DNA from: a virus
Virus record (IMG/VR): IMGVR_UViG_3300046323_000419
Span: 1 to 64,000 of that record
Direction: 5' to 3' (one strand)
Length of the DNA stretch: 64,000 nucleotides
The notes beneath the pieces are model-generated. The model was not told the origin of the DNA and did not search any database. It saw only the letters and a list, made by a program, of their open reading frames with translations. This document shows, piece after piece, positions 1 to 64,000 of the stretch; the stretch's first letter is position 1, and each line of letters begins with the position of its first letter. The translations under genes and the position numbers were made by a program.

Positions 1-148
1 TATCTTCTTGAATAAAATGACCATCTTTAGAAATGGCTTGAGGCTCCGATTTAGAGCCTCCTATTTTACCAATTGCTGAAATAATTTTATTATCTTTTTG
101 TAGAAATAATTCTGGATCTGTACCTAAAGTGATATTTTTAATTTTCAT
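1..148 (-). CDS. COOH-NH2 ligase type 2-like protein, 5' part only (runs off the left edge)
   Basis: The first 49 codons are visible, from the ATG at 148. They carry TLGTDPE (residues 7-13), a GGSK turn (about 31-34) and a QED near the edge. These match my recollection of the N-terminus of the phage COOH-NH2 (amido) ligase type 2 family, a glutamine-synthetase-like fold that joins a carboxylate to an amine using ATP. It is the most downstream gene of a leftward operon holding amidotransferase, ATP-grasp, cyclotransferase and GNAT genes, which is the known company of this family in some phages. The catalytic part lies outside the window, so the call rests on motif plus neighbours. Confidence 0.6.
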   Translation of the reverse strand, partial: MKIKNITLGTDPELFLQKDNKIISAIGKIGGSKSEPQAISKDGHFIQED

Positions 149-157
149 ATTTTTTTA

Positions 158-1147
158 TTAAATTGGAGTTTCTTGTTCTTCATAATAATCTTGATGGTCT
201 TCTTCATAATGATTATCCTCTTCATCATATTGATTATTTTTCCAATAATCTAAAGGACTTTGTAAAAATTGAGAATTATTAGATTTTTTTGATTTTTTAA
301 ATTCTTTTAAATATTTATCAATTAAATTTAAACACATTAAGGATGTTCTTCTTTCGCAATGACTCCATTCGGGATGACCTTGGATACATAAAGAATTTGT
401 ATTTTTATAATATACAATTTCAGGTTCTAAGAAATCTTTTGATAATTCAATTTCTTCATTATCACCATTGAGATAAGTTTTACTTTGAAAATATTCAGAA
501 TATGCAATTAATTCATAATCTTTTTTATTTAAATCGAATGGATATAACATTTGATGATGTGAAGAAGTAATATTATATCTCATTTTATTGTTTAAAATCA
601 TTGAATGATCTCTACAATGACCTTCTACGTGTTGAATTAGTCTTCCTCCACTTAAAACTGTTAATAACTGTGAGCCACGACATATAGAAAGTAGAAAAGA
701 ATGTCCTCTAAATTTATTAAATGTTTCAATTTCCTTTTGATCTCTAGAAATATTAATACTGGTATATTTTCCAACTCTTTCATTATATTGTGCAGGATTA
801 ACATCTTCACCTCCTGTAAATAATACTAAATCAATATCTTTTGTATTTTTTACATCTATTGTTTTATGAACAATAACTTCATATTTTTCATTTAAATATG
901 AAACATAATCTAAAGATGAAGCATCGTTTGCAATTACAATATTTAAAATTTGTTTTACTTCAGGTTCTTTAATAACATTATTCAAATAATTATATATAGT
1001 TTCCACTTTATTTAATATTTCTTCACCTTCAATTTCTTCATACAAATTAGCTGAAATACAAGTGTTTAAAAATGTTTTAATTATACTTTTATTAGTAGTT
1101 ACATCTAATTTATATGATTGTATTTTTTTTAATAATTCTGGATTCAT
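158..1147 (-). CDS. Class I glutamine amidotransferase-like / C26 gamma-glutamyl hydrolase-like protein (first copy)
   Basis: 329 aa. It has the class I amidotransferase fold signature of the C26 (PuuD-like) family: oxyanion turn TGGEDVNP at 111-118, nucleophile elbow SICRGSQ with Cys156, and QGHPE with His258 and Glu260, so the triad is complete. About 65 residues at the N-terminus precede the domain and are not recognised; the C-terminal tail is acidic and low complexity. Family members cleave or transfer gamma-glutamyl or amide groups. Its ATG overlaps the stop of the ATP-grasp gene by 4 nt, so the two are probably translationally coupled. The substrate is unknown. Confidence 0.8.
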   Translation of the reverse strand: MNPELLKKIQSYKLDVTTNKSIIKTFLNTCISANLYEEIEGEEILNKVETIYNYLNNVIKEPEVKQILNIVIANDASSLDYVSYLNEKYEVIVHKTIDVKNTKDIDLVLFTGGEDVNPAQYNERVGKYTSINISRDQKEIETFNKFRGHSFLLSICRGSQLLTVLSGGRLIQHVEGHCRDHSMILNNKMRYNITSSHHQMLYPFDLNKKDYELIAYSEYFQSKTYLNGDNEEIELSKDFLEPEIVYYKNTNSLCIQGHPEWSHCERRTSLMCLNLIDKYLKEFKKSKKSNNSQFLQSPLDYWKNNQYDEEDNHYEEDHQDYYEEQETPI

Positions 1148-1992
1148 TTGTTATTATATTTATCTATTAATAATTTTGGTAAAATTTCTATATATTTTTG
1201 ACCTGTAATTTCTCCAAAACTGGCAGCACTACAGCTTTCAAATATAACCCATTCAGGATTTTCTCTTTCAATTCCATCTTTAGCACCTTGAACACCTACG
1301 TCAAATGCGCAAATGTCTAATCCTAAAGCATTTTTTGCTTTAATACAATCTGCAACAATATCATCCCAATTCTTAGGTTTCTTAAATGATGGATTTTCTT
1401 CTAATACCCAATTGCAAACATCATCATGACGTTGCCAAGTACCTTCAGGAGCATCATTTTTAACTAATTTTCTACAAGTATAGAAACAACCAAATTTAGT
1501 TACATGTAATCTATATTCTCTAGTCATTTTTACAAATTTTTCAAATATATAATTATCAAGATTCTTATTTGGTAACCAAGCTAAAAACTCTTCTTCAGTA
1601 TTAAATTTAGTATTACCAATACCTCTTGAACCAAAGTGAGATTTTGCTACAATAGGATAAGGTAACTCTTCAATTTCAATATCATTATTTTCATCATCTT
1701 TAATTGCAAAATAATAAAGACCATCATCATCTATTTGATAAGTAAACCAATTAGCAGTTTTAACACCGACTTCAGTAAATTTCTGTTTCATTAACAATTT
1801 AGAAGCTGAGTTTTTAACTGCTTGAATAGTATTAATTTCCAATCTACCATCTGACTCTGTTGACGATCCAAGTCTTATCACAGATCTAAATGGTAATAAT
1901 GGTAATGTTTGATTCTTAGCTCTTAAAATTGAGTGAGATGGATGCCTACTAAGTAACATCGGACGGAATAATTTATATTTTTTTTTAATCAT
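1144..1992 (-). CDS. ATP-grasp peptide/amide ligase (RimK-like)
   Basis: 282 aa. The nucleotide-binding lysine and glycine-rich loop are visible as YPIVAKSHFGSRGIGN (112-127). The ATP-clamp and substrate strand is FEKFVKMTREYRLHV (150-164), and the metal-binding C-terminal strand is WVIFESCSAASF. ATP-grasp ligases of this type activate a carboxylate as acyl phosphate and couple it to an amine. It sits between two C26 proteins, overlapping one gene by 4 nt and the other by 8 nt. Ligation of an amino acid to a peptide, protein or small molecule is an inference from the operon. Confidence 0.8.
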   Translation of the reverse strand: MIKKKYKLFRPMLLSRHPSHSILRAKNQTLPLLPFRSVIRLGSSTESDGRLEINTIQAVKNSASKLLMKQKFTEVGVKTANWFTYQIDDDGLYYFAIKDDENNDIEIEELPYPIVAKSHFGSRGIGNTKFNTEEEFLAWLPNKNLDNYIFEKFVKMTREYRLHVTKFGCFYTCRKLVKNDAPEGTWQRHDDVCNWVLEENPSFKKPKNWDDIVADCIKAKNALGLDICAFDVGVQGAKDGIERENPEWVIFESCSAASFGEITGQKYIEILPKLLIDKYNNK

Positions 1993-2692
1993 TGTTTAAA
2001 TTTAATAAGTGATTAATTAATCTGATACTAAAATCATCTCTTTTATCTTCTGGATGCCACTGAACTGTGTGTGCAGGATAATTTGGAAAATAAGTTAATG
2101 CTTCAATACAACCTTCTTCCCAATGTTCTTTTTCTTTTCCATCATATCTACCAATTACTGTTGCATTTTCAGGACAATCTGCAACTACTTGATGATGTCT
2201 ACTATTTACATCAAAATTTAAATCATTATAATCATGCATTGTAGGAATTGTATGTTTAATAAAGTCATAGGTTTCAACTTTATGCATTGTTTTAACCCCA
2301 TCATTAGAGGGGTTAGTTTCATGATACATGTGCTGAATTAATTTAGCTCCAAAATGAACAGCTAAACTTTGATGTCCACGACAAATACCAAATATGGGAA
2401 TTTTAGCCTCAATATATTTAGGTAATAAAACTCTATCAAATCTCTCTTTTTGCATACAGGGTGAACCTGTATAAATATGAGTATCATCTTCAGGTGATAA
2501 ATATCGATAAGGATCTACATCTTGACCACCTGGCATTACCAATAAATCTATATCTCTTATATGTTTTTCAAACGGTGAGATTAGAGATACTTCTCCAAAT
2601 TGTTGCCAAAAGAATAAATATGGTTTAGAAATTCCAAAACTATTTTCTCCTGTAAAATGTCCTATCAGGGCTATTTTTTTTATATTGTTCAT
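1985..2692 (-). CDS. Class I glutamine amidotransferase-like / C26 gamma-glutamyl hydrolase-like protein (second copy)
   Basis: 235 aa, without the N-terminal extension of the first copy. The motifs are MPGGQDVDP (53-61), GICRGHQ with Cys104, and QWHPED with His213 and Glu215, giving a complete Cys-His-Glu triad. The region after the elbow (GAKLIQHMYHET) is typical of C26 hydrolases. It lies upstream of the ATP-grasp gene and overlaps it by 8 nt. The two C26 proteins differ in length and in the loops around the active site, so they probably act on different substrates rather than being a recent duplication. Confidence 0.82.
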   Translation of the reverse strand: MNNIKKIALIGHFTGENSFGISKPYLFFWQQFGEVSLISPFEKHIRDIDLLVMPGGQDVDPYRYLSPEDDTHIYTGSPCMQKERFDRVLLPKYIEAKIPIFGICRGHQSLAVHFGAKLIQHMYHETNPSNDGVKTMHKVETYDFIKHTIPTMHDYNDLNFDVNSRHHQVVADCPENATVIGRYDGKEKEHWEEGCIEALTYFPNYPAHTVQWHPEDKRDDFSIRLINHLLNLNND

Positions 2693-2698
2693 TATTTT

Positions 2699-3112
2699 TT
2701 AATTATTTGTAACACTTGACCACGATTTTTCTTCATTTTTATGTAAAACCCAATCTCCAGATTCTACAATAGAATCTTTAGATAATTCATTTACATAAAT
2801 ATATGTATATGATTTACCCCAAGGTGTATTAATTTCAATTCTATCATAGAAAGTTGATTTCTCTCCAGGATAATATCCTTCTAATCTATTTAAATGGTTT
2901 AAAGTATGTTCGTCAACTTCATAAACTTCCATTACAACAGAATGATTTCCATTTAATTTCAATCCTGGATAAGCCGAAAGTGAATGTAAGGTATATTCTG
3001 GTTCTGTTGTAAATGTTCCTTTATATTCAGAATTTGATAAATAATATTGATGGTTTCCCATTCCACGTCTTAAACTACCATAACAAGCAACCAATGTTTT
3101 ATTTTTTCCCAT
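2699..3112 (-). CDS. Gamma-glutamylcyclotransferase-like (AIG2/BtrG fold) protein
   Basis: 137 aa, the usual length for the fold. The substrate-binding YGSLRRG motif is at 11-17 and the catalytic acid is in RLEGY (Glu78). This family releases 5-oxoproline from gamma-glutamyl amines; BtrG-type members remove a gamma-glutamyl protecting group in antibiotic biosynthesis. Beside ligases and amidotransferases it could trim or cyclise gamma-glutamyl intermediates. The gene ends 6 nt before the next and shares one base with the upstream paralogue. Confidence 0.8.
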   Translation of the reverse strand: MGKNKTLVACYGSLRRGMGNHQYYLSNSEYKGTFTTEPEYTLHSLSAYPGLKLNGNHSVVMEVYEVDEHTLNHLNRLEGYYPGEKSTFYDRIEINTPWGKSYTYIYVNELSKDSIVESGDWVLHKNEEKSWSSVTNN

Positions 3113-3627
3113 TATAATGTTAATGATTTGTTACCCATTACTTTTTTATAATTCAAATATTCAACCCAATCACCATTGACTATAAGATTTTCTTTAGATT
3201 GTTCAACATTTGTAAAATATATTATAATTTTACCAAATGGTGATAACACTTCTTGTTTCATATAATCTTGTGGGTATTCTTCAAGTGATGGATAATAGTT
3301 ATAACTTCTTTCAATTTTATCTAAGGTGATTTCATCTATTTCCCAAACTTCTATTTTAATAGAATTATTTCCATTAGTTTCAACAACACAATTATCATCC
3401 TCATCTATATTATACATATTATAAATAGGTTCTGTAGAATAAGATCCTGTTAATTTACAATTTATTTTATTTAACATTACATTTAAAGAACCATCTTTTC
3501 TATAATCATCATATATACCTACTAAAAACTTTTTTTCCATTTGTGATTGTTTTTTTAATTCCTTCTTTTCCTTTTTTAACTGAGCTCTACTTTTGTAACC
3601 ATCAGATTGTTTGTTAACTTTTCTCAT
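3112..3627 (-). CDS. Second gamma-glutamylcyclotransferase-fold protein, substrate motif altered
   Basis: 171 aa. A basic stretch of about 30 residues (rich in Lys) precedes a domain that aligns by eye with its downstream neighbour. YDDYRKDG stands where the neighbour has YGSLRRG, followed by a TGSYSTEPIY strand and KIERSYNYYP where the neighbour has RLEGYYPG. The catalytic-position Glu is kept but the YGSL loop is lost, so it may bind something else or be inactive. The stop overlaps the start of the downstream gene by one base and its own ATG overlaps the GNAT stop by 4 nt. Confidence 0.6.
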   Translation of the reverse strand: MRKVNKQSDGYKSRAQLKKEKKELKKQSQMEKKFLVGIYDDYRKDGSLNVMLNKINCKLTGSYSTEPIYNMYNIDEDDNCVVETNGNNSIKIEVWEIDEITLDKIERSYNYYPSLEEYPQDYMKQEVLSPFGKIIIYFTNVEQSKENLIVNGDWVEYLNYKKVMGNKSLTL

Positions 3628-4076
3628 AACTCTTTAATAGTTACATTTAATACATTATTTGTTCTAGGATTTTTAAATTCGTGAATATGTTTCCAACCAT
3701 TTTTATCTAAAGTTTTCATTTGTGGTGTATTTGATTTTAAATCTGTACACATTAATAATCCGTATTCTAAATGTTTTGCAATATCAATTCTAAAGTTATT
3801 TAAAAGTGAATTGACACCTTTATCTCTGAATTTAATATTTACATATGTCCCTGTACTAATACATATTCCACAACAACCTACCATTTGCAAAAGAGTAAAT
3901 TGAGATATTAATTCGTTTTCTAAATTAACAACTTGAATTTGAAGACCTTTATAAGTATCTTTAACATATACTAAATCTCCTAATGTTAAAGTTTTATAAT
4001 TTCCATACACACCATATTGTATAATTACATCTTGATCTAATAATTCTTTTAACTGTTTTGTATATTTTTCTATCAT
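3624..4076 (-). CDS. GNAT-like acetyltransferase domain protein
   Basis: 150 aa. The central part has the GNAT layout: a strand ending GTYVNIKF, then a RDKGVNSLL segment at the place of the acetyl-CoA pyrophosphate loop, a helix, a CTDLKSN strand and a C-terminal KNGWKHIHEF turn common in this superfamily. GNAT proteins are known members of phage amidoligase operons. Start and stop overlap both neighbours by 4 nt. The fold call is moderate because the RxxGxG/A loop is degenerate. Confidence 0.55.
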   Translation of the reverse strand: MIEKYTKQLKELLDQDVIIQYGVYGNYKTLTLGDLVYVKDTYKGLQIQVVNLENELISQFTLLQMVGCCGICISTGTYVNIKFRDKGVNSLLNNFRIDIAKHLEYGLLMCTDLKSNTPQMKTLDKNGWKHIHEFKNPRTNNVLNVTIKEL

Positions 4077-4609
4077 ATTTGTTTTATTTCAGATGTAACT
4101 TTTATTTCATTATCTAAATTTTTTAATTCAATGTATCTATAATATTCACCATATTCACAATCATAATTTAAAAATTCAATTAATTCATCAGGATTTTTAG
4201 ATTTTAAAAAATTAATTAAATTACTAACTTTAAGATGTTTAGATTTAAACTCTTTTTGTAATTTATTAAACTCTTCAATACAATTTTCTTTTTTACAGTA
4301 GAAATATTTAGCGTCTTCTATTAAAATTTCTTTATTTGTTTGTTTTTGATATGCTCTATATTTCCCGTTCATATCTACTCTATGAGATTCTTTTTCTACA
4401 AATAATCCTTGTAAATAATCACATAATAATATAGTTGTTTCAGAAGCTTCTGTTGAAATTCCGTTTATTGCAAGTAATCCACAAAACATATTATTTCGAG
4501 TTTTAGCTTTTTTTAAATCTATTGTATGAATATTTGTTTCATCAACATAATATACTATAGCTTGCTCTAATATATCATAATTGTCTTTTGTTAAAAATGT
4601 ATTTTTCAT
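4073..4609 (-). CDS. Hypothetical protein at the head of the amide-ligase operon
   Basis: 178 aa, charged, soluble, no recognised motif. It contains several Cys and Tyr residues (YFYCKKENC, then YDCEYGEYYRY). The 4-nt overlap with the GNAT gene and the 35-nt gap to the primase gene upstream make it the first gene of the compact operon. It could be a substrate, a carrier or a regulator, but nothing in the sequence decides this. Confidence 0.7.
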   Translation of the reverse strand: MKNTFLTKDNYDILEQAIVYYVDETNIHTIDLKKAKTRNNMFCGLLAINGISTEASETTILLCDYLQGLFVEKESHRVDMNGKYRAYQKQTNKEILIEDAKYFYCKKENCIEEFNKLQKEFKSKHLKVSNLINFLKSKNPDELIEFLNYDCEYGEYYRYIELKNLDNEIKVTSEIKQI

Positions 4610-4644
4610 AATTTTTTTTTATTTATTAATATTTTTTTATATTT

Positions 4645-5670
4645 TTAAAAAGGTAATAATGTTTCATATATTAATATATGTTCTGCTTGTTCTTTACCGT
4701 AATTTTTAACTAAATCTGAAAAATCTTTAGATTGATATTTATCAGGAATAAAACTATCAACTAATCCAAATTCTTTAGCAAATTTATTTGCAAATATTCT
4801 CCCCCAATTAGGATCTTTATCAAAATCATTATCATATAATAATTCAATATCTGTAAATCTAGATTCTAACTGTTTAAATATATGTTTTTTTGGTAATACA
4901 TTCTCAGATTGCATTGCAATTGCTGGTATTTTTGTAATTTCATATAATGACATTACATCTTTCAATGATTTAGTTATTATTAAAGTAATTCCAGATTCTG
5001 GTAATTGAGTCCATCCTTGCCATACAGAATTATTATGATTATTAATCCATTTATAATTTTCACTAAAAGGTTGATAAATTTTATATGTTTCAATACCATC
5101 TTTCATTTCAATAAAACAATATGCATATTTATCAGCGGGAAAACAATTATTTCCAATAAATATATAACTTATAGGTTGTACATTAAAGAATTCTAATGTT
5201 TCTTTACTAATACTAAACTGTCTCCAAAATAATACATCGTGCGATTGCCATTCTCTAGCTTTTTTACCTAAATAATAACCTGTATATTTAGATAACATAT
5301 CATCTTTAATAATTCTAACTTTAGGTGTATTATCACCACTTTTAGGATATATTTTACATATATAATCATCTTGAAGATTAAAATCATTTGCAACTTTACT
5401 TAACGCTTCAAAATATGTTAAACCGTCTCTTAATCTTAAAAACTGTATAAAATCTCCTTTTCCAAGCTTAAAATCATTAAAACATATTTCATTACCTTCT
5501 CCAACAAAGAATCCAAATGAAGCCTTGTTTTCCTTTCTTAGAGGCGATAATATTAGTTTACCTAACATTACTTCATCATCTATATAATGTTGAAATATTT
5601 CTAATTCGTTAAAGTATTTTAAAATCTCAGATTTAGATATTAATTGTTTTTCTTTATTTAAATTAAACAT
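4645..5670 (-). CDS. DNA primase, DnaG-type with degenerate zinc and Toprim motifs
   Basis: 341 aa. The N-terminal part reads SPLRKENKASFGFF (42-55), equivalent to the segment after the zinc ribbon of DnaG-like primases, but the usual Cys/His zinc ligands are absent. A Toprim core follows: IITKSLKDV (231-239) in place of the EGxxD strand and LLYDNDFD (277-284) as the DxD strand. The canonical Toprim Glu is replaced, a variant I associate with phage primases. It would lay RNA primers for the polymerase at 13960-15975 together with the helicase at 8647-9771. Confidence 0.72.
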   Translation of the reverse strand: MFNLNKEKQLISKSEILKYFNELEIFQHYIDDEVMLGKLILSPLRKENKASFGFFVGEGNEICFNDFKLGKGDFIQFLRLRDGLTYFEALSKVANDFNLQDDYICKIYPKSGDNTPKVRIIKDDMLSKYTGYYLGKKAREWQSHDVLFWRQFSISKETLEFFNVQPISYIFIGNNCFPADKYAYCFIEMKDGIETYKIYQPFSENYKWINNHNNSVWQGWTQLPESGITLIITKSLKDVMSLYEITKIPAIAMQSENVLPKKHIFKQLESRFTDIELLYDNDFDKDPNWGRIFANKFAKEFGLVDSFIPDKYQSKDFSDLVKNYGKEQAEHILIYETLLPF

Positions 5671-5672
5671 AA

Positions 5673-5816
5673 TTAATTTTCTAATAGTTTATAATAATTA
5701 CCTAAATAATAATATTCATCTATATAATTATTATGAATCGTTTCTATTGGTATTTTTTTACATCTATTTTCTATTTCTTTAGCTTTAGCAACTAGTTTTT
5801 CAAATATTTCTTTCAT
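5673..5816 (-). CDS. Small hypothetical protein upstream of the primase
   Basis: 47 aa, below common ORF length cut-offs. It starts at 5816 and stops 2 nt before the primase ATG, a spacing that suggests coupled translation. The N-terminal half is a charged helix (EIFEKLVAKAKEIE) and the C-terminal half is Tyr-rich. Function unknown. Confidence 0.55.
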   Translation of the reverse strand: MKEIFEKLVAKAKEIENRCKKIPIETIHNNYIDEYYYLGNYYKLLEN

Positions 5817-5842
5817 AATTTTTTAATTTTAGTTAATATTGA

Positions 5843-5946
5843 GGTTGAGGCAGGGTTTGAACCTGCACGAGAATATTTTATTGTATAGTTTATTATCCCA
5901 GCGAACCACTATACCTCACCGCGTCTACCAATTCCGCCACTCAACC
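5843..5946 (-). tRNA. tRNA-Leu-like gene, 104 nt, with abnormal anticodon region
   Basis: On the minus strand the acceptor halves GGTTGAG and CTCAACC pair perfectly over 7 bp. The D arm is a clean leucine type (GCGGAATTGGTAGACGC), and the T arm GCAGG-TTCAAAC-CCTGC is perfect. Between the D and T arms lie 54 nt instead of the roughly 33 expected for a tRNA-Leu. In them I find a 7-bp helix GTATAGT/ACTATAC with an 18-nt loop, then a small variable stem, but no 5-bp stem with a 7-nt loop. No CCA is encoded. It may be an intron-containing, chimeric or decayed tRNA. Confidence 0.6.
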
Positions 5947-5950
5947 ACCA

Positions 5951-6014
5951 TTATAAATTATCTACTATCACCTCACACCAAATTTGTAGATAGGATTGGT
6001 TACTTAATTTATAA
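5951..6014. repeat. Nested inverted repeats between the tRNA-like gene and the gene at 6024
   Basis: TTATAAATTA (5951-5960) is the exact inverse of TAATTTATAA (6005-6014). Inside lies TATCTAC (5959-5965) against GTAGATA (5986-5992). The structure lies downstream of the gene at 6024-6584 and just upstream of the tRNA-like gene. It could end the former transcript or be an RNA-processing signal. Confidence 0.45.
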
Positions 6015-6023
6015 TATTATTTA

Positions 6024-6584
6024 TTACCAAATATCAGCAGTCTTTTTAACTTCTGTACCTTCACTATCTGCTTTTGGAGCATCAGCTTCAGGACGTTCTA
6101 AAATATCTGTATTACTTGGTTTCAATCTATCAAAACTAGCATTTTGTTTTTGAATGAAATTAAACATTCTCAAACCTAAGTATTTAGATGGTTTAGCTGT
6201 ATATCCATAAGATACAAATACATCTACTTTTTTACCATCTGCGTTTTCTTTAATAACTTTGAATAATGTATTTAAAGCATCTATATATCCATTTACTTCA
6301 GGATATACAAAGTTATCATCAACTACCGCATCTGCAATGGATTTAACACGTTGATACGTCATTTGTTGACGTTTTTCATCATCTTCCGAATTGATATAAA
6401 ATCCTTGATTAATTGGCATACCACCTGATTCATCAGATACTACTAATTTATAATCTGGATAACTATCTGGTTCATCAACTTTTCTTTTTTCAATCGTTAC
6501 ATTAACTCCTATTGCTTTTCCTGCAATTCCATTATTAAATACTGCTGACCCTGCTACTTTTTCATTTAGATTAAATGTACTCAT
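6024..6584 (-). CDS. Candidate ssDNA-binding protein with acidic C-terminal tail
   Basis: 186 aa. The N-terminal two thirds look like a small beta-rich domain (AGKAIGVNVTIEKRKV, YKLVVSDESGGMP, then VDVFVSYGYTAKP). The last 25 residues form an acidic, proline-containing tail ending in an aromatic residue (KTADIW), as in SSB proteins that recruit replication partners. It lies between the primase and the RecA-like ATPase. The role is inferred from tail and context; no OB-fold motif is decisive. Confidence 0.45.
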   Translation of the reverse strand: MSTFNLNEKVAGSAVFNNGIAGKAIGVNVTIEKRKVDEPDSYPDYKLVVSDESGGMPINQGFYINSEDDEKRQQMTYQRVKSIADAVVDDNFVYPEVNGYIDALNTLFKVIKENADGKKVDVFVSYGYTAKPSKYLGLRMFNFIQKQNASFDRLKPSNTDILERPEADAPKADSEGTEVKKTADIW

Positions 6585-6739
6585 ATTCTTTATTTATTTT
6601 ATTTATTGGCTTATATATTTATTTAAAATAAGGTTTTTAAAATACCCCCAGAACCTATTAACTGTGCTAACCTACGATTTAGTTGGTGTCATTATTTCTA
6701 AGAGGATTTACCAAGTCTTCGTTCCTGTGTACTTTAGGC

Positions 6740-7507
6740 TTATTCTATAAATATTTTATCCCAATGTGAAGTAAATTTACCATTTTCATCGGATTCTAAT
6801 AATACAATTTCTTGATTTTTAAGATGTTCTGGTCTAGCACCAACAGATAATGATTCTGCGGTTTGAAAGTTTACAATAGTTTTATTATCTTTACGATAAA
6901 CATAACCGATTGCATCAGAATGTGAACATAATATAGAAGGTGTTTTACCTGCTAAATCAATCATCCTCTGAACTAATTCCTTGCCAGAAAATTCTACAAT
7001 CTTATCTTTTGTATGAGCTGAAATAATTAATGTTTCACATAATTCTTCTAATTCTTGTACAATTAATAGTATTGCATTTCTTAAAATACCCCAACCTTGA
7101 CCATTAGGTAATGTTAATATATCATCTCCTTGAAAGTTCCTACCTATTGGGGTAGCTAAATGCATTTTAAGAGCTAAATCTGGAGCATAGTCATTCTCTA
7201 ATGCAGAAATAGTATCTATTGTGATATATTTGTAAACATAACCTTTATTTGCAACATTTGCTTCTTTAATCTTATTAATGACTTGTTTTAAAGCTATGAT
7301 AGGTTTAATATCTTCTTTTCTAGCAATATCTCTTACATTAATTTTTAAAGCGTTTACGTATCCTGCACCGTCTTCTAAATCCAATATTAAATTATTTTCT
7401 AACATTGCCAAAGCTGTAGTTTTGCCTGCTTTTGGAGATGAAAATAATATTAATTTATCTGGATTTACTTGTGTAATTGCTATTTTAGTTGTTGGTAACT
7501 CCACCAT
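6740..7507 (-). CDS. RecA-fold ATPase of the Sak4/AAA_24 recombinase type
   Basis: 255 aa. Walker A is SPKAGKTT (24-31), followed by LDLEDGAGYV, the acidic strand typical of phage Sak4-like proteins. Walker B is ITIDTIS (95-101), and a later LIISAHTKDK strand carries the sensor residues. Phage Sak4-type proteins promote single-strand annealing or strand exchange together with an SSB, which suits its place next to the gene at 6024. The first 23 bases overlap the end of the HNH gene upstream. Confidence 0.78.
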   Translation of the reverse strand: MVELPTTKIAITQVNPDKLILFSSPKAGKTTALAMLENNLILDLEDGAGYVNALKINVRDIARKEDIKPIIALKQVINKIKEANVANKGYVYKYITIDTISALENDYAPDLALKMHLATPIGRNFQGDDILTLPNGQGWGILRNAILLIVQELEELCETLIISAHTKDKIVEFSGKELVQRMIDLAGKTPSILCSHSDAIGYVYRKDNKTIVNFQTAESLSVGARPEHLKNQEIVLLESDENGKFTSHWDKIFIE

Positions 7508-7985
7508 TATTTAAATAGTTATTAAGTTCGTTATTATATGCATTTGCAGCATCTATTTCATTTGTAAATCTACCAACATATCTGTTTTTACCAGTAGTAT
7601 TAATATAAACTAAATATTTATCACTTAATTTATTTTTAGAAACTCCTGTATATTTACTTGTAGTATTTACTTTATCTTTAGAAACATTTTTTCTAAAACT
7701 AATTATTTGTAAATTTTCTAGTTTATTGTTTAATTTGTTATTATCAATATGATCTACAACTATTTTTCGATTATTTAATTTATAACCTTCAAAAAAAGTT
7801 AAACCTAATAATTGATGTACCATAACATAAACAGATTTTTTATTTTTTCTTAACGTTAGTTTTAAATATCCCGAATTATGTAAACTAGGTTTTAATATTT
7901 TATTTCTAGGACCTATAACATCTGCATTTTTATTAATTTTATAACTATTTTCAAAACCTGGTATATCATACCATTCTTCTATCAT
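7485..7985 (-). CDS. Free-standing homing endonuclease, NUMOD4-HNH-AP2 architecture
   Basis: 166 aa. The NUMOD4 start is EEWYDIPGFENSYKI. The HNH core has VHQLLG (His57) and VDHIDNNKLNN (78-87), then ENLQIIS. The C-terminal 40 residues (SKYTGVSKNKLSDKYLVYI, then a RYVGRF strand and IDAANAYN helix) are an AP2-type DNA-binding domain. Such enzymes spread by cutting alleles that lack them. The stop lies 23 nt inside the Sak4-like gene, showing a compact insertion. Confidence 0.87.
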   Translation of the reverse strand: MIEEWYDIPGFENSYKINKNADVIGPRNKILKPSLHNSGYLKLTLRKNKKSVYVMVHQLLGLTFFEGYKLNNRKIVVDHIDNNKLNNKLENLQIISFRKNVSKDKVNTTSKYTGVSKNKLSDKYLVYINTTGKNRYVGRFTNEIDAANAYNNELNNYLNNGGVTNN

Positions 7986-8014
7986 ATTTAATTTATTTAT
8001 TTGTTAATTATTAA

Positions 8015-8022
8015 CAAAGATA
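8015..8022 (-). promoter_or_regulatory. Candidate leftward promoter -7 box for the HNH gene
   Basis: TATCTTTG on the minus strand, the same -7 sequence as the rightward promoters in this window, about 30 nt upstream of the HNH start at 7985. No good -33 element is seen 19 nt further upstream, where a tandem repeat lies instead. Confidence 0.4.
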
Positions 8023-8024
8023 TA

Positions 8025-8064
8025 AATTGTTTTTAGATATTTTTAATTGTTTTTAGATATTTTT
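8025..8064. repeat. Perfect tandem repeat, two 20-nt units, upstream of the HNH gene
   Basis: AATTGTTTTTAGATATTTTT occurs at 8025-8044 and again, without a mismatch, at 8045-8064. It begins 3 nt from the -7 box at 8015-8022, on its upstream side, so it covers the -33 position. It could be an operator or activator site, or replication slippage. Confidence 0.75.
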
Positions 8065-8097
8065 ATTTTACATCTTCAATTTTTTGTATTATTCAAT

Positions 8098-8640
8098 TTA
8101 ATTATAGAAAAAATTATTAACAGAATTTTCATTATAATTTTTAAAATCCAAAGTAGATTTAATTAATGTTTTAGAAGGTTTCCAAGAATGACCCTCATTA
8201 AAATAATTACTTGTATTAATTTGAGAATAAAAATCACAAAATCGTTTTAATTTATTTCTATATTTAGATTTACCAAATTGTAATTTTTTAAAAAATACAT
8301 CATGCATTGGAATAGCTGGATTTATACTACCCAAATTTTCCCATAATAATCTAATAGTTGCACAAATTAGCATATTTTTATATTTATTACCTTGACATTT
8401 AAATTTAAAATATTCTTTCGTTATTTCAGCATTCAAATCATACATATCTGAAACATATTGAAGATAAAACATTTTATATTTTATTGTTTTTTCACAATCT
8501 AAACTATATAAACTTATGAAATCTACATTATAAATCATACTACTATAACAACTTGTATTCGTGTAAAATTTCTCAACATTATTTATTGTATAACTCCATG
8601 TTACAGGACTAGAACTTCCCCAATTATAATTTTTTTTCAT
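8098..8640 (-). CDS. Hypothetical protein between helicase and HNH genes
   Basis: 180 aa, rich in Tyr, Asn and Lys, with five Cys residues and several aromatic clusters (YKMFYLQYVSDMYDL). No recognised domain and no membrane segment. It follows the helicase gene by 6 nt, so it is likely co-transcribed with it. Confidence 0.7.
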   Translation of the reverse strand: MKKNYNWGSSSPVTWSYTINNVEKFYTNTSCYSSMIYNVDFISLYSLDCEKTIKYKMFYLQYVSDMYDLNAEITKEYFKFKCQGNKYKNMLICATIRLLWENLGSINPAIPMHDVFFKKLQFGKSKYRNKLKRFCDFYSQINTSNYFNEGHSWKPSKTLIKSTLDFKNYNENSVNNFFYN

Positions 8641-8646
8641 TTTTCA

Positions 8647-9771
8647 TTATTTTTTAATATTTTTCATAAATTCATATACTTTATTTAATTCTTCTGTATT
8701 ATTACTATGTGGTAATTCTCGAAAATAATTTACTGCACCATCAAAATATAATGGACAAATAGTTCCACCACCACCTTCACGTCCTCCTAATATTTCAAGA
8801 AATCTAATATTATCCCTAAATTTAGTTATATCATAACCCATATATTCGGGTATTTCATGCCTAAAAGGACTAAATAATCCAAGTATATAATCAAAATCAC
8901 GCTGAGTCATTTTATTATCACCTAAACCATCTAATGAAGGTTTAAGTTTATTATACTTTTTATTTTCAATACTTTCTTGAGCTTGAGCTTGTTGTTGTAC
9001 AACTACGGGAATATATTTAAATCTATTTCTAAGTTTAATTAAATAATCAGAACTAAGTTTGCCTATTGATTCATGTAAAGTCATAGGTAAACCAGTATCT
9101 CTATTTTTCTCAGGTTGAATCAATGAAACATGATCTATAATTATAATTACGTACTCCTCAGGATCGTTAGCTTTATAATAATCTTCAACTTCAATAAATA
9201 CTCCAGGTTTTGTTTCAATTTTTCTTTTAAAAATTTCACCATTTGCTAAAGCATAATCTCTAACTGTTGCATAAATTCCATATCCATTTCTAATATCGTC
9301 TATAAATTCAACAATTTCTTCAATTTTTCTAAAATAAGGTTCATATTTAGAAATTAAATTTAAATTTATTTCTGATAAAATATTATCTTCTTTACTAGAT
9401 CTTAAATCTTTAGGTGCTATTCTAATTCCTTCTTTAATATAAAGAATGTTTGAAAATGCTGATAACATTTTTTGTTCAGCAGTCATTTCTAAAGTGAAAT
9501 AGAAAATTTTTAATCTAATATCTAAACCTTTATCAATAACTTGTTGAATTGTATTATAAAGAAATAGCCAATCTGTAATTTGTGATTTACCAACTTTTGA
9601 ATTTGCAGATACTAAAATTGACTTACCTTGTTCAATACCAGGCATTTCATTTTCAAATCTAGGAAGGCCTAACGGAATAGAATTAATTTTACCTGATAAT
9701 AACCTATTTCTTTTCTCTAAAATATTTTTATAAGTTCTATCGAAAAGACTTATTTTATTTTCAATCTTCAT
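8647..9771 (-). CDS. Replicative DNA helicase, DnaB-like (SF4)
   Basis: 374 aa. It holds only the RecA-like motor domain of DnaB; the N-terminal DnaG-interaction domain of full-length DnaB is missing. Walker A is SANSKVGKSQ (55-64), the catalytic glutamate strand is YFTLEM (91-96), Walker B is VIIIIDHVSLI (208-218), motif H3 is VVVQQQAQAQE, and the C-terminal region DGLGDNKMTQRDFDYILGL precedes the GGREGGGG loop. It would unwind DNA ahead of the family B polymerase. Its ATG overlaps the end of the second HNH gene by 11 nt. Confidence 0.87.
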   Translation of the reverse strand: MKIENKISLFDRTYKNILEKRNRLLSGKINSIPLGLPRFENEMPGIEQGKSILVSANSKVGKSQITDWLFLYNTIQQVIDKGLDIRLKIFYFTLEMTAEQKMLSAFSNILYIKEGIRIAPKDLRSSKEDNILSEINLNLISKYEPYFRKIEEIVEFIDDIRNGYGIYATVRDYALANGEIFKRKIETKPGVFIEVEDYYKANDPEEYVIIIIDHVSLIQPEKNRDTGLPMTLHESIGKLSSDYLIKLRNRFKYIPVVVQQQAQAQESIENKKYNKLKPSLDGLGDNKMTQRDFDYILGLFSPFRHEIPEYMGYDITKFRDNIRFLEILGGREGGGGTICPLYFDGAVNYFRELPHSNNTEELNKVYEFMKNIKK

Positions 9772-10306
9772 AATTAGAGTATTTATCTATAATACCATAT
9801 TTTATTTGAGCATCCTTATAAGCTTTTGCAGCCCCCTCCTCTTCAAGAAAGTTTCCTAAATTATATCTAACTTTTCCTATTCTTATTCTAGCATTCCATT
9901 TTTTTACATCTTTTTTGAAATGTACTCCTGGATATTTACTAGTTTTATTGGTATTTAAATGATAATGATTAACATTCTCCCTATTAGAAACCCATTCTAA
10001 ATTAGTATAATGATTGTTTAATTTATTCCCATCAATATGATTAACTTGTTTTAAGTTAAATTCATTATATACAAAATGACTAGCTACTAATCTATGTATT
10101 TTAAATGAATAAAGTTTATTATCTTTAGTTATTCTTATTTTTAAATAACCTTTCTTTTCTAAAGAAGGAGTTAACAATCTTTCTTGGAAAAGTCGTTTAG
10201 AATTGGAAATATGAGAGATTTCTCTTTTTAATCTTTTAACATTTCCAAAATTACTTATTTCATAATATTCTTCATAACCTATTATAGGTTTATATATTTC
10301 ACTCAT
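9761..10306 (-). CDS. Free-standing homing endonuclease, NUMOD4-HNH-AP2 architecture (second copy)
   Basis: 181 aa. NUMOD4 is YKPIIGYEEYYEISNFGNVK. The HNH core has FKIHRLVA (His71) and VNHIDGNKLNN (88-98), then TNLEWVSNREN. The AP2 domain is TSKYPGVHFKKDVKKWNARI (122-141) with RYNLGNF and a following helix. It has the same domain order as the copy at 7485-7985 but is clearly divergent. It is placed directly before the helicase gene, its end overlapping the helicase start by 11 nt. Confidence 0.87.
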   Translation of the reverse strand: MSEIYKPIIGYEEYYEISNFGNVKRLKREISHISNSKRLFQERLLTPSLEKKGYLKIRITKDNKLYSFKIHRLVASHFVYNEFNLKQVNHIDGNKLNNHYTNLEWVSNRENVNHYHLNTNKTSKYPGVHFKKDVKKWNARIRIGKVRYNLGNFLEEEGAAKAYKDAQIKYGIIDKYSNYED

Positions 10307-10310
10307 TAAT

Positions 10311-10381
10311 TTATTAGTATTTTTTACTAATAATCTTTAAGTTTTTAACATTTTTTAATTTTTTAATAATTTTTAAAGATT
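10311..10381. repeat. Two AT-rich inverted repeats in the spacer upstream of the second HNH gene
   Basis: TTATTAGTA (10311-10319) pairs with TACTAATAA (10325-10333). AATCTTTAA (10332-10340) pairs with TTAAAGATT (10373-10381). They fill the whole gap between the stop at 10383 and the HNH start at 10306. Either can act as a leftward terminator for the gene at 10383 or as an mRNA stabiliser. Confidence 0.5.
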
Positions 10382-10382
10382 A

Positions 10383-10847
10383 TTAATTATTTATTTTAAC
10401 ATCTTCTTTTGTTAACCCCATTAAAGTTATAATATCATCAAATGAATGAATACCTATTCCTGATTCATCAGTTTTAATATATGATTTATTATAGTGAGCA
10501 CAATATTTAGTAACATTACTTTTATTTAAACCATAATAAAACACCCATTTATTGGCACTATCACATAAAACTAAAGATGTTTGATTATAATCATCTAAAA
10601 ACTTTTTTATAACTTTAGCGACAGATTTATTAGAAACTTGAAAATAGGTTTTACTTATTAATACAATTTCATCAAAACTTCTATATTTATTTCTAACACA
10701 TTGAAGTTCTGTAAATTCTAAATTATAATAAGTAGTATTTACAGTTCCTTTTCCAAACGGATTACTGTTAAGTCTTAATACTTTATATAAAAATGTATAT
10801 AAAGTATCTTTAGGTTCTCTAATAACATCTTTTACATATAATTTCAT
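10383..10847 (-). CDS. Hypothetical protein, paralogue of the protein at 11679
   Basis: 154 aa, no recognised domain. By eye it aligns with the product of 11679-12104: both have an N-terminal YVKD/YVRE start, an LQC/IQC motif, a helix around SKTYFQVS or TKSRFPAT, an LVLCDSANKW or LVWCDKIQKV strand and a C-terminal G-x-HS/YS-x-x-D/DY. The stop of the next upstream gene and this start share one base. Confidence 0.7.
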   Translation of the reverse strand: MKLYVKDVIREPKDTLYTFLYKVLRLNSNPFGKGTVNTTYYNLEFTELQCVRNKYRSFDEIVLISKTYFQVSNKSVAKVIKKFLDDYNQTSLVLCDSANKWVFYYGLNKSNVTKYCAHYNKSYIKTDESGIGIHSFDDIITLMGLTKEDVKINN

Positions 10848-11500
10848 TAACTATCTAAATTAGATTTATAAAATCCCCATACTTTAATTTCATTATCACT
10901 ATTGGGATTTGTTTCAGGTTCTGTATTAAAATCTGAAATTTCATTTAAAATATCAACAACTTCTTCATCTAAACCACCTCCCGTAATATTACATGACATT
11001 AAATAAATACCAGCATTAAAACCATTGTTTGATTTATTTTTAATATAATTCTTAAAATGATGTTTAATTACAGCTTTTGTTAATAATGATAAATCTTCTT
11101 CAGCATCATTTGCAGTTTCTGTAATAAAATCATAAATAATATCTATTTGATTTCCAATACCAACTACATTTTTAATACCACAGCTAAAATCATCACCATT
11201 ATTCATAATATTTAATTTATTTACAATTACAACAATTTCATTATTAAAATTAATATAAGTTGTATTTAAATTATCACTAGCGATACTATTGATTAAATCT
11301 TGTTCAGTTCTAACAATAACTGGTTCTGGTTCAGGAATAATTTCTTCTTCAACTTCTTCAAATAAGTCTTTATAATATCTGACAGTTTTATTACTGTCAT
11401 TAATAATCATTACAGTTTCACCTTCATCAATAACAACTGTATAATTATTACCTTCTGTAAGTTTATAATTCTTTGGATTTATGCAAATTAATTCTTTCAT
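10847..11500 (-). CDS. Hypothetical acidic protein
   Basis: 217 aa. A small beta-rich N-terminus (YTVVIDEGETVMIIN) is followed by an acidic proline-containing linker (EEEIIPEPEPVIV) and an alpha/beta C-terminal half ending in an acidic tail. Not recognised. It sits between the two paralogues at 10383 and 11679. Confidence 0.68.
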   Translation of the reverse strand: MKELICINPKNYKLTEGNNYTVVIDEGETVMIINDSNKTVRYYKDLFEEVEEEIIPEPEPVIVRTEQDLINSIASDNLNTTYINFNNEIVVIVNKLNIMNNGDDFSCGIKNVVGIGNQIDIIYDFITETANDAEEDLSLLTKAVIKHHFKNYIKNKSNNGFNAGIYLMSCNITGGGLDEEVVDILNEISDFNTEPETNPNSDNEIKVWGFYKSNLDS

Positions 11501-11511
11501 TTTATTTATTT

Positions 11512-11667
11512 TTATAATTTATTTAATATTTTTTGACCTTCTATTTCAGCTTCATTATACGTTTTAAAACCATCGTATGCAGAAACTACATATTGACAAC
11601 CTCTTTTAATATTATAATGAAATTTTTTATCATTTGATTGTGATATATACATAAATATTTTATCCAT
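11512..11667 (-). CDS. Small hypothetical protein
   Basis: 51 aa from the ATG at 11667, below common ORF cut-offs, in line with the same leftward gene series. The sequence KRGCQYVVSAYDGFKTYNEA suggests a single compact alpha/beta domain. It fills the gap between two longer genes on the same strand, which supports it being real. Confidence 0.5.
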   Translation of the reverse strand: MDKIFMYISQSNDKKFHYNIKRGCQYVVSAYDGFKTYNEAEIEGQKILNKL

Positions 11668-11678
11668 TTTTATAATTT

Positions 11679-12104
11679 TTATAAATTATCTTTAATTTCA
11701 TTATAATCAGCTAAACTATAACCATCTACACCTTTTTTAGTATAATGGTTTTTCATACTGTATTTGGAAATCCATTCTGCAGAAGTATTTGGGACATATT
11801 TTACAACTACTTTTTGAATTTTATCACACCAAACTAATATCACTGATTTATCTTCTTCAATTAATTCAAATAAGATTTTAACCATTGCTTTCATTGATGT
11901 AGCGGGAAATCTAGATTTAGTTAATTCCCACAATTCTGTAATACTACGACTAGCACCATCAATATTTTCACCTTTACCATTACATTGAATATTGGTAAAT
12001 TCAGGATTTTGATAAGATGGAATTCTTTTACCTGTTAAAAACTTCTTAATAAAATTTTTACGAGTTTTAGTTTTAGGAACGTCTGTTTCTCTTACGTAAA
12101 TCAT
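11679..12104 (-). CDS. Hypothetical protein, paralogue of the protein at 10383
   Basis: 141 aa. It shares the order of conserved blocks with the 154-aa protein at 10383-10847 (IQC, SITELWELTKSRFP helix, VILVWCDKIQKV strand, YSLADYNEIK end). Basic N-terminal third (KTKTRKNFIKKFLTGKR). Function unknown; the pair brackets two other small genes. Confidence 0.68.
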   Translation of the reverse strand: MIYVRETDVPKTKTRKNFIKKFLTGKRIPSYQNPEFTNIQCNGKGENIDGASRSITELWELTKSRFPATSMKAMVKILFELIEEDKSVILVWCDKIQKVVVKYVPNTSAEWISKYSMKNHYTKKGVDGYSLADYNEIKDNL

Positions 12105-12105
12105 A

Positions 12106-12288
12106 CTATCTATATTTTTTCATATCTGCAATAAATTGATTACCTTTTTCAACACCCATTCTACCTCTAATTTCAGCACCTTTTGAAAGTTGCCAAGATG
12201 ATGAATTTGTATTTCCAGAAAGCACCTCTTTTGCAAATCTTGTAGTTCTTTCTGATTTATTTTCAGATCTATTTGAATTACTTCCCAT
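12106..12288 (-). CDS. Small basic hypothetical protein
   Basis: 60 aa, rich in Ser, Asn, Arg and Gly (RSENKSERTTRFAKEVLSG, then AEIRGRMGVEKGNQFIAD). It could bind nucleic acid, but no motif proves it. One base separates it from the following gene. Confidence 0.55.
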   Translation of the reverse strand: MGSNSNRSENKSERTTRFAKEVLSGNTNSSSWQLSKGAEIRGRMGVEKGNQFIADMKKYR

Positions 12289-12296
12289 AATTTTTA

Positions 12297-12473
12297 TTAT
12301 TTTTTAAATTTTTCTTCATAAATTTCCATTAATCTACTTCTAAGTTTATCATTATCAAGCTTACCTTTAGTCATAAATTCCAATTTATTAATTCTCATTC
12401 TATTGACTAAAGGTAATACAATACTATATTGTGTATAATAACAGGTTTTTTCAAATTCTTCAAAACTAATCAT
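12297..12473 (-). CDS. Small hypothetical protein
   Basis: 58 aa starting MISFEEFEKT. An upstream in-frame ATG at 12509 exists, but the start at 12473 is preferred because it overlaps the stop of the membrane peptide gene as ATGATTAG, the arrangement seen at many junctions here. Charged C-terminal helix (RLMEIYEEKFKK). Function unknown. Confidence 0.55.
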   Translation of the reverse strand: MISFEEFEKTCYYTQYSIVLPLVNRMRINKLEFMTKGKLDNDKLRSRLMEIYEEKFKK

Positions 12474-12564
12474 TTTCACCTTTTGTTGATTCGTTCCATA
12501 AAAATCCAATTATCATAACACCTAATACAAACCCCATCAATATTCCTACAAATAATTGTTCCAT
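12466..12564 (-). CDS. Single-span membrane mini-protein
   Basis: 32 aa. Residues 4-22 (LFVGILMGFVLGVMIIGFL) are a strong transmembrane helix with a glycine pattern, followed by a short charged tail. The stop overlaps the start of the next gene by 8 nt. It is too short for many gene finders but its position and overlap make it likely real. Confidence 0.55.
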   Translation of the reverse strand: MEQLFVGILMGFVLGVMIIGFLWNESTKGEND

Positions 12565-12577
12565 ATTTTATTAATTT

Positions 12578-13162
12578 TTAACTGAGACGAGTTGTCCAAT
12601 CAGTATTATCAACTTCTTTCTCTTCAATGAAAGCACTAAGTCTAGAATCTTCTTCTTTACCATCTTTTTTATAAATGAAATAATGAGCGGCTTGAAGATA
12701 TTGATAATTATTTAATGAATTAATATAGATTTTAGCAGCTTTAAGAATATCTTCTTTGGAATAATTAGGGTTTTCTTTCATCCACCTTTCCATTTTTTCT
12801 TTACAAGCTGATGGTGATCCCATAGAGCCCACTTTAAGACCTTTCCATAGATTTCTATATTCTTCTATAAATTCATCAAAACCTTCGTTTATAACACGAT
12901 TAGATTTTTTAATAATCTTTTTCTCTTTATAATTTGAATAGTTACTATCTATTGATAAAAACTCCAATAATAATTTACCTTTTTCACGAATTATTGAATT
13001 ATCTTTAGTATTTTTTATAAATCCTTTTTCTTCTAACGATAATGCGGTTTCATCATAATCAAAAATTTCTTCTTTGCTAGATTTTATTAACAATAAAAAT
13101 TCTTCAGGAGAAATATTCTGTTCTTTTAGAAAATTTAAATCTAATATAAAAGCTTCTTTCAT
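12578..13162 (-). CDS. Winged-helix protein, possible replication organiser
   Basis: 194 aa from the start MKEAFILDL at 13162; an earlier in-frame ATG at 13186 would overlap the upstream gene. The N-terminal 80 residues have a winged-helix pattern (SPEEFLLLIKSS, then SLEEKGFIKNTKDNSIIREKG). The C-terminal part (FIEEYRNLWKGLKVGS, then ILKAAKIYINSL and YLQAAHYFIYKKDG) resembles the C-terminal domains of phage replication-organiser proteins. It lies between polymerase and helicase genes, which supports a replication role. Confidence 0.5.
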   Translation of the reverse strand: MKEAFILDLNFLKEQNISPEEFLLLIKSSKEEIFDYDETALSLEEKGFIKNTKDNSIIREKGKLLLEFLSIDSNYSNYKEKKIIKKSNRVINEGFDEFIEEYRNLWKGLKVGSMGSPSACKEKMERWMKENPNYSKEDILKAAKIYINSLNNYQYLQAAHYFIYKKDGKEEDSRLSAFIEEKEVDNTDWTTRLS

Positions 13163-13163
13163 A

Positions 13164-13421
13164 TCATTTCTTTTTAAATTGTTCAAACCAATCCCACATA
13201 CTTATTTCACCTATTCTTTCTTCAATATCAGGTGTGTAATTAGGTCTTACATCAGAGTTTTTATCATACCATTCTATAATTTTTATAAAATTTTTAACTT
13301 CTTCCTCACTATACATTCTTTTTTCTTGCCATTTAGCACCCTCACAAAAAAATGATTTATAATTTCTAAATCTTGTATTATTAAAAAATTTTTCAGTAGC
13401 TTGTTCTAATGTTTCTGTCAT
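13164..13421 (-). CDS. Small conserved phage protein with EGAKWQ and MYSEEEV motifs
   Basis: 85 aa. The FFCEGAKWQEKRMYSEEEV block (24-42) is a pattern I associate with small proteins common in Bacteroidetes phages, with no known role. The stop is one base before the preferred start of the next gene. Confidence 0.65.
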   Translation of the reverse strand: MTETLEQATEKFFNNTRFRNYKSFFCEGAKWQEKRMYSEEEVKNFIKIIEWYDKNSDVRPNYTPDIEERIGEISMWDWFEQFKKK

Positions 13422-13493
13422 TTCTTTTTAGTTAAATTAATTACAATCATAGCCATAATAAAGAAGAATAATACTATACCTCATATATTATTA

Positions 13494-13679
13494 CTAATCA
13501 TAATCTTCAATTAAATCTTCATTAATAGATAGTAGAAAATCTTCTTCAGTTTCTTCAGATATTACACCTGTACCATCACATAATGTACAAGTTTGATATT
13601 CAAATCCTTTTTTACCATTAGTTTTAGGAATCATCACATTTGTTGCTCCTATACATTTAGTGCATAATTTAGTTTTCAT
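13494..13679 (-). CDS. DnaJ-type zinc-finger mini-protein
   Basis: 61 aa from MKTKLC at 13679, the ATG next to the zinc domain; a longer frame to 13721 is not needed. Two knuckles, CTKCIGA (6-12) and CTLCDGTG (31-38), form the CxxC(x)G...CxxCxGxG pattern of the DnaJ cysteine-rich domain. An acidic tail follows. It probably binds one zinc ion. A second protein of this type lies at 27214-27354. Confidence 0.6.
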   Translation of the reverse strand: MKTKLCTKCIGATNVMIPKTNGKKGFEYQTCTLCDGTGVISEETEEDFLLSINEDLIEDYD

Positions 13680-13686
13680 ATTTTTA

Positions 13687-13770
13687 TTATTTTTTTCTAC
13701 AGTTACATAATGAATTATCACCTTTACAAATGTTACACATCCAATACATATATTTAATAATTGTTTTCAT
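13687..13770 (-). CDS. Possible Cys-rich mini-protein
   Basis: 27 aa from 13770 with four cysteines in CNIC...CNC (12-15 and 22-24), which could chelate one metal ion. The gene overlaps the end of the 13754-13957 gene by 17 nt and ends just before the zinc mini-protein. The length makes this tentative. Confidence 0.35.
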   Translation of the reverse strand: MKTIIKYMYWMCNICKGDNSLCNCRKK

Positions 13771-13957
13771 AATATTCTATTTTATTTGATTCGATTTCCC
13801 ACGATTCTTGATTAATTTCTAAATAATCCATAACCTGATGAATAGTTACATCCATTTCTAAATCTTCTTGAATTTTCTCAGATATTAATATTGGATTAGT
13901 AATTTGATGTTGTTCCATGACAAGATCTATTGCAAAAACGTATTCTGGTTTAGTCAT
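13754..13957 (-). CDS. Small helix-turn-helix-like protein
   Basis: 67 aa, acidic. The segment ITNPILISEKIQEDLEMDV (19-37) followed by TIHQVMDYLEI has the spacing of a helix-turn-helix, in which the second helix would read DNA. It follows the polymerase start region by 2 nt. A regulatory role is a guess. Confidence 0.5.
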   Translation of the reverse strand: MTKPEYVFAIDLVMEQHQITNPILISEKIQEDLEMDVTIHQVMDYLEINQESWEIESNKIEYYENNY

Positions 13958-13959
13958 AA

Positions 13960-15975
13960 TTATTTAAGTTTATCAATAATACTGTAACATTCTTTAATGT
14001 AATAATCATAATTTAAATCGTATTCATATTTTTCATACTTGTTAAATAAAGTACATTTATAACCAGACTCTAAATTTTCATCTCTATTTTCAGCATCAAC
14101 TTTAACATCTTCAATAATATCAAATATATTTAATTGATTTGGATCAAATTTTAATTTATATTTATCAGTTTCAGTTAAGAAATGTTTTTCTAATGGTGGT
14201 AATTTTTTAATTAATTCAACACCTACATTAGATACATAATATCTATTCATTTTAGATAAAGGTTCTTCAATTAAATCATAACCTTTCCAATAACGTTGAA
14301 CTAATTCATTTTTACCTTTCATTTTAGCACCTAAACAGAAATCATATATTCCATAATTTTTTGCAAAAGAATAATCATCATATAATTTATCAGAATTATT
14401 TAAAGTATAAGCATAATTTTGTAAATGATTATAAATAGTTGATTCTATAGATTCATTATTTATAAAATAATTAGCTAATGCAATTGGTACAATTCTTTTA
14501 GAATGATTTTTATGATAATCTCTATCAATTTCAAAACAACCTTTAAATTTAATATTATTATCTGAAATAATATTGATATAATTATTAACGTCTCTTATTA
14601 TAATTTTTTCACAAGTTTGAATTTCTAAAGGAATATTAACTACTTTTTCAATTTCATTACAAGCTTTAATTAAACTATCATAATCAGATTTATGAATTCT
14701 ATACATAGCACCATCAGTATTTTCAAAAATAATAGTTGGTTCTATTTTACAATATTCAAAAACTCGTTCTGTTAATAAAGTTAATATCAATTGTCCATTA
14801 ATACAAATTGCTAATTGCCATTTTGGATCATATAAAAATGCATATTTATCTTTAGATAAACCGTAACTACCATTAAGAATAATTTTTAATACATAATTAC
14901 GAGGATCTTTCTTATCATAAAGTTTTCTATCTTTATAAAATCCCTCATATATACTACTAAAAATTGGTTCTGGAATATGTTCTGGATGTAATTTATTTCT
15001 AAATGAAATATGTGGATAAAATGAAGCATAGTCCACGTCGCATAAAATATAATCATCATCTGTTTCATATACACCAGCTTTACCAAATGAATGTAATCCA
15101 CCTTCAGCATATTCTCTTACAACATTTTTATAAGTTCTACTAAAAGATATTGAATACTTTTTAGATTGTTCAGCATTCATATTAGATGTATCAATCCATT
15201 TATATGAATTAAACTTTTCTAATACTTCTTGATTTAATGGATCATTAAACTTTAAATAATCAAATATTATATCCTTAATGTTTATTTCAGAACGTTCTGT
15301 TCTTAATTTAGAAAGAGTTTTAGTATCTATTTTCATTTCTTTTGATAAATATTTACCAAAGATTTCTTTAGACATTTTGATTTCAGAAGCATTTATTAAA
15401 TTTATACATTCTAATTGAGTATAAAACTTTCTAATTTCAATATGTTTAGAACTAAGATTATAAAATTTCTCAGTGGCTTCAATATCATTTTTGCAGTAAC
15501 TAATAATTTCATCCATTTGACCAAATGTTAATATTGTACCAGGTTTATATGGTAAATCTTCAACATTAGGTAATCTCATAGCAAATTCAAGCCATTTAAG
15601 CGAAGTACTTTTATTTTTATTATCATAGTGCCAAATACGATACAAATCTAATTGAGGTATCTTAATTTGATTATCCCAAATAGCTGAATATTTAGTGTTG
15701 ATAATAGTTTCAACTTCTTTATAAATTTCTTGAGCAGTTAAAAGTTTATTTGATTTTAATATAGTATTATGCAATACTGGATAATCAAAATTAAGATTAT
15801 TAAAACCTATTAAACCTTTAACTTGTTCATTAAGAAACTTTTTTAAATTGATTTGATCAGATTTTCTATCACTTATTTCAAAATAATGATAATTATTTGT
15901 AATAATACATTTAAATACTGCTAGAAAGAAATTGGGATAGGTTTCTAAATCCCAAATAAATAATTGTTTATTCAT
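13960..15975 (-). CDS. DNA polymerase, family B, with 3'-5' exonuclease
   Basis: 671 aa. Exonuclease motifs: Exo I WDLETY (D9, E11), Exo II GFNNLNFDYP (D64) and Exo III YCKND (Y160, D164). Polymerase motif A is VDYASFYP (D315), motif B KIILNGSYG (364-372) and motif C FENTDG (N419-T420-D421). Motif C normally starts with Asp (DTD); here it is Asn. The size is typical of compact phage family B enzymes. It heads the replication block and is followed leftward by small regulators, helicase and primase. Confidence 0.9.
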   Translation of the reverse strand: MNKQLFIWDLETYPNFFLAVFKCIITNNYHYFEISDRKSDQINLKKFLNEQVKGLIGFNNLNFDYPVLHNTILKSNKLLTAQEIYKEVETIINTKYSAIWDNQIKIPQLDLYRIWHYDNKNKSTSLKWLEFAMRLPNVEDLPYKPGTILTFGQMDEIISYCKNDIEATEKFYNLSSKHIEIRKFYTQLECINLINASEIKMSKEIFGKYLSKEMKIDTKTLSKLRTERSEINIKDIIFDYLKFNDPLNQEVLEKFNSYKWIDTSNMNAEQSKKYSISFSRTYKNVVREYAEGGLHSFGKAGVYETDDDYILCDVDYASFYPHISFRNKLHPEHIPEPIFSSIYEGFYKDRKLYDKKDPRNYVLKIILNGSYGLSKDKYAFLYDPKWQLAICINGQLILTLLTERVFEYCKIEPTIIFENTDGAMYRIHKSDYDSLIKACNEIEKVVNIPLEIQTCEKIIIRDVNNYINIISDNNIKFKGCFEIDRDYHKNHSKRIVPIALANYFINNESIESTIYNHLQNYAYTLNNSDKLYDDYSFAKNYGIYDFCLGAKMKGKNELVQRYWKGYDLIEEPLSKMNRYYVSNVGVELIKKLPPLEKHFLTETDKYKLKFDPNQLNIFDIIEDVKVDAENRDENLESGYKCTLFNKYEKYEYDLNYDYYIKECYSIIDKLK

Positions 15976-16033
15976 ATAATTGTGTTACAAAAATATCTCC
16001 ATCTTTGAAGTTTTCTTTTTTAATATATTCCAT
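15968..16033 (-). CDS. Possible leader peptide of the polymerase gene
   Basis: 21 codons (MEYIKKENFKDGDIFVTQLYE) from 16033; the stop overlaps the polymerase ATG as ATGAATAA. Translational coupling of a short leader would set polymerase expression. No other support. Confidence 0.35.
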   Translation of the reverse strand: MEYIKKENFKDGDIFVTQLYE

Positions 16034-16045
16034 AATTTTTATTAA

Positions 16046-16147
16046 TTAGTTATTATTTGCTATTTTATTATTCATAATATAGTTTGTTAAAAAATAAATA
16101 TGGGTTACTTGATCAGCTTGTGTCAGCCAATACTCATTTTCACCCAT
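16046..16147 (-). CDS. Possible small protein inside an inverted repeat
   Basis: 33 aa from the ATG at 16147 (MGENEYWLTQADQVTHIYF...). The codons look coding and there is no competing frame, but the ORF is short. It lies between two near-inverse copies of AAACTATATTATGAA, one at about 16069-16084 and one at about 16159-16176. Confidence 0.35.
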   Translation of the reverse strand: MGENEYWLTQADQVTHIYFLTNYIMNNKIANNN

Positions 16148-16195
16148 ATTTATCAACTAAACTAACTAAACTATATATTATGAAAACATAGTTTG

Positions 16196-16264
16196 AGAGT
16201 GTAAGAAAATCGACTTCCCACTTTCGTAAGTACTTACGCTGTGCTACCAATACACTACCACTCT
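16196..16264 (-). tRNA. tRNA-like element, 69 nt, with palindromic anticodon region (probable pseudo-tRNA)
   Basis: Minus strand: acceptor AGAGTGG against ACACTCT (6 of 7 pairs), TA at 8-9, a perfect D arm GTGTATTGGTAGCAC with the GG of the D loop, and a T arm GGGAA-GTCGATT-TTCTT with two wobble pairs. The anticodon arm is replaced by the 14-nt palindrome CGTAAGTACTTACG (16225-16238), which gives no 7-nt anticodon loop with U33. No CCA encoded. It looks like a decayed tRNA or a tRNA-shaped RNA; the amino acid cannot be named. Confidence 0.4.
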
Positions 16265-16274
16265 ATTAGTTATA

Positions 16275-16499
16275 CTACAACCATCTAGGTGGTTTTTCTG
16301 GTAATGAAGGTATAATATTAATTAAATATATTATCCAATATACAAATGATATTGGTATAAATATACTCATTAATAAATTTGTTTTAACCTCTTCCCAAGA
16401 ATATTCTGTTTTATTAATATCTTTTACGATATATCTGTTAATATAATAACATATAATCATAATTACTAATAATATTAGTATTGTTATAAATGTTTCCAT
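16275..16499 (-). CDS. Small two-span membrane protein
   Basis: 74 aa with hydrophobic segments at about 3-20 (ITILILLVIMIICYYI) and 45-66 (IFIPISFVYWIIYLINI), a short polar loop between them and a proline-rich end (LPEKPPRWL). It is the first of a set of small membrane proteins between 16275 and 20843. Function unknown. Confidence 0.6.
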   Translation of the reverse strand: METFITILILLVIMIICYYINRYIVKDINKTEYSWEEVKTNLLMSIFIPISFVYWIIYLINIIPSLPEKPPRWL

Positions 16500-16511
16500 A
16501 ATTCTTTATTT

Positions 16512-16610
16512 TTAGTTATTTTTTAAACTGTTATTTAAATCTATTCCGTTCCATAAATGAGTAAAAACTATTTCACCATTAGGAAATTGTAAGCGACACA
16601 TTGTTTTCAT
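16512..16610 (-). CDS. Small hypothetical protein
   Basis: 32 aa from 16610 (MKTMCRLQFPNGEIVFTHLW...). It starts with the same MKT as several neighbouring small genes and fits the two-base gap before the next one. No motif. Confidence 0.45.
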   Translation of the reverse strand: MKTMCRLQFPNGEIVFTHLWNGIDLNNSLKNN

Positions 16611-16612
16611 AA

Positions 16613-16792
16613 TTAGTGCATATTAAATCCACTTTTATAATTCCATTTATATAAAAATGATTTTTTTAAATCTTCTTGTTCAGGATAATATTTTCCTGTT
16701 ATTAACCATTTGATAGGTCTGTAAATTACTAATACAAATATAATAGTTGGTATTAGTAATATTACAGATAATCTCCATAAAAACTTAATCAT
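16613..16792 (-). CDS. Small single-span membrane protein
   Basis: 59 aa. Residues 6-24 (WRLSVILLIPTIIFVLVIY) form a membrane span, followed by a charged cytoplasmic-type tail with Tyr and Lys. Its ATG overlaps the stop of the upstream gene by 8 nt. Unrecognised. Confidence 0.55.
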   Translation of the reverse strand: MIKFLWRLSVILLIPTIIFVLVIYRPIKWLITGKYYPEQEDLKKSFLYKWNYKSGFNMH

Positions 16793-16946
16793 TTTCTAAT
16801 TCTTCCAAAGTTCCTAACATATTGATAATAATTCCATCAGCGTCAATTATAATTTCTGAAACTTTTTTTGGTGGTTTAGATAAAAGATGAGTTTTAAAAT
16901 CTTCAAACACTTCATCGTGAGTGATATTAATTATTATTGTTTTCAT
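16785..16946 (-). CDS. Small hypothetical protein
   Basis: 53 aa from 16946 (MKTIIINITHDEVFEDFK...). Soluble, acidic at the end (LEELEND), with a possible beta-alpha-beta arrangement. It overlaps the next gene in an ATGATTAA junction. Unrecognised. Confidence 0.5.
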   Translation of the reverse strand: MKTIIINITHDEVFEDFKTHLLSKPPKKVSEIIIDADGIIINMLGTLEELEND

Positions 16947-16952
16947 AATTAA

Positions 16953-17243
16953 TTAGATTAAATATTTAATATTTAAATTTATGCGATTATTTCCTTTAAT
17001 AATTTTAGAACCAAATTTATTTGAAAATTTATGTAAATGCATTATATTACATTCTCCACAAATTATTTCAAATTCTTTAATTATTCCAGTAAATGTTAAA
17101 TTTTGACTTCCACAATCAGGATCTTCATCAATATTTCCTTTAAGAAACCATTTAAATTTATCTCCTATTGAAAATATTTTATTATCTGATTTTCTTTTAA
17201 AAGATAATATTTCAATTTGATTATTTAATCTTGAATCATTCAT
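16953..17243 (-). CDS. Hypothetical protein
   Basis: 96 aa, with CGECN (55-59 region) and an isolated Cys earlier (DPDCGSQ), and a stretch of beta-type segments (FSIGDKFKWFLKG, LTFTGIIKEFEII). The start overlaps the stop of the upstream gene by 8 nt. Not recognised. Confidence 0.55.
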   Translation of the reverse strand: MNDSRLNNQIEILSFKRKSDNKIFSIGDKFKWFLKGNIDEDPDCGSQNLTFTGIIKEFEIICGECNIMHLHKFSNKFGSKIIKGNNRINLNIKYLI

Positions 17244-17379
17244 TAGTTAAATATTCTTTTAAATATTTTAAAATATAAATAATAATAATTGTTTTAATTG
17301 TTGTTTTAATAGGATTTTCTTTAATTTCGTCAATATATGTATTAACTGTATTTTCTAATTTTGCAATTATTTTTTTCAT
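17236..17379 (-). CDS. Small protein with one hydrophobic helix
   Basis: 47 aa from 17379. Residues 29-40 (KTIIIIYILKYL) form a short hydrophobic helix near the C-terminus after an amphipathic start. The stop overlaps the start of the next gene. Unrecognised. Confidence 0.45.
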   Translation of the reverse strand: MKKIIAKLENTVNTYIDEIKENPIKTTIKTIIIIYILKYLKEYLTNE

Positions 17380-17385
17380 TTTTAA

Positions 17386-17841
17386 TTATCTTTGAATTGT
17401 TGTTAATTGATTTTTTACTAAATTTGGTATTGTTTCAATAATTACTACACCTATTTTGTAAGTTAGAATTATTATTATTATCATTAAACAATGTTTTAAT
17501 ATTTTTAATAATAAAGAAGATTTTGAATTTTCCATTTTAGGCTTAATTTTTATTTTAGTTTTATTATTTATTAATGATGTATTTTCAATTAAACCATATT
17601 CTTTTAATTGAGTATTTGTCATTTTATCTCTCCAAACACAACTATAATGGTCATTATGACAATAATAATAACTTTTATTGAATATATTATATTCAATTGT
17701 ATTTTCTTCCCATCCATCTGTTTTTGAATGACATATATATTTATACCAAGGTTTAGCAATACATACTAATATTATAATTATTGGTATTCCAGTTATAATT
17801 ATTCCAAATATAAAAGGATGGTTACATATAAAATCATTCAT
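17386..17841 (-). CDS. Two-span membrane protein with Cys/His-rich middle
   Basis: 151 aa. Hydrophobic segments at about 10-30 (FIFGIIITGIPIIIILVCIA) and 111-134 (LLKILKHCLMIIIIILTYKI). The loop between has YYYCHNDHYSCVWRDKM, which might bind metal or form a disulphide. Not recognised; it belongs to the small membrane protein set. Confidence 0.6.
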   Translation of the reverse strand: MNDFICNHPFIFGIIITGIPIIIILVCIAKPWYKYICHSKTDGWEENTIEYNIFNKSYYYCHNDHYSCVWRDKMTNTQLKEYGLIENTSLINNKTKIKIKPKMENSKSSLLLKILKHCLMIIIIILTYKIGVVIIETIPNLVKNQLTTIQR

Positions 17842-17843
17842 AA

Positions 17844-18221
17844 TTAATTATTTAATGAGCAATCTGATGGAATACAATATTGTTTTTCACCACAATCACA
17901 TTTTAATTTATTCAACATTTGAATACCTATATGTTCTTGAACTTCAATTTTTCTAGTTTTAACTGGAATTGACCAATTTTTAGATTTATCATCAAATCTA
18001 AAATCATTTAAAACAAAATTCCAATAAAGTTGCCAAAGATATGTCATATAAGGTTGAGCCAAATAACCATTTTTATTATATATATTCTTTAGTTTACTAA
18101 ATTCATTTTGTTGAACTAATCTTAGATGTTTGAATATTTCCTGAGATTCAATAGCTTTAATCATAGAAGTTATTTTAATTCCTGAATAACCTGCTTTTTG
18201 TAATGTTGTAACTGTTGTCAT
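17844..18221 (-). CDS. Hypothetical protein with C-terminal cysteine cluster
   Basis: 125 aa. A helical N-terminal part is followed by an aromatic region (YMTYLWQLYWNFVLNDF) and a C-terminus with four cysteines (KCDCGEKQYC, then SDCS) that could bind zinc. Two bases separate it from the next gene. Not recognised. Confidence 0.6.
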   Translation of the reverse strand: MTTVTTLQKAGYSGIKITSMIKAIESQEIFKHLRLVQQNEFSKLKNIYNKNGYLAQPYMTYLWQLYWNFVLNDFRFDDKSKNWSIPVKTRKIEVQEHIGIQMLNKLKCDCGEKQYCIPSDCSLNN

Positions 18222-18242
18222 AATTTGTTAGTTTTAGTTTAA

Positions 18243-18578
18243 TTAAATCACTTTAAATATATTTGCAGTAACTGCAGTAGTATAAGAATGTGTTTGAGGT
18301 AATTCTTCAATTTCTAATAATCTTGGTGGACAACCTCCTCCAAAATAATGAACGCGTTTAATAGTATAAGTTTCATTTGGGTTTACAAAATTATCGTTTT
18401 TGTCATTATGCCAATAACAATTGCAACTCAGTGAACAAGGATTATCGCTAATCATTATTTTATCACCAATATTATAATTTCTTTTTTTCCAAGAATCACT
18501 ATAATTTTTATCTAATTTTTTAAATTCTTCAACTTCTTGACTTGTTGGATTTTTGGGAAATATTATATCTTTTCTCAT
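18243..18578 (-). CDS. Hypothetical protein with small beta-barrel-like domain
   Basis: 111 aa. After a charged helix (TSQEVEEFKKLDKNY) come beta-type segments beginning NYNIGDKIMIS, then a Cys/His-rich loop (CSLSCNCYWHNDKND) and TYTIKRVHYFGGGCPPRLLEI. The order resembles small SH3-like barrels but no family is certain. The start lies just left of the inverted-repeat element at 18599-18851. Confidence 0.58.
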   Translation of the reverse strand: MRKDIIFPKNPTSQEVEEFKKLDKNYSDSWKKRNYNIGDKIMISDNPCSLSCNCYWHNDKNDNFVNPNETYTIKRVHYFGGGCPPRLLEIEELPQTHSYTTAVTANIFKVI

Positions 18579-18598
18579 TTTTCTTATTTTTTAAATTT

Positions 18599-18851
18599 AA
18601 TTAAATCACCTAAGTAAGTGGCGAAAATTAATTATTTATTGTATTAAAATTGTAGTATTTAGTGTCTTCGTCTAATAAGCGTACTAGCAGTAAATAATTT
18701 TAATAATTTAAATAATAATTAACTCTTACAAATTTTGTTATTGTAATATTATTAAAGATCTGACGTTATCACTTATAAATAAGTTTCCTGAATTGTCTGT
18801 TTGATTATAATAACTAATTCCTAGCCATTTTAAGGATTAGGTGATTTAATT
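18599..18851 (-). ncRNA. Candidate structured RNA or element closed by a 15-bp perfect inverted repeat
   Basis: AATTAAATCACCTAA (18599-18613) is the exact inverse of TTAGGTGATTTAATT (18837-18851). The 223 nt between hold no credible ORF but do contain smaller hairpins: CTAATCCT against AGGAATTAG with one bulged base, and ACTTA-TTTA-TAAGT. The element fills the gap between the stop at 18859 and the start at 18578. Leftward transcription is assumed from the neighbours. A mobile non-coding element or an intron-like RNA are alternatives; I cannot assign a family. Confidence 0.4.
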
Positions 18852-18858
18852 TAAGATT

Positions 18859-19116
18859 TTATTTATTTTTAGTAGTAAACCACCAACAACTATCGGGATT
18901 AGTTAATTCTAAAATTATTAATGATACCAATCCAAATAATATAAAAATTGGTGAAAGCATTATTAATAAACCTAGGCTAGATAAATTATTTTTTTTATGA
19001 AAATTCCAATAACTTTCATTATATCTTACATACCAATATTTTAATACTCCATGATATTCTCTCCATACAGCTATTATACCTAGTAATAACCATATAATTA
19101 TAGATAAAATGTACAT
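18859..19116 (-). CDS. Small two-span membrane protein
   Basis: 85 aa with hydrophobic segments at 2-18 (YILSIIIWLLLGIIAVW) and 47-70 (LGLLIMLSPIFILFGLVSLI). The loop between is aromatic and polar, and the tail contains CWWF. It is separated from the next gene by one base. Part of the small membrane protein set. Confidence 0.6.
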   Translation of the reverse strand: MYILSIIIWLLLGIIAVWREYHGVLKYWYVRYNESYWNFHKKNNLSSLGLLIMLSPIFILFGLVSLIILELTNPDSCWWFTTKNK

Positions 19117-19117
19117 A

Positions 19118-19507
19118 TTATTGTAAAATTACATTGCCAATATTAAATCTAAGTCTTTTGTTATTTGTTAAAGCATCAACAAATTGTTTTTGAAAAGTTC
19201 TCAAAGAATGTTTGAAACTTAATGAATTAAATTTTTGAAATTCTTTATAATCTCTTTTGGCTACTTTTCTTTCATTTTTAGTGAAATGAAGTTCTTTTTC
19301 TGTTGTAATTGATTCATTTGTTTCAGAATCAATAGTGTACGATATAGCTCTTTTATCCCAAGCTGTATCTTCAAATAATTTATGAAGTTGAGCTTCTGTT
19401 TTTTGACGACCTTTTTCATCAACAAAAGCTTGTTTGTTAATAGGTTGTGCAATTTTAGCACCATTTGCTAATGTGTACGTTACTGTTGTAAATTTTTCTG
19501 TGTTCAT
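19118..19507 (-). CDS. Hypothetical basic protein
   Basis: 129 aa, with a beta-type start (FTTVTYTLANGAKIAQP) and a basic helical C-terminal half (KNERKVAKRDYKEFQKF, then SLRTFQKQFVDALTNNKRLRF). It could bind nucleic acid. A candidate -7 box lies upstream. It is the gene next to the tmRNA block. Not recognised. Confidence 0.6.
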   Translation of the reverse strand: MNTEKFTTVTYTLANGAKIAQPINKQAFVDEKGRQKTEAQLHKLFEDTAWDKRAISYTIDSETNESITTEKELHFTKNERKVAKRDYKEFQKFNSLSFKHSLRTFQKQFVDALTNNKRLRFNIGNVILQ

Positions 19508-19799
19508 AATTTTAATATTTAGTTGTTTTTAATTTATTTAATTTAATTTTTAATAATAAATAGGTTATATTCGAATACAAATATAATTAAATTTCTACGG
19601 CAGTATAGTCAAATACCTATTTTAATTTTATAAAATAACATTGTAGGTTGTCAATCTACATTTCCCCAATTATAAGTTTTATTCTTATATAAACTGAAAT
19701 GAACTCAAATTTACTGCTTATAATTGTTACTCCTACTAGAAAGGGTGCTAGACATTTGCACTAAATGTTATTTATTCACAGTTTACACGGACTGTATTG
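19508..19799. other. 292-nt spacer left of the tmRNA: no gene, several inverted repeats
   Basis: No ORF or clear tRNA. Visible structure: CAATTATAAG (19667-19676) against CTTATAATTG (19717-19726); AATAGGT against ACCTATT around 19557-19622; a hairpin TGTAG/CTACA near 19650. On the minus strand TATATTTG (19578-19585) could be the -7 box of the gene starting at 19507. This may be a trailer of the tmRNA transcript or a separate RNA. Confidence 0.4.
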
Positions 19800-19800
19800 T

Positions 19801-20206
19801 GGAGATGGGCGGATTCGAACCGCCGTGTTCCTTGCATTCGTTATATAATTTTATACAGCTTATTGTAAAATTTAATCTTTAATGTCCTTTAAAAACTACT
19901 AAATGTGGACTTTTAATTTACTTCCTATTACTTTATGAACTGGTAAATTAACAGAATCCTCATAACCGTCGATAGGATACGTGTGATTGTATTACTACAA
20001 TCGTTTTAAACTATGCTGCCAATTCTAATTCATTATAAATGATATCATTAGATTTAACTTTAGTTCCACCGTTTAAGATGTTATGAACTACTTGCATATT
20101 TGCTGATACTTGATCTTTGCCGTTTAAAAATATTCACCTTAGTTTACAGTTATCTCTCTGGCTGAATTATATAATTATTAACAATGAGTCAATTCCAGTC
20201 ATCCCC
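19801..20206 (-). ncRNA. ssrA: Transfer-messenger RNA (tmRNA)
   Basis: About 406 nt. The 5' end GGGGATGACTGGAATTGAC matches the tmRNA start signature. Its first 7 bases pair with the 3' end CATCTCC (one G-U). The T arm GGCGG-TTCGAAT-CCGCC sits directly before the 3' acceptor strand. A tag reading frame (20011-20070) encodes GGTKVKSNDIIYNELELAA and a TAG stop, ending in the LAA expected of degradation tags. A hairpin GATTGTA/TACAATC (19985-20002) follows the stop. No CCA is encoded. tmRNA with SmpB frees stalled ribosomes and tags the unfinished protein. Confidence 0.87.
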
Positions 20207-20221
20207 TTATTTATTTTATTA

Positions 20222-20258
20222 TAAAAACCACTAGAACTAATTATTAATTCCAGTGGTT
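20222..20258 (-). terminator. Intrinsic terminator of the small membrane gene operon
   Basis: On the minus strand AACCACTGGAA pairs with TTCTAGTGGTT (11 bp, one G-U), with an 11-nt loop and a following T run. It lies downstream of the genes at 20336-20843 and only about 16 nt before the tmRNA 5' end. Confidence 0.7.
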
Positions 20259-20335
20259 AGTTTTGTAGCAAACTAAAACTTATTATATGCTACTCTTCTT
20301 CAAAGACTTTTGTCTATGTCAGTGTTTATTTTGTT

Positions 20336-20473
20336 TTAATTTGAATATTTAATATATAATATTATTGATGTCATAATAATAATGACACAAAATATTGTTG
20401 TACTAAATATTAAATTAGGATGTTTAGAATGATTTTGTGAAAGAATATATCTTTCTATTTTATTTCTATTCAT
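20336..20473 (-). CDS. Small single-span membrane protein
   Basis: 45 aa from 20473. A basic N-terminus (MNRNKIERYI) precedes a span at about 21-41 (LIFSTTIFCVIIIMTSIILYI). Its ATG overlaps the TAG stop of the upstream gene (ATGAATAG). Unrecognised. Confidence 0.5.
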   Translation of the reverse strand: MNRNKIERYILSQNHSKHPNLIFSTTIFCVIIIMTSIILYIKYSN

Positions 20474-20639
20474 ATTCTTTTAATAGATTTTGTGTTATTA
20501 AAAATGATAATGTTGATATTAATCCCCCACCAAAACAGTAGAAAAATATGTCTTGAGTATAAGTTGTAAATATTATATATAAACCTAATAATAGAAATAA
20601 TATCCCCATAATTCCAAATGCTAATGATAATGTTTTCAT
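20466..20639 (-). CDS. Small two-span membrane protein
   Basis: 57 aa from 20639. Spans at about 4-25 (LSLAFGIMGILFLLLGLYII) and 31-50 (IFFYCFGGGLISTLSFLITQ). It ends in TAG, overlapping the next start. The tight overlaps with both neighbours support a real three-gene membrane operon. Unrecognised. Confidence 0.55.
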   Translation of the reverse strand: MKTLSLAFGIMGILFLLLGLYIIFTTYTQDIFFYCFGGGLISTLSFLITQNLLKEYE

Positions 20640-20645
20640 AGTTTG

Positions 20646-20843
20646 TTATTTATTTTTTAATCCTGTTGTTATACAATGTATTAAATTAACAACTGTTAAT
20701 AATAATAATATATTGTATATTATGGGTAAATTTTCAGTATTATTAATTGTTCCCCAAAACATCATTGATAAAAATAATATTACTGATGTTATAAACCATA
20801 TTTCCCATTTAGTTTGCTGTGGATCATTTGAATATGTTGACAT
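20646..20843 (-). CDS. Small two-span membrane protein
   Basis: 65 aa. Polar N-terminus, spans at about 14-32 (WEIWFITSVILFLSMMFWG) and 41-60 (IIYNILLLLTVVNLIHCI). First gene of the three-gene membrane operon that ends at the terminator at 20222-20258. Holin-like in size, but far from the lysis cassette, so no role is claimed. Confidence 0.58.
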   Translation of the reverse strand: MSTYSNDPQQTKWEIWFITSVILFLSMMFWGTINNTENLPIIYNILLLLTVVNLIHCITTGLKNK

Positions 20844-20865
20844 AATTTAGTTAATTTAGTTAATG

Positions 20866-20897
20866 AAAAATAGAGGTGACATTGTGATCACCTCTAT
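20866..20897 (-). terminator. Intrinsic terminator facing leftward, ends a gene-free transcript
   Basis: ATAGAGGTGA and TCACCTCTAT pair over 10 bp with an 8-nt loop, followed on the minus strand by a T run. No gene lies upstream until the candidate SSB, which has its own terminator. This one therefore seems to end transcription coming from the non-coding stretch 20898-21608. Confidence 0.75.
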
Positions 20898-21608
20898 GTA
20901 CTTATATAATATTTATAACGATCGATATTTATATTATATAATCTGTATTTTCATTACACTGAAAACATCTAAAAACAATGTACAATTATTTTAAGTTTCC
21001 CAATTGTAAAATGGATACGATTAATTTTAAGTCATCATCAGGACTACAATATTTTAATGTGATATTATTGAAATGTCCACATTGGTTGTCGTTTACCATA
21101 TAACTTTAAAGATATATAGGTAATAAATTTGTCTGAGTTTTTCATAATTTGTTTTATTTAGTTAGTAATTAATATAAATTTGTAATAAATTGTGTGTGAA
21201 TATATGTAGAATAACTCAATTGAGTTGGTTATATTATTGATGTAAAAGCTATAAGTATAAAAATAATAGGCTTGGTTACCCTATTTGACCGTGTACCAGG
21301 TTGAAGGTGTTGATGTAATACAACATGTTTATTAACAACGTAACAATAGTTATCTCAACGTTTAAAGTGTCGTACGTCACTCCTTTACTATTTTATTCCG
21401 ACTTTACGGATAACTGTATCATTGGTAAAAGTTGCAACTTTACAATCAGTATTTGAGAGTTCACATCTGTACTCACAACAATAATACTAAATCTTTAATC
21501 CTTTATTTCTAAATATTCCATTTAATATTTATACCTTAATATATAGGTGTAATTTATTGTAATAGTCACCAATTAAAGTTTTAGCAATTATAAGTGTATG
21601 TCAGATAC
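20898..21608 (-). ncRNA. Candidate large non-coding RNA (about 700 nt) in a gene-free region
   Basis: Roughly 940 nt between the gene at 20843 and the candidate SSB at 21781 hold no credible gene. The part 21270-21480 is richer in G and C than its surroundings and full of short helices: AAAGTTGCAACTTT, TGTTG/CAACA around a TATTACAT loop, CCG/CGG around TAAAGT, GGTG/CACC near 21547-21571. It is framed by a leftward terminator on the left and by a possible -7 box then the SSB terminator on the right. I recognise no RNA family. Confidence 0.4.
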
Positions 21609-21615
21609 AAAAGTA
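21608..21615 (-). promoter_or_regulatory. Possible -7 box for the non-coding transcript
   Basis: Minus-strand TACTTTTG fits TAnnTTTG. No T(A/T)GG element lies 19 nt upstream, so the support is weak; it is noted because a terminator (20866-20897) implies a start somewhere in this stretch. Confidence 0.25.
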
Positions 21616-21744
21616 CAACATAATATTAACTAAAACTTAATTGACAACATTAACCTATTATAACTTATTATATGATTTACTTGGGTCTTTCAAAGGTTTA
21701 GACAATTTATTATAATCATCACACATAATAAGTTATTATAGAGT

Positions 21745-21775
21745 CAAAAAAATATAAGGACCCCGAAGAGCCCCT
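21745..21775 (-). terminator. Terminator of the candidate SSB gene, UUCG tetraloop
   Basis: Minus strand AGGGGCTC-TTCG-GGGTCCTT forms an 8-bp stem with three to four G-U pairs and a stable UUCG loop closed by C-G, then a T-rich run (21745-21755). It starts a few bases after the stop of the gene at 21781. Confidence 0.75.
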
Positions 21776-21780
21776 ATAGA

Positions 21781-22173
21781 TTATGCTTCAACCGCAATAG
21801 GTTTAGCTGTTTCAACAACAGTATCGAAGTCAAGACCAAAGTCTTCTTCAGTTGCATTGTTACCACCAGCAATAAGATGTGAAGTTCTGATATACATCTT
21901 ACCGTCGTCACCTTTAGAGACAGTTGATAAGAATGTATCACCAATCTTCATACCATGATTGAATGATTTAGCAAAGATTTGTGTAGTAACACCTTTCTTC
22001 TCTTCACCATTAGCGTTGATGAAATCAACAGAACCAAGATAATACATATTCTCTACACCAGAGGCATTGGTAAACTTTTGTGGAGAATTGGTATTAATTG
22101 ACACTAGAGTTGCAGGAAAGTTGAACTCTGTTTTACCTGTAACAGGATTTACGATTGCTTTGAAATTTGACAT
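21781..22173 (-). CDS. Candidate single-strand DNA-binding (OB-fold) protein
   Basis: 130 aa from MSNFKAIVNP at 22173. An upstream in-frame ATG (22257) would put a G-rich hairpin inside the coding region and is rejected. Beta-rich domain (FNFPATLVSINTN, YYLGSVDFINANG, TQIFAKSF, KIGDTFLSTVSKG, KMYIRTSHL) followed by an acidic tail (ATEEDFGLDFDTVVE) as in SSB proteins. Codons are less AT-biased than in neighbouring genes, which suggests high expression. It is a single-gene unit with its own strong terminator. The OB-fold is inferred. Confidence 0.5.
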   Translation of the reverse strand: MSNFKAIVNPVTGKTEFNFPATLVSINTNSPQKFTNASGVENMYYLGSVDFINANGEEKKGVTTQIFAKSFNHGMKIGDTFLSTVSKGDDGKMYIRTSHLIAGGNNATEEDFGLDFDTVVETAKPIAVEA

Positions 22174-22197
22174 AACGATTATAGTTTTTAAATTAGA

Positions 22198-22215
22198 TTG
22201 GGGGAACATCCCCAA
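22198..22215. repeat. G/C-rich inverted repeat in the SSB leader
   Basis: TTGGGG and CCCCAA (22198-22203 and 22210-22215) enclose GAACAT. A further GGGGG run lies at 22230-22234. Such GC blocks are rare here. No T run follows on either strand, so it is more likely a leader hairpin or protein-binding site than a terminator. Confidence 0.5.
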
Positions 22216-22309
22216 AATTTGAAAAGAGTGGGGGTGACTTCTTAGGTTATTTACCATTCACGACCAATATATTTTTTTTGAAAAATTTTAAAAAAAGTTT
22301 AAAAAAAAT

Positions 22310-22340
22310 TTGGAATTGATAAAATAATTCCGTATATTTG
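22310..22340 (+). promoter_or_regulatory. Rightward promoter, Bacteroidetes type
   Basis: TTGG (22310-22313), 19-nt spacer, TATATTTG (22333-22340), about 17 nt before the ATG at 22357. It is the first rightward promoter and marks the divergence point between the two halves of the window. Confidence 0.75.
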
Positions 22341-22356
22341 TATAAATAATAAATTT

Positions 22357-22683
22357 ATGAGAAAAACAACTATCAATATTCCAATTTATCAATGTAAATT
22401 AACTATAATCCTAGATAAAGATTTATCATATATAACTAAAAAGTATAAAACTATTGATTTATCAGATTATGGTGCAGTAACTATGAGAATTCCAAATAAA
22501 CATAGTGAATACATTATATCATTTGAATATAGTGAAGGTTCTATTATTGCACACGAAATAACTCATCTAGTTAATTACATATTTGAAGATAGAGGTATTA
22601 AATTAGATATTAAAAATGATGAACCTCAAGCTTATTTAACAGGTTGGTTATTTAAAGAAATAGATAAGTTCTTAAATAAATGA
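22357..22683 (+). CDS. HExxH zincin-like protein
   Basis: 108 aa. The active-site helix reads SIIAHEITHLVNYIF, with the two zinc-binding histidines and catalytic Glu of HExxH, and a NDEPQAYL segment about 20 residues later can give the third ligand. It resembles small metallopeptidase-like proteins common in phages, whose role is not known to me. First rightward gene, from the promoter at 22310. Confidence 0.6.
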   Translation: MRKTTINIPIYQCKLTIILDKDLSYITKKYKTIDLSDYGAVTMRIPNKHSEYIISFEYSEGSIIAHEITHLVNYIFEDRGIKLDIKNDEPQAYLTGWLFKEIDKFLNK

Positions 22684-22685
22684 TG

Positions 22686-22702
22686 TAAACGCTATAGGTG
22701 AG
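22686..22702 (+). repeat. Repeated 17-nt motif upstream of a promoter (copy 1)
   Basis: TAAACGCTATAGGTGAG. A near-identical TAAACGCTATGGGCGAG lies at 33537-33553. Both stand 31-33 nt upstream of the -33 element of a T(A/T)GG-N19-TATCTTTG promoter and directly after a gene. A regulator-binding site is possible. Confidence 0.6.
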
Positions 22703-22734
22703 TAACAATTTATGTAAAATAAATCACTTTTTAT

Positions 22735-22765
22735 TAGGATTTTAAATAAAAGTTTCGTATCTTTG
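22735..22765 (+). promoter_or_regulatory. Rightward promoter of a non-coding transcript
   Basis: TAGG (22735-22738), 19-nt spacer, TATCTTTG (22758-22765). It shares its -33 TAGG and exact spacing with the promoters at 47931 and 55016. Transcription should start near 22773. Confidence 0.75.
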
Positions 22766-22772
22766 TAACTCA

Positions 22773-23050
22773 GTAAAATAATTACGCAACTTATATAGGT
22801 GGTTGTTGCTATTTCACAGTATATTAATATACAATCCAGGGCAAAAGAGGATATGTGAGTAGATAACGGGTTTTAAGGGTATGACGACTTCAACAAACTA
22901 TATAAGCCAAGGTGTTTCTCAGAAAGCAAATTCTGGGGAAACCCTTTTGTGTTTAATTGTTAACTAATTATTTAAATAAACTTATAATAATATTATAGTT
23001 ATAGGAAACTTATATTTAGACCTTTCACAACAGTGTTAGGTCTTTTTTTT
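22773..23050 (+). ncRNA. Candidate independent non-coding RNA, about 280 nt
   Basis: The stretch has its own promoter (22735-22765) and intrinsic terminator (23018-23050) and no good ORF; the longest is 28 codons at 22881-22967. It is richer in G than its surroundings. GGGTTT (22868-22873) pairs with AAACCC (22939-22944), closing a 77-nt domain, and a palindrome GTATATTAATATAC lies near 22818. I recognise no family. A leader RNA, a regulatory RNA or a tRNA-independent decoy are open possibilities. Confidence 0.55.
23018..23050 (+). terminator. Intrinsic terminator of the non-coding RNA
   Basis: AGACCT (23018-23023) pairs with AGGTCT (23038-23043), followed by seven more T. It separates the RNA from the small-gene operon whose promoter begins at 23102. 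Confidence 0.8.
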
Positions 23051-23101
23051 GCACTAATTTGAACTATTTTATACTTTTTATTAAAATAATTGATAAAAAG
23101 C

Positions 23102-23132
23102 TTGCATATGTCAAAATAATGTTGTATCTTTG
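23102..23132 (+). promoter_or_regulatory. Rightward promoter of the small-gene operon
   Basis: TTGC (23102-23105), 19-nt spacer, TATCTTTG (23125-23132), about 23 nt before the ATG at 23156. It drives a run of overlapping small genes to the terminator at 26593. Confidence 0.75.
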
Positions 23133-23155
23133 CATAAGAATTAAAATAATAGATA

Positions 23156-23335
23156 ATGAAAGAAGATAATACACAATATTTTAATGACGAATGGAATAAT
23201 ATGAAACCTTCAGATTTTATTGAAAAATATACTAAGATATTAGATAAAGAAGGTGTTCCTCAAAATATAGTTTTAAGAGAGGGAGAGAAGGAATTTATAA
23301 ATAATTATTATAAAAATAAAGATGTTAATAAATAA
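23156..23335 (+). CDS. Small acidic hypothetical protein
   Basis: 59 aa, just under common length cut-offs. Charged, helical (SDFIEKYTKILDKEGVPQN). First gene after the promoter at 23102; its end overlaps the next gene by 14 nt. Unrecognised. Confidence 0.6.
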   Translation: MKEDNTQYFNDEWNNMKPSDFIEKYTKILDKEGVPQNIVLREGEKEFINNYYKNKDVNK

Positions 23336-23459
23336 CTTTCAACAATTAGAATGTAGATGTAATCTACCAAGACCAAATAGTTTTACAGGTAATTGTACAA
23401 TATGTAATAAAATAATTAAACCAATAGTAGACAAAGATGCTGATAAATATACAAAATAA
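23322..23459 (+). CDS. Zinc-ribbon-like mini-protein
   Basis: 45 aa with CRC (11-13) and CTIC (25-28), a four-cysteine set that can bind one zinc ion. It overlaps the gene before by 14 nt and the gene after by 23 nt. One of several Cys-rich mini-proteins in this operon. Confidence 0.5.
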   Translation: MLINNFQQLECRCNLPRPNSFTGNCTICNKIIKPIVDKDADKYTK

Positions 23460-23709
23460 AGTTACAGAAATAGAAAATCATATTATAGATAATCAAAAAG
23501 ATATTTTTAATATGTATAATCATTATACTAAAAAATGGAGAGGTTCTAGAATAAATGATCTAAACGTTGGTTTATTCTTAGGAGATGGTAATATACCAAC
23601 AGTTCAAATTTTTGCTAGAAACAAGACAGGTTACATTAAGAAACATATATTGTTTAATAAAACTGGAGATACAATTATAGATACTAAAATTTTAAATACT
23701 ACTTTTTAA
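23437..23709 (+). CDS. Hypothetical protein
   Basis: 90 aa. Helical N-terminus (NIQNKVTEIENHIIDNQKD) then a beta-rich part (LNVGLFLGDGNIPTVQIF). No known domain. The stop overlaps the next ATG by one base. Confidence 0.6.
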   Translation: MLINIQNKVTEIENHIIDNQKDIFNMYNHYTKKWRGSRINDLNVGLFLGDGNIPTVQIFARNKTGYIKKHILFNKTGDTIIDTKILNTTF

Positions 23710-23912
23710 TGAAAAACGGAGAACTTATAGATTTAAGAACTGAAGAAGAAATTAATACTGAAAATAAAATGTTTAGAAATAAAATTAACAACCCTAAAGA
23801 ATTAGAATATTGGAGAAATATATTTCCAACTAAAACTGATAATGAATTAGAAGAATATAGAACTAAGTGGAGTAAAGAGAATCCTAAATATTTAAAATTT
23901 AAAAATTTATAA
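23709..23912 (+). CDS. Hypothetical charged protein
   Basis: 67 aa, mostly charged and helical (EEEINTENKMFRNKIN, then DNELEEYRTKWSKENPKYL). Not recognised. Two bases separate it from the next gene. Confidence 0.55.
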   Translation: MKNGELIDLRTEEEINTENKMFRNKINNPKELEYWRNIFPTKTDNELEEYRTKWSKENPKYLKFKNL

Positions 23913-23914
23913 TA

Positions 23915-24157
23915 ATGCATACATTCAGTAAAAACGGAATAAGAAAGAAAAATGTTTTAGATAAACTTAATACTAAAAAACAAGTTAAAACATTTTATAC
24001 TAAGTTAAAACAGATTAATGAATTATCTGATTATCTTAAAACATTAGAAGAACCTGTTACAGAAAATAACATTGATTCTATTGTACCAGAGTTAATTGGT
24101 AGAGATTTAGATTCAATGGAAAAGAATTTAATATTAAATCGACTAAGTAATGAGTAA
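23915..24157 (+). CDS. Hypothetical helical protein
   Basis: 80 aa, basic N-terminus (NGIRKKNVLDKLNTKKQ) and acidic C-terminal half. No motif. Overlaps the next gene by 8 nt (ATGAGTAA junction). Confidence 0.55.
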   Translation: MHTFSKNGIRKKNVLDKLNTKKQVKTFYTKLKQINELSDYLKTLEEPVTENNIDSIVPELIGRDLDSMEKNLILNRLSNE

Positions 24158-24428
24158 GGAAATAACACTAAATAATATCTATAACTTCATAGAAGGTAAT
24201 ATTAGATTAAGAACTAAGACTCTTCAACCTACACATATTAAAGAACAGATTGCACATAGGTTATTAAAATGTTCTAATGATTGTGCTAAGAAAGGAGAAT
24301 GTATTATATGTGGTTGTGATTTTCCAGATAGAGCATATTCTACAGAATCTTGTAACACCGAACGTTTTCCTAATTTTTTATCAAAAATAGATTGGGAATT
24401 ATATAAAATAGATAATAAAATTGAATAA
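24150..24428 (+). CDS. Cys-rich protein, possible zinc binding
   Basis: 92 aa. The centre reads CSNDCAKKGECIICGCDFP, six cysteines within 18 residues, with a further Cys in TESCNTERFP and a WELYK end. The layout matches small Cys-rich proteins I recall from crAss-like and other Bacteroidetes phages, with no assigned role. Directly followed by the next ATG. Confidence 0.6.
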   Translation: MSKEITLNNIYNFIEGNIRLRTKTLQPTHIKEQIAHRLLKCSNDCAKKGECIICGCDFPDRAYSTESCNTERFPNFLSKIDWELYKIDNKIE

Positions 24429-24644
24429 ATGCAGAAAGAATATACAATATACGAAAAAGATTTAAAGAAAGCTTTAGATCAATTAGATACCTTTCAAACT
24501 AAAATGGAATTGTTTACAGGTAAATATCCTAGATTTAGTTATACTGTAAATGTTAATAAACAAAAAGATGGATGGTTAATACTATTAAATATTAAAACTA
24601 AAGATGAGCAAAGAAATACTCAAACAGCTCAACAAACTGTATAA
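24429..24644 (+). CDS. Hypothetical protein
   Basis: 71 aa. An N-terminal helix (EKDLKKALDQLDTFQTKMEL) is followed by two strands (FSYTVNVNKQKDGWLILLNIK). The last 41 nt overlap the next gene in another frame. Unrecognised. Confidence 0.5.
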   Translation: MQKEYTIYEKDLKKALDQLDTFQTKMELFTGKYPRFSYTVNVNKQKDGWLILLNIKTKDEQRNTQTAQQTV

Positions 24645-24930
24645 GCATGTTGAGTATTATAATACATACACTCCGTTCCCTTTTTATGATACGGAGTGGC
24701 AACAAAATATAAAGAATTATATAAATGAAATTAAAATGGAAAAGAAAGATTACGATAAAGAACCAGTCTTTGCTTGCAAACATTGTAGTACATTAGTTGT
24801 ACCTAATCAATATGAAGTAGATGATGATGGTAATGAAATATGTGGTAGATGTGGAAGTGTAAACGATGTGAAAGAATATAAAAATATATTTGAATATAAT
24901 AAAGAACAGAAGATTAAACCTAAATATTAA
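24604..24930 (+). CDS. Zinc-ribbon protein
   Basis: 108 aa. CKHCSTLVVPNQYEVD with a later CGRCG forms a standard CxxC...CxxC zinc ribbon with a strand between. The N-terminal 45 residues are helical and aromatic. The first ATG at 24604 overlaps the previous gene by 41 nt; a later start cannot be excluded, but the ribbon is in this frame. It could contact nucleic acid or RNA polymerase. Confidence 0.58.
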   Translation: MSKEILKQLNKLYKHVEYYNTYTPFPFYDTEWQQNIKNYINEIKMEKKDYDKEPVFACKHCSTLVVPNQYEVDDDGNEICGRCGSVNDVKEYKNIFEYNKEQKIKPKY

Positions 24931-24932
24931 TT

Positions 24933-25313
24933 ATGGAGAACGTTAAAGAAGCAAATATAAATGTAAAAATTAAGAATTTCTTCTTTAGATATATTGAGTT
25001 TTTAAAACCTTTTCATAAACTTCAGAAACAACATTATACAGTGGTTGCTTTATTATTATATTATCATTATCAATTCTCTAAAGAGATTACTAATAATAAA
25101 ATATTATGGAAAACAGTATTTGATTATGATACTAAAATTCTAATCACAGATGAACTAGGTATTACAACACAAGGATTAGAGAATATATATACTAAACTTA
25201 GAAAGTCTAAAGTTATAATTGATAATGAAATATCATCTGTATATATTCCTCAAATGAATAAGAAGAATAAAGTGTTTACTATTAATATTAATTTTAACAT
25301 TATAGATGGATAA
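24933..25313 (+). CDS. Winged-helix DNA-binding-like protein
   Basis: 126 aa. LLYYHYQFSKEITNN, then ITDELGITTQGLENIYTKL and KSKVIIDNEISSVYIP give helix, recognition helix and wing of a winged-helix domain. It may regulate phage transcription or act in packaging, but it is unproved. The stop overlaps the next ATG (ATGGATAA). Confidence 0.5.
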   Translation: MENVKEANINVKIKNFFFRYIEFLKPFHKLQKQHYTVVALLLYYHYQFSKEITNNKILWKTVFDYDTKILITDELGITTQGLENIYTKLRKSKVIIDNEISSVYIPQMNKKNKVFTININFNIIDG

Positions 25314-25728
25314 ATATTATACACCAGAAATAGAAGAATTTTATGTTGGGTTTGAATACGAAACTTCTTATCTACAAGATTATGATACTTGGAAAAAAGA
25401 AGTTTTAGAAAAAGATGATGTAGGATATTTTCATTCTATTTATTTTGGAGATGCTGTTTCTACTGAATTTAGAGTTAAATATTTAGATAAAGAAGATATT
25501 GAAAGTTTAGGTTGGTTTCATAAATATGATGATTTTTCATTTGGAGAATTTATTAAATCTAAAAACGAAGAAGTTGATTATCATTTAACTTTTGATTACG
25601 ACAATAAAAGTTTAATTGTAGGATTGTATAATAGTGAAGATACTGAATTTTATGATAATATATTTATAGGAAATATTAAAAATAAATCTGAACTTAAAAA
25701 ACTTTTAAAACAATTACAAATTGGATAA
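25306..25728 (+). CDS. Hypothetical acidic protein
   Basis: 140 aa, rich in Asp, Glu, Tyr and Phe; mostly beta-type segments (EFYVGFEYETSYLQD, VDYHLTFDYDNKSLIVGLY). No known domain. Confidence 0.58.
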   Translation: MDKYYTPEIEEFYVGFEYETSYLQDYDTWKKEVLEKDDVGYFHSIYFGDAVSTEFRVKYLDKEDIESLGWFHKYDDFSFGEFIKSKNEEVDYHLTFDYDNKSLIVGLYNSEDTEFYDNIFIGNIKNKSELKKLLKQLQIG

Positions 25729-26020
25729 AATTCAAGAGAAGAAAGTAAATGATATTATTCATACAATAGGTTTAAATAATAACCTTAGAGATTGTGAAGT
25801 AAAAGAAATAGTTGAATCACAGTTTAGGTTTATGTATGAGGAGATTAAGAAAATGTCATTAGATACAATGACTGCGGAAGAAATTGATAATTGTAAAACA
25901 AACTTCTTTTTTAAATACTTAGGAAAAGTATATACATCAGGAGAAATAGTAGATAAACATAAATATAGAATACAAAAAAGCAAAGAAGAAAAGGATGAGA
26001 GAGAACGTAACCGCATATGA
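25721..26020 (+). CDS. Hypothetical protein, TTG start
   Basis: 99 aa. The start codon is TTG within TTGGATAAA, overlapping the preceding stop by 8 nt; the preceding junction at 25306 has the matching ATGGATAAA, which supports this unusual start. Helical, with a FFFKYLGKVYTSGE segment and a highly charged tail (KSKEEKDERERNR). Unrecognised. Confidence 0.55.
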   Translation: MDKIQEKKVNDIIHTIGLNNNLRDCEVKEIVESQFRFMYEEIKKMSLDTMTAEEIDNCKTNFFFKYLGKVYTSGEIVDKHKYRIQKSKEEKDERERNRI

Positions 26021-26375
26021 TGCAGTAGAGATTAGTAAAGAGTGGTTAGAACAACCAATGTTTAATAAAGTAGTGATTACTTTAAATACAGAGAATACAT
26101 TAGATAGTTTAGATTTATCTGATAATGCAATGAGTCAGTTTCAATACGTTATTGCTAAAGGTTCAAATGTAATAAGTGTTGAAGTGGGAGACAAAGTTAG
26201 ACTTAGTTTAGATAAGATGACAAGTAAGAAAGTTAATCCCAATAATACACATGAGGATATTACAACAATTGAATTAGATCCTATTGAATTTGATGGTAAA
26301 ATATTTGCAATTATTGAAGATAGATTAATTAAAACTAGATTTACAAATTCTAAAGAACTACAAACAAACGAATAA
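25995..26375 (+). CDS. GroES-like co-chaperonin candidate
   Basis: 126 aa. The strand FNKVVITLN (23-31) is followed by a flexible segment (about 32-48) at the place of the mobile loop. Then come YVIAKGSNVISVEVGDKVRL (51-70), like the GroES VxxVGDxVL strand pair, and PIEFDGKIFAIIEDRLI (96-112), like the GroES C-terminal IDGEEYLIMREDDIL strand pair. A GroEL-like gene lies 1 kb downstream. The fold is inferred by pattern, not search. It overlaps the gene before by 26 nt. Confidence 0.5.
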   Translation: MRENVTAYDAVEISKEWLEQPMFNKVVITLNTENTLDSLDLSDNAMSQFQYVIAKGSNVISVEVGDKVRLSLDKMTSKKVNPNNTHEDITTIELDPIEFDGKIFAIIEDRLIKTRFTNSKELQTNE

Positions 26376-26388
26376 ATTATAATTAAAT

Positions 26389-26583
26389 ATGGACAAAAAA
26401 CAAGGATTAGGTATTATTGAACAAGCTTTACAAATAGCAAATAGTAAAGGTGCTTTTAAATTAGAAGAATCTTCTACAATTTTTACAGCATTAACTGTAG
26501 TTAAAAATACCTTACAAGAATCTGTAGAATCTGTAGAATCTGTAGAAGTTAAAGAAGAACTACCAAAAGTTAAAACTAAGTAA
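26389..26583 (+). CDS. Small hypothetical protein with VES repeats
   Basis: 64 aa. A helical N-terminus (GLGIIEQALQIANSKGAF) precedes the repeat ESVESVESVE made of tandem 9-nt units. Last gene before the terminator at 26593. Confidence 0.55.
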   Translation: MDKKQGLGIIEQALQIANSKGAFKLEESSTIFTALTVVKNTLQESVESVESVEVKEELPKVKTK

Positions 26584-26592
26584 TTAAACTAT

Positions 26593-26623
26593 AACCCAAC
26601 CTGAGAAATCTAGTTGGGTTTTA
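26593..26623 (+). terminator. Intrinsic terminator of the small-gene operon
   Basis: AACCCAAC (26593-26600) pairs with GTTGGGTT (26613-26620), followed by TTATA. It lies 10 nt after the stop at 26583. Confidence 0.75.
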
Positions 26624-26647
26624 TAGGTATAAAACAAAATTAAAAAT

Positions 26648-27211
26648 ATGAATGGATTTTTGTTAAAAGATGGTGTTCTAACTGTAGAAGATCAGTTATG
26701 GGGATTGGAACCCTTTAAAAAAATATTAAAGCGCGATAAGAGTCGTAATAAAGATTTAGCATTAAAAGAGATGTTATTTATATATTACTATACAGATATT
26801 AAATCTGATTATCTAATTATAGATATTAAATTTAGAACTGAAGAAATCATAAAAGATTTACAACTTTCTGATAATTGGAAAATAGATTCTGTAATGCAAG
26901 ATGCAATTAATTTCTATGAAGAAAGAAGTTTAACTGTTATTGGTAAATTGTATAAAAATGCTTTATTAGCTGCTAATGATATATCAGAATATCTAACTAA
27001 GACTAAAGAGTTATTAGAAGAACGTGATGATAGAAACAAACCAGTGACTACTCTAACAACTATTGTAGGTGGTATTAGTAAGATTAAAGTTGTAATGCAG
27101 GATTTAAAAGCTGCAGAAAAAGAATTGATTAAAGAGAAAGTAGAAACTGAAGGGCGTATGAAAGGTCAACAACAAATGGGTATGTTTGAATCTGGCTTAC
27201 AAATAAATTAA
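26648..27211 (+). CDS. Hypothetical protein upstream of the terminase, candidate small terminase subunit
   Basis: 187 aa, mostly helical. N-terminal LWGLEPFKKILKRDKSRNKD, then helices with aromatic LFIYYYTDIKSDY, and a C-terminal coiled-coil-like region (QDLKAAEKELIKEKVETEG) before a Gln/Met-rich end. Position just before the chaperonin-terminase block and the helical, oligomer-prone layout fit a small terminase subunit, but no helix-turn-helix is clear. Confidence 0.4.
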   Translation: MNGFLLKDGVLTVEDQLWGLEPFKKILKRDKSRNKDLALKEMLFIYYYTDIKSDYLIIDIKFRTEEIIKDLQLSDNWKIDSVMQDAINFYEERSLTVIGKLYKNALLAANDISEYLTKTKELLEERDDRNKPVTTLTTIVGGISKIKVVMQDLKAAEKELIKEKVETEGRMKGQQQMGMFESGLQIN

Positions 27212-27213
27212 TT

Positions 27214-27354
27214 ATGGAAAATTGGCAAAAATGTCCATTATGTAATGGAACAGGAAAAGATGTTGTAACTAAAATAAATGAAACCTCATCTATATGTACA
27301 GTATGTAATGGTAAAAAAATAATATCAATGTTAACTGGTAAACCACCAAAATAA
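27214..27354 (+). CDS. DnaJ-type zinc-finger mini-protein next to GroEL
   Basis: 46 aa from the ATG at 27214. CPLCNGTG (7-14) and CTVCNG (28-33) are the two knuckles of the DnaJ cysteine-rich domain; nothing else of DnaJ is present. It lies between the candidate small terminase and GroEL, two bases from one and one base from the other, so all three are co-translated. It may recognise unfolded chains, or simply be a small structural zinc protein. Confidence 0.62.
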   Translation: MENWQKCPLCNGTGKDVVTKINETSSICTVCNGKKIISMLTGKPPK

Positions 27355-27355
27355 T

Positions 27356-28816
27356 ATGGAAGAATTACACTTTGGAAAAGAAGCAAGAGATAAAATTATA
27401 GAAGGGATTAATGATTTAAATAAAGCAGTTAGTTCAACAATGGGGCCAAATGGAGCTACTGTTATAATACCTAATAAAAATAAATATGGTGAATATATTA
27501 TAACTAAAGATGGTGTTTCTGTTGCAGAACAAATTATATTTAAAGATCCATTAAAAAATATTGGTGCAAACTTAATTAAACAGGTTGCTAGAAAGACTGT
27601 AGAAGATGCTGGAGATGGTACAACTACTAGTATAGTATTAGCTACAGCATTTGTTAACAATCTAAAAGATTTCAAATCTATAGATATTAACAAAGCTTTT
27701 AATGAAATTATACCAAAAGTCATTGAACAATTAAAACTTAATTCACGAGAATTAAAACATGAAGATATTAAACACGTTGCTAGCATATCTGCTAATAATG
27801 ATTTACAGATTGGTGAACTTATTCAACAAGCTTATAACCATTCTGATATAGTTAAAATTGAAGAGAGTTCTAATATAGAAGATATATTAGATACACTACC
27901 AGGAATGTCACTTCCAGTAAGTTACTTTTCTAAACATTTTATTACAAACCAATCTAAAGGAACTTGCGAATTTACAAATGTTAATACTTTAGTTATTGAT
28001 AGTAAGTTAGAAAAGTTAGAAAACTTTAGATCTATACTAGAATTAACACAGCAACCTAATAGTTCATTATTAATAATTGTTGAGGATATTCACGAACAAG
28101 CTCTTAGAAAGCTTGAAACTTTTGTTCTATCACAATCATTACCGATATGTGTTATTAAGTCACCAGGCTTCTCTAAACACCGTAAAGATTTATTACAAGA
28201 CTTATGTTACTTTACAGGAAGTACATTAATTACAGATATATCTAAATTTTATAATACAGATGTTCTTGGTAAATTACAATCTTGTAAAATATCTAAAAAT
28301 AATAGTATATTAGTTAAAGATGATTCTATAGATGTTTCTGATAAATTAGAAAACCTAATTGAATTATCTAAAAATATAGAATTAGCTGAACACGATAAAG
28401 ATTTAATTAAACAACGTATTGAATACCTTAAAGGTAAAATATCTATTATTAAAGTTGGTGGTAAATCAGAACTAGAAATGAAAGAACGTTTTGATAGATA
28501 TGATGATGCTGTTAAAGCGGTGGCTTGTGCATTAGAAGAAGGGATTGTTGAAGGTGGTGGTATTGCATTAGCTAATATAGCTTTAAATATAACAGATACA
28601 AAAGATATAATTTTTAAAATAACAGATGCTTTATGTTCTCCAAATAATACAATTATAAATAATGGTTCTGAAATAAATAATAATAATATGTTTGAACAGA
28701 ATATTATAGACCCATTAAAAGTAACTAGATGTGCATTAGAAAATGCAGTATCAGTTGCTAAAGTTATACTAAGCACCGAAGCTGTAGTTTTAAATTCTGA
28801 AGAATGGATGAAATAA
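27356..28816 (+). CDS. GroEL-like chaperonin (phage-encoded, shortened)
   Basis: 486 aa, compared with about 545 for bacterial GroEL. Nucleotide-site motifs are kept: TMGPNG (28-33), KDGVSV with D52, DAGDGTTT (84-91), the catalytic-Asp helix RYDDAVKAV (about 380-389), EGGGIAL and IIDPLKVTRCALENA (about 449-463). Apical-domain strands such as SSLLIIVEDI and SPGFSKHRKDLLQD match GroEL's LLIIAEDV and APGFGDRRKAMLQD. The equatorial region before IIDP is shortened and the GGM tail is absent. It overlaps the terminase gene by 13 nt. Confidence 0.9.
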   Translation: MEELHFGKEARDKIIEGINDLNKAVSSTMGPNGATVIIPNKNKYGEYIITKDGVSVAEQIIFKDPLKNIGANLIKQVARKTVEDAGDGTTTSIVLATAFVNNLKDFKSIDINKAFNEIIPKVIEQLKLNSRELKHEDIKHVASISANNDLQIGELIQQAYNHSDIVKIEESSNIEDILDTLPGMSLPVSYFSKHFITNQSKGTCEFTNVNTLVIDSKLEKLENFRSILELTQQPNSSLLIIVEDIHEQALRKLETFVLSQSLPICVIKSPGFSKHRKDLLQDLCYFTGSTLITDISKFYNTDVLGKLQSCKISKNNSILVKDDSIDVSDKLENLIELSKNIELAEHDKDLIKQRIEYLKGKISIIKVGGKSELEMKERFDRYDDAVKAVACALEEGIVEGGGIALANIALNITDTKDIIFKITDALCSPNNTIINNGSEINNNNMFEQNIIDPLKVTRCALENAVSVAKVILSTEAVVLNSEEWMK

Positions 28817-31074
28817 AATCCCTTTATAAAATGAATAAATTCCAAACTCCTTTAACTGAGGAAATTAAAAACTCAGTTCCAAGGGAGGTTTGGTTAGAAT
28901 TGATAGATATTATAAGTTCAATTACTTTTATTAAAAATTTAATTAACACAGAAGATATTAGAGGTTATGCTAAAGACAAACCTAAATCTAAAGATTATGA
29001 AGATGGTAGAATAGAAGTTGATTTAACTAATCCTCACATATTAGAGGATATGGATTTCTTTAGAGAGAAAGCTTTATTTTTTGAAAAACACGGTAAATAT
29101 ACACATCTTACACCTAATCCAAATCCTAAATCAGAATATGGAATGTTTTGGAAACAAGAATTATATAGATGGAAATACGGATTAGTTAGAGAATCAGATG
29201 GTGAATGGATTCCTGGAGAATTATATTTCTATTGGAATTATTCTCCAATTTGGTTAGTGGAACAAGCTGGTACACAATCTGATGGTGCTAAATCACAAGG
29301 TGAACGTGTACGTAAGTTTGCTAAACCTTGGTTAGGGGATTACCTATTTCACCATTATGTTGAACAATGTAAACGTAGAGGTAAACATGGTAAGATGCTT
29401 AAATGTCGTGGTGTAGGTGCGTCCTTTAAGGCTGCATCTTGGAGTCCACGTAACATTTATGTATATCCAGGTTCTGGTAATCCTAATTTTCATTTAGCAT
29501 CTGATAAAGGATTCTTATCTGGAGATAAGGGTATATGGGGTAAAATTGTAGATTGTTTAGATTGGATTGCAGAAACAACACCTCTTGAGAGGATGAGAGT
29601 TGTAGATAGAGCTGGTAGTACATTAGAAATACAATTAGGATTTAAAGATGAATATGGTGTACGTAAAGGTAACTTAGCTTCTGTGCATGGTATATCATTA
29701 AAAGATAACCCAGATAAAGCTAGGGGTATTAGGGGGCCTTTAATTCATTATGAAGAAGATGGTCTTTTCAATAATCTTGAAAAAGCTTGGAACGTAAATA
29801 GAAAAGCTGTTGAAGATGGTAATACCACATTTGGATTTATGATCGCTATGGGTACAGGAGGAGTCGAAGGTGGTTCATTTGAAGGTTCTGAAAAACTATT
29901 TTATAGTCCCGGAGCATATAATGTTTATGGTATTCCAAATGTATTTGATAAAAACGCAAATGGTGATACTTTATGTGGTTTCTTTTGGGGAGCTTATATG
30001 AATCGTAAAAACTGTTATAATGAAGAAATAGGAGAACCTGATATTATTAAAGCTTTAATTGAAATATTATTAGATAGACATTTAGTTAAATATAGTTCTA
30101 CAGATCCATCTGCAATTACTCAAAAGAAAGCTGAGGAATGTGTTACTCCACAGGATGCAATTATGCGTACCGAAGGTACAGTATTTCCTGTATCAGATCT
30201 TAAGGATTATTTAGAAACCATAATGGTTAGGAAAGAATCATTTTTAGCTGAACATTATGTTGGAGAATTAGTTAGAACAGGTGATGGTAAACTTAAATGG
30301 AGATTAAATAATGATAAATTTCCATTACGAAGTTATGATAAAGATAATGCTAATCGTGAAGGTTGTTTAGAAATATTTGAAATGCCTTCAGAAAATGCGA
30401 ATGGTGAAATAGCACATGGTAGATATATTGCAGGAATTGACCCTATTGATGCTGATTCAGGAACCTCTTTATTCTCAATTCAAGTAATGGATTTATTTAC
30501 AGATAGAATTGTTGCAGAGTTTTCAGGTAGACCTAGATTAGCAGAAGAAGCTTATGAAATATCACTAAGATTGTTAGAATTTTATAATGCTATTGCTAAT
30601 TATGAAAAAAACTTAAAAGGTTTATTTAGTTATTTTGATAAAAAGAATGCGTTATTTAGGTTATGTGATACCCCTCAAATTCTTAAAGACATGCAAATGA
30701 CTAAAGATATGGGGTATGGTAATACATCTAAAGGTACAATGGCTAACGCTGAAGTAAATAAGTGGGGTAGAAAGTTGCAAGCTGATTGGATGAATACTTC
30801 TTTAGAAGATGAAGAAAATCCTGGTAAATTAAAACTACATACATTAAGAGGTTTGGCATATATTGAAGAATGTATTAAATGGAATTCTGATGGTAACTTT
30901 GATAGAGTGTCAGCAGGTGGTATGTTATTTATACTTAGAGAAGATAGATATAAAAGAACACAATCTGCAATAGCTAATAAAGATAAACAAGTTGAAACGT
31001 TAGCAAATGATAAATTTTTTAATAGAAATTTTAATAAACCAAACGCTATGAACGGAAAACAAATACACTATTAA
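28804..31074 (+). CDS. terL: Terminase large subunit
   Basis: 756 aa. The ATPase P-loop is a deviant Walker A, CRGVGASFKAAS (about 201-212). Walker B with catalytic acid is LIHYEEDG (about 315-322), and GTGGVEGG is the coupling motif. The nuclease domain starts with AGIDPIDADSG (about 541-551). The size and motif style are those of crAss-like terminases. It cuts concatemeric DNA and drives it through the portal. Starts within the GroEL gene; an internal ATG at 28831 is the alternative. Confidence 0.88.
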   Translation: MDEIKSLYKMNKFQTPLTEEIKNSVPREVWLELIDIISSITFIKNLINTEDIRGYAKDKPKSKDYEDGRIEVDLTNPHILEDMDFFREKALFFEKHGKYTHLTPNPNPKSEYGMFWKQELYRWKYGLVRESDGEWIPGELYFYWNYSPIWLVEQAGTQSDGAKSQGERVRKFAKPWLGDYLFHHYVEQCKRRGKHGKMLKCRGVGASFKAASWSPRNIYVYPGSGNPNFHLASDKGFLSGDKGIWGKIVDCLDWIAETTPLERMRVVDRAGSTLEIQLGFKDEYGVRKGNLASVHGISLKDNPDKARGIRGPLIHYEEDGLFNNLEKAWNVNRKAVEDGNTTFGFMIAMGTGGVEGGSFEGSEKLFYSPGAYNVYGIPNVFDKNANGDTLCGFFWGAYMNRKNCYNEEIGEPDIIKALIEILLDRHLVKYSSTDPSAITQKKAEECVTPQDAIMRTEGTVFPVSDLKDYLETIMVRKESFLAEHYVGELVRTGDGKLKWRLNNDKFPLRSYDKDNANREGCLEIFEMPSENANGEIAHGRYIAGIDPIDADSGTSLFSIQVMDLFTDRIVAEFSGRPRLAEEAYEISLRLLEFYNAIANYEKNLKGLFSYFDKKNALFRLCDTPQILKDMQMTKDMGYGNTSKGTMANAEVNKWGRKLQADWMNTSLEDEENPGKLKLHTLRGLAYIEECIKWNSDGNFDRVSAGGMLFILREDRYKRTQSAIANKDKQVETLANDKFFNRNFNKPNAMNGKQIHY

Positions 31075-31089
31075 TATATAATAAATTAT

Positions 31090-31119
31090 TTTGAATTAGA
31101 ATTAAAATGTTGTATATTG
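31090..31119 (+). promoter_or_regulatory. Weak promoter candidate upstream of portal
   Basis: TTTG (31090-31093) and TATATTG (31113-31119) lie at roughly the right distance but the -7 box lacks one T of TAnnTTTG. Listed because it lies in the only gap between terminase and portal. Confidence 0.25.
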
Positions 31120-31142
31120 TAAAGTTAAATAAATTTAAATAA

Positions 31143-33539
31143 ATGGAAGGACGTAATTTAAGAATGCAACAACCTCGACAAAGGTTACCATATAATAAAA
31201 AAGATAAAGATTGGAGAAAAGATAATATTGATTTTTCAGATAAATATTCTTTTTATCACGATGATGGCGTAAGGCGTACATTTAAAAATAAAATTATTAA
31301 TTATAATCTTTATAATGGTATTTTAGATATGCAGGATTTAACAGAAGTTGTTAACCCTCATCATTTAGAAGCTAGTTATGTACCTCAACAAATACCTCAT
31401 ATTCCAATTATTGTACCTAAGATTGATTTATTAGTTGGTGAGGAAATTAAACGTAGATTTGATTGGTCTGTTATTGTAACTAATCCTGATGCAATTACTA
31501 AGAAAGAGGATGATAAGAAGAAATTTTTATTTGAAAAACTTAGTAAAATGTTAGAAGAAAACTATCAAGAGGATGAATTAAAACAAAAAATGGATGAGTT
31601 AGGTAAATATATGAAATATACTTGGCAAGATCTTCGTGAAAAAATGGCTAATCAAATTCTTAGACATTATTGGCAAGAGTTAAAATTTGCTGAAAAGTTT
31701 ACAGATGGTTTTAAAGATGCTTTACTTGTTGCAGAAGAAATATATTTAGTTGATATATCTCACGGAGAACCTACTTTTGATAAATTAAACCCATTAAAAG
31801 TTCATGCTATTAGAACTGGTAATTCCAATAGATTTGAAGATGCTGATATTATTATAATGGAAGATCATAAATCACCTAATCAATTAGTAGATGAATATTA
31901 TGATGAACTTAAACCTGAAGAAATTGATTATTTATTAGAATATTCTACAAGATCAGGTAAAGGTACATATTCTGACGATCAAGATAATCATACATTATTT
32001 AGAGATAGAACAGACTCTGCAGGATTATTTGAAAGTATGACTCAAATGGCTGAATTAAATGGTCATTATTTTAATACTAATTATACTGATGAAAATGGTA
32101 ATATTAGAGAATTAAAAGTTAGATGGAAATCATTACGTAAAATTAAAAAGATTAAATTCTATGATGAATATGGTGAGGAGCAATTTAGATTTGAATCTGA
32201 AGAATATAAAACAGATAAAAATTTAGGTGAAGAATCAACAGACTTTTGGGTATCTGAAGGTTGGGAAGGTGTTAAATTAGGTAAAGATATTTATCTTAAA
32301 ATGAGACCTTTACAAGTTCAATATATTAAAGCTAATAATCCATCTAAAGGTCATCTAGGTATAATTGGACAAGTATATAATACCAATCAAGGTAAAGCTG
32401 TATCTTTAGTAGATAGAGCTAAAAATTTCCAATATATGTATGATGTAATGTTTGATAGACTTAATAAAGCTATATCTACAAATTATGGTAAGATATTAGA
32501 ACTTGATTTAGCTAAAGTACCAGCTAACTGGGAAATTGAAAAATGGATGCACTTTGCAGTAGTAAATAAGATTGCAGTAGTAGATTCATTTAAAGAAGGT
32601 CAACATGGTCATTCTACGGGCAAACTTGCTGGTAATATGAATACAGTTGGTGGTAGAGCTATTGATATGGAAACTGGTGCTTATATACAACAACATATAC
32701 AATTACTTGAATTCATTAAAATGGAAATGGGTGAACTTTGCGGTGTATCAAGACAACGTGAAGGTCAAATTTCTAATAGAGAAACTGTAGGAGGTGTAGA
32801 ACGGTCTGTAAATCAATCAAGTCATATTACTGAATATTGGTATATGCAACATGAAGCTGTTAAAATTAGAGTGTTGGAAGCATTTTTAGAAACAGCTAAA
32901 ATTGCATTAAAAGATGTTGAGAATAAAAAAGTACAATATATCTTAGATGATCAAACTATTGAGATTCTTAATATGGAAGGTGAAACTTTTGCTGAATCTG
33001 ATTATGGGTTATTAGTATCTAATACACCTAAAATTATAGAACTTGAACAAGCTATTAAACAGTATGCTCAAGCATTTATTCAGAATGGTGGTTCAATGAC
33101 TACAATTATGGATATTTACTTTAGTCCATCATTAATGGATATGAGACGTAAGTTAGAAATTGCTGAAGAACAAATGCAACAAAATCAATCTCAACAAGCA
33201 CAAGAAGCTAATAAAACTCAACAAGAAGCTAATGCTGCTATGGTTGATTTAGAAAATAGAAAACTTGAACTTGAAGATTTAAAAAATCAAAGAGATAATG
33301 AAACTAAAGTTTATATTGCAGAATTAGGACAAGATAATGATAAAAATGGGATTGTTGATGATGGTATTGGAGATCCTTTAGCTCAAGAAAAATTTCAATT
33401 TGATATAAGTAAAGCTAGAAGTGATTATAATCTTAAATTAAAATCTTTAGAACAAGATATGATTAAACATAATGATGATGTAGAATTAAAGAAAGAATCA
33501 AATCAAATTTCTAGAATTAAAAAGAAATCAACAACATAA
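31143..33539 (+). CDS. Portal protein
   Basis: 798 aa directly after the terminase. The first 60 residues are basic and polar. The central part has the portal clip and wing style (IPIIVPKIDLLVGEEIKRRF, DGFKDALLVAEEIYLVDIS) with LCGVSRQREGQISNRETVGG near residue 545, and a long helical Gln/Asn-rich C-terminus (QMQQNQSQQAQEANKTQQEA) as expected for the stem/barrel of a crAss-like portal. It forms the dodecameric vertex through which DNA enters. Confidence 0.82.
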   Translation: MEGRNLRMQQPRQRLPYNKKDKDWRKDNIDFSDKYSFYHDDGVRRTFKNKIINYNLYNGILDMQDLTEVVNPHHLEASYVPQQIPHIPIIVPKIDLLVGEEIKRRFDWSVIVTNPDAITKKEDDKKKFLFEKLSKMLEENYQEDELKQKMDELGKYMKYTWQDLREKMANQILRHYWQELKFAEKFTDGFKDALLVAEEIYLVDISHGEPTFDKLNPLKVHAIRTGNSNRFEDADIIIMEDHKSPNQLVDEYYDELKPEEIDYLLEYSTRSGKGTYSDDQDNHTLFRDRTDSAGLFESMTQMAELNGHYFNTNYTDENGNIRELKVRWKSLRKIKKIKFYDEYGEEQFRFESEEYKTDKNLGEESTDFWVSEGWEGVKLGKDIYLKMRPLQVQYIKANNPSKGHLGIIGQVYNTNQGKAVSLVDRAKNFQYMYDVMFDRLNKAISTNYGKILELDLAKVPANWEIEKWMHFAVVNKIAVVDSFKEGQHGHSTGKLAGNMNTVGGRAIDMETGAYIQQHIQLLEFIKMEMGELCGVSRQREGQISNRETVGGVERSVNQSSHITEYWYMQHEAVKIRVLEAFLETAKIALKDVENKKVQYILDDQTIEILNMEGETFAESDYGLLVSNTPKIIELEQAIKQYAQAFIQNGGSMTTIMDIYFSPSLMDMRRKLEIAEEQMQQNQSQQAQEANKTQQEANAAMVDLENRKLELEDLKNQRDNETKVYIAELGQDNDKNGIVDDGIGDPLAQEKFQFDISKARSDYNLKLKSLEQDMIKHNDDVELKKESNQISRIKKKSTT

Positions 33540-33553
33540 ACGCTATGGGCGAG
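33537..33553 (+). repeat. Repeated 17-nt motif upstream of a promoter (copy 2)
   Basis: TAAACGCTATGGGCGAG, differing at two positions from the copy at 22686-22702. It starts in the portal stop codon and is followed by a terminator and the promoter at 33586. Confidence 0.6.
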
Positions 33554-33559
33554 ATTTAA

Positions 33560-33589
33560 CCAACTAAGAATTTTACAATTTTTAGTTGG
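33560..33589 (+). terminator. Terminator-like hairpin after portal, overlapping the next promoter
   Basis: CCAACTAA (33560-33567) pairs with TTAGTTGG (33582-33589), followed by ATTTC. The 3' arm contains TTGG, which is also the -33 element of the following promoter. Confidence 0.55.
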
Positions 33590-33616
33590 ATTTCGTTATA
33601 AAATAGATTATCTTTG
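33586..33616 (+). promoter_or_regulatory. Rightward promoter of the capsid genes
   Basis: TTGG (33586-33589), 19-nt spacer, TATCTTTG (33609-33616), 38 nt before the ATG at 33655. It would drive scaffold and capsid genes at a higher level than the terminase-portal unit. Confidence 0.75.
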
Positions 33617-33654
33617 CAAACTTAGAATAAAACATAACAATAATAAATAATCGA

Positions 33655-34737
33655 ATGGAAGACGATAATGAATTAGGTATGGGTTTATTTGAAGGAAACC
33701 AAGAATTAAATTTTAATTTTGCGGTTCCTGAAGATGACAATATCGAAGAAGAAGAAAATGAAAATAACATAAATGTAGAAGATACTACATTAGACAATAA
33801 TAACCACGTTGAGGACAATAGTTCAGAGGAAGTAGACGAGGAAGATGTTGAAGATGAAGGTGGTGAAGGCAGTGAGTCTTCTTCCAACTTATATTCTTCT
33901 TTAGCTGCCTTTGTTCACGAACAAGGTTTACTACCTTCTCTAGACATCGATTTAAAAGAAATTAAATCTGCTGATGATTTTGCTAATGTCTTTAATAAAG
34001 AATTAGATATTCAAGCGGAGTTAAGATTAAATGATTATTTAGCAAACTTAGATTTAAATAAAATAGGTATTGCTAAAAAAGATATTCAAGACCTTAACAC
34101 TATTAATTCTGACTCATTAAAAAATGACATTGATTTAGCTAAACGTATAATTTACGATGATTATCTTAATCAAGGTTTAGATGATAAAAAAATTAATAGA
34201 ATGATGAATCGTTTAATTGATTTGGGGGAAGATGCTATTTTAGAAGATGCTGAAGAATCATTAGAAAGTCTTAAAGAATTTAAAAATCGTGAGATTGAAA
34301 AAGAAACTCAATCTTATAAAGAAAAGTTAGAAACTGATAAAATTGAACAATCTAGATTAGATGAGCAAATGAAAAAAACCATTTATGATTCTAAAGATTT
34401 AATATCAGGATTGAAACCAAATAAATCATTGCAAGATAAAGTTTATAAATCTATTAATGATATTGTAGGTAAATCTCCAGATGGTGCTTTTGAAAATAAA
34501 TTCATGCGAGAACGAAGAGAAAATCCATTAGAATTTGAAATTAGAATGTATCACTTTTATGAACTTACAAATGGTTTTAAAGATTTAAGTAAAATTTCAA
34601 CAACTGCTAAATCAAGTGCTGTAAAAGATTTAGAGCAAATTGCACGTAAAACAAAACTAAAAGATAATGGTACTCCATTATGGGCACAAGATGAAAATAC
34701 ATATAGTAATTTTTCTGGACATGTCCTAAATATATAA
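33655..34737 (+). CDS. Scaffold-like protein
   Basis: 360 aa. The first 80 residues are very acidic (DEEDVEDEGGEGSESSS); the rest is helical and charged with coiled-coil stretches (EESLESLKEFKNREIEKET). The place between portal and capsid protein and the composition fit a head scaffolding protein that is removed or expelled during maturation. No protease motif was found. Confidence 0.62.
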   Translation: MEDDNELGMGLFEGNQELNFNFAVPEDDNIEEEENENNINVEDTTLDNNNHVEDNSSEEVDEEDVEDEGGEGSESSSNLYSSLAAFVHEQGLLPSLDIDLKEIKSADDFANVFNKELDIQAELRLNDYLANLDLNKIGIAKKDIQDLNTINSDSLKNDIDLAKRIIYDDYLNQGLDDKKINRMMNRLIDLGEDAILEDAEESLESLKEFKNREIEKETQSYKEKLETDKIEQSRLDEQMKKTIYDSKDLISGLKPNKSLQDKVYKSINDIVGKSPDGAFENKFMRERRENPLEFEIRMYHFYELTNGFKDLSKISTTAKSSAVKDLEQIARKTKLKDNGTPLWAQDENTYSNFSGHVLNI

Positions 34738-34809
34738 TAAAACAGATATTTAAAGGTTACGTTAAATATTTGCAATTAACAAGTAACTATAAAAAACAAA
34801 TAAATAAAT

Positions 34810-36321
34810 ATGAGTGCAGGTAAATTTATCATGACTAAGTCTCAAGCTTGGTCTGGGCTTACTTTAAAAAATCACATCTCTCAATTGTTTGGTTCTCAAC
34901 CACAATTGATTTCCCCTTTGACAACTGTATTGTTGCAAAATTCAGGAATGAAAAATTTGGATACAACCTTATCGTTATTCCCTGAGAAAATTATTGCTAC
35001 TGCAGATGATTTTGTATGGAAAGTTGTTGGTTCAGATGAACGTAATATTGCGTTAGTTGAAGCTAGATATAATGGAGCTGTTGTAGACGGTAACACTGTA
35101 GGTGTTGGTGCGGCTAGAGCAACATTTGAAATGGTATTCGCTGAAAAATGGTTTACAAAAATGCATTTGATTGCTGGTAATAGACCAGATACATATCAAA
35201 TGAGAATTATTGAGGATCCTTATGAAGAAGGTTCTAATTATGTTTATACTTGTGAAGTATGGGGTGGTCAAGAATCTCTATTAGGTATTCCAGGAGATGA
35301 ATTTTTACCAGGAAACAGATTCTCTATTGAGGGTGCTCCTGTTGAGGATGAGTTATCAATTCAAGGTGCAGGTATTCAATTTACTTCCCCTTTCTTAATG
35401 AGAAACTCTGTTACTTCAATTCGTATGGAACATAAAGTTTCAGGTGCGATGATTGATTGTAAAATTCAACCAGTATATCATGCAGGTATTGAAACAAGAG
35501 ACCCTAATACAGGGAAAGTGCATAGTTCTACAACTTGGATGCAAGAAGTTTATTGGCAGTTTGAAAAAGCTTTGTCTCGTATCAAATCTCGTACTATCAT
35601 GTTTGGTAAAACAAATCGTGATGAAAATGGACGTTTCTTGAATAAAGGTAATGCTAATATTGAAATTAAAGCTGGTTCAGGAATTCGTGAACAAATGGAA
35701 GTTTCTAACACAACTTACTACAATAGATTTTCTATTCGTATGTTAGAAGATTTACTATCTGAATTATCAGAAGGTAAGTTAGATTGGGGAGAAAGAAAAT
35801 TTATGTTGCGTACAGGTGAAAGAGGTGCAGCACAATTCCATAGAGCTGTAGCAGAAGTTGCTTCAGGTTGGGCATCTTTAGGATTTGATAATACAGGTAC
35901 TAATGCAATTAAAAATGTGTCTTCTAAATTTCACGCTAATGCATTTTCTGCAGGATTCCAATTTACAGAATATAGAGCCCCTAATAACATTCACGTAATG
36001 TTAGAGGTTGACCCAATGTATGATGATAAAGTTCGTAATAAAATTCTTCACCCAGATGGTGGTGTAGCTGAATCTTACAGATATGATATTCTTTACATCG
36101 GTTCAATGGAAGAGCCTAATATCCAAAAAGTAAAAGTTAGAGGTTCTGATGAATTGCGTGGATATATGGCAGGTATTAGAGATCCTTATACAGGTCGTAG
36201 AGGTGGAACAATGCAATTGATGGAAGATTCTGCAACAATGACTGCTCTTGTAGAAGGGGTTGGTTCATTGGTAAAAGATGCTTCTAGAACTGCATCTTTG
36301 ATACCATCATTGTTAAACTAA
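34810..36321 (+). CDS. Major capsid protein
   Basis: 503 aa, no low-complexity regions, mixed alpha/beta, with typical HK97-type capsid features such as the long N-terminal arm (TKSQAWSGLTLKNHISQLF) and repeated AGF/ASG turns late in the chain. Third in the order terminase, portal, scaffold, capsid. Codon use is slightly richer in G and C than neighbours, as for the most highly expressed phage gene. An acidic segment (PVEDELSIQGAG) may be part of an inserted surface domain. Confidence 0.82.
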   Translation: MSAGKFIMTKSQAWSGLTLKNHISQLFGSQPQLISPLTTVLLQNSGMKNLDTTLSLFPEKIIATADDFVWKVVGSDERNIALVEARYNGAVVDGNTVGVGAARATFEMVFAEKWFTKMHLIAGNRPDTYQMRIIEDPYEEGSNYVYTCEVWGGQESLLGIPGDEFLPGNRFSIEGAPVEDELSIQGAGIQFTSPFLMRNSVTSIRMEHKVSGAMIDCKIQPVYHAGIETRDPNTGKVHSSTTWMQEVYWQFEKALSRIKSRTIMFGKTNRDENGRFLNKGNANIEIKAGSGIREQMEVSNTTYYNRFSIRMLEDLLSELSEGKLDWGERKFMLRTGERGAAQFHRAVAEVASGWASLGFDNTGTNAIKNVSSKFHANAFSAGFQFTEYRAPNNIHVMLEVDPMYDDKVRNKILHPDGGVAESYRYDILYIGSMEEPNIQKVKVRGSDELRGYMAGIRDPYTGRRGGTMQLMEDSATMTALVEGVGSLVKDASRTASLIPSLLN

Positions 36322-36328
36322 TCAAGTC

Positions 36329-36400
36329 AATTAGAATAGTATTCTAATTACTGACACGTAAGTGTTTAAAATAAATAGGGGGTGTAAAAGCTCCCTATTT
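36329..36400 (+). terminator. Palindrome and terminator after the capsid gene
   Basis: AATTAGAAT (36329-36337) pairs with ATTCTAATT (36341-36349) around three bases. AAATAGGG (36373-36380) pairs with CCCTATTT (36393-36400), followed by a weak T-poor tail. Two hairpins in series would protect or end the capsid mRNA; read-through to the next genes is likely. Confidence 0.55.
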
Positions 36401-36445
36401 AACTAATTATAAAAATCTTTCGGAAGAAGACAAATAAAAAGAAGA

Positions 36446-37300
36446 ATGGAAAAAACAATTAAAGGTAATTTTACATTACCAAATGAAATAGTTACGCTTA
36501 GATATATTCATAGAAATAGAGGAATGGCCGCTAATGTAGATAAAAATCACGTAATTGCAGGTGGTTTATTATCAAAAGCAGTTCGTAAGTTTTGTACACC
36601 TCTTATGAGAAATGGGTCAATTGCTAATATTTTAAGTAATGATGAAAAAGAATATTTAGAATCTATTACAGGTTTAAATTTATCTGTATATGGTGATTTT
36701 TGGAATACATTTAGAGTAGCTTTACATAAAGAAGATGCTAACAATAGATTAGATTTAAGTAATGCAATGGATTTTATTTCATATAAAATTTTAGATTCAT
36801 TAAAGAATGAGATCGCTCCCAATTGGGTTAGTCGTAATTCTAAACAAACTTATCAATTTGCAATTTGCAGAGAAAATGAAGAAATGTTAGAATCTAAAGG
36901 TAAATATGATGCTAAAAAAGAAGCATTTAAAATGTATGGTAAAATCGAGGATGATAAAGAAAAATTACTTAGTGTTCTTAAATTACTTACAAACAAACCT
37001 ATTTCACCAGAAGTTAAGTTGGATTGGTTGCAACATAAAGTTGAAGAATTTATTGACAATGAAGCTGTCAAATTTGTTAGTGTAATGAATGATAAAACTC
37101 TTTATACAAAAATGTTAATTAATACAGGAATTGATAAAGGTGTAATTGTTAAAAAATCAAATAAATATTCAACGGAAGATGGTTTAGATCTTTGTAATTC
37201 AGGAGAAATTGCTACATTTGATAATGCAATCGCTTATTTAGATAATATAAAGAATCAAGATGTTCGCAGTTTGATCGAAGCCAAGATAAATAAAAAATAA
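36446..37300 (+). CDS. Virion or assembly protein, conserved position after the capsid gene
   Basis: 284 aa, mainly helical, charged, no known motif. In crAss-like phages an uncharacterised protein of similar size follows the capsid gene. Two bases separate it from the next gene. A head completion or auxiliary role is an inference from position. Confidence 0.5.
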   Translation: MEKTIKGNFTLPNEIVTLRYIHRNRGMAANVDKNHVIAGGLLSKAVRKFCTPLMRNGSIANILSNDEKEYLESITGLNLSVYGDFWNTFRVALHKEDANNRLDLSNAMDFISYKILDSLKNEIAPNWVSRNSKQTYQFAICRENEEMLESKGKYDAKKEAFKMYGKIEDDKEKLLSVLKLLTNKPISPEVKLDWLQHKVEEFIDNEAVKFVSVMNDKTLYTKMLINTGIDKGVIVKKSNKYSTEDGLDLCNSGEIATFDNAIAYLDNIKNQDVRSLIEAKINKK

Positions 37301-37302
37301 CT

Positions 37303-38049
37303 ATGACTAACTTAGAGTTTAAAAATGAATTTTTAATATCTTACAATGCGATTGCAAGTAATTCGGCACCGGGAATAGATGATTACGAACTTAGTGTTTA
37401 CTTAACTCGTGCACAATTAGAAATTGTTAAAAATTATTATGATCCTTTAAGTAATCGTAAACAAAAAGGTTTTGAAGCTACTGAAAAAAGACGTAGAGAT
37501 TTAAATCAATTAGTAAAAGATTATAAAACAACTGATACAATATTAAATGATTTTAATATCGATTCGTTAGCAAAGTTTTATATAGTACCTAATGATTTAT
37601 TTTTAATAGTTAACGAAAAAGCTAAAGTAACTTCAGAGGATTGTTATAATAGTAAAACTTTAACTATTAAACCAATGTCTTATGACGAATATGATATTCA
37701 GATTGATAATCCATTTGAAAAACCAAATGAGAAAATTGCTTGGAGATTAGATTTATCAAATGTTAATAATGTTAAAGTTGTTGAGATTATATCACCTTAT
37801 AATATTTTAGGATCATTGGAATATCAAATTAGATATATTAAATATCCAAAACCTATTATTATTACAAATTTAAACACCACTTTTCCATCAGACAATTTAA
37901 CAATTGATGGAATTTTTGCAGAAACACCTTGTGAATTAAATGCAGAAATCTGTAGAGAAATATTAGATAGAGCTGTACTATTGGCTCTAGCAGATTATCG
38001 TCCACAGAATTTACAAGTAAAAGCTCAAATGAGCCAAACAAATGAATAA
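37303..38049 (+). CDS. Head-tail connector or ring-protein candidate
   Basis: 248 aa. An N-terminal helical part (YELSVYLTRAQLEIVKNYYD, 27-46) is followed by beta strands (WRLDLSNVNNVKVVEII, LEYQIRYIKYPKPIIIT) and a C-terminal CREILDRAVLLALADYRP helix. The end, a strand then a helix with a LALADYRP motif, resembles connector/adaptor proteins of podophage type. Unproved. Confidence 0.48.
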   Translation: MTNLEFKNEFLISYNAIASNSAPGIDDYELSVYLTRAQLEIVKNYYDPLSNRKQKGFEATEKRRRDLNQLVKDYKTTDTILNDFNIDSLAKFYIVPNDLFLIVNEKAKVTSEDCYNSKTLTIKPMSYDEYDIQIDNPFEKPNEKIAWRLDLSNVNNVKVVEIISPYNILGSLEYQIRYIKYPKPIIITNLNTTFPSDNLTIDGIFAETPCELNAEICREILDRAVLLALADYRPQNLQVKAQMSQTNE

Positions 38050-38083
38050 ATAAATATTATTATAAATTAAAACAAATTAAATT

Positions 38084-39091
38084 ATGTTTACACCAAATAT
38101 GACAGGTGAGATGATGATTGGAAATGCAGTAGCCACAGAAACAACTTCTGCTACTTTTATTGCTACAGCATCAGACAAAGAATTAAAAGTAATTTCTAAA
38201 GATGGTACTGCTGTTGCAGCTAAAAAACCATTTTATGTTTTACAAAAAGCAGATGGAATTCCTGGAGGATTTGAATTTTCAGATAAAGTTGACCCTCGAT
38301 ATGTGGAAAAAGTTACAGTTACTACTTATTCTGCTGAAGTATTGGGTTCTTATAAAGTAGATGGTTTTAACACTGCAGGTGTTGTAGCAGCTAAAAGAAC
38401 TTATGAAGTTGAAGTTAGATTGGAAGATCAATTATCTCCTGAAAACTTTACAACTATTCAAGGATATTATGTAACAGGTCAAGTAATTGGTTCTGATACA
38501 CCAACAACCGTTAGAGATGGTGTTTTATTATCTTTAAATAAAAATCTATCTAATCGTGGAGCAGATGAATTTACAGCAGTTGCTGACGGTACTGGAATTT
38601 TAATTACAGAAAAATATCAAGCAAACCGTGTTGGTAGAGATACTGGTCGTAAATTACAATTTACTGTTAAAGGTAAAGTTTTTGAAAATGTACCTACAAA
38701 TGGTGAAAGTTCAAATCTTGGACTTTTAATTGCAACTCAAATAACAGTACCGAAACCTGGAAATGGAGATGGTAAATGGGTTACTAATGCTGAGTATGTT
38801 CTTAAAGGATTTAAATATGATCCATCAAGAGAATACGGATTTCCAGCAAATTTTGGTAATTTAACACCAACATATGCTTCTGGATCAGGAGTATATAATC
38901 TTATTCATATTAAACATTATATGCCCCGTACAGAAACTTCTGTGGAACGTCAATATAAAGTTTTAACTATTGCAGTAGATAAAGTAACTGATACATTGGC
39001 AAACAATGCTAATACTAACTCCATTCTTACTCAAATTAGAACAGCAGTTGATACATACGCAACTGTACCAGCTAACTTAGCAGTAGTATAA
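38084..39091 (+). CDS. Virion structural protein, probable auxiliary capsid or tail protein
   Basis: 335 aa, nearly all beta-type segments with many Thr, Val and Ala, without membrane or coiled-coil parts. The composition and its own terminator (39115-39162) suggest a highly made structural protein. In crAss-like virions an auxiliary head protein is encoded in this area; the match is by position only. Confidence 0.5.
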   Translation: MFTPNMTGEMMIGNAVATETTSATFIATASDKELKVISKDGTAVAAKKPFYVLQKADGIPGGFEFSDKVDPRYVEKVTVTTYSAEVLGSYKVDGFNTAGVVAAKRTYEVEVRLEDQLSPENFTTIQGYYVTGQVIGSDTPTTVRDGVLLSLNKNLSNRGADEFTAVADGTGILITEKYQANRVGRDTGRKLQFTVKGKVFENVPTNGESSNLGLLIATQITVPKPGNGDGKWVTNAEYVLKGFKYDPSREYGFPANFGNLTPTYASGSGVYNLIHIKHYMPRTETSVERQYKVLTIAVDKVTDTLANNANTNSILTQIRTAVDTYATVPANLAVV

Positions 39092-39114
39092 TAACACAAA
39101 TAAATAATAACCTA

Positions 39115-39162
39115 AAAAGGCTGATTGTAAACATTAATTTGTACGCAGTCAGCTTTTTTTTT
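39115..39162 (+). terminator. Intrinsic terminator after the structural gene at 38084
   Basis: AAGGCTGA and TCAGCTT form the outer stem with a bulge, with further pairing inside, and are followed by a run of eight or more T. The next gene starts 11 nt later. Confidence 0.7.
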
Positions 39163-39172
39163 ACACAAAAAT

Positions 39173-39754
39173 ATGGCAGCAGCAGCGATACAGAATTTTG
39201 AAATATTAAATGACGGGCAACAACTTGCAATTGATGTAGAAACTATTGAAGGGAGTTTAATAACTTCAATCAAATTATGGAATATTGATGCTTTTAAAGA
39301 TGAATCTTTAAGTATTGATTTAGATTATAAATTAGAACAAATTAATAATAAAGAAGTTTTTATAGTTACTGCTACAGAATTAAATATACCTTCTTTTACA
39401 GATATTTGGTTCATTGAAATTGAAAGTGATTATGAAGGTACAGAAGGTTGTACAAGTTGTCAAGACCCTGCATTAGGAATTACTTATAATTTACAACCTT
39501 ATTATAAATGTATGTTAAATTATTTATTAGAATCAGAAAAATCTATAGATAGTAATTCTATAAATGCTTATTCAAATAATTTAACAATTACTGTAAATTT
39601 ATTAATTGACTCTATTGAAAAATCATTAGATGTTGGATATTATTTACAAGCAATTGAAATGTTAAATAATCTTAAAAAACTTTGTAATATTTCTAAATGT
39701 AAAAATTGTCAAACAGTTATATGTAGTTCTTGTAGTAAATTTATACAACAATAA
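39173..39754 (+). CDS. Virion-associated protein with C-terminal cysteine cluster
   Basis: 193 aa. The N-terminal half is a beta-sandwich-like domain (LAIDVETIEGSLITSIKLW, IWFIEIESDYEG) with CTSCQ, the second half helical and ending in CNISKCKNCQTVICSSCSKF, six cysteines that may bind zinc. Followed after two bases by the next gene. Not recognised. Confidence 0.5.
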   Translation: MAAAAIQNFEILNDGQQLAIDVETIEGSLITSIKLWNIDAFKDESLSIDLDYKLEQINNKEVFIVTATELNIPSFTDIWFIEIESDYEGTEGCTSCQDPALGITYNLQPYYKCMLNYLLESEKSIDSNSINAYSNNLTITVNLLIDSIEKSLDVGYYLQAIEMLNNLKKLCNISKCKNCQTVICSSCSKFIQQ

Positions 39755-39756
39755 TT

Positions 39757-40467
39757 ATGCAACAAATAAATGAAAAATCACATTATTCTACAATAATTAG
39801 CTCTTTAAATAAAGAATATAAAAAAACTAAAATTGGTAAATCAATGACTCCAAATGACATTTATTTATTAGATGTTATATATAATTTATTACAAGGATGT
39901 TGTTTAGAATTAAGTAATATAGAAACTAAAAAGCTTTTAAAAATATATAATACTCTTTCACATACTTCTAAAATAATTTGCAATAATAATTATCAAGAAA
40001 TTTATCAAATGAGTAAAAAGAATAAATTTATTCAAGCTGAAAAAACAGACTGCAACACAATACCATTACAACCAACTATAGATAAAATTTATTATTGGCA
40101 AGAAGAATCATATATTACTATAATTGATGATATAATTCCATTAACATACATTGAAAATTATTTTACAGATAAATTATTTGATAAATATTCTAATTTTAAA
40201 GATATAGGTAAAACTATAAATTATGAAAATGTAGGTAGAATTTGTTTTTATGCTACAGAATCAGATGATCAAAAATTTATAGTTACAGATATATTAAATA
40301 ATGACGTTACTGATATATTTGATATTGTATATTTAGTCGATTCAAATGATACAATATTTGTATCCAAAGATTTTTATACACCTAGCGATATATTTTTTAA
40401 ATTTACAAAAACAAACAACACAAACGATTCAATATTTGATATTGAATTTAATAACATATTTCAATAA
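39757..40467 (+). CDS. Hypothetical virion-region protein
   Basis: 236 aa. The N-terminal half is helical with GCCLEL and several Cys; the C-terminal half has beta segments (GRICFYATESDDQKFIV) and an acidic, Asn-rich end. It shares one base with the next gene (TAATG). Probably a fibre-attachment or assembly factor, from position only. Confidence 0.48.
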   Translation: MQQINEKSHYSTIISSLNKEYKKTKIGKSMTPNDIYLLDVIYNLLQGCCLELSNIETKKLLKIYNTLSHTSKIICNNNYQEIYQMSKKNKFIQAEKTDCNTIPLQPTIDKIYYWQEESYITIIDDIIPLTYIENYFTDKLFDKYSNFKDIGKTINYENVGRICFYATESDDQKFIVTDILNNDVTDIFDIVYLVDSNDTIFVSKDFYTPSDIFFKFTKTNNTNDSIFDIEFNNIFQ

Positions 40468-41363
40468 TGAGTAAAGAACAAATAAAAACACAAATAGATA
40501 CAGATATTACTAATAAAACATCTGTAAAAAGTATTTCACCGTCAAACGTAGGTGGAAATATGAAAAACGTTGTAGACCTAATTCCAGATGTAAAAACAAA
40601 TGGAACTGTTCTTGCTGTAAGCGGTTCAAAAGCTACTTTACAATATGATATAAATAATGTAAATAAATCAGGAGGTTCAGAAGTTAAATTACCAACAACA
40701 ATAGAAGTTGGTAAAGAAGTTTTATTTTTAGCAAGTAATTATGCAGGAGCAGTTAGTGTTTATGTAAATGATGCAGGAGATATAAAATTATCAGGTGGTG
40801 CAAATGGTATATCAGGAAATCAACAAAGTTTACAAATAAATGCAAATGAAGCATATAGATTTATATATAGAACTGATAATTATTGGTATTTTGAAAAAAT
40901 AATAGATATACCTACAAATTTATATCAATTACAGTCTGAAAGAACAACAGATGGAACTTTAGTTACTAATTCAAATTTCAAATATCCAACAGAACAAGCG
41001 GTTAAAACATATGTGGACGCAAAAGATTCAAGACCTTATAAAATTTATACTGCAATTCTTTTTCAAAATGGAACAAACTCACCAACTGCAATCGTATTGG
41101 AAAATACCTATGGAGTAAATTTTAATTGGTCAAGAACAGGAATTGGAAACTATAAAGTTTCAAATTCTGAAGGTGTTTTTGTTAATGAAAAGACAATTAG
41201 TTTTTTTAATAATTCAGACGACCAAAGATCAATATCTTCTTTTTATGATTCAATAAACGATTATTATGTATCTCAGTTTTTAATAAACAGCTCAGGAGAC
41301 CCAAACATATCACCTTTTGATGGTTTCTATAAAGCAATGATAGAAATTAGAACTTATAATTAA
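40467..41363 (+). CDS. Tail or head fibre protein
   Basis: 298 aa. Residues 52-130 form a beta-rich carbohydrate-binding-like domain (VLAVSGSKATLQYDI, EVLFLASNYAGAVSVYV). The motif KYPTEQAVKTYVDA (about 171-184) is common in Bacteroidetes phage fibres just before the receptor-binding end, and a beta-rich C-terminus follows. Likely trimeric. One of four fibre-type genes in a row. Confidence 0.65.
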   Translation: MSKEQIKTQIDTDITNKTSVKSISPSNVGGNMKNVVDLIPDVKTNGTVLAVSGSKATLQYDINNVNKSGGSEVKLPTTIEVGKEVLFLASNYAGAVSVYVNDAGDIKLSGGANGISGNQQSLQINANEAYRFIYRTDNYWYFEKIIDIPTNLYQLQSERTTDGTLVTNSNFKYPTEQAVKTYVDAKDSRPYKIYTAILFQNGTNSPTAIVLENTYGVNFNWSRTGIGNYKVSNSEGVFVNEKTISFFNNSDDQRSISSFYDSINDYYVSQFLINSSGDPNISPFDGFYKAMIEIRTYN

Positions 41364-41374
41364 AAATAATAAAT

Positions 41375-42937
41375 ATGGCAAATCAATATAGTGCTGATGT
41401 ACCTAAAGGATTCAATGTACCTAAGCAGGTACGATTAGATTCAATAACAAGTATTCAAAATGAAAATACTCTTAAAAATTTAGGCATCGGTAATAATTTA
41501 GCATTTAAATATTATGAAGGTTTAAAAGTTTATTGTAAAGATGAAAAAACAGAATATGTTTGGAGAGAAGTTATAGGTCTTGAAACAGGATTATTAGATA
41601 TATCTTTTATTTACCCTACTTATAATACAGTAGATGGAATTAATTATTCTGGAAAATCTTTTAATTTCTTTAGTACTGATATTATGAATTTAGATCCTTT
41701 AGAATTTAATGTTATAAATAAAACTGTATGGAATAATGGATTTAATAATTTACCAGCAAATACTTCTTTTGGAGAAAACTCTTTATCAAGTATAACTACA
41801 GGTGATTATAATTCTGCATTCGGAATGAGTTGTTTAGAGTTTAATACAACGGGTGGAGGAAATGTTGCTGTTGGTATCAGTGCGTTGAGAGAAAATACCA
41901 CAGGTTCTAATAATACTACTTTAGGTGTAAATGGACTATACTCTAACACTACAGGAAGTTCAAATACCGCTATCGGTTCTACAGCTTTGTTTGCGAATAC
42001 TACAGGGGGTTCAAACACTGCAATAGGGCAATCAACATTATCTGAAAATGTAAATGGTTCTTTTAATACTGCAATTGGTAGATCAACTTTGTCTGCTAAT
42101 TCAACTGGTTTAAGAAATACGGCTATTGGATACCTTTCACTATCTACAAATACTACAGGAAATGATAATACAGCTATAGGTGTAGATTCACTAACTGCTA
42201 ATCTAAGTGGAAGTAAAAATACAGCTTTAGGACAATTAGCAGGGCGTTATTTTGGCACAAACTCTGAATTAACAAATGCAACTAATTCTATTTTTTTAGG
42301 AGTACAAACAAGAGCGTTAGTAAATAATTCAAATAATGAAATAGTTATAGGATATGATGCTGTAGGTGCAGGGAATGATACTATCACATTAGGAAATGTT
42401 AATATTGTTAGAACAGTGCTTAGAGGTGTAGTTGCTAATACTACAGCTTATACCGTTTCCACATTACCTACTGGAGCTAGAGGAGACAGAGCGTATGTGA
42501 CAGATGCTTTAACACCAACATCTTTAGAAACTTTGACAGGTGGTGGAAACGTAACTTGCCCAGTGTTTTATAATGGAGTAAATTGGGTCAGTAATTTATC
42601 TTCCAATAATTCAGATTTAACAAATTTACAAAAAACTATTACGTATCCAGCAGACTTTACAGGTACAAACTATACTATAACAAATGCAGATAATAACTAT
42701 ACAATAATAGTAGATAATACTACCACTGCAGTCACTATAACAGTACCTAGTGGACTAATGTCTAAAATAGGAGTAGGTTTTATACAAAAAGGAACAGCAG
42801 ATGTGACATTTGTAGCTTCAGGAACAACAATTCAAAATCCTATAGGGCTAAAAAGCAAAGGTCAATATTATCAAACATTTATTGAACAAGAACTTGCTAC
42901 AAACGTAATATATCTATTAGGAAATACTAAAGTATAG
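41375..42937 (+). CDS. Trimeric tail fibre with YadA-like 17-residue repeats
   Basis: 520 aa. Residues about 133-290 consist of nine or so repeats of 17 residues with the core N(T/S)(T/S)GxxNTAIGxxxLx, the head-repeat style of trimeric autotransporter adhesins, which stack as a left-handed trimeric beta-roll. A second motif, YPADFTGTNYTITNADNNY, and GFIQKGTADVTFV lie in the C-terminal domain, a typical fibre tip. It probably binds the cell-surface receptor. Confidence 0.75.
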   Translation: MANQYSADVPKGFNVPKQVRLDSITSIQNENTLKNLGIGNNLAFKYYEGLKVYCKDEKTEYVWREVIGLETGLLDISFIYPTYNTVDGINYSGKSFNFFSTDIMNLDPLEFNVINKTVWNNGFNNLPANTSFGENSLSSITTGDYNSAFGMSCLEFNTTGGGNVAVGISALRENTTGSNNTTLGVNGLYSNTTGSSNTAIGSTALFANTTGGSNTAIGQSTLSENVNGSFNTAIGRSTLSANSTGLRNTAIGYLSLSTNTTGNDNTAIGVDSLTANLSGSKNTALGQLAGRYFGTNSELTNATNSIFLGVQTRALVNNSNNEIVIGYDAVGAGNDTITLGNVNIVRTVLRGVVANTTAYTVSTLPTGARGDRAYVTDALTPTSLETLTGGGNVTCPVFYNGVNWVSNLSSNNSDLTNLQKTITYPADFTGTNYTITNADNNYTIIVDNTTTAVTITVPSGLMSKIGVGFIQKGTADVTFVASGTTIQNPIGLKSKGQYYQTFIEQELATNVIYLLGNTKV

Positions 42938-42940
42938 GAT

Positions 42941-43327
42941 ATGAATAATTTTAAAAAAAACATATTTAAAAGTATGATAGATATAGTTGTAGTTACACCT
43001 TCTATAACATTTTCACCTAATACCCCATGTATTTCTGACGCAGGGATATTTGACACTACTCTTACAGGAACAGTTACTATTATTGGAGCAAGTTATGAAT
43101 TTAGAGCTACTGCTTATACATATTCATCGCCTGCAGGAAGTATAAACACAGCAGTTTCTATGAACGGATTGACAAATATGATTGCAGAAAGAACAACTAT
43201 AGGACAGTCTATTTCAGCTTCTTCAGTAACATTAGAACCAGGAATTCATACATATCAAATTAGAGTAAATTCAAACAGTAGTTTAGGTTCAGGGGGGGGA
43301 TGTATTGATGTTACACAAGTAGCGTAA
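42941..43327 (+). CDS. Small tail protein with beta-sandwich features
   Basis: 128 aa. After a basic start (NNFKKNIFKSMID) the chain is Ser/Thr-rich and beta-type (GTVTIIGASYEFRATAYTY, VTLEPGIHTYQIRVNS), ending in GGGCIDVTQ. It looks like an Ig-like or fibre-accessory domain. Position among fibre genes is the main support. Confidence 0.5.
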   Translation: MNNFKKNIFKSMIDIVVVTPSITFSPNTPCISDAGIFDTTLTGTVTIIGASYEFRATAYTYSSPAGSINTAVSMNGLTNMIAERTTIGQSISASSVTLEPGIHTYQIRVNSNSSLGSGGGCIDVTQVA

Positions 43328-43370
43328 TAATATATTTTTCAATAATAAATTAATATAAAATATAAATATA

Positions 43371-43754
43371 ATGATAATAGAATGTAATGCAATATCTCAA
43401 AATATTAACGAATTATTAATCGCTTTCCAAGATTGTAAGAAAATTAAAAATTCTGATTTACGAAAAATGGTAGAATTAATATCTGCTGTTAATATTTGTA
43501 ATAATGGAGGTCCAAATTATGATACCTTAATTACAAATGTATATAATACAAGTCAAACTGTAACATATCCTATTAATAGTTTTCATAGTTTTAGTTTAAG
43601 TATAATTTCAGGTAGTATTGTATATAATGGAGTAACCTTACCTGAAGGAGCTGTTAAAAATATAGAATACACTACTTTAAATCAAATACCAGTTTCATTT
43701 ATTGTAAATACTGCAAGTCAGGTATTAGTTGAATATTTAATCGAAACAGTTTAA
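43371..43754 (+). CDS. Small tail protein, probable fibre accessory
   Basis: 127 aa. A helical start with three Cys (INELLIAFQDCKKIKNSDL) is followed by a beta domain (FSLSIISGSIVYNGVTLP, IPVSFIVNTASQVLVEYLI). One base before the next gene's ATG. Possibly a trimeric adaptor or chaperone for the tail spike that follows. Confidence 0.48.
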   Translation: MIIECNAISQNINELLIAFQDCKKIKNSDLRKMVELISAVNICNNGGPNYDTLITNVYNTSQTVTYPINSFHSFSLSIISGSIVYNGVTLPEGAVKNIEYTTLNQIPVSFIVNTASQVLVEYLIETV

Positions 43755-43755
43755 A

Positions 43756-45969
43756 ATGGCTAAAATAACATCAACTTTACCTTCTAAAGGGTTAGGAATT
43801 TCGATACATAATAATTTACAAGGTTTAAACGTAGGTGATTATCAACACTTAACCGTTGCAGAAAAATCAGCGTTGGTTAGTGGTTCAGGAACTACGAATA
43901 GAATACCAAAGTTTAATAGTTCAAATACGTTAGTAGATAGTTCTATTTTAGATACGGGGAATATATTAATAGGTACTACAACAGATAACGGAGTAGACGC
44001 TTTACAAGTTACAGGAAGCGTAGGATTAAATACCGCCCCTACAACAAGCGCAGGGGGGTATGACATTCTTACAAGGAATACAAGTACAGGACAGGTTGAG
44101 AAAGTGGCTAGTAGTGTAATTGAAAACATAACTTTCCCATCTGATTTACCTATATTACATAGTACTGCGAAAAAATTGAAATTCGTAATGTACTGGCCAC
44201 AATTATCTCCATATATGGATTGGTGGAAAGAATTAGACAACAATATGTTTAATTGGTCAGATATTGATAGTGACTTGTATATGATTAAATTTAGTCTAGG
44301 TGCTAATGCGGTAAGAATATTTATATATTATGATAACCAATTTAGACAAACCGGAACTTTAGGCTGGACGGATGGGGCGGGGAATCACAACCCAATTAGA
44401 CTTGATCAATTAAAACAATTCATTTCGTTAGCCGAAGAATTTGAACTGGATGTCATTGTAACAATGTATCAATTACTTCCAGCATTAACTCCAGCTGACA
44501 ACTGGGATTTCTTGGAAACAGACATTGAACACTATACGTCATTTCATACATGGATTTTAAATGGGATTAAAGAGCATAAAAACGTAACTTGTTACAATCT
44601 AATGAATGAACCTGATGGATATGGAGTATTTGCGGATCCAGCATTGGGTGGTAGAGTATTGACATTTTTAAATATATTAAGAAACGTAGGTAAAACAGTT
44701 GCTCCAAATTTAAAATGTATTGTTAATGCAACAACACATGACAATTCATTTAGAAGATTCCCAAATACACCAGCGGAAGCTAATAGTATCTATGACATCA
44801 CAGATGTTTTGGCTCATAATTCATTTAGATGGGCAGATACAGGTGATTGGCCTGGAACAAATTTTCAAACTCAATTGGCTTATTTGAACGCGAAAAACGT
44901 TCTGAACAAACCTATTGCAATGATGGAATGCGGTTTTCCGGCTAACTATGCTCAACAATTAGTAGAAGGGTTTCCATTATTTAACGAATCTGGCGAACTC
45001 ATTGAAGGTAATGCGAGTTCTACTGATGAAAGCATAGTTCCTCAAGGAAATATATTTGATAGACCTATTGGACGAGTAGGTGGTTTACCGCACACACAAG
45101 ATAACCAAGCCAAAAGTGTTGGAGAAGCAATTGCAATGGCAGAAAGATATGACTTAGATGGTCTTGGAATTTGGTCAGCATTTGATCATAAAGCAAAATT
45201 TCTTATTGGTCCAAATGCCGCACCATACGTGTACCGTGACCCATTTGGACTTATTGATAAAAACAGAGTAGTGTTACCAGCAGGTAAACTATTCAAGTAC
45301 GCTTTAACAGAAAAATATCCATATAATTTAAAACACAAGTTGTCCTTATCATCAGGTACAGTAGGTGGCGATGCTAGAATTAATGGACTTGGAGGATATA
45401 ATACAGTAGATACAACTAAAAATACCCCCAATGGTGTTTATCTAGGTGTTGGAGGGTCTTATTGGAATTCAGAAGCGTTAGCAGTTTCATTTCCAACTAA
45501 GATAGTGTTAAATTTTACAATTAGGACAGCTTATACTCACCAAGAGCCTATGATCATAAGTATTCTTACTAATGGTAAGCAGCTTGATTTTAGATATAAA
45601 GTTTATGGAGTAAATTCTTGGCAACGATTAGATGCGACAAGCGCAGATATTGATAGAGGTTGGGCAAGCAACTCACCTGTTTTAGGAGTTGGAAATCACT
45701 CTTTAATGATAGATTTCTCCACAGTTGACTTAAGTCCTACAATAACTATCGATGGGATATTGTTAGATTATTCTGCTTCAGGAATCGAACCTTTTGATTT
45801 ATGGATGTTGGCTGATGGATTTAGAATTGTAGTTAGAAATAACTCAGATTCTCCAATAGATTTAAAAGAAATCCTTGCACAAGGTACAACAGAGGGAGAA
45901 AGTATTGTTATGAACCGAGAATTTGCAAAGCCTATAATTAGAAAAGAACTTATACCAAGAAAATTGTAA
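43756..45969 (+). CDS. Tail spike with glycoside hydrolase clan A (GH5-like) domain
   Basis: 737 aa. Residues 1-125 are a fibre attachment part (HLTVAEKSALVSGSG, TNRIPKFNSSNTLVDSSI). About 140-520 is a TIM barrel of the GH-A type: FSLGANAVRIFIYYD (beta-2), TCYNLMNEPDGYG with acid/base Glu285, HNSFRW, and IAMMECGFP with nucleophile Glu391, then GIWSAFDHK. The last 180 residues are a beta-sandwich, perhaps carbohydrate-binding. It would cut capsular or surface glycans. The barrel is less AT-rich than neighbours, suggesting acquisition. Confidence 0.8.
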   Translation: MAKITSTLPSKGLGISIHNNLQGLNVGDYQHLTVAEKSALVSGSGTTNRIPKFNSSNTLVDSSILDTGNILIGTTTDNGVDALQVTGSVGLNTAPTTSAGGYDILTRNTSTGQVEKVASSVIENITFPSDLPILHSTAKKLKFVMYWPQLSPYMDWWKELDNNMFNWSDIDSDLYMIKFSLGANAVRIFIYYDNQFRQTGTLGWTDGAGNHNPIRLDQLKQFISLAEEFELDVIVTMYQLLPALTPADNWDFLETDIEHYTSFHTWILNGIKEHKNVTCYNLMNEPDGYGVFADPALGGRVLTFLNILRNVGKTVAPNLKCIVNATTHDNSFRRFPNTPAEANSIYDITDVLAHNSFRWADTGDWPGTNFQTQLAYLNAKNVLNKPIAMMECGFPANYAQQLVEGFPLFNESGELIEGNASSTDESIVPQGNIFDRPIGRVGGLPHTQDNQAKSVGEAIAMAERYDLDGLGIWSAFDHKAKFLIGPNAAPYVYRDPFGLIDKNRVVLPAGKLFKYALTEKYPYNLKHKLSLSSGTVGGDARINGLGGYNTVDTTKNTPNGVYLGVGGSYWNSEALAVSFPTKIVLNFTIRTAYTHQEPMIISILTNGKQLDFRYKVYGVNSWQRLDATSADIDRGWASNSPVLGVGNHSLMIDFSTVDLSPTITIDGILLDYSASGIEPFDLWMLADGFRIVVRNNSDSPIDLKEILAQGTTEGESIVMNREFAKPIIRKELIPRKL

Positions 45970-45994
45970 AATAAAATGACAAAAACAATAGAAA

Positions 45995-46087
45995 ATGAGT
46001 AAATTTTTAAGCCTTAATTGGCAGGACTTCCGGAAAAATATGTTAATGACACTACTAACATATGGTGGTTATTTACAAAAAAACTAA
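45995..46087 (+). CDS. Possible vestigial small protein
   Basis: 30 codons (MSKFLSLNWQDFRKNMLMTL...). The NWQDFRKN start recalls small phage proteins with a membrane helix, but here it stops soon after. Short direct repeats of AAATAAAAACT (46086-46110) follow. Could be a decayed gene. Confidence 0.25.
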   Translation: MSKFLSLNWQDFRKNMLMTLLTYGGYLQKN

Positions 46088-46112
46088 ATAAAAACTAAAT
46101 AAAAACTAAAAT

Positions 46113-46484
46113 ATGATAGATAGTGAAGATGCTAAAGATGTATTAGTTAAAGTTATTGATACAGAACCTAATAATAGAAGTTGGGTTTTGTCATTAATTC
46201 TAAATATAATTTTAGCAGCAGCCTGTTTTTTTTGTTATTCTAGAATGATAAATGCTGAAAATAGAGAAGTAAATTTATCTCAAAAATTAGATATTCAAAA
46301 ATCTTTAAATTTAGCAGATAGTAAAGATTGTTTAAAAGCAATTAGAGAAGCTGAAAAAAATAAAGATTTAGAATGGTCTATTAAAGTAGATAATTTACAA
46401 ACTATTTACAATAAAGAATTAAAAGAAAAAGCTGAAAAATTAGAAAGGCAGATTAAAGAAATTAATAAAAAAGTAGGTAGATGA
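46113..46484 (+). CDS. Membrane-anchored coiled-coil protein, holin or spanin-like
   Basis: 123 aa. A membrane segment at 24-43 (WVLSLILNIILAAACFFCYS) is followed by a long charged helix with coiled-coil character to the end. Start of the lysis cassette; the topology (short inside, one span, periplasmic coil) fits an inner-membrane spanin or regulator. Overlaps the next gene by 4 nt. Confidence 0.55.
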   Translation: MIDSEDAKDVLVKVIDTEPNNRSWVLSLILNIILAAACFFCYSRMINAENREVNLSQKLDIQKSLNLADSKDCLKAIREAEKNKDLEWSIKVDNLQTIYNKELKEKAEKLERQIKEINKKVGR

Positions 46485-46663
46485 AAATATATATATGTTT
46501 AATTTTAATGTTTGTAACTACAACAAGTTATAAGAAATCTGATAAAATTTCTTTTATACAAGAAAGATTTTTAATAGAAAAAAGTTTAAATCATACAGAA
46601 AAAGAAATTGAAAAAATTAATAAAATCTTAGATAATAAATATCACAAATTTAAAACTAAATAA
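46481..46663 (+). CDS. Small exported or membrane protein of the lysis cassette
   Basis: 60 aa. A short hydrophobic start (IYICLILMFVTTTS) precedes a charged helix. It resembles a signal peptide without a lipobox cysteine at the expected place, so it is not a clear outer-membrane spanin lipoprotein. Position between the coil protein and endolysin suggests a lysis role. Confidence 0.5.
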   Translation: MKIYICLILMFVTTTSYKKSDKISFIQERFLIEKSLNHTEKEIEKINKILDNKYHKFKTK

Positions 46664-46671
46664 ATATTATC

Positions 46672-47259
46672 ATGGATAAAGCTTTAGAATTAAGTGAAAA
46701 ATATAAAAGTTTACTAAATAAAAATAATATTAATACATTATTAAGATTATCTCATTTTTTTGCACAATTAACTCATGAAAGTGGTTTAAAACCAATTAGC
46801 GAAAATTTAAATTATTCTGAAAAAGGTTTATTAACTATTTTTAAAAAATATTTTAATAATATTACAGCTAAAAAATATGCTAGAAACTCTGAAGCTATAG
46901 CTAATAAAGTTTACGCTAATCGAGGAGGTAATGGTAATGAAAAATCAGGAGATGGTTGGAAATATCGTGGTAAAGGATTTATACAAATAACTCTTAAAGA
47001 TAATTATAAATCTTTATCTAAAGATACAGGTATTGATTATTTTAATAATCCTAATCTATTATTGACAGAAGCTGATAGTATGATTTCATCAATATGGTAT
47101 TGGAATAAAATTAATGGTAATAAATATGCAGATAATGATGATTTAGATACTATTAGTGATTTAATAAATATGGGTAAAAAGACAATTAAAATTGGAGATT
47201 CGAATGGCTATATAAATAGGCGTAATCATTTGAATAAATTAAAAAAATTATTTAAATAA
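46672..47259 (+). CDS. Endolysin, GH19 chitinase/lysozyme family
   Basis: 195 aa. The GH19 core is clear: AQLTHESGLKPISENLNYS with catalytic Glu36, the second acid a few residues on (Glu45 or Glu50), AIANKVYANRGGNGNE, and WKYRGKGFIQITLKDNY, the diagnostic substrate-cleft motif. GH19 endolysins hydrolyse the glycan strands of peptidoglycan. No signal peptide, so it needs the membrane proteins around it to reach the wall. Confidence 0.9.
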   Translation: MDKALELSEKYKSLLNKNNINTLLRLSHFFAQLTHESGLKPISENLNYSEKGLLTIFKKYFNNITAKKYARNSEAIANKVYANRGGNGNEKSGDGWKYRGKGFIQITLKDNYKSLSKDTGIDYFNNPNLLLTEADSMISSIWYWNKINGNKYADNDDLDTISDLINMGKKTIKIGDSNGYINRRNHLNKLKKLFK

Positions 47260-47265
47260 AAGATT

Positions 47266-47898
47266 ATGAATATAAATTTAAAAGAAATTATAATATGGAT
47301 ATTAATATTAATTTTATGTTTTTTTATAGGTAGATGGACATCTCCTGTAGAAACTAAAATTGTAAAGATAACTATACCATCAACATCAGGTAATTCATCC
47401 ATTATAAATAACCCTAAACCTATTATAACAATTAAAGATAGCCTAGTCTATAAAGATAGTTTAATTTATACTGATAATCCAATTAATAAACAAATCATAC
47501 AAGATTATCTTGAGTTAGAAAATAGATATACTGGATTAGAATTAAAAACACAGCAGTTATTAAAATTTGTAAATCTTTCACAAATTAGAAAATATCAAAT
47601 TCCTTTTGAGAATGATACTATTAAAATTATAGGAGATATAGAAGTTCAAGGTGAATTAAAATCTTTAAAATATAATTGGATAATTAAAGAAAAAACTTTT
47701 GATACTACTGTTGAAATTAAAAAACCAACAATGAATTTATTATTAGGGGGTAGTGTATCAAATAATATAGATTTAAATAAGTTTAATATTAATGCTAATA
47801 TAGGTATTCAACGTAAAAATGGTGACCTTATATTAGGCTCTTATGGAACATTTGATAAAACAATTCAAGTTGGATATTTAGTTAATTTAAAACTATAA
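47266..47898 (+). CDS. Membrane-anchored protein of the lysis cassette
   Basis: 210 aa. N-terminal span at 7-22 (EIIIWILILILCFFIG), a Ser/Pro linker, a helical segment, then beta-strand-rich C-terminus (NLLLGGSVSNNIDLNKFNIN, ILGSYGTFDKTIQVGYLVNL) that resembles an outer-membrane-facing domain. It may bridge the membranes like a unimolecular spanin; unproved. Confidence 0.5.
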   Translation: MNINLKEIIIWILILILCFFIGRWTSPVETKIVKITIPSTSGNSSIINNPKPIITIKDSLVYKDSLIYTDNPINKQIIQDYLELENRYTGLELKTQQLLKFVNLSQIRKYQIPFENDTIKIIGDIEVQGELKSLKYNWIIKEKTFDTTVEIKKPTMNLLLGGSVSNNIDLNKFNINANIGIQRKNGDLILGSYGTFDKTIQVGYLVNLKL

Positions 47899-47930
47899 TA
47901 AAAATAATTATAAAATAATTGCAATTTTAT

Positions 47931-47961
47931 TAGGTTTTTACAAAAAAATATATTATCTTTG
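47931..47961 (+). promoter_or_regulatory. Rightward promoter of the phosphoesterase gene
   Basis: TAGG (47931-47934), 19-nt spacer, TATCTTTG (47954-47961), 25 nt before the ATG at 47986. Same -33 and spacing as the promoters at 22735 and 55016. Confidence 0.72.
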
Positions 47962-47985
47962 TAATTATTAATCAACATATTATAT

Positions 47986-48930
47986 ATGAAGCTGGAAGAA
48001 ATAAAAGAATTTTTAAGAAATAAACAAGGATATATTAAATTTGGTGCTTATAAATTATCAACAATATTAGATGTTGATGAAGATTTATGTTATCAAGCAT
48101 TAGGTGAAATTCGTAAAGAATTTAAAAATAAATACGAATATAAAAAACCTTTATTTGAAGATTATAAAAATAGAACTATCGATAATAAACCTAAAACAAC
48201 TGAAGACGTTTTTAAAAATGCTTTTAAATATACAACATTATCTAAAACTCCTCATGAAAGTTTTATTAAAAAATCTAAAACTGGTAAAAATGTTTTAGTT
48301 ATTGGTGATTTACACGAACCTTTTTGTTTAGATGGTTATTTAGAACATTGTATCAAAACCTACAGTAAATATAAATGTAATGAGGTAGTGTTTATAGGCG
48401 ATATAATAGATAATCATGCTAGTTCGTATCACGAAACTGATCCAGATGGATATAGTGCCGGAAAAGAACTTAAATTAGCGATACAACGAATAAAACAATG
48501 GTATAGTGCTTTTCCAAAAGCAACTATAATCATAGGTAATCACGATAGACTTATAATGCGTAAAGCACAAACAGCAGGTTTATCGAGAATGTGGATTAAA
48601 GACTATGCTGAAGTACTGGGTACACCAGGTTGGAATTTTACAGATTCAATTGAAATAGATGACGTATTATATATTCATGGAGAAGGTGGTACTGCTAGAG
48701 CAAGGGTGCGTAGAGACTTACAATCTATTGTACAAGGTCATTTACATAGTCAAGCATATATTGATTGGTGTGTAGGTGCTAAATTTAAACTATTTGGAAT
48801 GCAAGTAGGATGTGGAATTAATCATGAATCTTATGCAATGGCATATGGTAAAGAAGGTCCTAAACCTGCTATAGCATGTGGGGTAATTCTTCAAGGTGAA
48901 GTACCGATAAATATAATGATGAATTTATAA
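47986..48930 (+). CDS. Metallophosphoesterase with N-terminal winged-helix-like domain
   Basis: 314 aa. Calcineurin-type motifs in order: GDLHEPF (D108, H110), GDIIDNH (D139, D142), GNHDR (184-188), YIHGEGG (His231) and GHLHS (251-255). All metal ligands are present. Residues 1-50 (YIKFGAYKLSTILDVDEDL) look like a small helix-turn-helix. Its own promoter and terminator frame a one-gene unit within the tail block. The substrate could be DNA ends, a nucleotide or a phosphoprotein. Confidence 0.83.
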   Translation: MKLEEIKEFLRNKQGYIKFGAYKLSTILDVDEDLCYQALGEIRKEFKNKYEYKKPLFEDYKNRTIDNKPKTTEDVFKNAFKYTTLSKTPHESFIKKSKTGKNVLVIGDLHEPFCLDGYLEHCIKTYSKYKCNEVVFIGDIIDNHASSYHETDPDGYSAGKELKLAIQRIKQWYSAFPKATIIIGNHDRLIMRKAQTAGLSRMWIKDYAEVLGTPGWNFTDSIEIDDVLYIHGEGGTARARVRRDLQSIVQGHLHSQAYIDWCVGAKFKLFGMQVGCGINHESYAMAYGKEGPKPAIACGVILQGEVPINIMMNL

Positions 48931-48943
48931 ATAACAAAATATG

Positions 48944-48974
48944 ACCCCAGCCATAACGGTCTGGGGTTTTTTAT
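48944..48974 (+). terminator. Intrinsic terminator after the phosphoesterase
   Basis: ACCCCAG (48944-48950) pairs with CTGGGGT (48961-48967), followed by TTTTTATT. It lies between the phosphoesterase stop and the next ATG (48986), which rules out an upstream in-frame ATG at 48941. Confidence 0.85.
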
Positions 48975-48985
48975 TAAATAAACAT

Positions 48986-49666
48986 ATGAAAATAAATAAA
49001 ATAATTTACGATATTCGTACTGCAATAAGAGATACTGTGGATGATCAACGTTTTTCCGACAGGTATTTAATTCATCTATACAATTTAAAACGTAGTAAAT
49101 ACTTACGTAATGATGCTAATAATTTACAAAAATTAATAGATAATTCAATATTACAGAAATTCTGTATGGATATGGAAGAAGTATCCGTTAATGAATGTGG
49201 TTTAGACTACGATTGCGACACGATAATGCGTTCAAAGACCATTATACCAATTCCATTAGAATTACATCTTAAATCAGCTATAACAGAGGTTAAACCAACT
49301 GTTAAAATAAGTAAACCATTTAACTTTGTTAATAAAGAACGAGCTATTTGGAGTCAGTATTCACCTTTTGCAGAATCAATCTATGCTTTTTTAGATACAG
49401 ATAAGTATTTGTATTTAATTAGTAAATCTGAAACAGTTAAATTAATTGACTGTATTACAGTAACAGGTATATTTGAAGATCCTTTAGAATTACAAAATTA
49501 TAAAAATTGTTGTGGTTGTGAAGAACCTAAATCTTGTTTTGATATAGATGACACTGAATACCCATTACAATCACATCATATTGATTCAATAAGAGGTGAA
49601 ATCATACAAACTCTTGTAGGCTCTTTAAAATTACCTCAAGATGAAATAAATAATGCTAATGATTAA
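48986..49666 (+). CDS. Tail or connector protein, conserved crAss-like position
   Basis: 226 aa from MKINKIIYDI at 48986; the longer frame from 48941 would translate the terminator. N-terminal helix (IRTAIRDTVDDQRFSDRYL), beta-rich middle, CCGCEEPKSC with four Cys at about 185-195, and a final helix (IRGEIIQTLVGSLKLPQ). Position before the ring protein suggests a head-tail ring component. Confidence 0.5.
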   Translation: MKINKIIYDIRTAIRDTVDDQRFSDRYLIHLYNLKRSKYLRNDANNLQKLIDNSILQKFCMDMEEVSVNECGLDYDCDTIMRSKTIIPIPLELHLKSAITEVKPTVKISKPFNFVNKERAIWSQYSPFAESIYAFLDTDKYLYLISKSETVKLIDCITVTGIFEDPLELQNYKNCCGCEEPKSCFDIDDTEYPLQSHHIDSIRGEIIQTLVGSLKLPQDEINNAND

Positions 49667-50171
49667 TCTCAGAGGAGAAGGTCGTATTAATACGGATTTT
49701 GGTATTAAAGATTATTACGATTATTATAAATCTAAATCTAAAGAACCTAAATCTAAAACTTTATTTGATAAAGTAGTTTATGATTTTAATAAAAGAATTG
49801 TAGAAAGTATTATTAATGAGGGTTTAGAATTTACACCTGTTAAAACTAAATTTACATTTTGTATTAGAAAGAATAAACGAGGTATTAAATTAGTTGATAA
49901 TAAAGTTGTGAACACTCATCCTATTGATTGGAAAACTACAACTCAATTATGGGAAAATGATGAAGAAGCTAAAGATAAAAAGTTAATTATTAGATTTTTA
50001 AATAATCATACATCTAAGTATGTATTTAGAATTTTAATGTTAAAGGGTAAAGGTAGTTATTTAAATAAAAGATTTTTTAGATATAAACCGCCACGTTCTT
50101 TTCAAAGAACTTTAGCTAAAAGGATACTAAATCCAAATTTAGAAAATTATGAAGCATATAGACAATATTAA
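49653..50171 (+). CDS. Hypothetical virion-region protein
   Basis: 172 aa. Basic, with FTFCIRKNKRGIKLVDNK and a C-terminal KRFFRYKPPRSFQRTLAKRI stretch. The first ATG (49653) and a second at 49659 both overlap the previous stop; the second makes an ATGATTAA junction. Unknown role; a conserved neighbour of the ring gene in crAss-like genomes. Confidence 0.5.
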   Translation: MLMINLRGEGRINTDFGIKDYYDYYKSKSKEPKSKTLFDKVVYDFNKRIVESIINEGLEFTPVKTKFTFCIRKNKRGIKLVDNKVVNTHPIDWKTTTQLWENDEEAKDKKLIIRFLNNHTSKYVFRILMLKGKGSYLNKRFFRYKPPRSFQRTLAKRILNPNLENYEAYRQY

Positions 50172-50183
50172 ATATATAAAATT

Positions 50184-50894
50184 ATGATGACAGGACGTAC
50201 TGTAAGTATTGGAAATATACTATGGAAAGTATTAAAACAACCAATTGTACAAGATTTAAAATATGAAGATGCTGCAGAATATGCAATTGAATATTTAAGA
50301 TTAATAGGCGCTTCTTTAGTTTTTGAAGATAAAGTTGAACGTATTAAACTTAATAATTATAAAGGATTATTACCTGTAAATTTAATCAATATTAAAGGAG
50401 TTGCTTATTCAGATTCTGAATGTGAAGGTGGTGTTGCTATGAGATACGCTAGTAACATTTATCATACAGATATTCAAAATAATAGAGATTGTGATGTTTT
50501 TCAAGAACACACATATATAACTCAAAATAATGTTATAACAACCTCAATGAAAGATGGTTGGGTTAATATTTCATACAGTGCATTGGCTACAGATGAATTT
50601 GGTTACCCTTTAATACCTGATAATGAATCGTTTAAAGTTGCTTTAGAATATTATATTATTCATAGAACTTTGGAAGGATTATGGTCAATGGGTAAAATTA
50701 CAGATAAAGTGTTTCAATATTATGAACAAAAGCGCCATTATTATTCAGCACAAGCTACTAATTCAATGATTATTAAAAATATGGATCAAATGGAAACTAT
50801 GATGAATTCAATTAATCGAATGATTTTAGATGTCAATCCACAAGAAACATTTTATAAAAATTTTGGAATAAAAGAAGTAATTAAACAAAAATAA
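50184..50894 (+). CDS. Head-tail ring protein (P22 gp4-like)
   Basis: 236 aa. A helical N-terminus (VLKQPIVQDLKYEDAAEYAI), a beta insertion, and a C-terminal helical pair (VALEYYIIHRTLEGLWSMG, YYEQKRHYYSAQATNSMI) match the helical adaptor fold that docks onto portals in podophages. It is directly before the giant muzzle protein, as expected. It would form a dodecameric ring under the portal. Confidence 0.65.
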   Translation: MMTGRTVSIGNILWKVLKQPIVQDLKYEDAAEYAIEYLRLIGASLVFEDKVERIKLNNYKGLLPVNLINIKGVAYSDSECEGGVAMRYASNIYHTDIQNNRDCDVFQEHTYITQNNVITTSMKDGWVNISYSALATDEFGYPLIPDNESFKVALEYYIIHRTLEGLWSMGKITDKVFQYYEQKRHYYSAQATNSMIIKNMDQMETMMNSINRMILDVNPQETFYKNFGIKEVIKQK

Positions 50895-50896
50895 TT

Positions 50897-53800
50897 ATGA
50901 CAAATAAATTTATTACACATAGTTATGTAGGAATGCAAAAAGATATTTCAAATAGTAAATATCAACCAAATTTTTATTATGATGCAAAAAATATAAAGAT
51001 TAATGCTACAACCGATCAAAGTACTTCATCAATTACAAATGAAAAAGGTAATAGTTTACTATTTTCAATACCGATTCCTATAATTAATTATGAGACTAAT
51101 GTAATTAATTACGCTAGTAAAACATTATCTTATACAACTTCTGAAATTATAGGAGATAATCAAAGTTCAATTCAGTATATAATTGGTAACACTACTTATA
51201 GAGAGGGTGCTATATTATTTACAACTGATAATTTAGGGTGTGATTGTGTATGGAAATTTAGATTTTCAGATAATGATTTAGAGTTATTGTATTTAAGAAA
51301 CATGGGCTTTAGTACATCTAGACCCATTCAAGCTATTAATAATTTTGAAAATATAAATATTGATAAAGTATATTGGGTAGACGGTTTAAATCAATTAAGA
51401 TTTATAAATATAGAACATTCAATAATTAATGAAGATTTAGAAGAATTAATTGATATACCATTAAGTGTTATAAATATGGTTGGTAAATCTACATTAACAC
51501 AGCCTGTTATAACTAATATATCTGTTGGAGGAATCCACACTTCTGGTAGAATTCAATACGCATATAATTTATATAGATTAAATTCTTCTCAAACTAAAAT
51601 AAGTCCTTTTAGTGAACTAATATCTTTAGACAAAGGTGCGTTAGGTGGAGGTGAAATAAATGAATCAGTTAGTTCAGCACCTATTATAACTATTACTAAT
51701 ATTGATACATCATATACTAATATTAGAATATATGCTATTAAATATACGTCTTATAATGAAATACCAAGTATATCATTAATTGATGATAGGGCTATACCAT
51801 CAACTGGTATTATTGAAATATTTGATGATGGTAATATAATTAGTACATTATCTTTAGAAGAGTTTATATTTTTAGGTTCGGATATAATAATACCAAAACA
51901 TATTAACACAAAGTTTAATAGATTATTTTTAGCAAATTATAATGAAATAAATTTTAATGTAGATATCGATACTAAAGCATATTCTTTTGCCCCAAGTGGT
52001 GAATCTATTATATACAAAGATTTATTCTTAGATGGGAATGTTCCAAATGGAACACCTTTCATAATAGTAAATGATATTGATTATGATAACCCAGAACTTA
52101 TTAAACATGATAGTGTAAACTTAAATTATAATGTTTATAAATACCAAAAAGACGGAATTACATTAGGTGGAGAAGGTAAATATTTGAAATATAAATTAAC
52201 TCAAGATACAGTTTATAATAAAAATAATCAATATTTTAAAGATGATGAAATATATAGAATAGGTATTGAGTTTTTTAATAATTATGGTCAATTTTCACAA
52301 CCTAAATGGATTGCTGATTTTAGAGCACCAAGTGGTAATTTAACTGGTAATTATAATACTTTAGAAGTTACTTTAAAACCAGAATTATTTAGTTGGTTAT
52401 CTACAAATGTATTTGAATCAGATTATCAAAAACCTATTGGTTATAAAATTATGATAGCTGAACGTACAATTAACGATAGAACCATTATAGCCAATGGATT
52501 AGTTAGTCCAATGATGGTTAATGATAAATCAAATGAAGATATACCTATTGATTATTCTAGTGTAAGTGATGTAAATTATGTTAGAGATAAAGCTAAAACA
52601 TTACCTAAATTACCAAATTTTACAACTAGAAATTGTAATACATTTAGCAATTATGGATTAGTTCAACCATTATATAAAGCTAAACATTTAAAAGATATGA
52701 ATACTCTTCGTAATTCACCTGATACTGAAATACAAAGAGCAGATGTTGGTTCAGATACTTCTGGTAGATTATATCAATTTAATTCAATGTTACAACTATA
52801 TTCACCAGAAGTAATGTTTGGGAATACAGTTTCAGTTTCTGATAGTACTAAATTAAGGGTTAAAGGTTCATTGAAAAATAATATAAATAATTCATGGAGT
52901 AGGAAATACGAAGCTTCTCAATCTATTATTTTAGATGAAGTTAAAGCATTAGGTGGATTAACTCAAGCTTATTCAACATCATTTGATCCAATTCTTGGGG
53001 AAGCTGCTGCACCATTAAATATGGGGTTGATATCTCATCCAGCGGATTCTAATCCAGATAGAGTTACTCATACAATGTTTCATAGAGGTTATGGTAATTT
53101 AGAACCTGAACTTGGAATTAATGATTTGTTTACACCTTCAATTTCTGAAACAATTTTGGATATTTATGGAAAACCAGAAGTGACTGAAAAAGGTCAATCT
53201 GGTACAAATTATAATAATGATCCAAATTACAGATATGTAAATTCACTACAAGGTGTATTAACAGACGCTAATACTTATTTTGATAATGATGGTAAATTTC
53301 AAAGAAGAATTGTATCTATAAATAGTTATGGTAATAGATGTATTACAATTGTACCAGGATTAAATAATCCATCAATAAATCATTGGGATAGACCTAAATT
53401 AGAATCTATATTTTTAAGTACAGGTTTAAGTGGTGACAACAATGGTATAATAGTTGAACTTATAAAAAATGATAATGAAATTTATTTAGGTAATATATAT
53501 GGAGGTAATAGTTATGAAGATAAATTAAGAACTAATTATATTGAAATTGGAACATTTAAAGAATTAAATTCATTAGATACAACTATAAATATATCATCAC
53601 CTGGTGACACATACGTTAATACTTTTACTTTTGCTAGAATTGTTAGAACAGATGTTGATATTATGGCGGAAGGAACATATGTATTAGAAGAGATTGTTCA
53701 ATTTATAACTGAAACAACTATAGATTTAAAAAATAGAAATGATTTAAGTTTGCAACCTTGGGATGCTAGATTTCAACCTTATGATTCAGAGTATCACAAA

Positions 53801-54934
53801 TATAATAAAGTTTATTCCCAATTACCAAATTTAGCACAAAGAAGAAGTGTTGATTATAATACAAAACGTTTTAATAATTTTGATACAAATGTAATTGCTA
53901 CTAAAGTCAAATCTGCTGGTGAAATTATTGATAATTGGACTGATATTCAAACTAATGAAGTAATTACTTTAGATGGTAAACATGGATCAATTAATTCATT
54001 AACTAGTTTTAATGATGAATTATATACCATTCAAGATAAAGCTTTAGCATTTCTTTCTATTAACCCTAGAGTTCAAGTTCAGGGTCAAGATGGTTTAGCT
54101 ATTCAATTGGGTAGTGGTAGTGTATTAGATAGATATAAATATATATCTACTGATTCTGGAACATTAAATAAATGGAGTGTGATAACTAGTCCTCAAAGTA
54201 TGTATTATTATGATACTTTAAATAGTTCAATAATGTCATTTAAAGGTGGTTTAGAGAACTTAACTGACTTCAAAGGTCTACATACATTCTTTACAAATAA
54301 TATATCATCAGAGGTTCTTAAAATTGATAATCCAATATTAAAAACAGGTGTATCTTCAGGGTATGATTATAGCAATCATGATTTATTTATGACATTTAAT
54401 CAAACTGGTAAACCTTCTTTTACATTATCATATAATGAAACTAGAAATCAATTTATATCATATCATGATTATTTACCAAGTAATTATATCAGTAAAGGTG
54501 ATTATACATTTACAACTAATCCTTTAAACACATCTATTTACAGACAAGGTATAGGAAATTATAATAATTTTTATGGAGTAAACTATTCATCATATGTCGT
54601 ATTAAATGTAAATCCTGAAGTTAATATGGATACAGTATTTGACAACATAATGTATAAATCAGAAGTTTATCTCAATGATGTGGATCAACCTAATAAAACC
54701 TTAACTAAAGTTAGGCTTTATAGTGAATATCAAGATTCTGGTTTAATACCGTTAACATTAAGCAGAACAGGTAATCTTAGAAGAAAGTTTAGAGATTGGA
54801 ATGCTATTTTACCTAGAAATCAAGGTTCTAGAGAAAGAATTAGAAACCCTTGGGTTAAATTAGTATTACAATTTGATAATACTTCTAATTATAAATTAAT
54901 ATTACATGATGTGATAATTTCATATTCTGTATAA
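50897..54934 (+). CDS. Tail muzzle/stabilisation protein (crAss-like, P22 gp10/T7 gp12 type)
   Basis: 1345 aa, almost wholly beta-type. The start HSYVGMQKDISNSKYQPNFY is characteristic of the crAss-like family in my recollection. It holds long series of strands with Asn/Ser turns, typical of beta-propeller and tube proteins, and ends in WNAILPRNQGSRERIRNP. It closes the tail end and holds cargo until infection. Followed by a terminator. Confidence 0.72.
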   Translation: MTNKFITHSYVGMQKDISNSKYQPNFYYDAKNIKINATTDQSTSSITNEKGNSLLFSIPIPIINYETNVINYASKTLSYTTSEIIGDNQSSIQYIIGNTTYREGAILFTTDNLGCDCVWKFRFSDNDLELLYLRNMGFSTSRPIQAINNFENINIDKVYWVDGLNQLRFINIEHSIINEDLEELIDIPLSVINMVGKSTLTQPVITNISVGGIHTSGRIQYAYNLYRLNSSQTKISPFSELISLDKGALGGGEINESVSSAPIITITNIDTSYTNIRIYAIKYTSYNEIPSISLIDDRAIPSTGIIEIFDDGNIISTLSLEEFIFLGSDIIIPKHINTKFNRLFLANYNEINFNVDIDTKAYSFAPSGESIIYKDLFLDGNVPNGTPFIIVNDIDYDNPELIKHDSVNLNYNVYKYQKDGITLGGEGKYLKYKLTQDTVYNKNNQYFKDDEIYRIGIEFFNNYGQFSQPKWIADFRAPSGNLTGNYNTLEVTLKPELFSWLSTNVFESDYQKPIGYKIMIAERTINDRTIIANGLVSPMMVNDKSNEDIPIDYSSVSDVNYVRDKAKTLPKLPNFTTRNCNTFSNYGLVQPLYKAKHLKDMNTLRNSPDTEIQRADVGSDTSGRLYQFNSMLQLYSPEVMFGNTVSVSDSTKLRVKGSLKNNINNSWSRKYEASQSIILDEVKALGGLTQAYSTSFDPILGEAAAPLNMGLISHPADSNPDRVTHTMFHRGYGNLEPELGINDLFTPSISETILDIYGKPEVTEKGQSGTNYNNDPNYRYVNSLQGVLTDANTYFDNDGKFQRRIVSINSYGNRCITIVPGLNNPSINHWDRPKLESIFLSTGLSGDNNGIIVELIKNDNEIYLGNIYGGNSYEDKLRTNYIEIGTFKELNSLDTTINISSPGDTYVNTFTFARIVRTDVDIMAEGTYVLEEIVQFITETTIDLKNRNDLSLQPWDARFQPYDSEYHKYNKVYSQLPNLAQRRSVDYNTKRFNNFDTNVIATKVKSAGEIIDNWTDIQTNEVITLDGKHGSINSLTSFNDELYTIQDKALAFLSINPRVQVQGQDGLAIQLGSGSVLDRYKYISTDSGTLNKWSVITSPQSMYYYDTLNSSIMSFKGGLENLTDFKGLHTFFTNNISSEVLKIDNPILKTGVSSGYDYSNHDLFMTFNQTGKPSFTLSYNETRNQFISYHDYLPSNYISKGDYTFTTNPLNTSIYRQGIGNYNNFYGVNYSSYVVLNVNPEVNMDTVFDNIMYKSEVYLNDVDQPNKTLTKVRLYSEYQDSGLIPLTLSRTGNLRRKFRDWNAILPRNQGSRERIRNPWVKLVLQFDNTSNYKLILHDVIISYSV

Positions 54935-54944
54935 AAATAACACT

Positions 54945-54990
54945 AAAGGTATAGGTAATATTTTAAAGAATATAATCTATACCTTTTTTT
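54945..54990 (+). terminator. Intrinsic terminator after the muzzle gene
   Basis: AAAGGTATAG (54945-54954) pairs with CTATACCTTT (54977-54986) across a 22-nt AT-rich loop, followed by TTTTG. Confidence 0.75.
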
Positions 54991-55015
54991 GATTATAAAA
55001 TATACAATAATTTAC

Positions 55016-55046
55016 TAGGAATAATTAATTTGAAATCGTATCTTTG
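55016..55046 (+). promoter_or_regulatory. Rightward promoter of the cargo genes
   Basis: TAGG (55016-55019), 19-nt spacer, TATCTTTG (55039-55046), 36 nt before the ATG at 55083. Confidence 0.75.
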
Positions 55047-55082
55047 TAATCCAACAAAGATAATCGTAAAATATACATAAAT

Positions 55083-58000
55083 ATGTTACAACCAAAAAAG
55101 AAATCAACAAACTCAGAAATTAAAAATAGTGATATTTTTTATAAAGAATATTTATCTTCACCAAAATATAAAGAAAGATTAATAAAACAAAAATATAATA
55201 ATCCAGATAAAGTAATAAATGATAGAAAATCACAGTCTTCTAAAACTAAAATAAATGAGATACCTTATTTAGGACAATTTACTTCAAAAAATACAGGTTC
55301 TTATTTTATTCCAGAAAATAATACAATTGATTATGATGCCTTTGATTTAAAATTATATCCAGGTTCAAATAAAGAAGATATTATAGTTCACGAACGTTCT
55401 CATTCAGCTGGGGCTTTAAAATATAAAAAAAATAATAATTTAACTTTGAATGAAAATGAAACAAAAGATATAAATAATAAAAATAAAATTAAAGGTGACC
55501 ACGAAAAGAATGCTTGGGAAGCTAAAGCAGATATGGACGTTTTAAGATATTATTTAAAAAAAGATAATATTTATGATACAGGTACTCAAGATTTTACACC
55601 TGAGTTATTAAATAAATCTAAAAATAAATATAAAGATAATACAACAATTAAACGATTTTTAGATCGATTTTCAGATAAAGACGCTATATATTTAATGAAT
55701 AATATAGCAATGAATAATGAACAAAAAAATGAACAAGTAATTTCCGCATATGGAGGTGAAATAAATACAAATATGAATAGATATGCACAAGGTGGAGATC
55801 TTACTCAATTTAATACTGGAGGAACTCATGAATCTTCCCCAATAGGTGGAATCCCAATAGGTAACAATAACTTTGTAGAACAAGGTGAAACTAAACAGGA
55901 TAACTTTATTTACAGTAATAGAATATTTTTAGATGAAAATGTAATCTCTCAATATAATCTACCTAAATCTTTAATTGGTAAATCTGTAGCAGATGCTACT
56001 AAATTAATAGATAATAAATTTAAAGGTAGGAATGATAAGATTTCACAATCTACTAAAAACTCAATGTTATCTAAAATCGCAGAAGCTCAAGAATCTATGA
56101 AACCTCAAGAACCTGAAATGGAACAATCACAAGAGGGTGATGAGCAACAACTTCCTGAAGATATGATTGATTCTAATCAAATGGCTTGGGGAGGGTTTAC
56201 AGATAGTACAATAGGTCAAGGTTTTGGTGAAGAAGCTACTGGTGCACAAAAATCTGCAGCATTAAGCGCGGGATTAGGTGTAGCAACAACTACTTTGGAT
56301 TTAGGTAATGTTGCTTTTGGTAAAGCTGCTCAAGATATATCTGGTACGGCTGAATCAGGAAGAGTTGGCGGAGTTGGAATGATAGGTGGTTCAGCAATTA
56401 AAGGTGCTAGTGCTGGTGCAGCATTTGGGCCATTAGGTGCAGGTATCGGAGCAGCTGTAGGAGGTTTGGCAGGTTTAGCAGGTTTAGGTAAAGCTCGTAA
56501 AGCTGAAGCTTTAAATACTCAACGATTTGCGATGAATACTAATAGAAGTTTATCTGATAATTATTCTGCAATGGGTGGTAGAATAGATCCTAAAAAACCA
56601 ACTGAGCAAACTGTAAATACTCTTCAAAGAGGTATAGATGTAGCTCAATTGATTGGTCAAAAATTTTTTAAAAAAGGTCCATTATCGATTGTTCCAGGAA
56701 CTGTTGGTTCAGCATTTGGAGTACTTGATTCTTTTCAAAATAAAAGAAATATTAATCCCGCAGATGTAATAGGACTTATTCCAAATCCTGTTACTCAAAT
56801 ATTATCTGAAACAATAGATCAGGGTGCTCGTGAGAAAAGAATGACGCATGAATTTGCAGAAAAGTCAAGAAAAATAAATCCTAAAATAGAACTTAAAGAG
56901 ACAGAAAATACAATAAAAGATACTTTTGGAAAAAGAAGTTATGCTGAAGGAGGATTTATTAAGCAATTTGCATATGATGATAAAATGAATCAAATGGAAG
57001 ATGGTGGTTATTATGATAAAAATAATCCTTATTTTATGACAAATCCAGGACAAATAATTCCAAATAACCAACAAACAGTATCTTCAAGTCAAAAAGTTCC
57101 TTTTCCTAAACCACCAACAGCTGATTATGATACTAATATTATTAAAAACGTACATGATGCAATAGGAATAACTCCAAGTATGCCAGGATATGGTAAAGAA
57201 TGGGGTAAAAAAAGTAATCAAGCTTATTATAATAGTGTGATAAACGATAAAGAATCTATGAAAAATAATCCTTCATTTGGAAAAGATTTTAAAACTATGA
57301 CACTTACAAAAAACCAAATGTTACAACCAAATTTTCCAGAATCAGCACAAAAAAGATTTGGATTAACAAAAGAAGGTTATAAATTTACTCCAGAAACTCC
57401 AATCATTCCTCAAAGAGAAGATCCTATTATAACTCCAACTCAAACTAAAGCTGGATTTGAAGCTTACTACGCTAACGCTAAACAAATTGAAGATACTAAG
57501 AAAAATAGAACACTTGTAGGTAAAGGTTTAAGTTATGCAAATGATAATCTTGGTAATTTAGCAAGATATGCTCCAATTGCAGCAAATGCTTTACAATTAG
57601 CACAACTTAAAAAACCTCAAGGTGAAAGATTAGATAGATTAGGTAATCGTTATAAACCTGAATATGTAGATGAAGCACAATTGCAAAATATTGCAAATCA
57701 AACTATGAATAATTCAGTTAATGCTATTGGTCAATCTGGTGCATCTCAAGGTCAATTAAGGTCTTCTATTATAGGTTCTCAATTACAACGAACTAAAGCA
57801 TTATCTGATAGTTACGGTCAAGCTGCAGCTCAAAATAGAGCTACTAATGATAGAGCTCAAACATTTAATTTAGGTGTAGATAGTGCTAATTTACAACAAT
57901 CTAATTCTGAAAAAGATATTAATGCTAGAGACCAAGCTGCTTATAGAAATGCTAAAAGAGAATATATAACAGGTATTGGTGAAGGAATTGGAGATATTGG

Positions 58001-58202
58001 TAAAGAACAGACTCAAAAAAAGATAATTGCTAAAACATTGGGTTATAAATGGGATGGAGAATATGTTAAAAGTCCCGATGGAACAGTTGTAACAGATCCT
58101 GATACTGGTAAACCTATGACTGGAGAAAAATTAAAAGAATTACAATCAACTAAGGATAAAAAAGCATTAGGTGGTTATTTAATAAAAAATAAAGTAAAAT
58201 AA
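55083..58202 (+). CDS. Cargo/ejection protein with N-terminal HExxH and glycine-rich membrane-active segment
   Basis: 1039 aa. Residues 101-109 (IVHERSHSA) give HExxH (His103, Glu104, His107), and EKNAWEAKADM (141-151) can supply the third zinc ligand: a zincin-like domain. About 435-475 is a Gly/Ala-rich hydrophobic stretch (GASAGAAFGPLGAGIGAAVG) like those of ejected proteins that enter membranes. The C-terminal third is Ala/Gln/Asn-rich and helical. In crAss-like phages such proteins are packed in the tail or capsid and injected. Shares one base with the next gene. Confidence 0.68.
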   Translation: MLQPKKKSTNSEIKNSDIFYKEYLSSPKYKERLIKQKYNNPDKVINDRKSQSSKTKINEIPYLGQFTSKNTGSYFIPENNTIDYDAFDLKLYPGSNKEDIIVHERSHSAGALKYKKNNNLTLNENETKDINNKNKIKGDHEKNAWEAKADMDVLRYYLKKDNIYDTGTQDFTPELLNKSKNKYKDNTTIKRFLDRFSDKDAIYLMNNIAMNNEQKNEQVISAYGGEINTNMNRYAQGGDLTQFNTGGTHESSPIGGIPIGNNNFVEQGETKQDNFIYSNRIFLDENVISQYNLPKSLIGKSVADATKLIDNKFKGRNDKISQSTKNSMLSKIAEAQESMKPQEPEMEQSQEGDEQQLPEDMIDSNQMAWGGFTDSTIGQGFGEEATGAQKSAALSAGLGVATTTLDLGNVAFGKAAQDISGTAESGRVGGVGMIGGSAIKGASAGAAFGPLGAGIGAAVGGLAGLAGLGKARKAEALNTQRFAMNTNRSLSDNYSAMGGRIDPKKPTEQTVNTLQRGIDVAQLIGQKFFKKGPLSIVPGTVGSAFGVLDSFQNKRNINPADVIGLIPNPVTQILSETIDQGAREKRMTHEFAEKSRKINPKIELKETENTIKDTFGKRSYAEGGFIKQFAYDDKMNQMEDGGYYDKNNPYFMTNPGQIIPNNQQTVSSSQKVPFPKPPTADYDTNIIKNVHDAIGITPSMPGYGKEWGKKSNQAYYNSVINDKESMKNNPSFGKDFKTMTLTKNQMLQPNFPESAQKRFGLTKEGYKFTPETPIIPQREDPIITPTQTKAGFEAYYANAKQIEDTKKNRTLVGKGLSYANDNLGNLARYAPIAANALQLAQLKKPQGERLDRLGNRYKPEYVDEAQLQNIANQTMNNSVNAIGQSGASQGQLRSSIIGSQLQRTKALSDSYGQAAAQNRATNDRAQTFNLGVDSANLQQSNSEKDINARDQAAYRNAKREYITGIGEGIGDIGKEQTQKKIIAKTLGYKWDGEYVKSPDGTVVTDPDTGKPMTGEKLKELQSTKDKKALGGYLIKNKVK

Positions 58203-60031
58203 TGAATAGATACGATACCGCAAGTGTTGCTAAATTTTCACCATTATCTTTTCAGGAATTATCTGCTGCACCATTAGCAATGCGTCAAAAACACGATAGT
58301 TTAGATGCTCAAAGAGAATTATTAAGACAAGGATTAGCTAAAACTAATCCTCACGAAAAATATTATGAAGAAGCAGTTAGATTAAAAGATGAATTAAATA
58401 ATCAAATAACCTCTCAAGCTGAATTATTAGCTAAAGAAGGTGTTAATCCAAATAGTCAAGCTGATTTTTTAAAATTAAATCGCGATTATCAAGAAACAAT
58501 GTCACCTACTGGTAAATTAGGTATGATAAATGCTCACAATGTTAATTTACAATCTACTTATAAAAATTATATTGATGAAGCAATTAAAGCTAATCAATCT
58601 CCAGCAATGGCTAAATTACACGCAGATATGGCAATTAAAAAACATCTTCAACAACCTTTATATGATGAAAGAGGTAGAGTAGTTGATTTTAGTGCTGGTA
58701 ATGCTGCTCCAGAATATATGGATAATATTAAATGGATCAATGATTTAGCCGCCAATGTTGGTTTTGACAAAACTAGCTGGGCTCAAGCTAGTAGTGGCTT
58801 AAGTAAAAGTAATGACGGTACTAGATTTGTAGTTAATTCTAGTGCTAAAGGATTAACTAAAGACAATGTTGAAAGATTAAATAGATTAGCAGAAAGAGCT
58901 AATAGTGAAGTATCAAATCCTACTAGTAGAATTAGACAAAATATTGATTATAATTTTCAAAATCCACAAACAGAATTAAACAATATGTTAAATCATTTAT
59001 ATTCTAAACGTGAAAGAGAAGATGGTGTAACAGATAGAAGTTATTCTAAAGATAATCTTAATTGGAGTGATAAAGGAAAAGATAAGTTTAAAGATTCAGA
59101 ATTACAAGGTTATAATTTAAGTGATGGTAAAACATTTGCAACAAATACTAATTTAATGAAAGAGGCTGGTTTAATTGGTGGAGGGTTTGATCAATTTACA
59201 CCTGAAGAAAGAGCTAAACAAAGTGGTATTAATGCTCCATTATTTAAAGTTAATCCTACAGCTCAGTCTACGTCTACAACTAGATCCCCTGAATGGAAAA
59301 AATTAGCAAGTTCTATAAATAGAACGCTACCTTCTAATCAACGTTTTAAAGAAGGTTCTAAAGAGGAAGAGTCTGCAGTTAAAAAGTATTTAACTAAGTA
59401 TGGTAATACCACAATTCAAAATAGAGTTGTAGACCCTTATAGTCACAACACAGGATTAATGTTTGCTGATGAAACTTTAAAAGACGTTACAAAAGCTCAA
59501 CAAAATCTATGGAAAAGAGTTAAAAATGGTTCTTCTACATTAGTAGATGATGAAGGTAAAGAATACACTAAAGACGAAATTGCAAAAATTTCTAAATTTT
59601 CGTATGACGGAGATTTAACAGCAGACTCAAACGTAAGCGTATTTACAAAAGATAAACGAAAAAATTATATACCTCATTTTGGAACAATAGTTATAGGTAC
59701 TGGAGATGATGCTAAACTTAAAAATGTTTATGTTTCTAGAAATTCTGATGATTTTGAAAAACCTCAATACAAGGGAGCGGTTGATAAAAATAAAATTAAC
59801 AATATTGTAAAATCTGGACCAAATAGATACCATACTTTTAAAGTAGACGGTATAAAAGCTTTTAAAAATTATGGAATGAAAAATGTGGAAATGAAATATA
59901 ATGAAGAAAGTAAATCTTATGATTTAAGTTTTATTGATCATAAAGGTCAAAATAGGGATTTAAAATTTCAAGACGATGAAAATGGTACTGCGGAAGCTCG
60001 TTTAAGTGAATTTTTAATAGAAGGTAATTAA
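58202..60031 (+). CDS. Cargo/ejection protein
   Basis: 609 aa. N-terminal half helical, rich in Gln, Ala and Asn (RQKHDSLDAQRELLRQGLAK), central low-complexity region, and a C-terminal mixed domain (NYIPHFGTIVIGTGDDAKL). It lies between the HExxH protein and the giant open-ended gene, with junctions of one and two bases. The cargo assignment is by position and composition. Confidence 0.58.
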   Translation: MNRYDTASVAKFSPLSFQELSAAPLAMRQKHDSLDAQRELLRQGLAKTNPHEKYYEEAVRLKDELNNQITSQAELLAKEGVNPNSQADFLKLNRDYQETMSPTGKLGMINAHNVNLQSTYKNYIDEAIKANQSPAMAKLHADMAIKKHLQQPLYDERGRVVDFSAGNAAPEYMDNIKWINDLAANVGFDKTSWAQASSGLSKSNDGTRFVVNSSAKGLTKDNVERLNRLAERANSEVSNPTSRIRQNIDYNFQNPQTELNNMLNHLYSKREREDGVTDRSYSKDNLNWSDKGKDKFKDSELQGYNLSDGKTFATNTNLMKEAGLIGGGFDQFTPEERAKQSGINAPLFKVNPTAQSTSTTRSPEWKKLASSINRTLPSNQRFKEGSKEEESAVKKYLTKYGNTTIQNRVVDPYSHNTGLMFADETLKDVTKAQQNLWKRVKNGSSTLVDDEGKEYTKDEIAKISKFSYDGDLTADSNVSVFTKDKRKNYIPHFGTIVIGTGDDAKLKNVYVSRNSDDFEKPQYKGAVDKNKINNIVKSGPNRYHTFKVDGIKAFKNYGMKNVEMKYNEESKSYDLSFIDHKGQNRDLKFQDDENGTAEARLSEFLIEGN

Positions 60032-60033
60032 TT

Positions 60034-63000
60034 ATGTTAAATAATAGAAAAAATATATATCCTAAAAAAGATTTAGATGCGGCTCTAGAAAAAATTCACA
60101 AAGTAGATAAAAAAACTAAACTAGATGCTTATTTAAATGAATCAGAAAACAAAACTTTCAGAAGTAATACAATTGGTAAATCTGATTATGATAAAAATTT
60201 AAATTTAGAAAATATTGATACTACTAATGAACAAACTATTGACACATCTATTAATGAACACCGCGCTAACGAACAATCTTGGCAAGCTCATTTAGGAATT
60301 GGTGCAGTTAGAACTGTTGCTAAAGCAGCTACAGAAGTAGCTAAACTTCCTGGAGTAATTGGTGGTATTGCAATGTCACCATTTGCTGATGAAAACGAAG
60401 GTTTTGAAACAGCATTTAACAATCAATGGATTAAATTCTTTGATGGTTTAAATGAAGATGTTAAAGAAGCTTTACCTGTTTATATAAAAGAGTCTGTTAA
60501 AAATGGTGATTTCTTTACAAAAATAGGTTCTTCTGCGTTTTATGCCACAGAAGGTGCTGATGGTGCGGGATTTATGTTAGGGGCTATGGCCCCTGGTGCA
60601 TTATTTAAATTGTTTGGTGGTGCAAACGCATTATTTGGAGCATCTATTAAAGCTGCTAAATTAGCTAAATATGGTGAAGGAATTGAAGCTGGTAGAAAAG
60701 CTTTAAAAGCTGCTAATATTACTATTAAAAATATTGACCAATATATGATACCTGCTTTTAATACCATTGCTGAATCTGGCGCAGAATCTAAAGGAGTTTG
60801 GGATGGTATGGAATCTAGAAAAGGTGACGCTCATAAAGAATATATGAGTAAATTAGATCCAAATAATTCTAGATACCAACAAGCAATATCTTTAAAAAAT
60901 GAACAGTTAGATCAATTAAGACGTTCTGGTGAAATATCAATAGAAGAATATAATCAACAATCTGCAAATATAGGTACGGTTGTAGCTGAAGAAATGTTTG
61001 AAAAAGATTTTAAAGAACAAAAAGCTTTAGCTGCTCAAAATTCATTTTTTAAAAACGTAGTTATAGTAGCAGGTCCTAACTATATCCAAGCTAAGTTATT
61101 ATTTGGTAAAACCCCATCTAAAGTTTTATTAGATAAAATTGGTGGTCTTGGTGAAAAAACTATTAAAAATACTGTTAAACAAGGTGTTAAGAATTTTGCT
61201 AAAGGATTTGCATCAGAAGGAGCTGAAGAAGTTGGTCAAACAGCAGTTGAACATAGAAATATTGAACAAGGTTTAAAATTTAAACTTGGTGATGATATGG
61301 GTGATGATTATAATCCGTTAACCTTTGGGGAAGACTTTATTAAAACTTTAGGAACTACAGAAGGTCAAATTGCTGGATTTTTAGGTGGTATAATGGGAGC
61401 ACCAATGTCAGCAGTAGGTGGTTATAAACAAGATGTTCGTGATAGAAAACAAACTGAAAGACTTCGTGAAAAAATCAATGGTGCTTCTACAGCTTACGCA
61501 GATATTAAGAATACTAATATTTACGAACAGGAAGAATATACTAATCCTGAAACAGGTGAAGTTGATTTTAGAGATAAAGAAGTTGATGGTAAAAAAGTAT
61601 TTATACCTGAAAATGTTGCAAAAGTTAAAAAAGCTTTAGATTTAATTGAAAGAGACTCTCAAATTTATGATAAAGCAATTGAAGAAGGTGATACTGAAAC
61701 AATTGAAATGTTAAAAGGTAAAGCTGAGTTCAATCTTATTAATAAATTTATAGGTGAAGATGAAGTTACATTAGATGCTTTAGGTGAATATTTAAAAGTA
61801 GCATTTCCTACTCAAAAATCTGAAAATATTTCTGAAGAACAGATTAAATTAAATAAGGAAAATCTTGAAAGAGTTGATAAAATAATGAAAAAAGCAACCT
61901 CTCTTCAAAAAGATTTAACTTCTTATAAAGATATGGCTGCTTCACTTATTAGAATTAATAATCCAGAAGTTACAGAAAAACATCTTACAGATTTTATGAA
62001 TAGAGTAGCTAATACTTTTATATCTGAAAGAGCTGAAGAATTTGATGCTAAAGATAAATTAAATAAGTTAGAAAAACAAAAATCGGATTTATTATCTAAT
62101 TCTACAGTAATTGAAATTGATAATCCTAATTATATTGAAGGAATAAGTTCTGAATTAGATAAAACAACTAAAACTAGAAGTAATAATCCTAGATTAGATT
62201 TAATTAATTCTCAAATCGCTAAAGTTAAAGAACAACTTAAAGATTTTGAAGAAGCTACAAATAGTACTATATGGGATAATGAATATTTAAATAATAAAAT
62301 TAGTAATGAAGTTAAAGTTAGACAAAAACTTCAAAAAGCTACATCTCCAGAAGTAGTTGAAAAAGCTGATGAAGTTTTGCAAACAATTAATAATGCAACA
62401 ACTCCTGAAGAATTAAATAATCTTCCTAAAACTAATACTCCAGCAGATACAGTAATTCAACAAAAAGCTGATAAAAAGAAAACTGAATTAAAAGCTGCTA
62501 AAGAAGCTGAAGAAGCTGGTGTTATAACTAATGCTAAAGAAGATGATAATGCTTTTAATGGTACATCTACAACAGAAACTCATTCAACAGAAGGTTCTGA
62601 TATATCTGATGAATTAACTCCTCAAACAGGTGAAAATACAACAGAAGAAGATGATAAGGAATCTAAATTAATAAATCCAACACAAGGTAAAGGTGTAAAA
62701 CTTATTAGTTATGATAGGAAAAATAATGAAGTTTTTAGTTGGATTAAAGAACAATTTCCTGAAGGTTTAGCTTTTGAAAGAAATCCAATTAATAAAATAG
62801 GACAAGAAGTTAGTTTTGAAATTAATGAAAATCCTACTGGTAATAGTTCTGTTTTAGAAATTGAAAAAAGAAGAAAAAATGATATTGAAAGATATGATGA
62901 AAGTGATAAAAGAGGAATAGAAAAAATAAATCCTGATGCGGAAAGTACTAAAGGTTCACCTTTTAAAGTTGGAGCTAAATGGAATGATGGATATAAAGTA

Positions 63001-64000
63001 ATTATTAATAGTAGTACTGCTGATGAAAACTATATTGGAAGGGATGACCCTTATATTGTTATTTCTAAAATAATAAAACCTGCACAATTTGACGAATCTG
63101 GAATAATGACAAAAGCTCCAGTTGTTGATGTAATGTTATTTAATACTAAAGAAGAAGCTGATAAATTTATAAAAGAAAGATTAGAAAAAGTAAAACTTTC
63201 AGCAGGGAAAAGACAAATTAAAGCAAATGAAAAATATGATGCAGAAATTAAAGCTTTACCTCAAAATAAATCTAAAGTATCTGAAGCTTTAACTGCTTTT
63301 AGTAATAAAGATTTTTCTAATATTCAATTATTGATAGATTACCTTCCAATTAACATTAAGTTAGCTGAAGGAGCTTATTTACCTATTGAAACAAGACGTG
63401 TTAATGGTGAAATGAATCCTGAAACAGAAATGTTAAGAAAATCATTAATAACTAATCTTATTAATGGTATTCCTATTGAAAGTATGAATTCTACTATAAC
63501 AGGTCAATATAAAGGTGTATTACAAGTTGAATCTCCAATTGCTGAAAATAGTCTTTTAGATTTAACTGGTGTTACAGATTTAAAGTATATTAAAGAAAAT
63601 ACTTATTTTGTAAATATTCACGGTCAATTAGAAAATATATTAACAGGTCAAACTAGAGCTTTTCAAAATAAATTTACTAAAGATTTAGATAGAACTAAAA
63701 ATTATGCTGCTGGAGAAATCTATTTAATGATCCCACAAGCAGATGGCATATCTCAGTTTCCTTTAAAACTTAATATCAGTAAATTATCTATTGAAGAATC
63801 TGAAGGTTTATTTGAAATTTATAGAGAAATTTTAACACAAGATAAAGGTTCTAATACAACACTATCTGAAATTAGTCCTGAATTGTTATCTATAATTCAA
63901 AATGTATTTGGAGAAGAATTAAAAGTAATTACAACACCTGCTAAACAAAAGGATATTAAATTAGGTGAAATTATAGATTTATTAGTTTATGAATCTGATA
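60034..64000 (+). CDS. Giant cargo protein, 5' part (open at the right edge)
   Basis: At least 1322 codons without a stop. The N-terminal 120 residues are charged. Next come Gly/Ala-rich hydrophobic helices (FMLGAMAPGALFKLFGGANA; GQIAGFLGGIMGAPMSAVGG), then long coiled-coil-prone, acidic stretches, and beyond about residue 880 beta-type domains (SFEINENPTGNSSVLEI). In crAss-like genomes the gene at this place is a giant virion protein, sometimes with RNA polymerase domains; no such DxDGD motif is present in the visible part. Confidence 0.6.
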   Translation, partial: MLNNRKNIYPKKDLDAALEKIHKVDKKTKLDAYLNESENKTFRSNTIGKSDYDKNLNLENIDTTNEQTIDTSINEHRANEQSWQAHLGIGAVRTVAKAATEVAKLPGVIGGIAMSPFADENEGFETAFNNQWIKFFDGLNEDVKEALPVYIKESVKNGDFFTKIGSSAFYATEGADGAGFMLGAMAPGALFKLFGGANALFGASIKAAKLAKYGEGIEAGRKALKAANITIKNIDQYMIPAFNTIAESGAESKGVWDGMESRKGDAHKEYMSKLDPNNSRYQQAISLKNEQLDQLRRSGEISIEEYNQQSANIGTVVAEEMFEKDFKEQKALAAQNSFFKNVVIVAGPNYIQAKLLFGKTPSKVLLDKIGGLGEKTIKNTVKQGVKNFAKGFASEGAEEVGQTAVEHRNIEQGLKFKLGDDMGDDYNPLTFGEDFIKTLGTTEGQIAGFLGGIMGAPMSAVGGYKQDVRDRKQTERLREKINGASTAYADIKNTNIYEQEEYTNPETGEVDFRDKEVDGKKVFIPENVAKVKKALDLIERDSQIYDKAIEEGDTETIEMLKGKAEFNLINKFIGEDEVTLDALGEYLKVAFPTQKSENISEEQIKLNKENLERVDKIMKKATSLQKDLTSYKDMAASLIRINNPEVTEKHLTDFMNRVANTFISERAEEFDAKDKLNKLEKQKSDLLSNSTVIEIDNPNYIEGISSELDKTTKTRSNNPRLDLINSQIAKVKEQLKDFEEATNSTIWDNEYLNNKISNEVKVRQKLQKATSPEVVEKADEVLQTINNATTPEELNNLPKTNTPADTVIQQKADKKKTELKAAKEAEEAGVITNAKEDDNAFNGTSTTETHSTEGSDISDELTPQTGENTTEEDDKESKLINPTQGKGVKLISYDRKNNEVFSWIKEQFPEGLAFERNPINKIGQEVSFEINENPTGNSSVLEIEKRRKNDIERYDESDKRGIEKINPDAESTKGSPFKVGAKWNDGYKVIINSSTADENYIGRDDPYIVISKIIKPAQFDESGIMTKAPVVDVMLFNTKEEADKFIKERLEKVKLSAGKRQIKANEKYDAEIKALPQNKSKVSEALTAFSNKDFSNIQLLIDYLPINIKLAEGAYLPIETRRVNGEMNPETEMLRKSLITNLINGIPIESMNSTITGQYKGVLQVESPIAENSLLDLTGVTDLKYIKENTYFVNIHGQLENILTGQTRAFQNKFTKDLDRTKNYAAGEIYLMIPQADGISQFPLKLNISKLSIEESEGLFEIYREILTQDKGSNTTLSEISPELLSIIQNVFGEELKVITTPAKQKDIKLGEIIDLLVYESD

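What the first reader, a model, noticed from the sequence alone, without database searches (positions are those of the whole stretch)
1..4609. Compact amide-bond chemistry operon: COOH-NH2 ligase, ATP-grasp ligase, two C26 amidotransferases, two cyclotransferase-fold proteins, one GNAT
Eight leftward genes with 1-8 nt overlaps encode two ligase types, two hydrolase/transferase proteins with full Cys-His-Glu triads, two GGCT-fold proteins and a GNAT. Related phage sets (phiEco32-type amidoligase operons) are known from comparative genomics, but their product is not established to my knowledge. The set looks like a small pathway that makes or edits a gamma-glutamyl-type peptide, cell-wall part or protein modification. 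This is the best candidate here for an undescribed system.
Basis: partly seen in the sequence, partly recalled or inferred. Interest (0 to 1): 0.82.

Follow-up and report, generated by a model that had tools for sequence, protein, structure and literature searches.

The report
Phage amide-bond gene module, crAss-like version
This crAss-like phage carries a tight block of enzymes that make and cut amide (probably gamma-glutamyl) bonds; the block is a new version of a module already described in other phages and guessed to alter the host cell wall, and its real product is still unknown.

Summary
The eight leftward genes are real, and seven of the eight assignments hold up. The eighth (H) is an orphan. 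The operon is cut by the window edge: the 100,363-bp record is circular (130-bp end overlap), and the operon continues into a class-II glutamine amidotransferase (GAT-II) and an Amidoligase_2. The full set (GGCT, two C26, ATP-grasp, COOH-NH2 ligase, GAT-II, Amidoligase_2) is kept together in 30 of 37 related viral loci and lies beside the DNA primase. It is not undescribed: it is the phiEco32/phiRIO-1-type 'peptidoglycan modification' module, published in LUZ24, PaP3, PA11, PSA-HP1 and others; COOH-NH2 ligase homologues occur in 308 phage records. What looks new in the crAss-like version: (1) an N-terminal membrane segment directly before the catalytic Cys of GAT-II in 27 of 53 rows, absent in six comparison GAT-IIs; (2) a primase-side GGCT copy that lost its catalytic Glu (F here), paired with an intact copy; (3) two C26 subfamilies; (4) a recurrent GNAT. 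Best reading: a cytoplasmic, partly membrane-linked pathway that builds and trims a gamma-glutamyl-type adduct, most plausibly on a cell-wall precursor. The target is untested; DNA-modification and small-molecule rivals remain open.

The parts
1..148 (-). Gene A, first 49 codons of the COOH-NH2 ligase (phiEco32-type, GCS superfamily; 270 aa when joined to record bases 99569-100363)
   Evidence: PF14395 1.8e-6, phrog_3815 3e-69; D11, E13, D49, E54, R134, H139, R176, E194, R196 invariant in 47/47 relatives
1..130 (.). Direct repeat of the record's last 130 bases (1 mismatch): the record is circular and the operon continues at the record's far end (GAT-II at record 97650-99566, Amidoligase_2 at 95918-97675, UDG-like at 95233-95937, RusA at 94796-95239)
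158..1147 (-). Gene B, C26 / class-I GATase-fold gamma-glutamyl hydrolase-like protein, 329 aa, with about 70 extra N-terminal residues
   Evidence: PF07722 2.8e-14, phrog_7218 7e-34; Cys-His-Glu triad present and conserved
1144..1992 (-). Gene C, RimK-like ATP-grasp amide ligase, 282 aa; metal-binding ExN motif reads ESC
   Evidence: phrog_2599 2.7e-21; 49% identical to phi14:2 homologue; ExN Asn is Cys in 17/59 relatives including this one
1985..2692 (-). Gene D, second C26 protein (PuuD/Lin1909-like), 235 aa, full triad
   Evidence: PF07722 1.7e-25; nearest solved chains include Lin1909 and PuuD; separate clade from B (quick tree)
2699..3112 (-). Gene E, gamma-glutamyl cyclotransferase (GGACT/YtfP family), catalytic YGSL loop and Glu present
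   Evidence: PF06094 8.5e-19; YtfP 1xhs 1.1e-14
3112..3627 (-). Gene F, degenerate cyclotransferase-fold paralogue (loop YDDY, catalytic Glu replaced by Tyr), likely not catalytic as a cyclotransferase
3624..4076 (-). Gene G, single-domain GNAT-fold protein, 150 aa
   Evidence: AlphaFold2 model pLDDT 84.4 and Foldseek match to PDB GNATs; homologues inside the cassette of four other contigs at varying positions
4073..4609 (-). Gene H, orphan 178 aa ORF, first gene of the run after the primase
   Evidence: no relative found; membership in the pathway rests on position only
4645..5670 (-). DNA primase directly upstream, the conserved neighbour of the module (not part of the pathway)
   Evidence: phrog_12622 2.8e-57; primase and a GGCT lie within 800 nt in 36 of 43 loci

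Best explanation
This is the crAss-like version of the phage amidoligase module known from phiEco32, LUZ24 and phiRIO-1. Two glutamine-synthetase-superfamily ligases (COOH-NH2 ligase, Amidoligase_2) and one RimK-like ATP-grasp ligase use ATP to join carboxyl groups to amines. GAT-II supplies ammonia from glutamine or acts as an Ntn amidase. The two C26 hydrolases and the intact GGCT trim or recycle gamma-glutamyl amides, and the GNAT may acylate a free amine. The inactive GGCT copy probably binds or regulates instead of cutting. All of this happens in the cytoplasm early in infection. In many crAss-like phages GAT-II is synthesised with a membrane-inserted N-terminal segment that must be removed to free its catalytic Cys, so part of the chemistry probably takes place at the inner membrane, which fits modification of lipid-linked cell-wall precursors. 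Shown here: module membership, gene linkage, conserved active sites, the loss of catalytic residues in F. Predicted from sequence: the membrane segment. Inferred: gamma-glutamyl chemistry (about 0.65), cell-wall target (about 0.35), removal of the membrane segment.
For: Same enzymes beside the primase in phi14:2, phiEco32 and PaP3. All six enzyme types in 30/37 loci, 369/372 on one strand. Catalytic residues near-invariant: GAT-II Cys 53/53, C26 Cys/His/Glu 71-72/72, ligase metal and ATP residues 47/47 and 59/59. C26, GGCT and class-II Ntn proteins each have known relatives that break gamma-glutamyl amides (PuuD, GGACT/BtrG, EgtC: general knowledge; searches show the sequence or fold links for PuuD, YtfP and EgtC). 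GAT-II extension in 27/53 rows: one hydrophobic helix, net charge -0.1 before and +2.1 after it over 24 distinct extensions, then usually L(S/N/G)|C. In PSA-HP1 the module is expressed immediately on infection (PMC7082346); SU10 makes its ATP-grasp, GAT-II and GGCT proteins (PMC4281155).
Against: No product or substrate has been measured for any such module in the papers read. GAT-II lacks the membrane segment in half of the loci and in phiEco32, PaP3, TC6, WD615, cr108_1 and Lbo-JY46, so membrane linkage is not essential. Codon positions in the extension do not show the third-position excess seen in the core (58/37/41 against 143/65/271), so the extension may carry nucleotide-level constraint as well. 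The window's ATP-grasp lacks the Asn of the ExN metal site. The conserved place beside the primase is not what a purely cell-wall function would predict, though early expression could explain it.
Confidence: 0.5

Rival explanations
1. The module makes and recycles a soluble gamma-glutamyl amine or small peptide (polyamine or amino-acid derivative). Gamma-glutamylation serves as a carrier or protecting group that is later removed by C26 or GGCT, as in the PuuA/PuuD, EgtA/EgtC and BtrJ/BtrG pairs.
For: Two to three different folds in the set have relatives that remove gamma-glutamyl groups, next to GCS/GS-type ligases. Synthesis plus several removal steps is easier to explain with a protected intermediate than with a stable cell-wall change.
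Against: Does not explain the membrane segment on GAT-II or why two further ligases are needed. No enzyme of amine synthesis or transport was recognised as conserved in the cassette.
Confidence: 0.25
2. The module makes a covalent hypermodification of phage DNA bases by amide chemistry and so protects the genome.
For: The module lies inside the replication block beside the primase in crAss-like phages, phiEco32 and PaP3. Gordonclarkvirinae, to which the carrier phiEco32 belongs, are reported remarkably resistant to restriction systems without a known modification pathway (PMC11990801).
Against: DNA of phage tf, listed among carriers (PMC5498523), is cut by RsaI, HpaI, EcoRV, SmaI and HaeIII (PMC3517423). 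PMC11990801 offers dCTP deaminase and a nucleotidyltransferase as another cause. No base-hydroxylating or nucleotide-activating enzyme was recognised in the module.
Confidence: 0.1
3. Protein tagging: the ATP-grasp and amidoligases add glutamate or other residues to a host or phage protein (RimK-like), and the C26/GGCT proteins remove them.
For: PHROGs names the ATP-grasp family 'ribosomal protein S6 glutaminyl transferase'; RimK adds residues to S6 (general knowledge).
Against: The window protein lacks the ExN Asn and the family is only distantly related to solved ATP-grasps. One ligase would do for a tag; three different ones are kept.
Confidence: 0.12

Closest known systems
Phage 'peptidoglycan modification' module (phiRIO-1, PSA-HP1, phiEco32, Salmonella 7-11, PA11, tf, LUZ24, PaP3, CW02; Iyer et al. 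2009, Hardies et al. 2013, as reported in PMC5498523)
   Same: COOH-NH2 ligase, Amidoligase_2, class-II GATase, ATP-grasp, GGCT, and C26 in some; embedded among replication genes
   Different: Two C26 proteins of two subfamilies, an extra catalytically dead GGCT, a GNAT, an N-terminal membrane segment on GAT-II, and ExN to ESC in the ATP-grasp; host group probably Bacteroidota (inference from crAss-like affiliation)
Cellulophaga phage phi14:2 (Steigviridae, Asinivirinae), genes g036-g042
   Same: Same order: primase, GGCT, ATP-grasp, COOH-NH2 ligase, GAT-II (with membrane segment), amidoligase, UDG
   Different: No C26, no second GGCT, no GNAT; ExN motif intact
Leptolyngbya phage Lbo-JY46
   Same: All six enzyme types, three C26 copies
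   Different: Different order; GAT-II starts MCG with no membrane segment; PRPP synthetase and PncB nearby
PuuA/PuuD gamma-glutamylputrescine pathway
   Same: GS-superfamily ligase paired with a C26 hydrolase; D matches PuuD in the PDB set (1.8e-5)
   Different: Phage ligases are of other families (PF14395, PF12224); no Puu oxidase or dehydrogenase recognised

Membership tests
phiEco32/phiRIO-1-type amidoligase ('peptidoglycan modification') module | COOH-NH2 ligase (PF14395) | tested here: met
   1.8e-6, 27.8 bits against cut-off 25; phrog_3815 3.1e-69
phiEco32/phiRIO-1-type amidoligase ('peptidoglycan modification') module | Amidoligase_2 (PF12224) | tested here: met
   24.2 bits against cut-off 22; outside the window, reached through the circular record
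phiEco32/phiRIO-1-type amidoligase ('peptidoglycan modification') module | Class-II glutamine amidotransferase | tested here: met
   PF13522 28.9 bits against 27; fold match of the close relative L007 to the GlmS glutaminase domain
phiEco32/phiRIO-1-type amidoligase ('peptidoglycan modification') module | ATP-grasp ligase and GGCT in the same gene run | tested here: met
phiEco32/phiRIO-1-type amidoligase ('peptidoglycan modification') module | Lies among replication genes | tested here: met
   primase 35 nt upstream of H; UDG-like and RusA downstream of Amidoligase_2
phiEco32/phiRIO-1-type amidoligase ('peptidoglycan modification') module | Modifies host peptidoglycan | not testable with these tools
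   proposed in the literature, no experiment found
Gamma-glutamyl cyclotransferase (GGACT/AIG2) | YGxL loop and catalytic Glu, protein E | tested here: met
   CYGSLRRG and LNRLEGYY
Gamma-glutamyl cyclotransferase (GGACT/AIG2) | YGxL loop and catalytic Glu, protein F | tested here: not met
   IYDDYRKD and Tyr at the Glu column
Peptidase C26 / gamma-glutamyl hydrolase | Cys-His-Glu triad, proteins B and D | tested here: met
   ICRG and HPE motifs in both; 71-72 of 72 relatives
RimK-type ATP-grasp | ExN metal-binding motif | tested here: not met
   E-S-C in the window; Asn in 40 of 59 relatives
GNAT | GNAT fold | tested here: met
   model pLDDT 84.4, best PDB match 4.5e-8, many GNATs; no Pfam match
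GlmS (database name of the related phage GAT-IIs) | C-terminal SIS isomerase domains | tested here: not met
   only the glutaminase domain matches; the C-terminal half has no Pfam or PDB match

The most novel reading that the evidence does not exclude
The amide-ligase module makes a new hypermodified base in phage DNA and explains the unexplained restriction resistance of phiEco32-like phages and the module's constant place beside the primase in unrelated phage families.
Probability: 0.1. Interest if true: 0.85.

Novelty: new variant of a known kind. Interest (0 to 1): 0.42.

Why it matters
A six-to-seven enzyme pathway kept together in crAss-like phages and in several other phage groups has no known product. 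The crAss-like version gives two handles the published versions do not: a membrane segment fused directly ahead of the GAT-II nucleophile, which points to chemistry at the inner membrane and can be tested in the cultured phage phi14:2, and repeated pairing of an active with an inactive cyclotransferase, which points to a binding or regulatory subunit.

Tried and rejected
Chance or annotation artefact: rejected, homologues and conserved active sites throughout. Cellular operon origin: one scan of genome contigs with the ATP-grasp alignment gave a single 9-kb MAG contig, so no cellular counterpart was found; a wider alignment had no stretch conserved enough to search. Gene H: no homologue in phages, viral contigs or fetched loci even with all filters off. 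GlmS and asparagine synthetase readings of GAT-II: no SIS or synthetase domain. Lipoprotein reading of the ..LxC motif: rejected by inference, because the Cys is the invariant catalytic nucleophile and a Lys-containing linker separates it from the hydrophobic stretch. Independent loss of the GGCT Glu: three changes on the tree, but a single clade is not rejected (p_AU 0.065), so not claimed. RNA elements: no Rfam match in the window. Promoter scan no better than shuffles. The two primary papers (Iyer 2009; Hardies 2013) were not read: Iyer is not held, Hardies did not appear in the search; both are cited through later papers.
Full report
WHAT IS THERE. The window is bases 1-64000 of a 100,363-bp virus record. 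Its capsid, portal, terminase and polymerase genes match PHROGs, and the module's DNA and synteny match Cellulophaga phage phi14:2, a Crassvirales member. The record's ends overlap by 130 bp with one mismatch, so the genome is circular and the operon at window base 1 continues at the record's other end. The full run, in transcription order, is: primase, H (orphan), G (GNAT), F (degenerate GGCT), E (GGCT), D (C26), C (ATP-grasp), B (C26), A (COOH-NH2 ligase), GAT-II, Amidoligase_2, UDG-like, RusA. The finding's 1-4609 interval is only the first part of it.

CHECK OF THE CLAIMS. Junctions overlap by 1, 4, 4, 4 and 8 nt, with gaps of 6 and 9 nt at two places. Both C26 proteins have the complete triad. 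The GNAT has no sequence-family match, but an AlphaFold2 model from five relatives (pLDDT 84) matches PDB GNATs. F is a GGCT homologue (31% identical to E) without the YGxL loop and with Tyr in place of the catalytic Glu. H has no relative.

COMPARATIVE GENOMICS. A scan of IMG/VR with the ATP-grasp alignment gave 56 loci. Iterated profile searches on their ORFs gave gene maps. Of 37 loci with at least 6.5 kb on both sides of the ATP-grasp, GAT-II and Amidoligase_2 are present in 37, COOH-NH2 ligase in 36, GGCT in 33, C26 in 33, and all six types in 30; 369 of 372 such genes lie on the ATP-grasp strand. The sample was drawn by the ATP-grasp, so these are conditional frequencies, and the loci are related. 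A GGCT lies within 800 nt of the primase in 36 of 43 loci. In GenBank phages the COOH-NH2 ligase matches 308 records, including LUZ24, PaP3, PA11, phiEco32-like, Proteus, Salmonella 7-11 and Vibrio phages. In phiEco32 and PaP3 the GGCT also lies next to the primase/helicase, one small gene away.

WHAT IS KNOWN. The module is published. PMC5498523 calls it a 'peptidoglycan modification cassette', credits earlier work (Iyer et al., Hardies et al.) and lists phiRIO-1, phiEco32, 7-11, PA11, tf, MR299-2, LUZ24, PaP3 and CW02. PMC11945000 repeats it for a LUZ24-like phage and gives two proposed purposes: superinfection exclusion, or preparing the wall for lysis. PMC6256558 reports a seven-ORF version in Sinorhizobium phage PhiM6. 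PMC7082346 shows that the genes are expressed immediately in PSA-HP1 infection. SU10 proteomics detected its ATP-grasp, GAT-II and YtfP/GGCT proteins in PEG-concentrated phage (PMC4281155). No paper read gives a product. The two primary papers could not be read here.

WHAT IS DIFFERENT HERE. (1) In 27 of 53 GAT-II rows, including the window's phage and phi14:2 (some rows are duplicates; 24 extensions are distinct), the invariant catalytic Cys is preceded by 23-48 residues: a hydrophobic helix, usually a short Lys-containing linker (often FKPKxNTL), and mostly S, N or G directly before the Cys; the other rows start M-C. Over the 24 distinct extensions the mean net charge is -0.1 before the helix and +2.1 after it, which by the positive-inside rule puts the enzyme domain in the cytoplasm. 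Class-II GATases need a free N-terminal Cys (general knowledge; propeptide cleavage is known in PurF and glutamate synthase), so removal of the segment is inferred. Six comparison GAT-IIs outside the IMG/VR set (phiEco32, PaP3, TC6, WD615, cr108_1, Lbo-JY46) start with the codon directly before the Cys, with an in-frame stop a few codons upstream. Caveat: codon-position differences in the extension (58/37/41) lack the third-position excess of the core (143/65/271), so nucleotide-level constraint may add to the conservation; the coding case rests on constant spacing, conserved motif and the phi14:2 annotation. (2) 22 of 67 GGCT rows lack the catalytic Glu. In 18 loci with two GGCTs (one duplicate contig left out), 16 have exactly one copy with the Glu, and in all 16 the copy nearer the primase is the one that lost it. 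Five further loci show a single, Glu-less copy; they are cut or short on the primase side, so a second copy cannot be assessed. The tree needs three changes; one clade is not rejected (p_AU 0.065). (3) B and D belong to two separate C26 clades, each represented in many loci (quick tree). (4) GNAT G recurs in the cassette of four other contigs (L010, L034, L017, L062) at different positions. (5) The ATP-grasp ExN Asn is Cys in 17 of 59 rows.

MECHANISM. Shown: linkage, conserved catalytic residues, loss of the cyclotransferase site in F. Predicted: the membrane segment. Inferred: the ligases form amide bonds, probably gamma-glutamyl; GAT-II provides ammonia or cleaves an amide (its fold also matches the gamma-glutamyl Ntn hydrolase EgtC); C26 and GGCT trim or recycle; membrane-linked GAT-II points to lipid-linked cell-wall precursors. 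I give gamma-glutamyl-type chemistry about 0.65 and the cell-wall target about 0.35. The DNA-modification reading draws on the primase-side location and on unexplained restriction resistance of Gordonclarkvirinae (PMC11990801); it is weakened by tf DNA being cut by five ordinary restriction enzymes (PMC3517423). Small-molecule and protein-tag readings stay open.

VERDICT. A real, conserved, functionally coherent module, already described in other phages; here a structurally distinct crAss-like variant with two testable new features. Novelty: new variant of a known kind.

Noticed in passing
L010:11833-13707; L035:7599-9209; L033:9611-12225: Cassette genes in relatives are interrupted by insertions with homing-endonuclease-like ORFs (LAGLIDADG-like in L010, HNH-like in L033 and L035, by eye), at conserved active-site stretches such as the C26 nucleophile region. 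Rfam finds no intron family there.
   Followed up: partly
window 27356-28816: Phage-encoded GroEL-like chaperonin (phrog_5725, 4e-113) directly before the terminase large subunit.
   Followed up: no
L005:11120-11203 (record about 99483-99566): The membrane-segment codons of GAT-II differ less at third positions than the core (41 of 390 against 271 of 900 codon comparisons) among six relatives, suggesting extra nucleotide-level constraint at the gene start.
   Followed up: partly
L004:10187-14396: In Leptolyngbya phage Lbo-JY46 the module lies beside PRPP synthetase and nicotinate phosphoribosyltransferase genes.
   Followed up: no
window around 22000: GC skew and AT skew change sign near 22 kb, where the leftward early genes meet the rightward late genes.
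   Followed up: no
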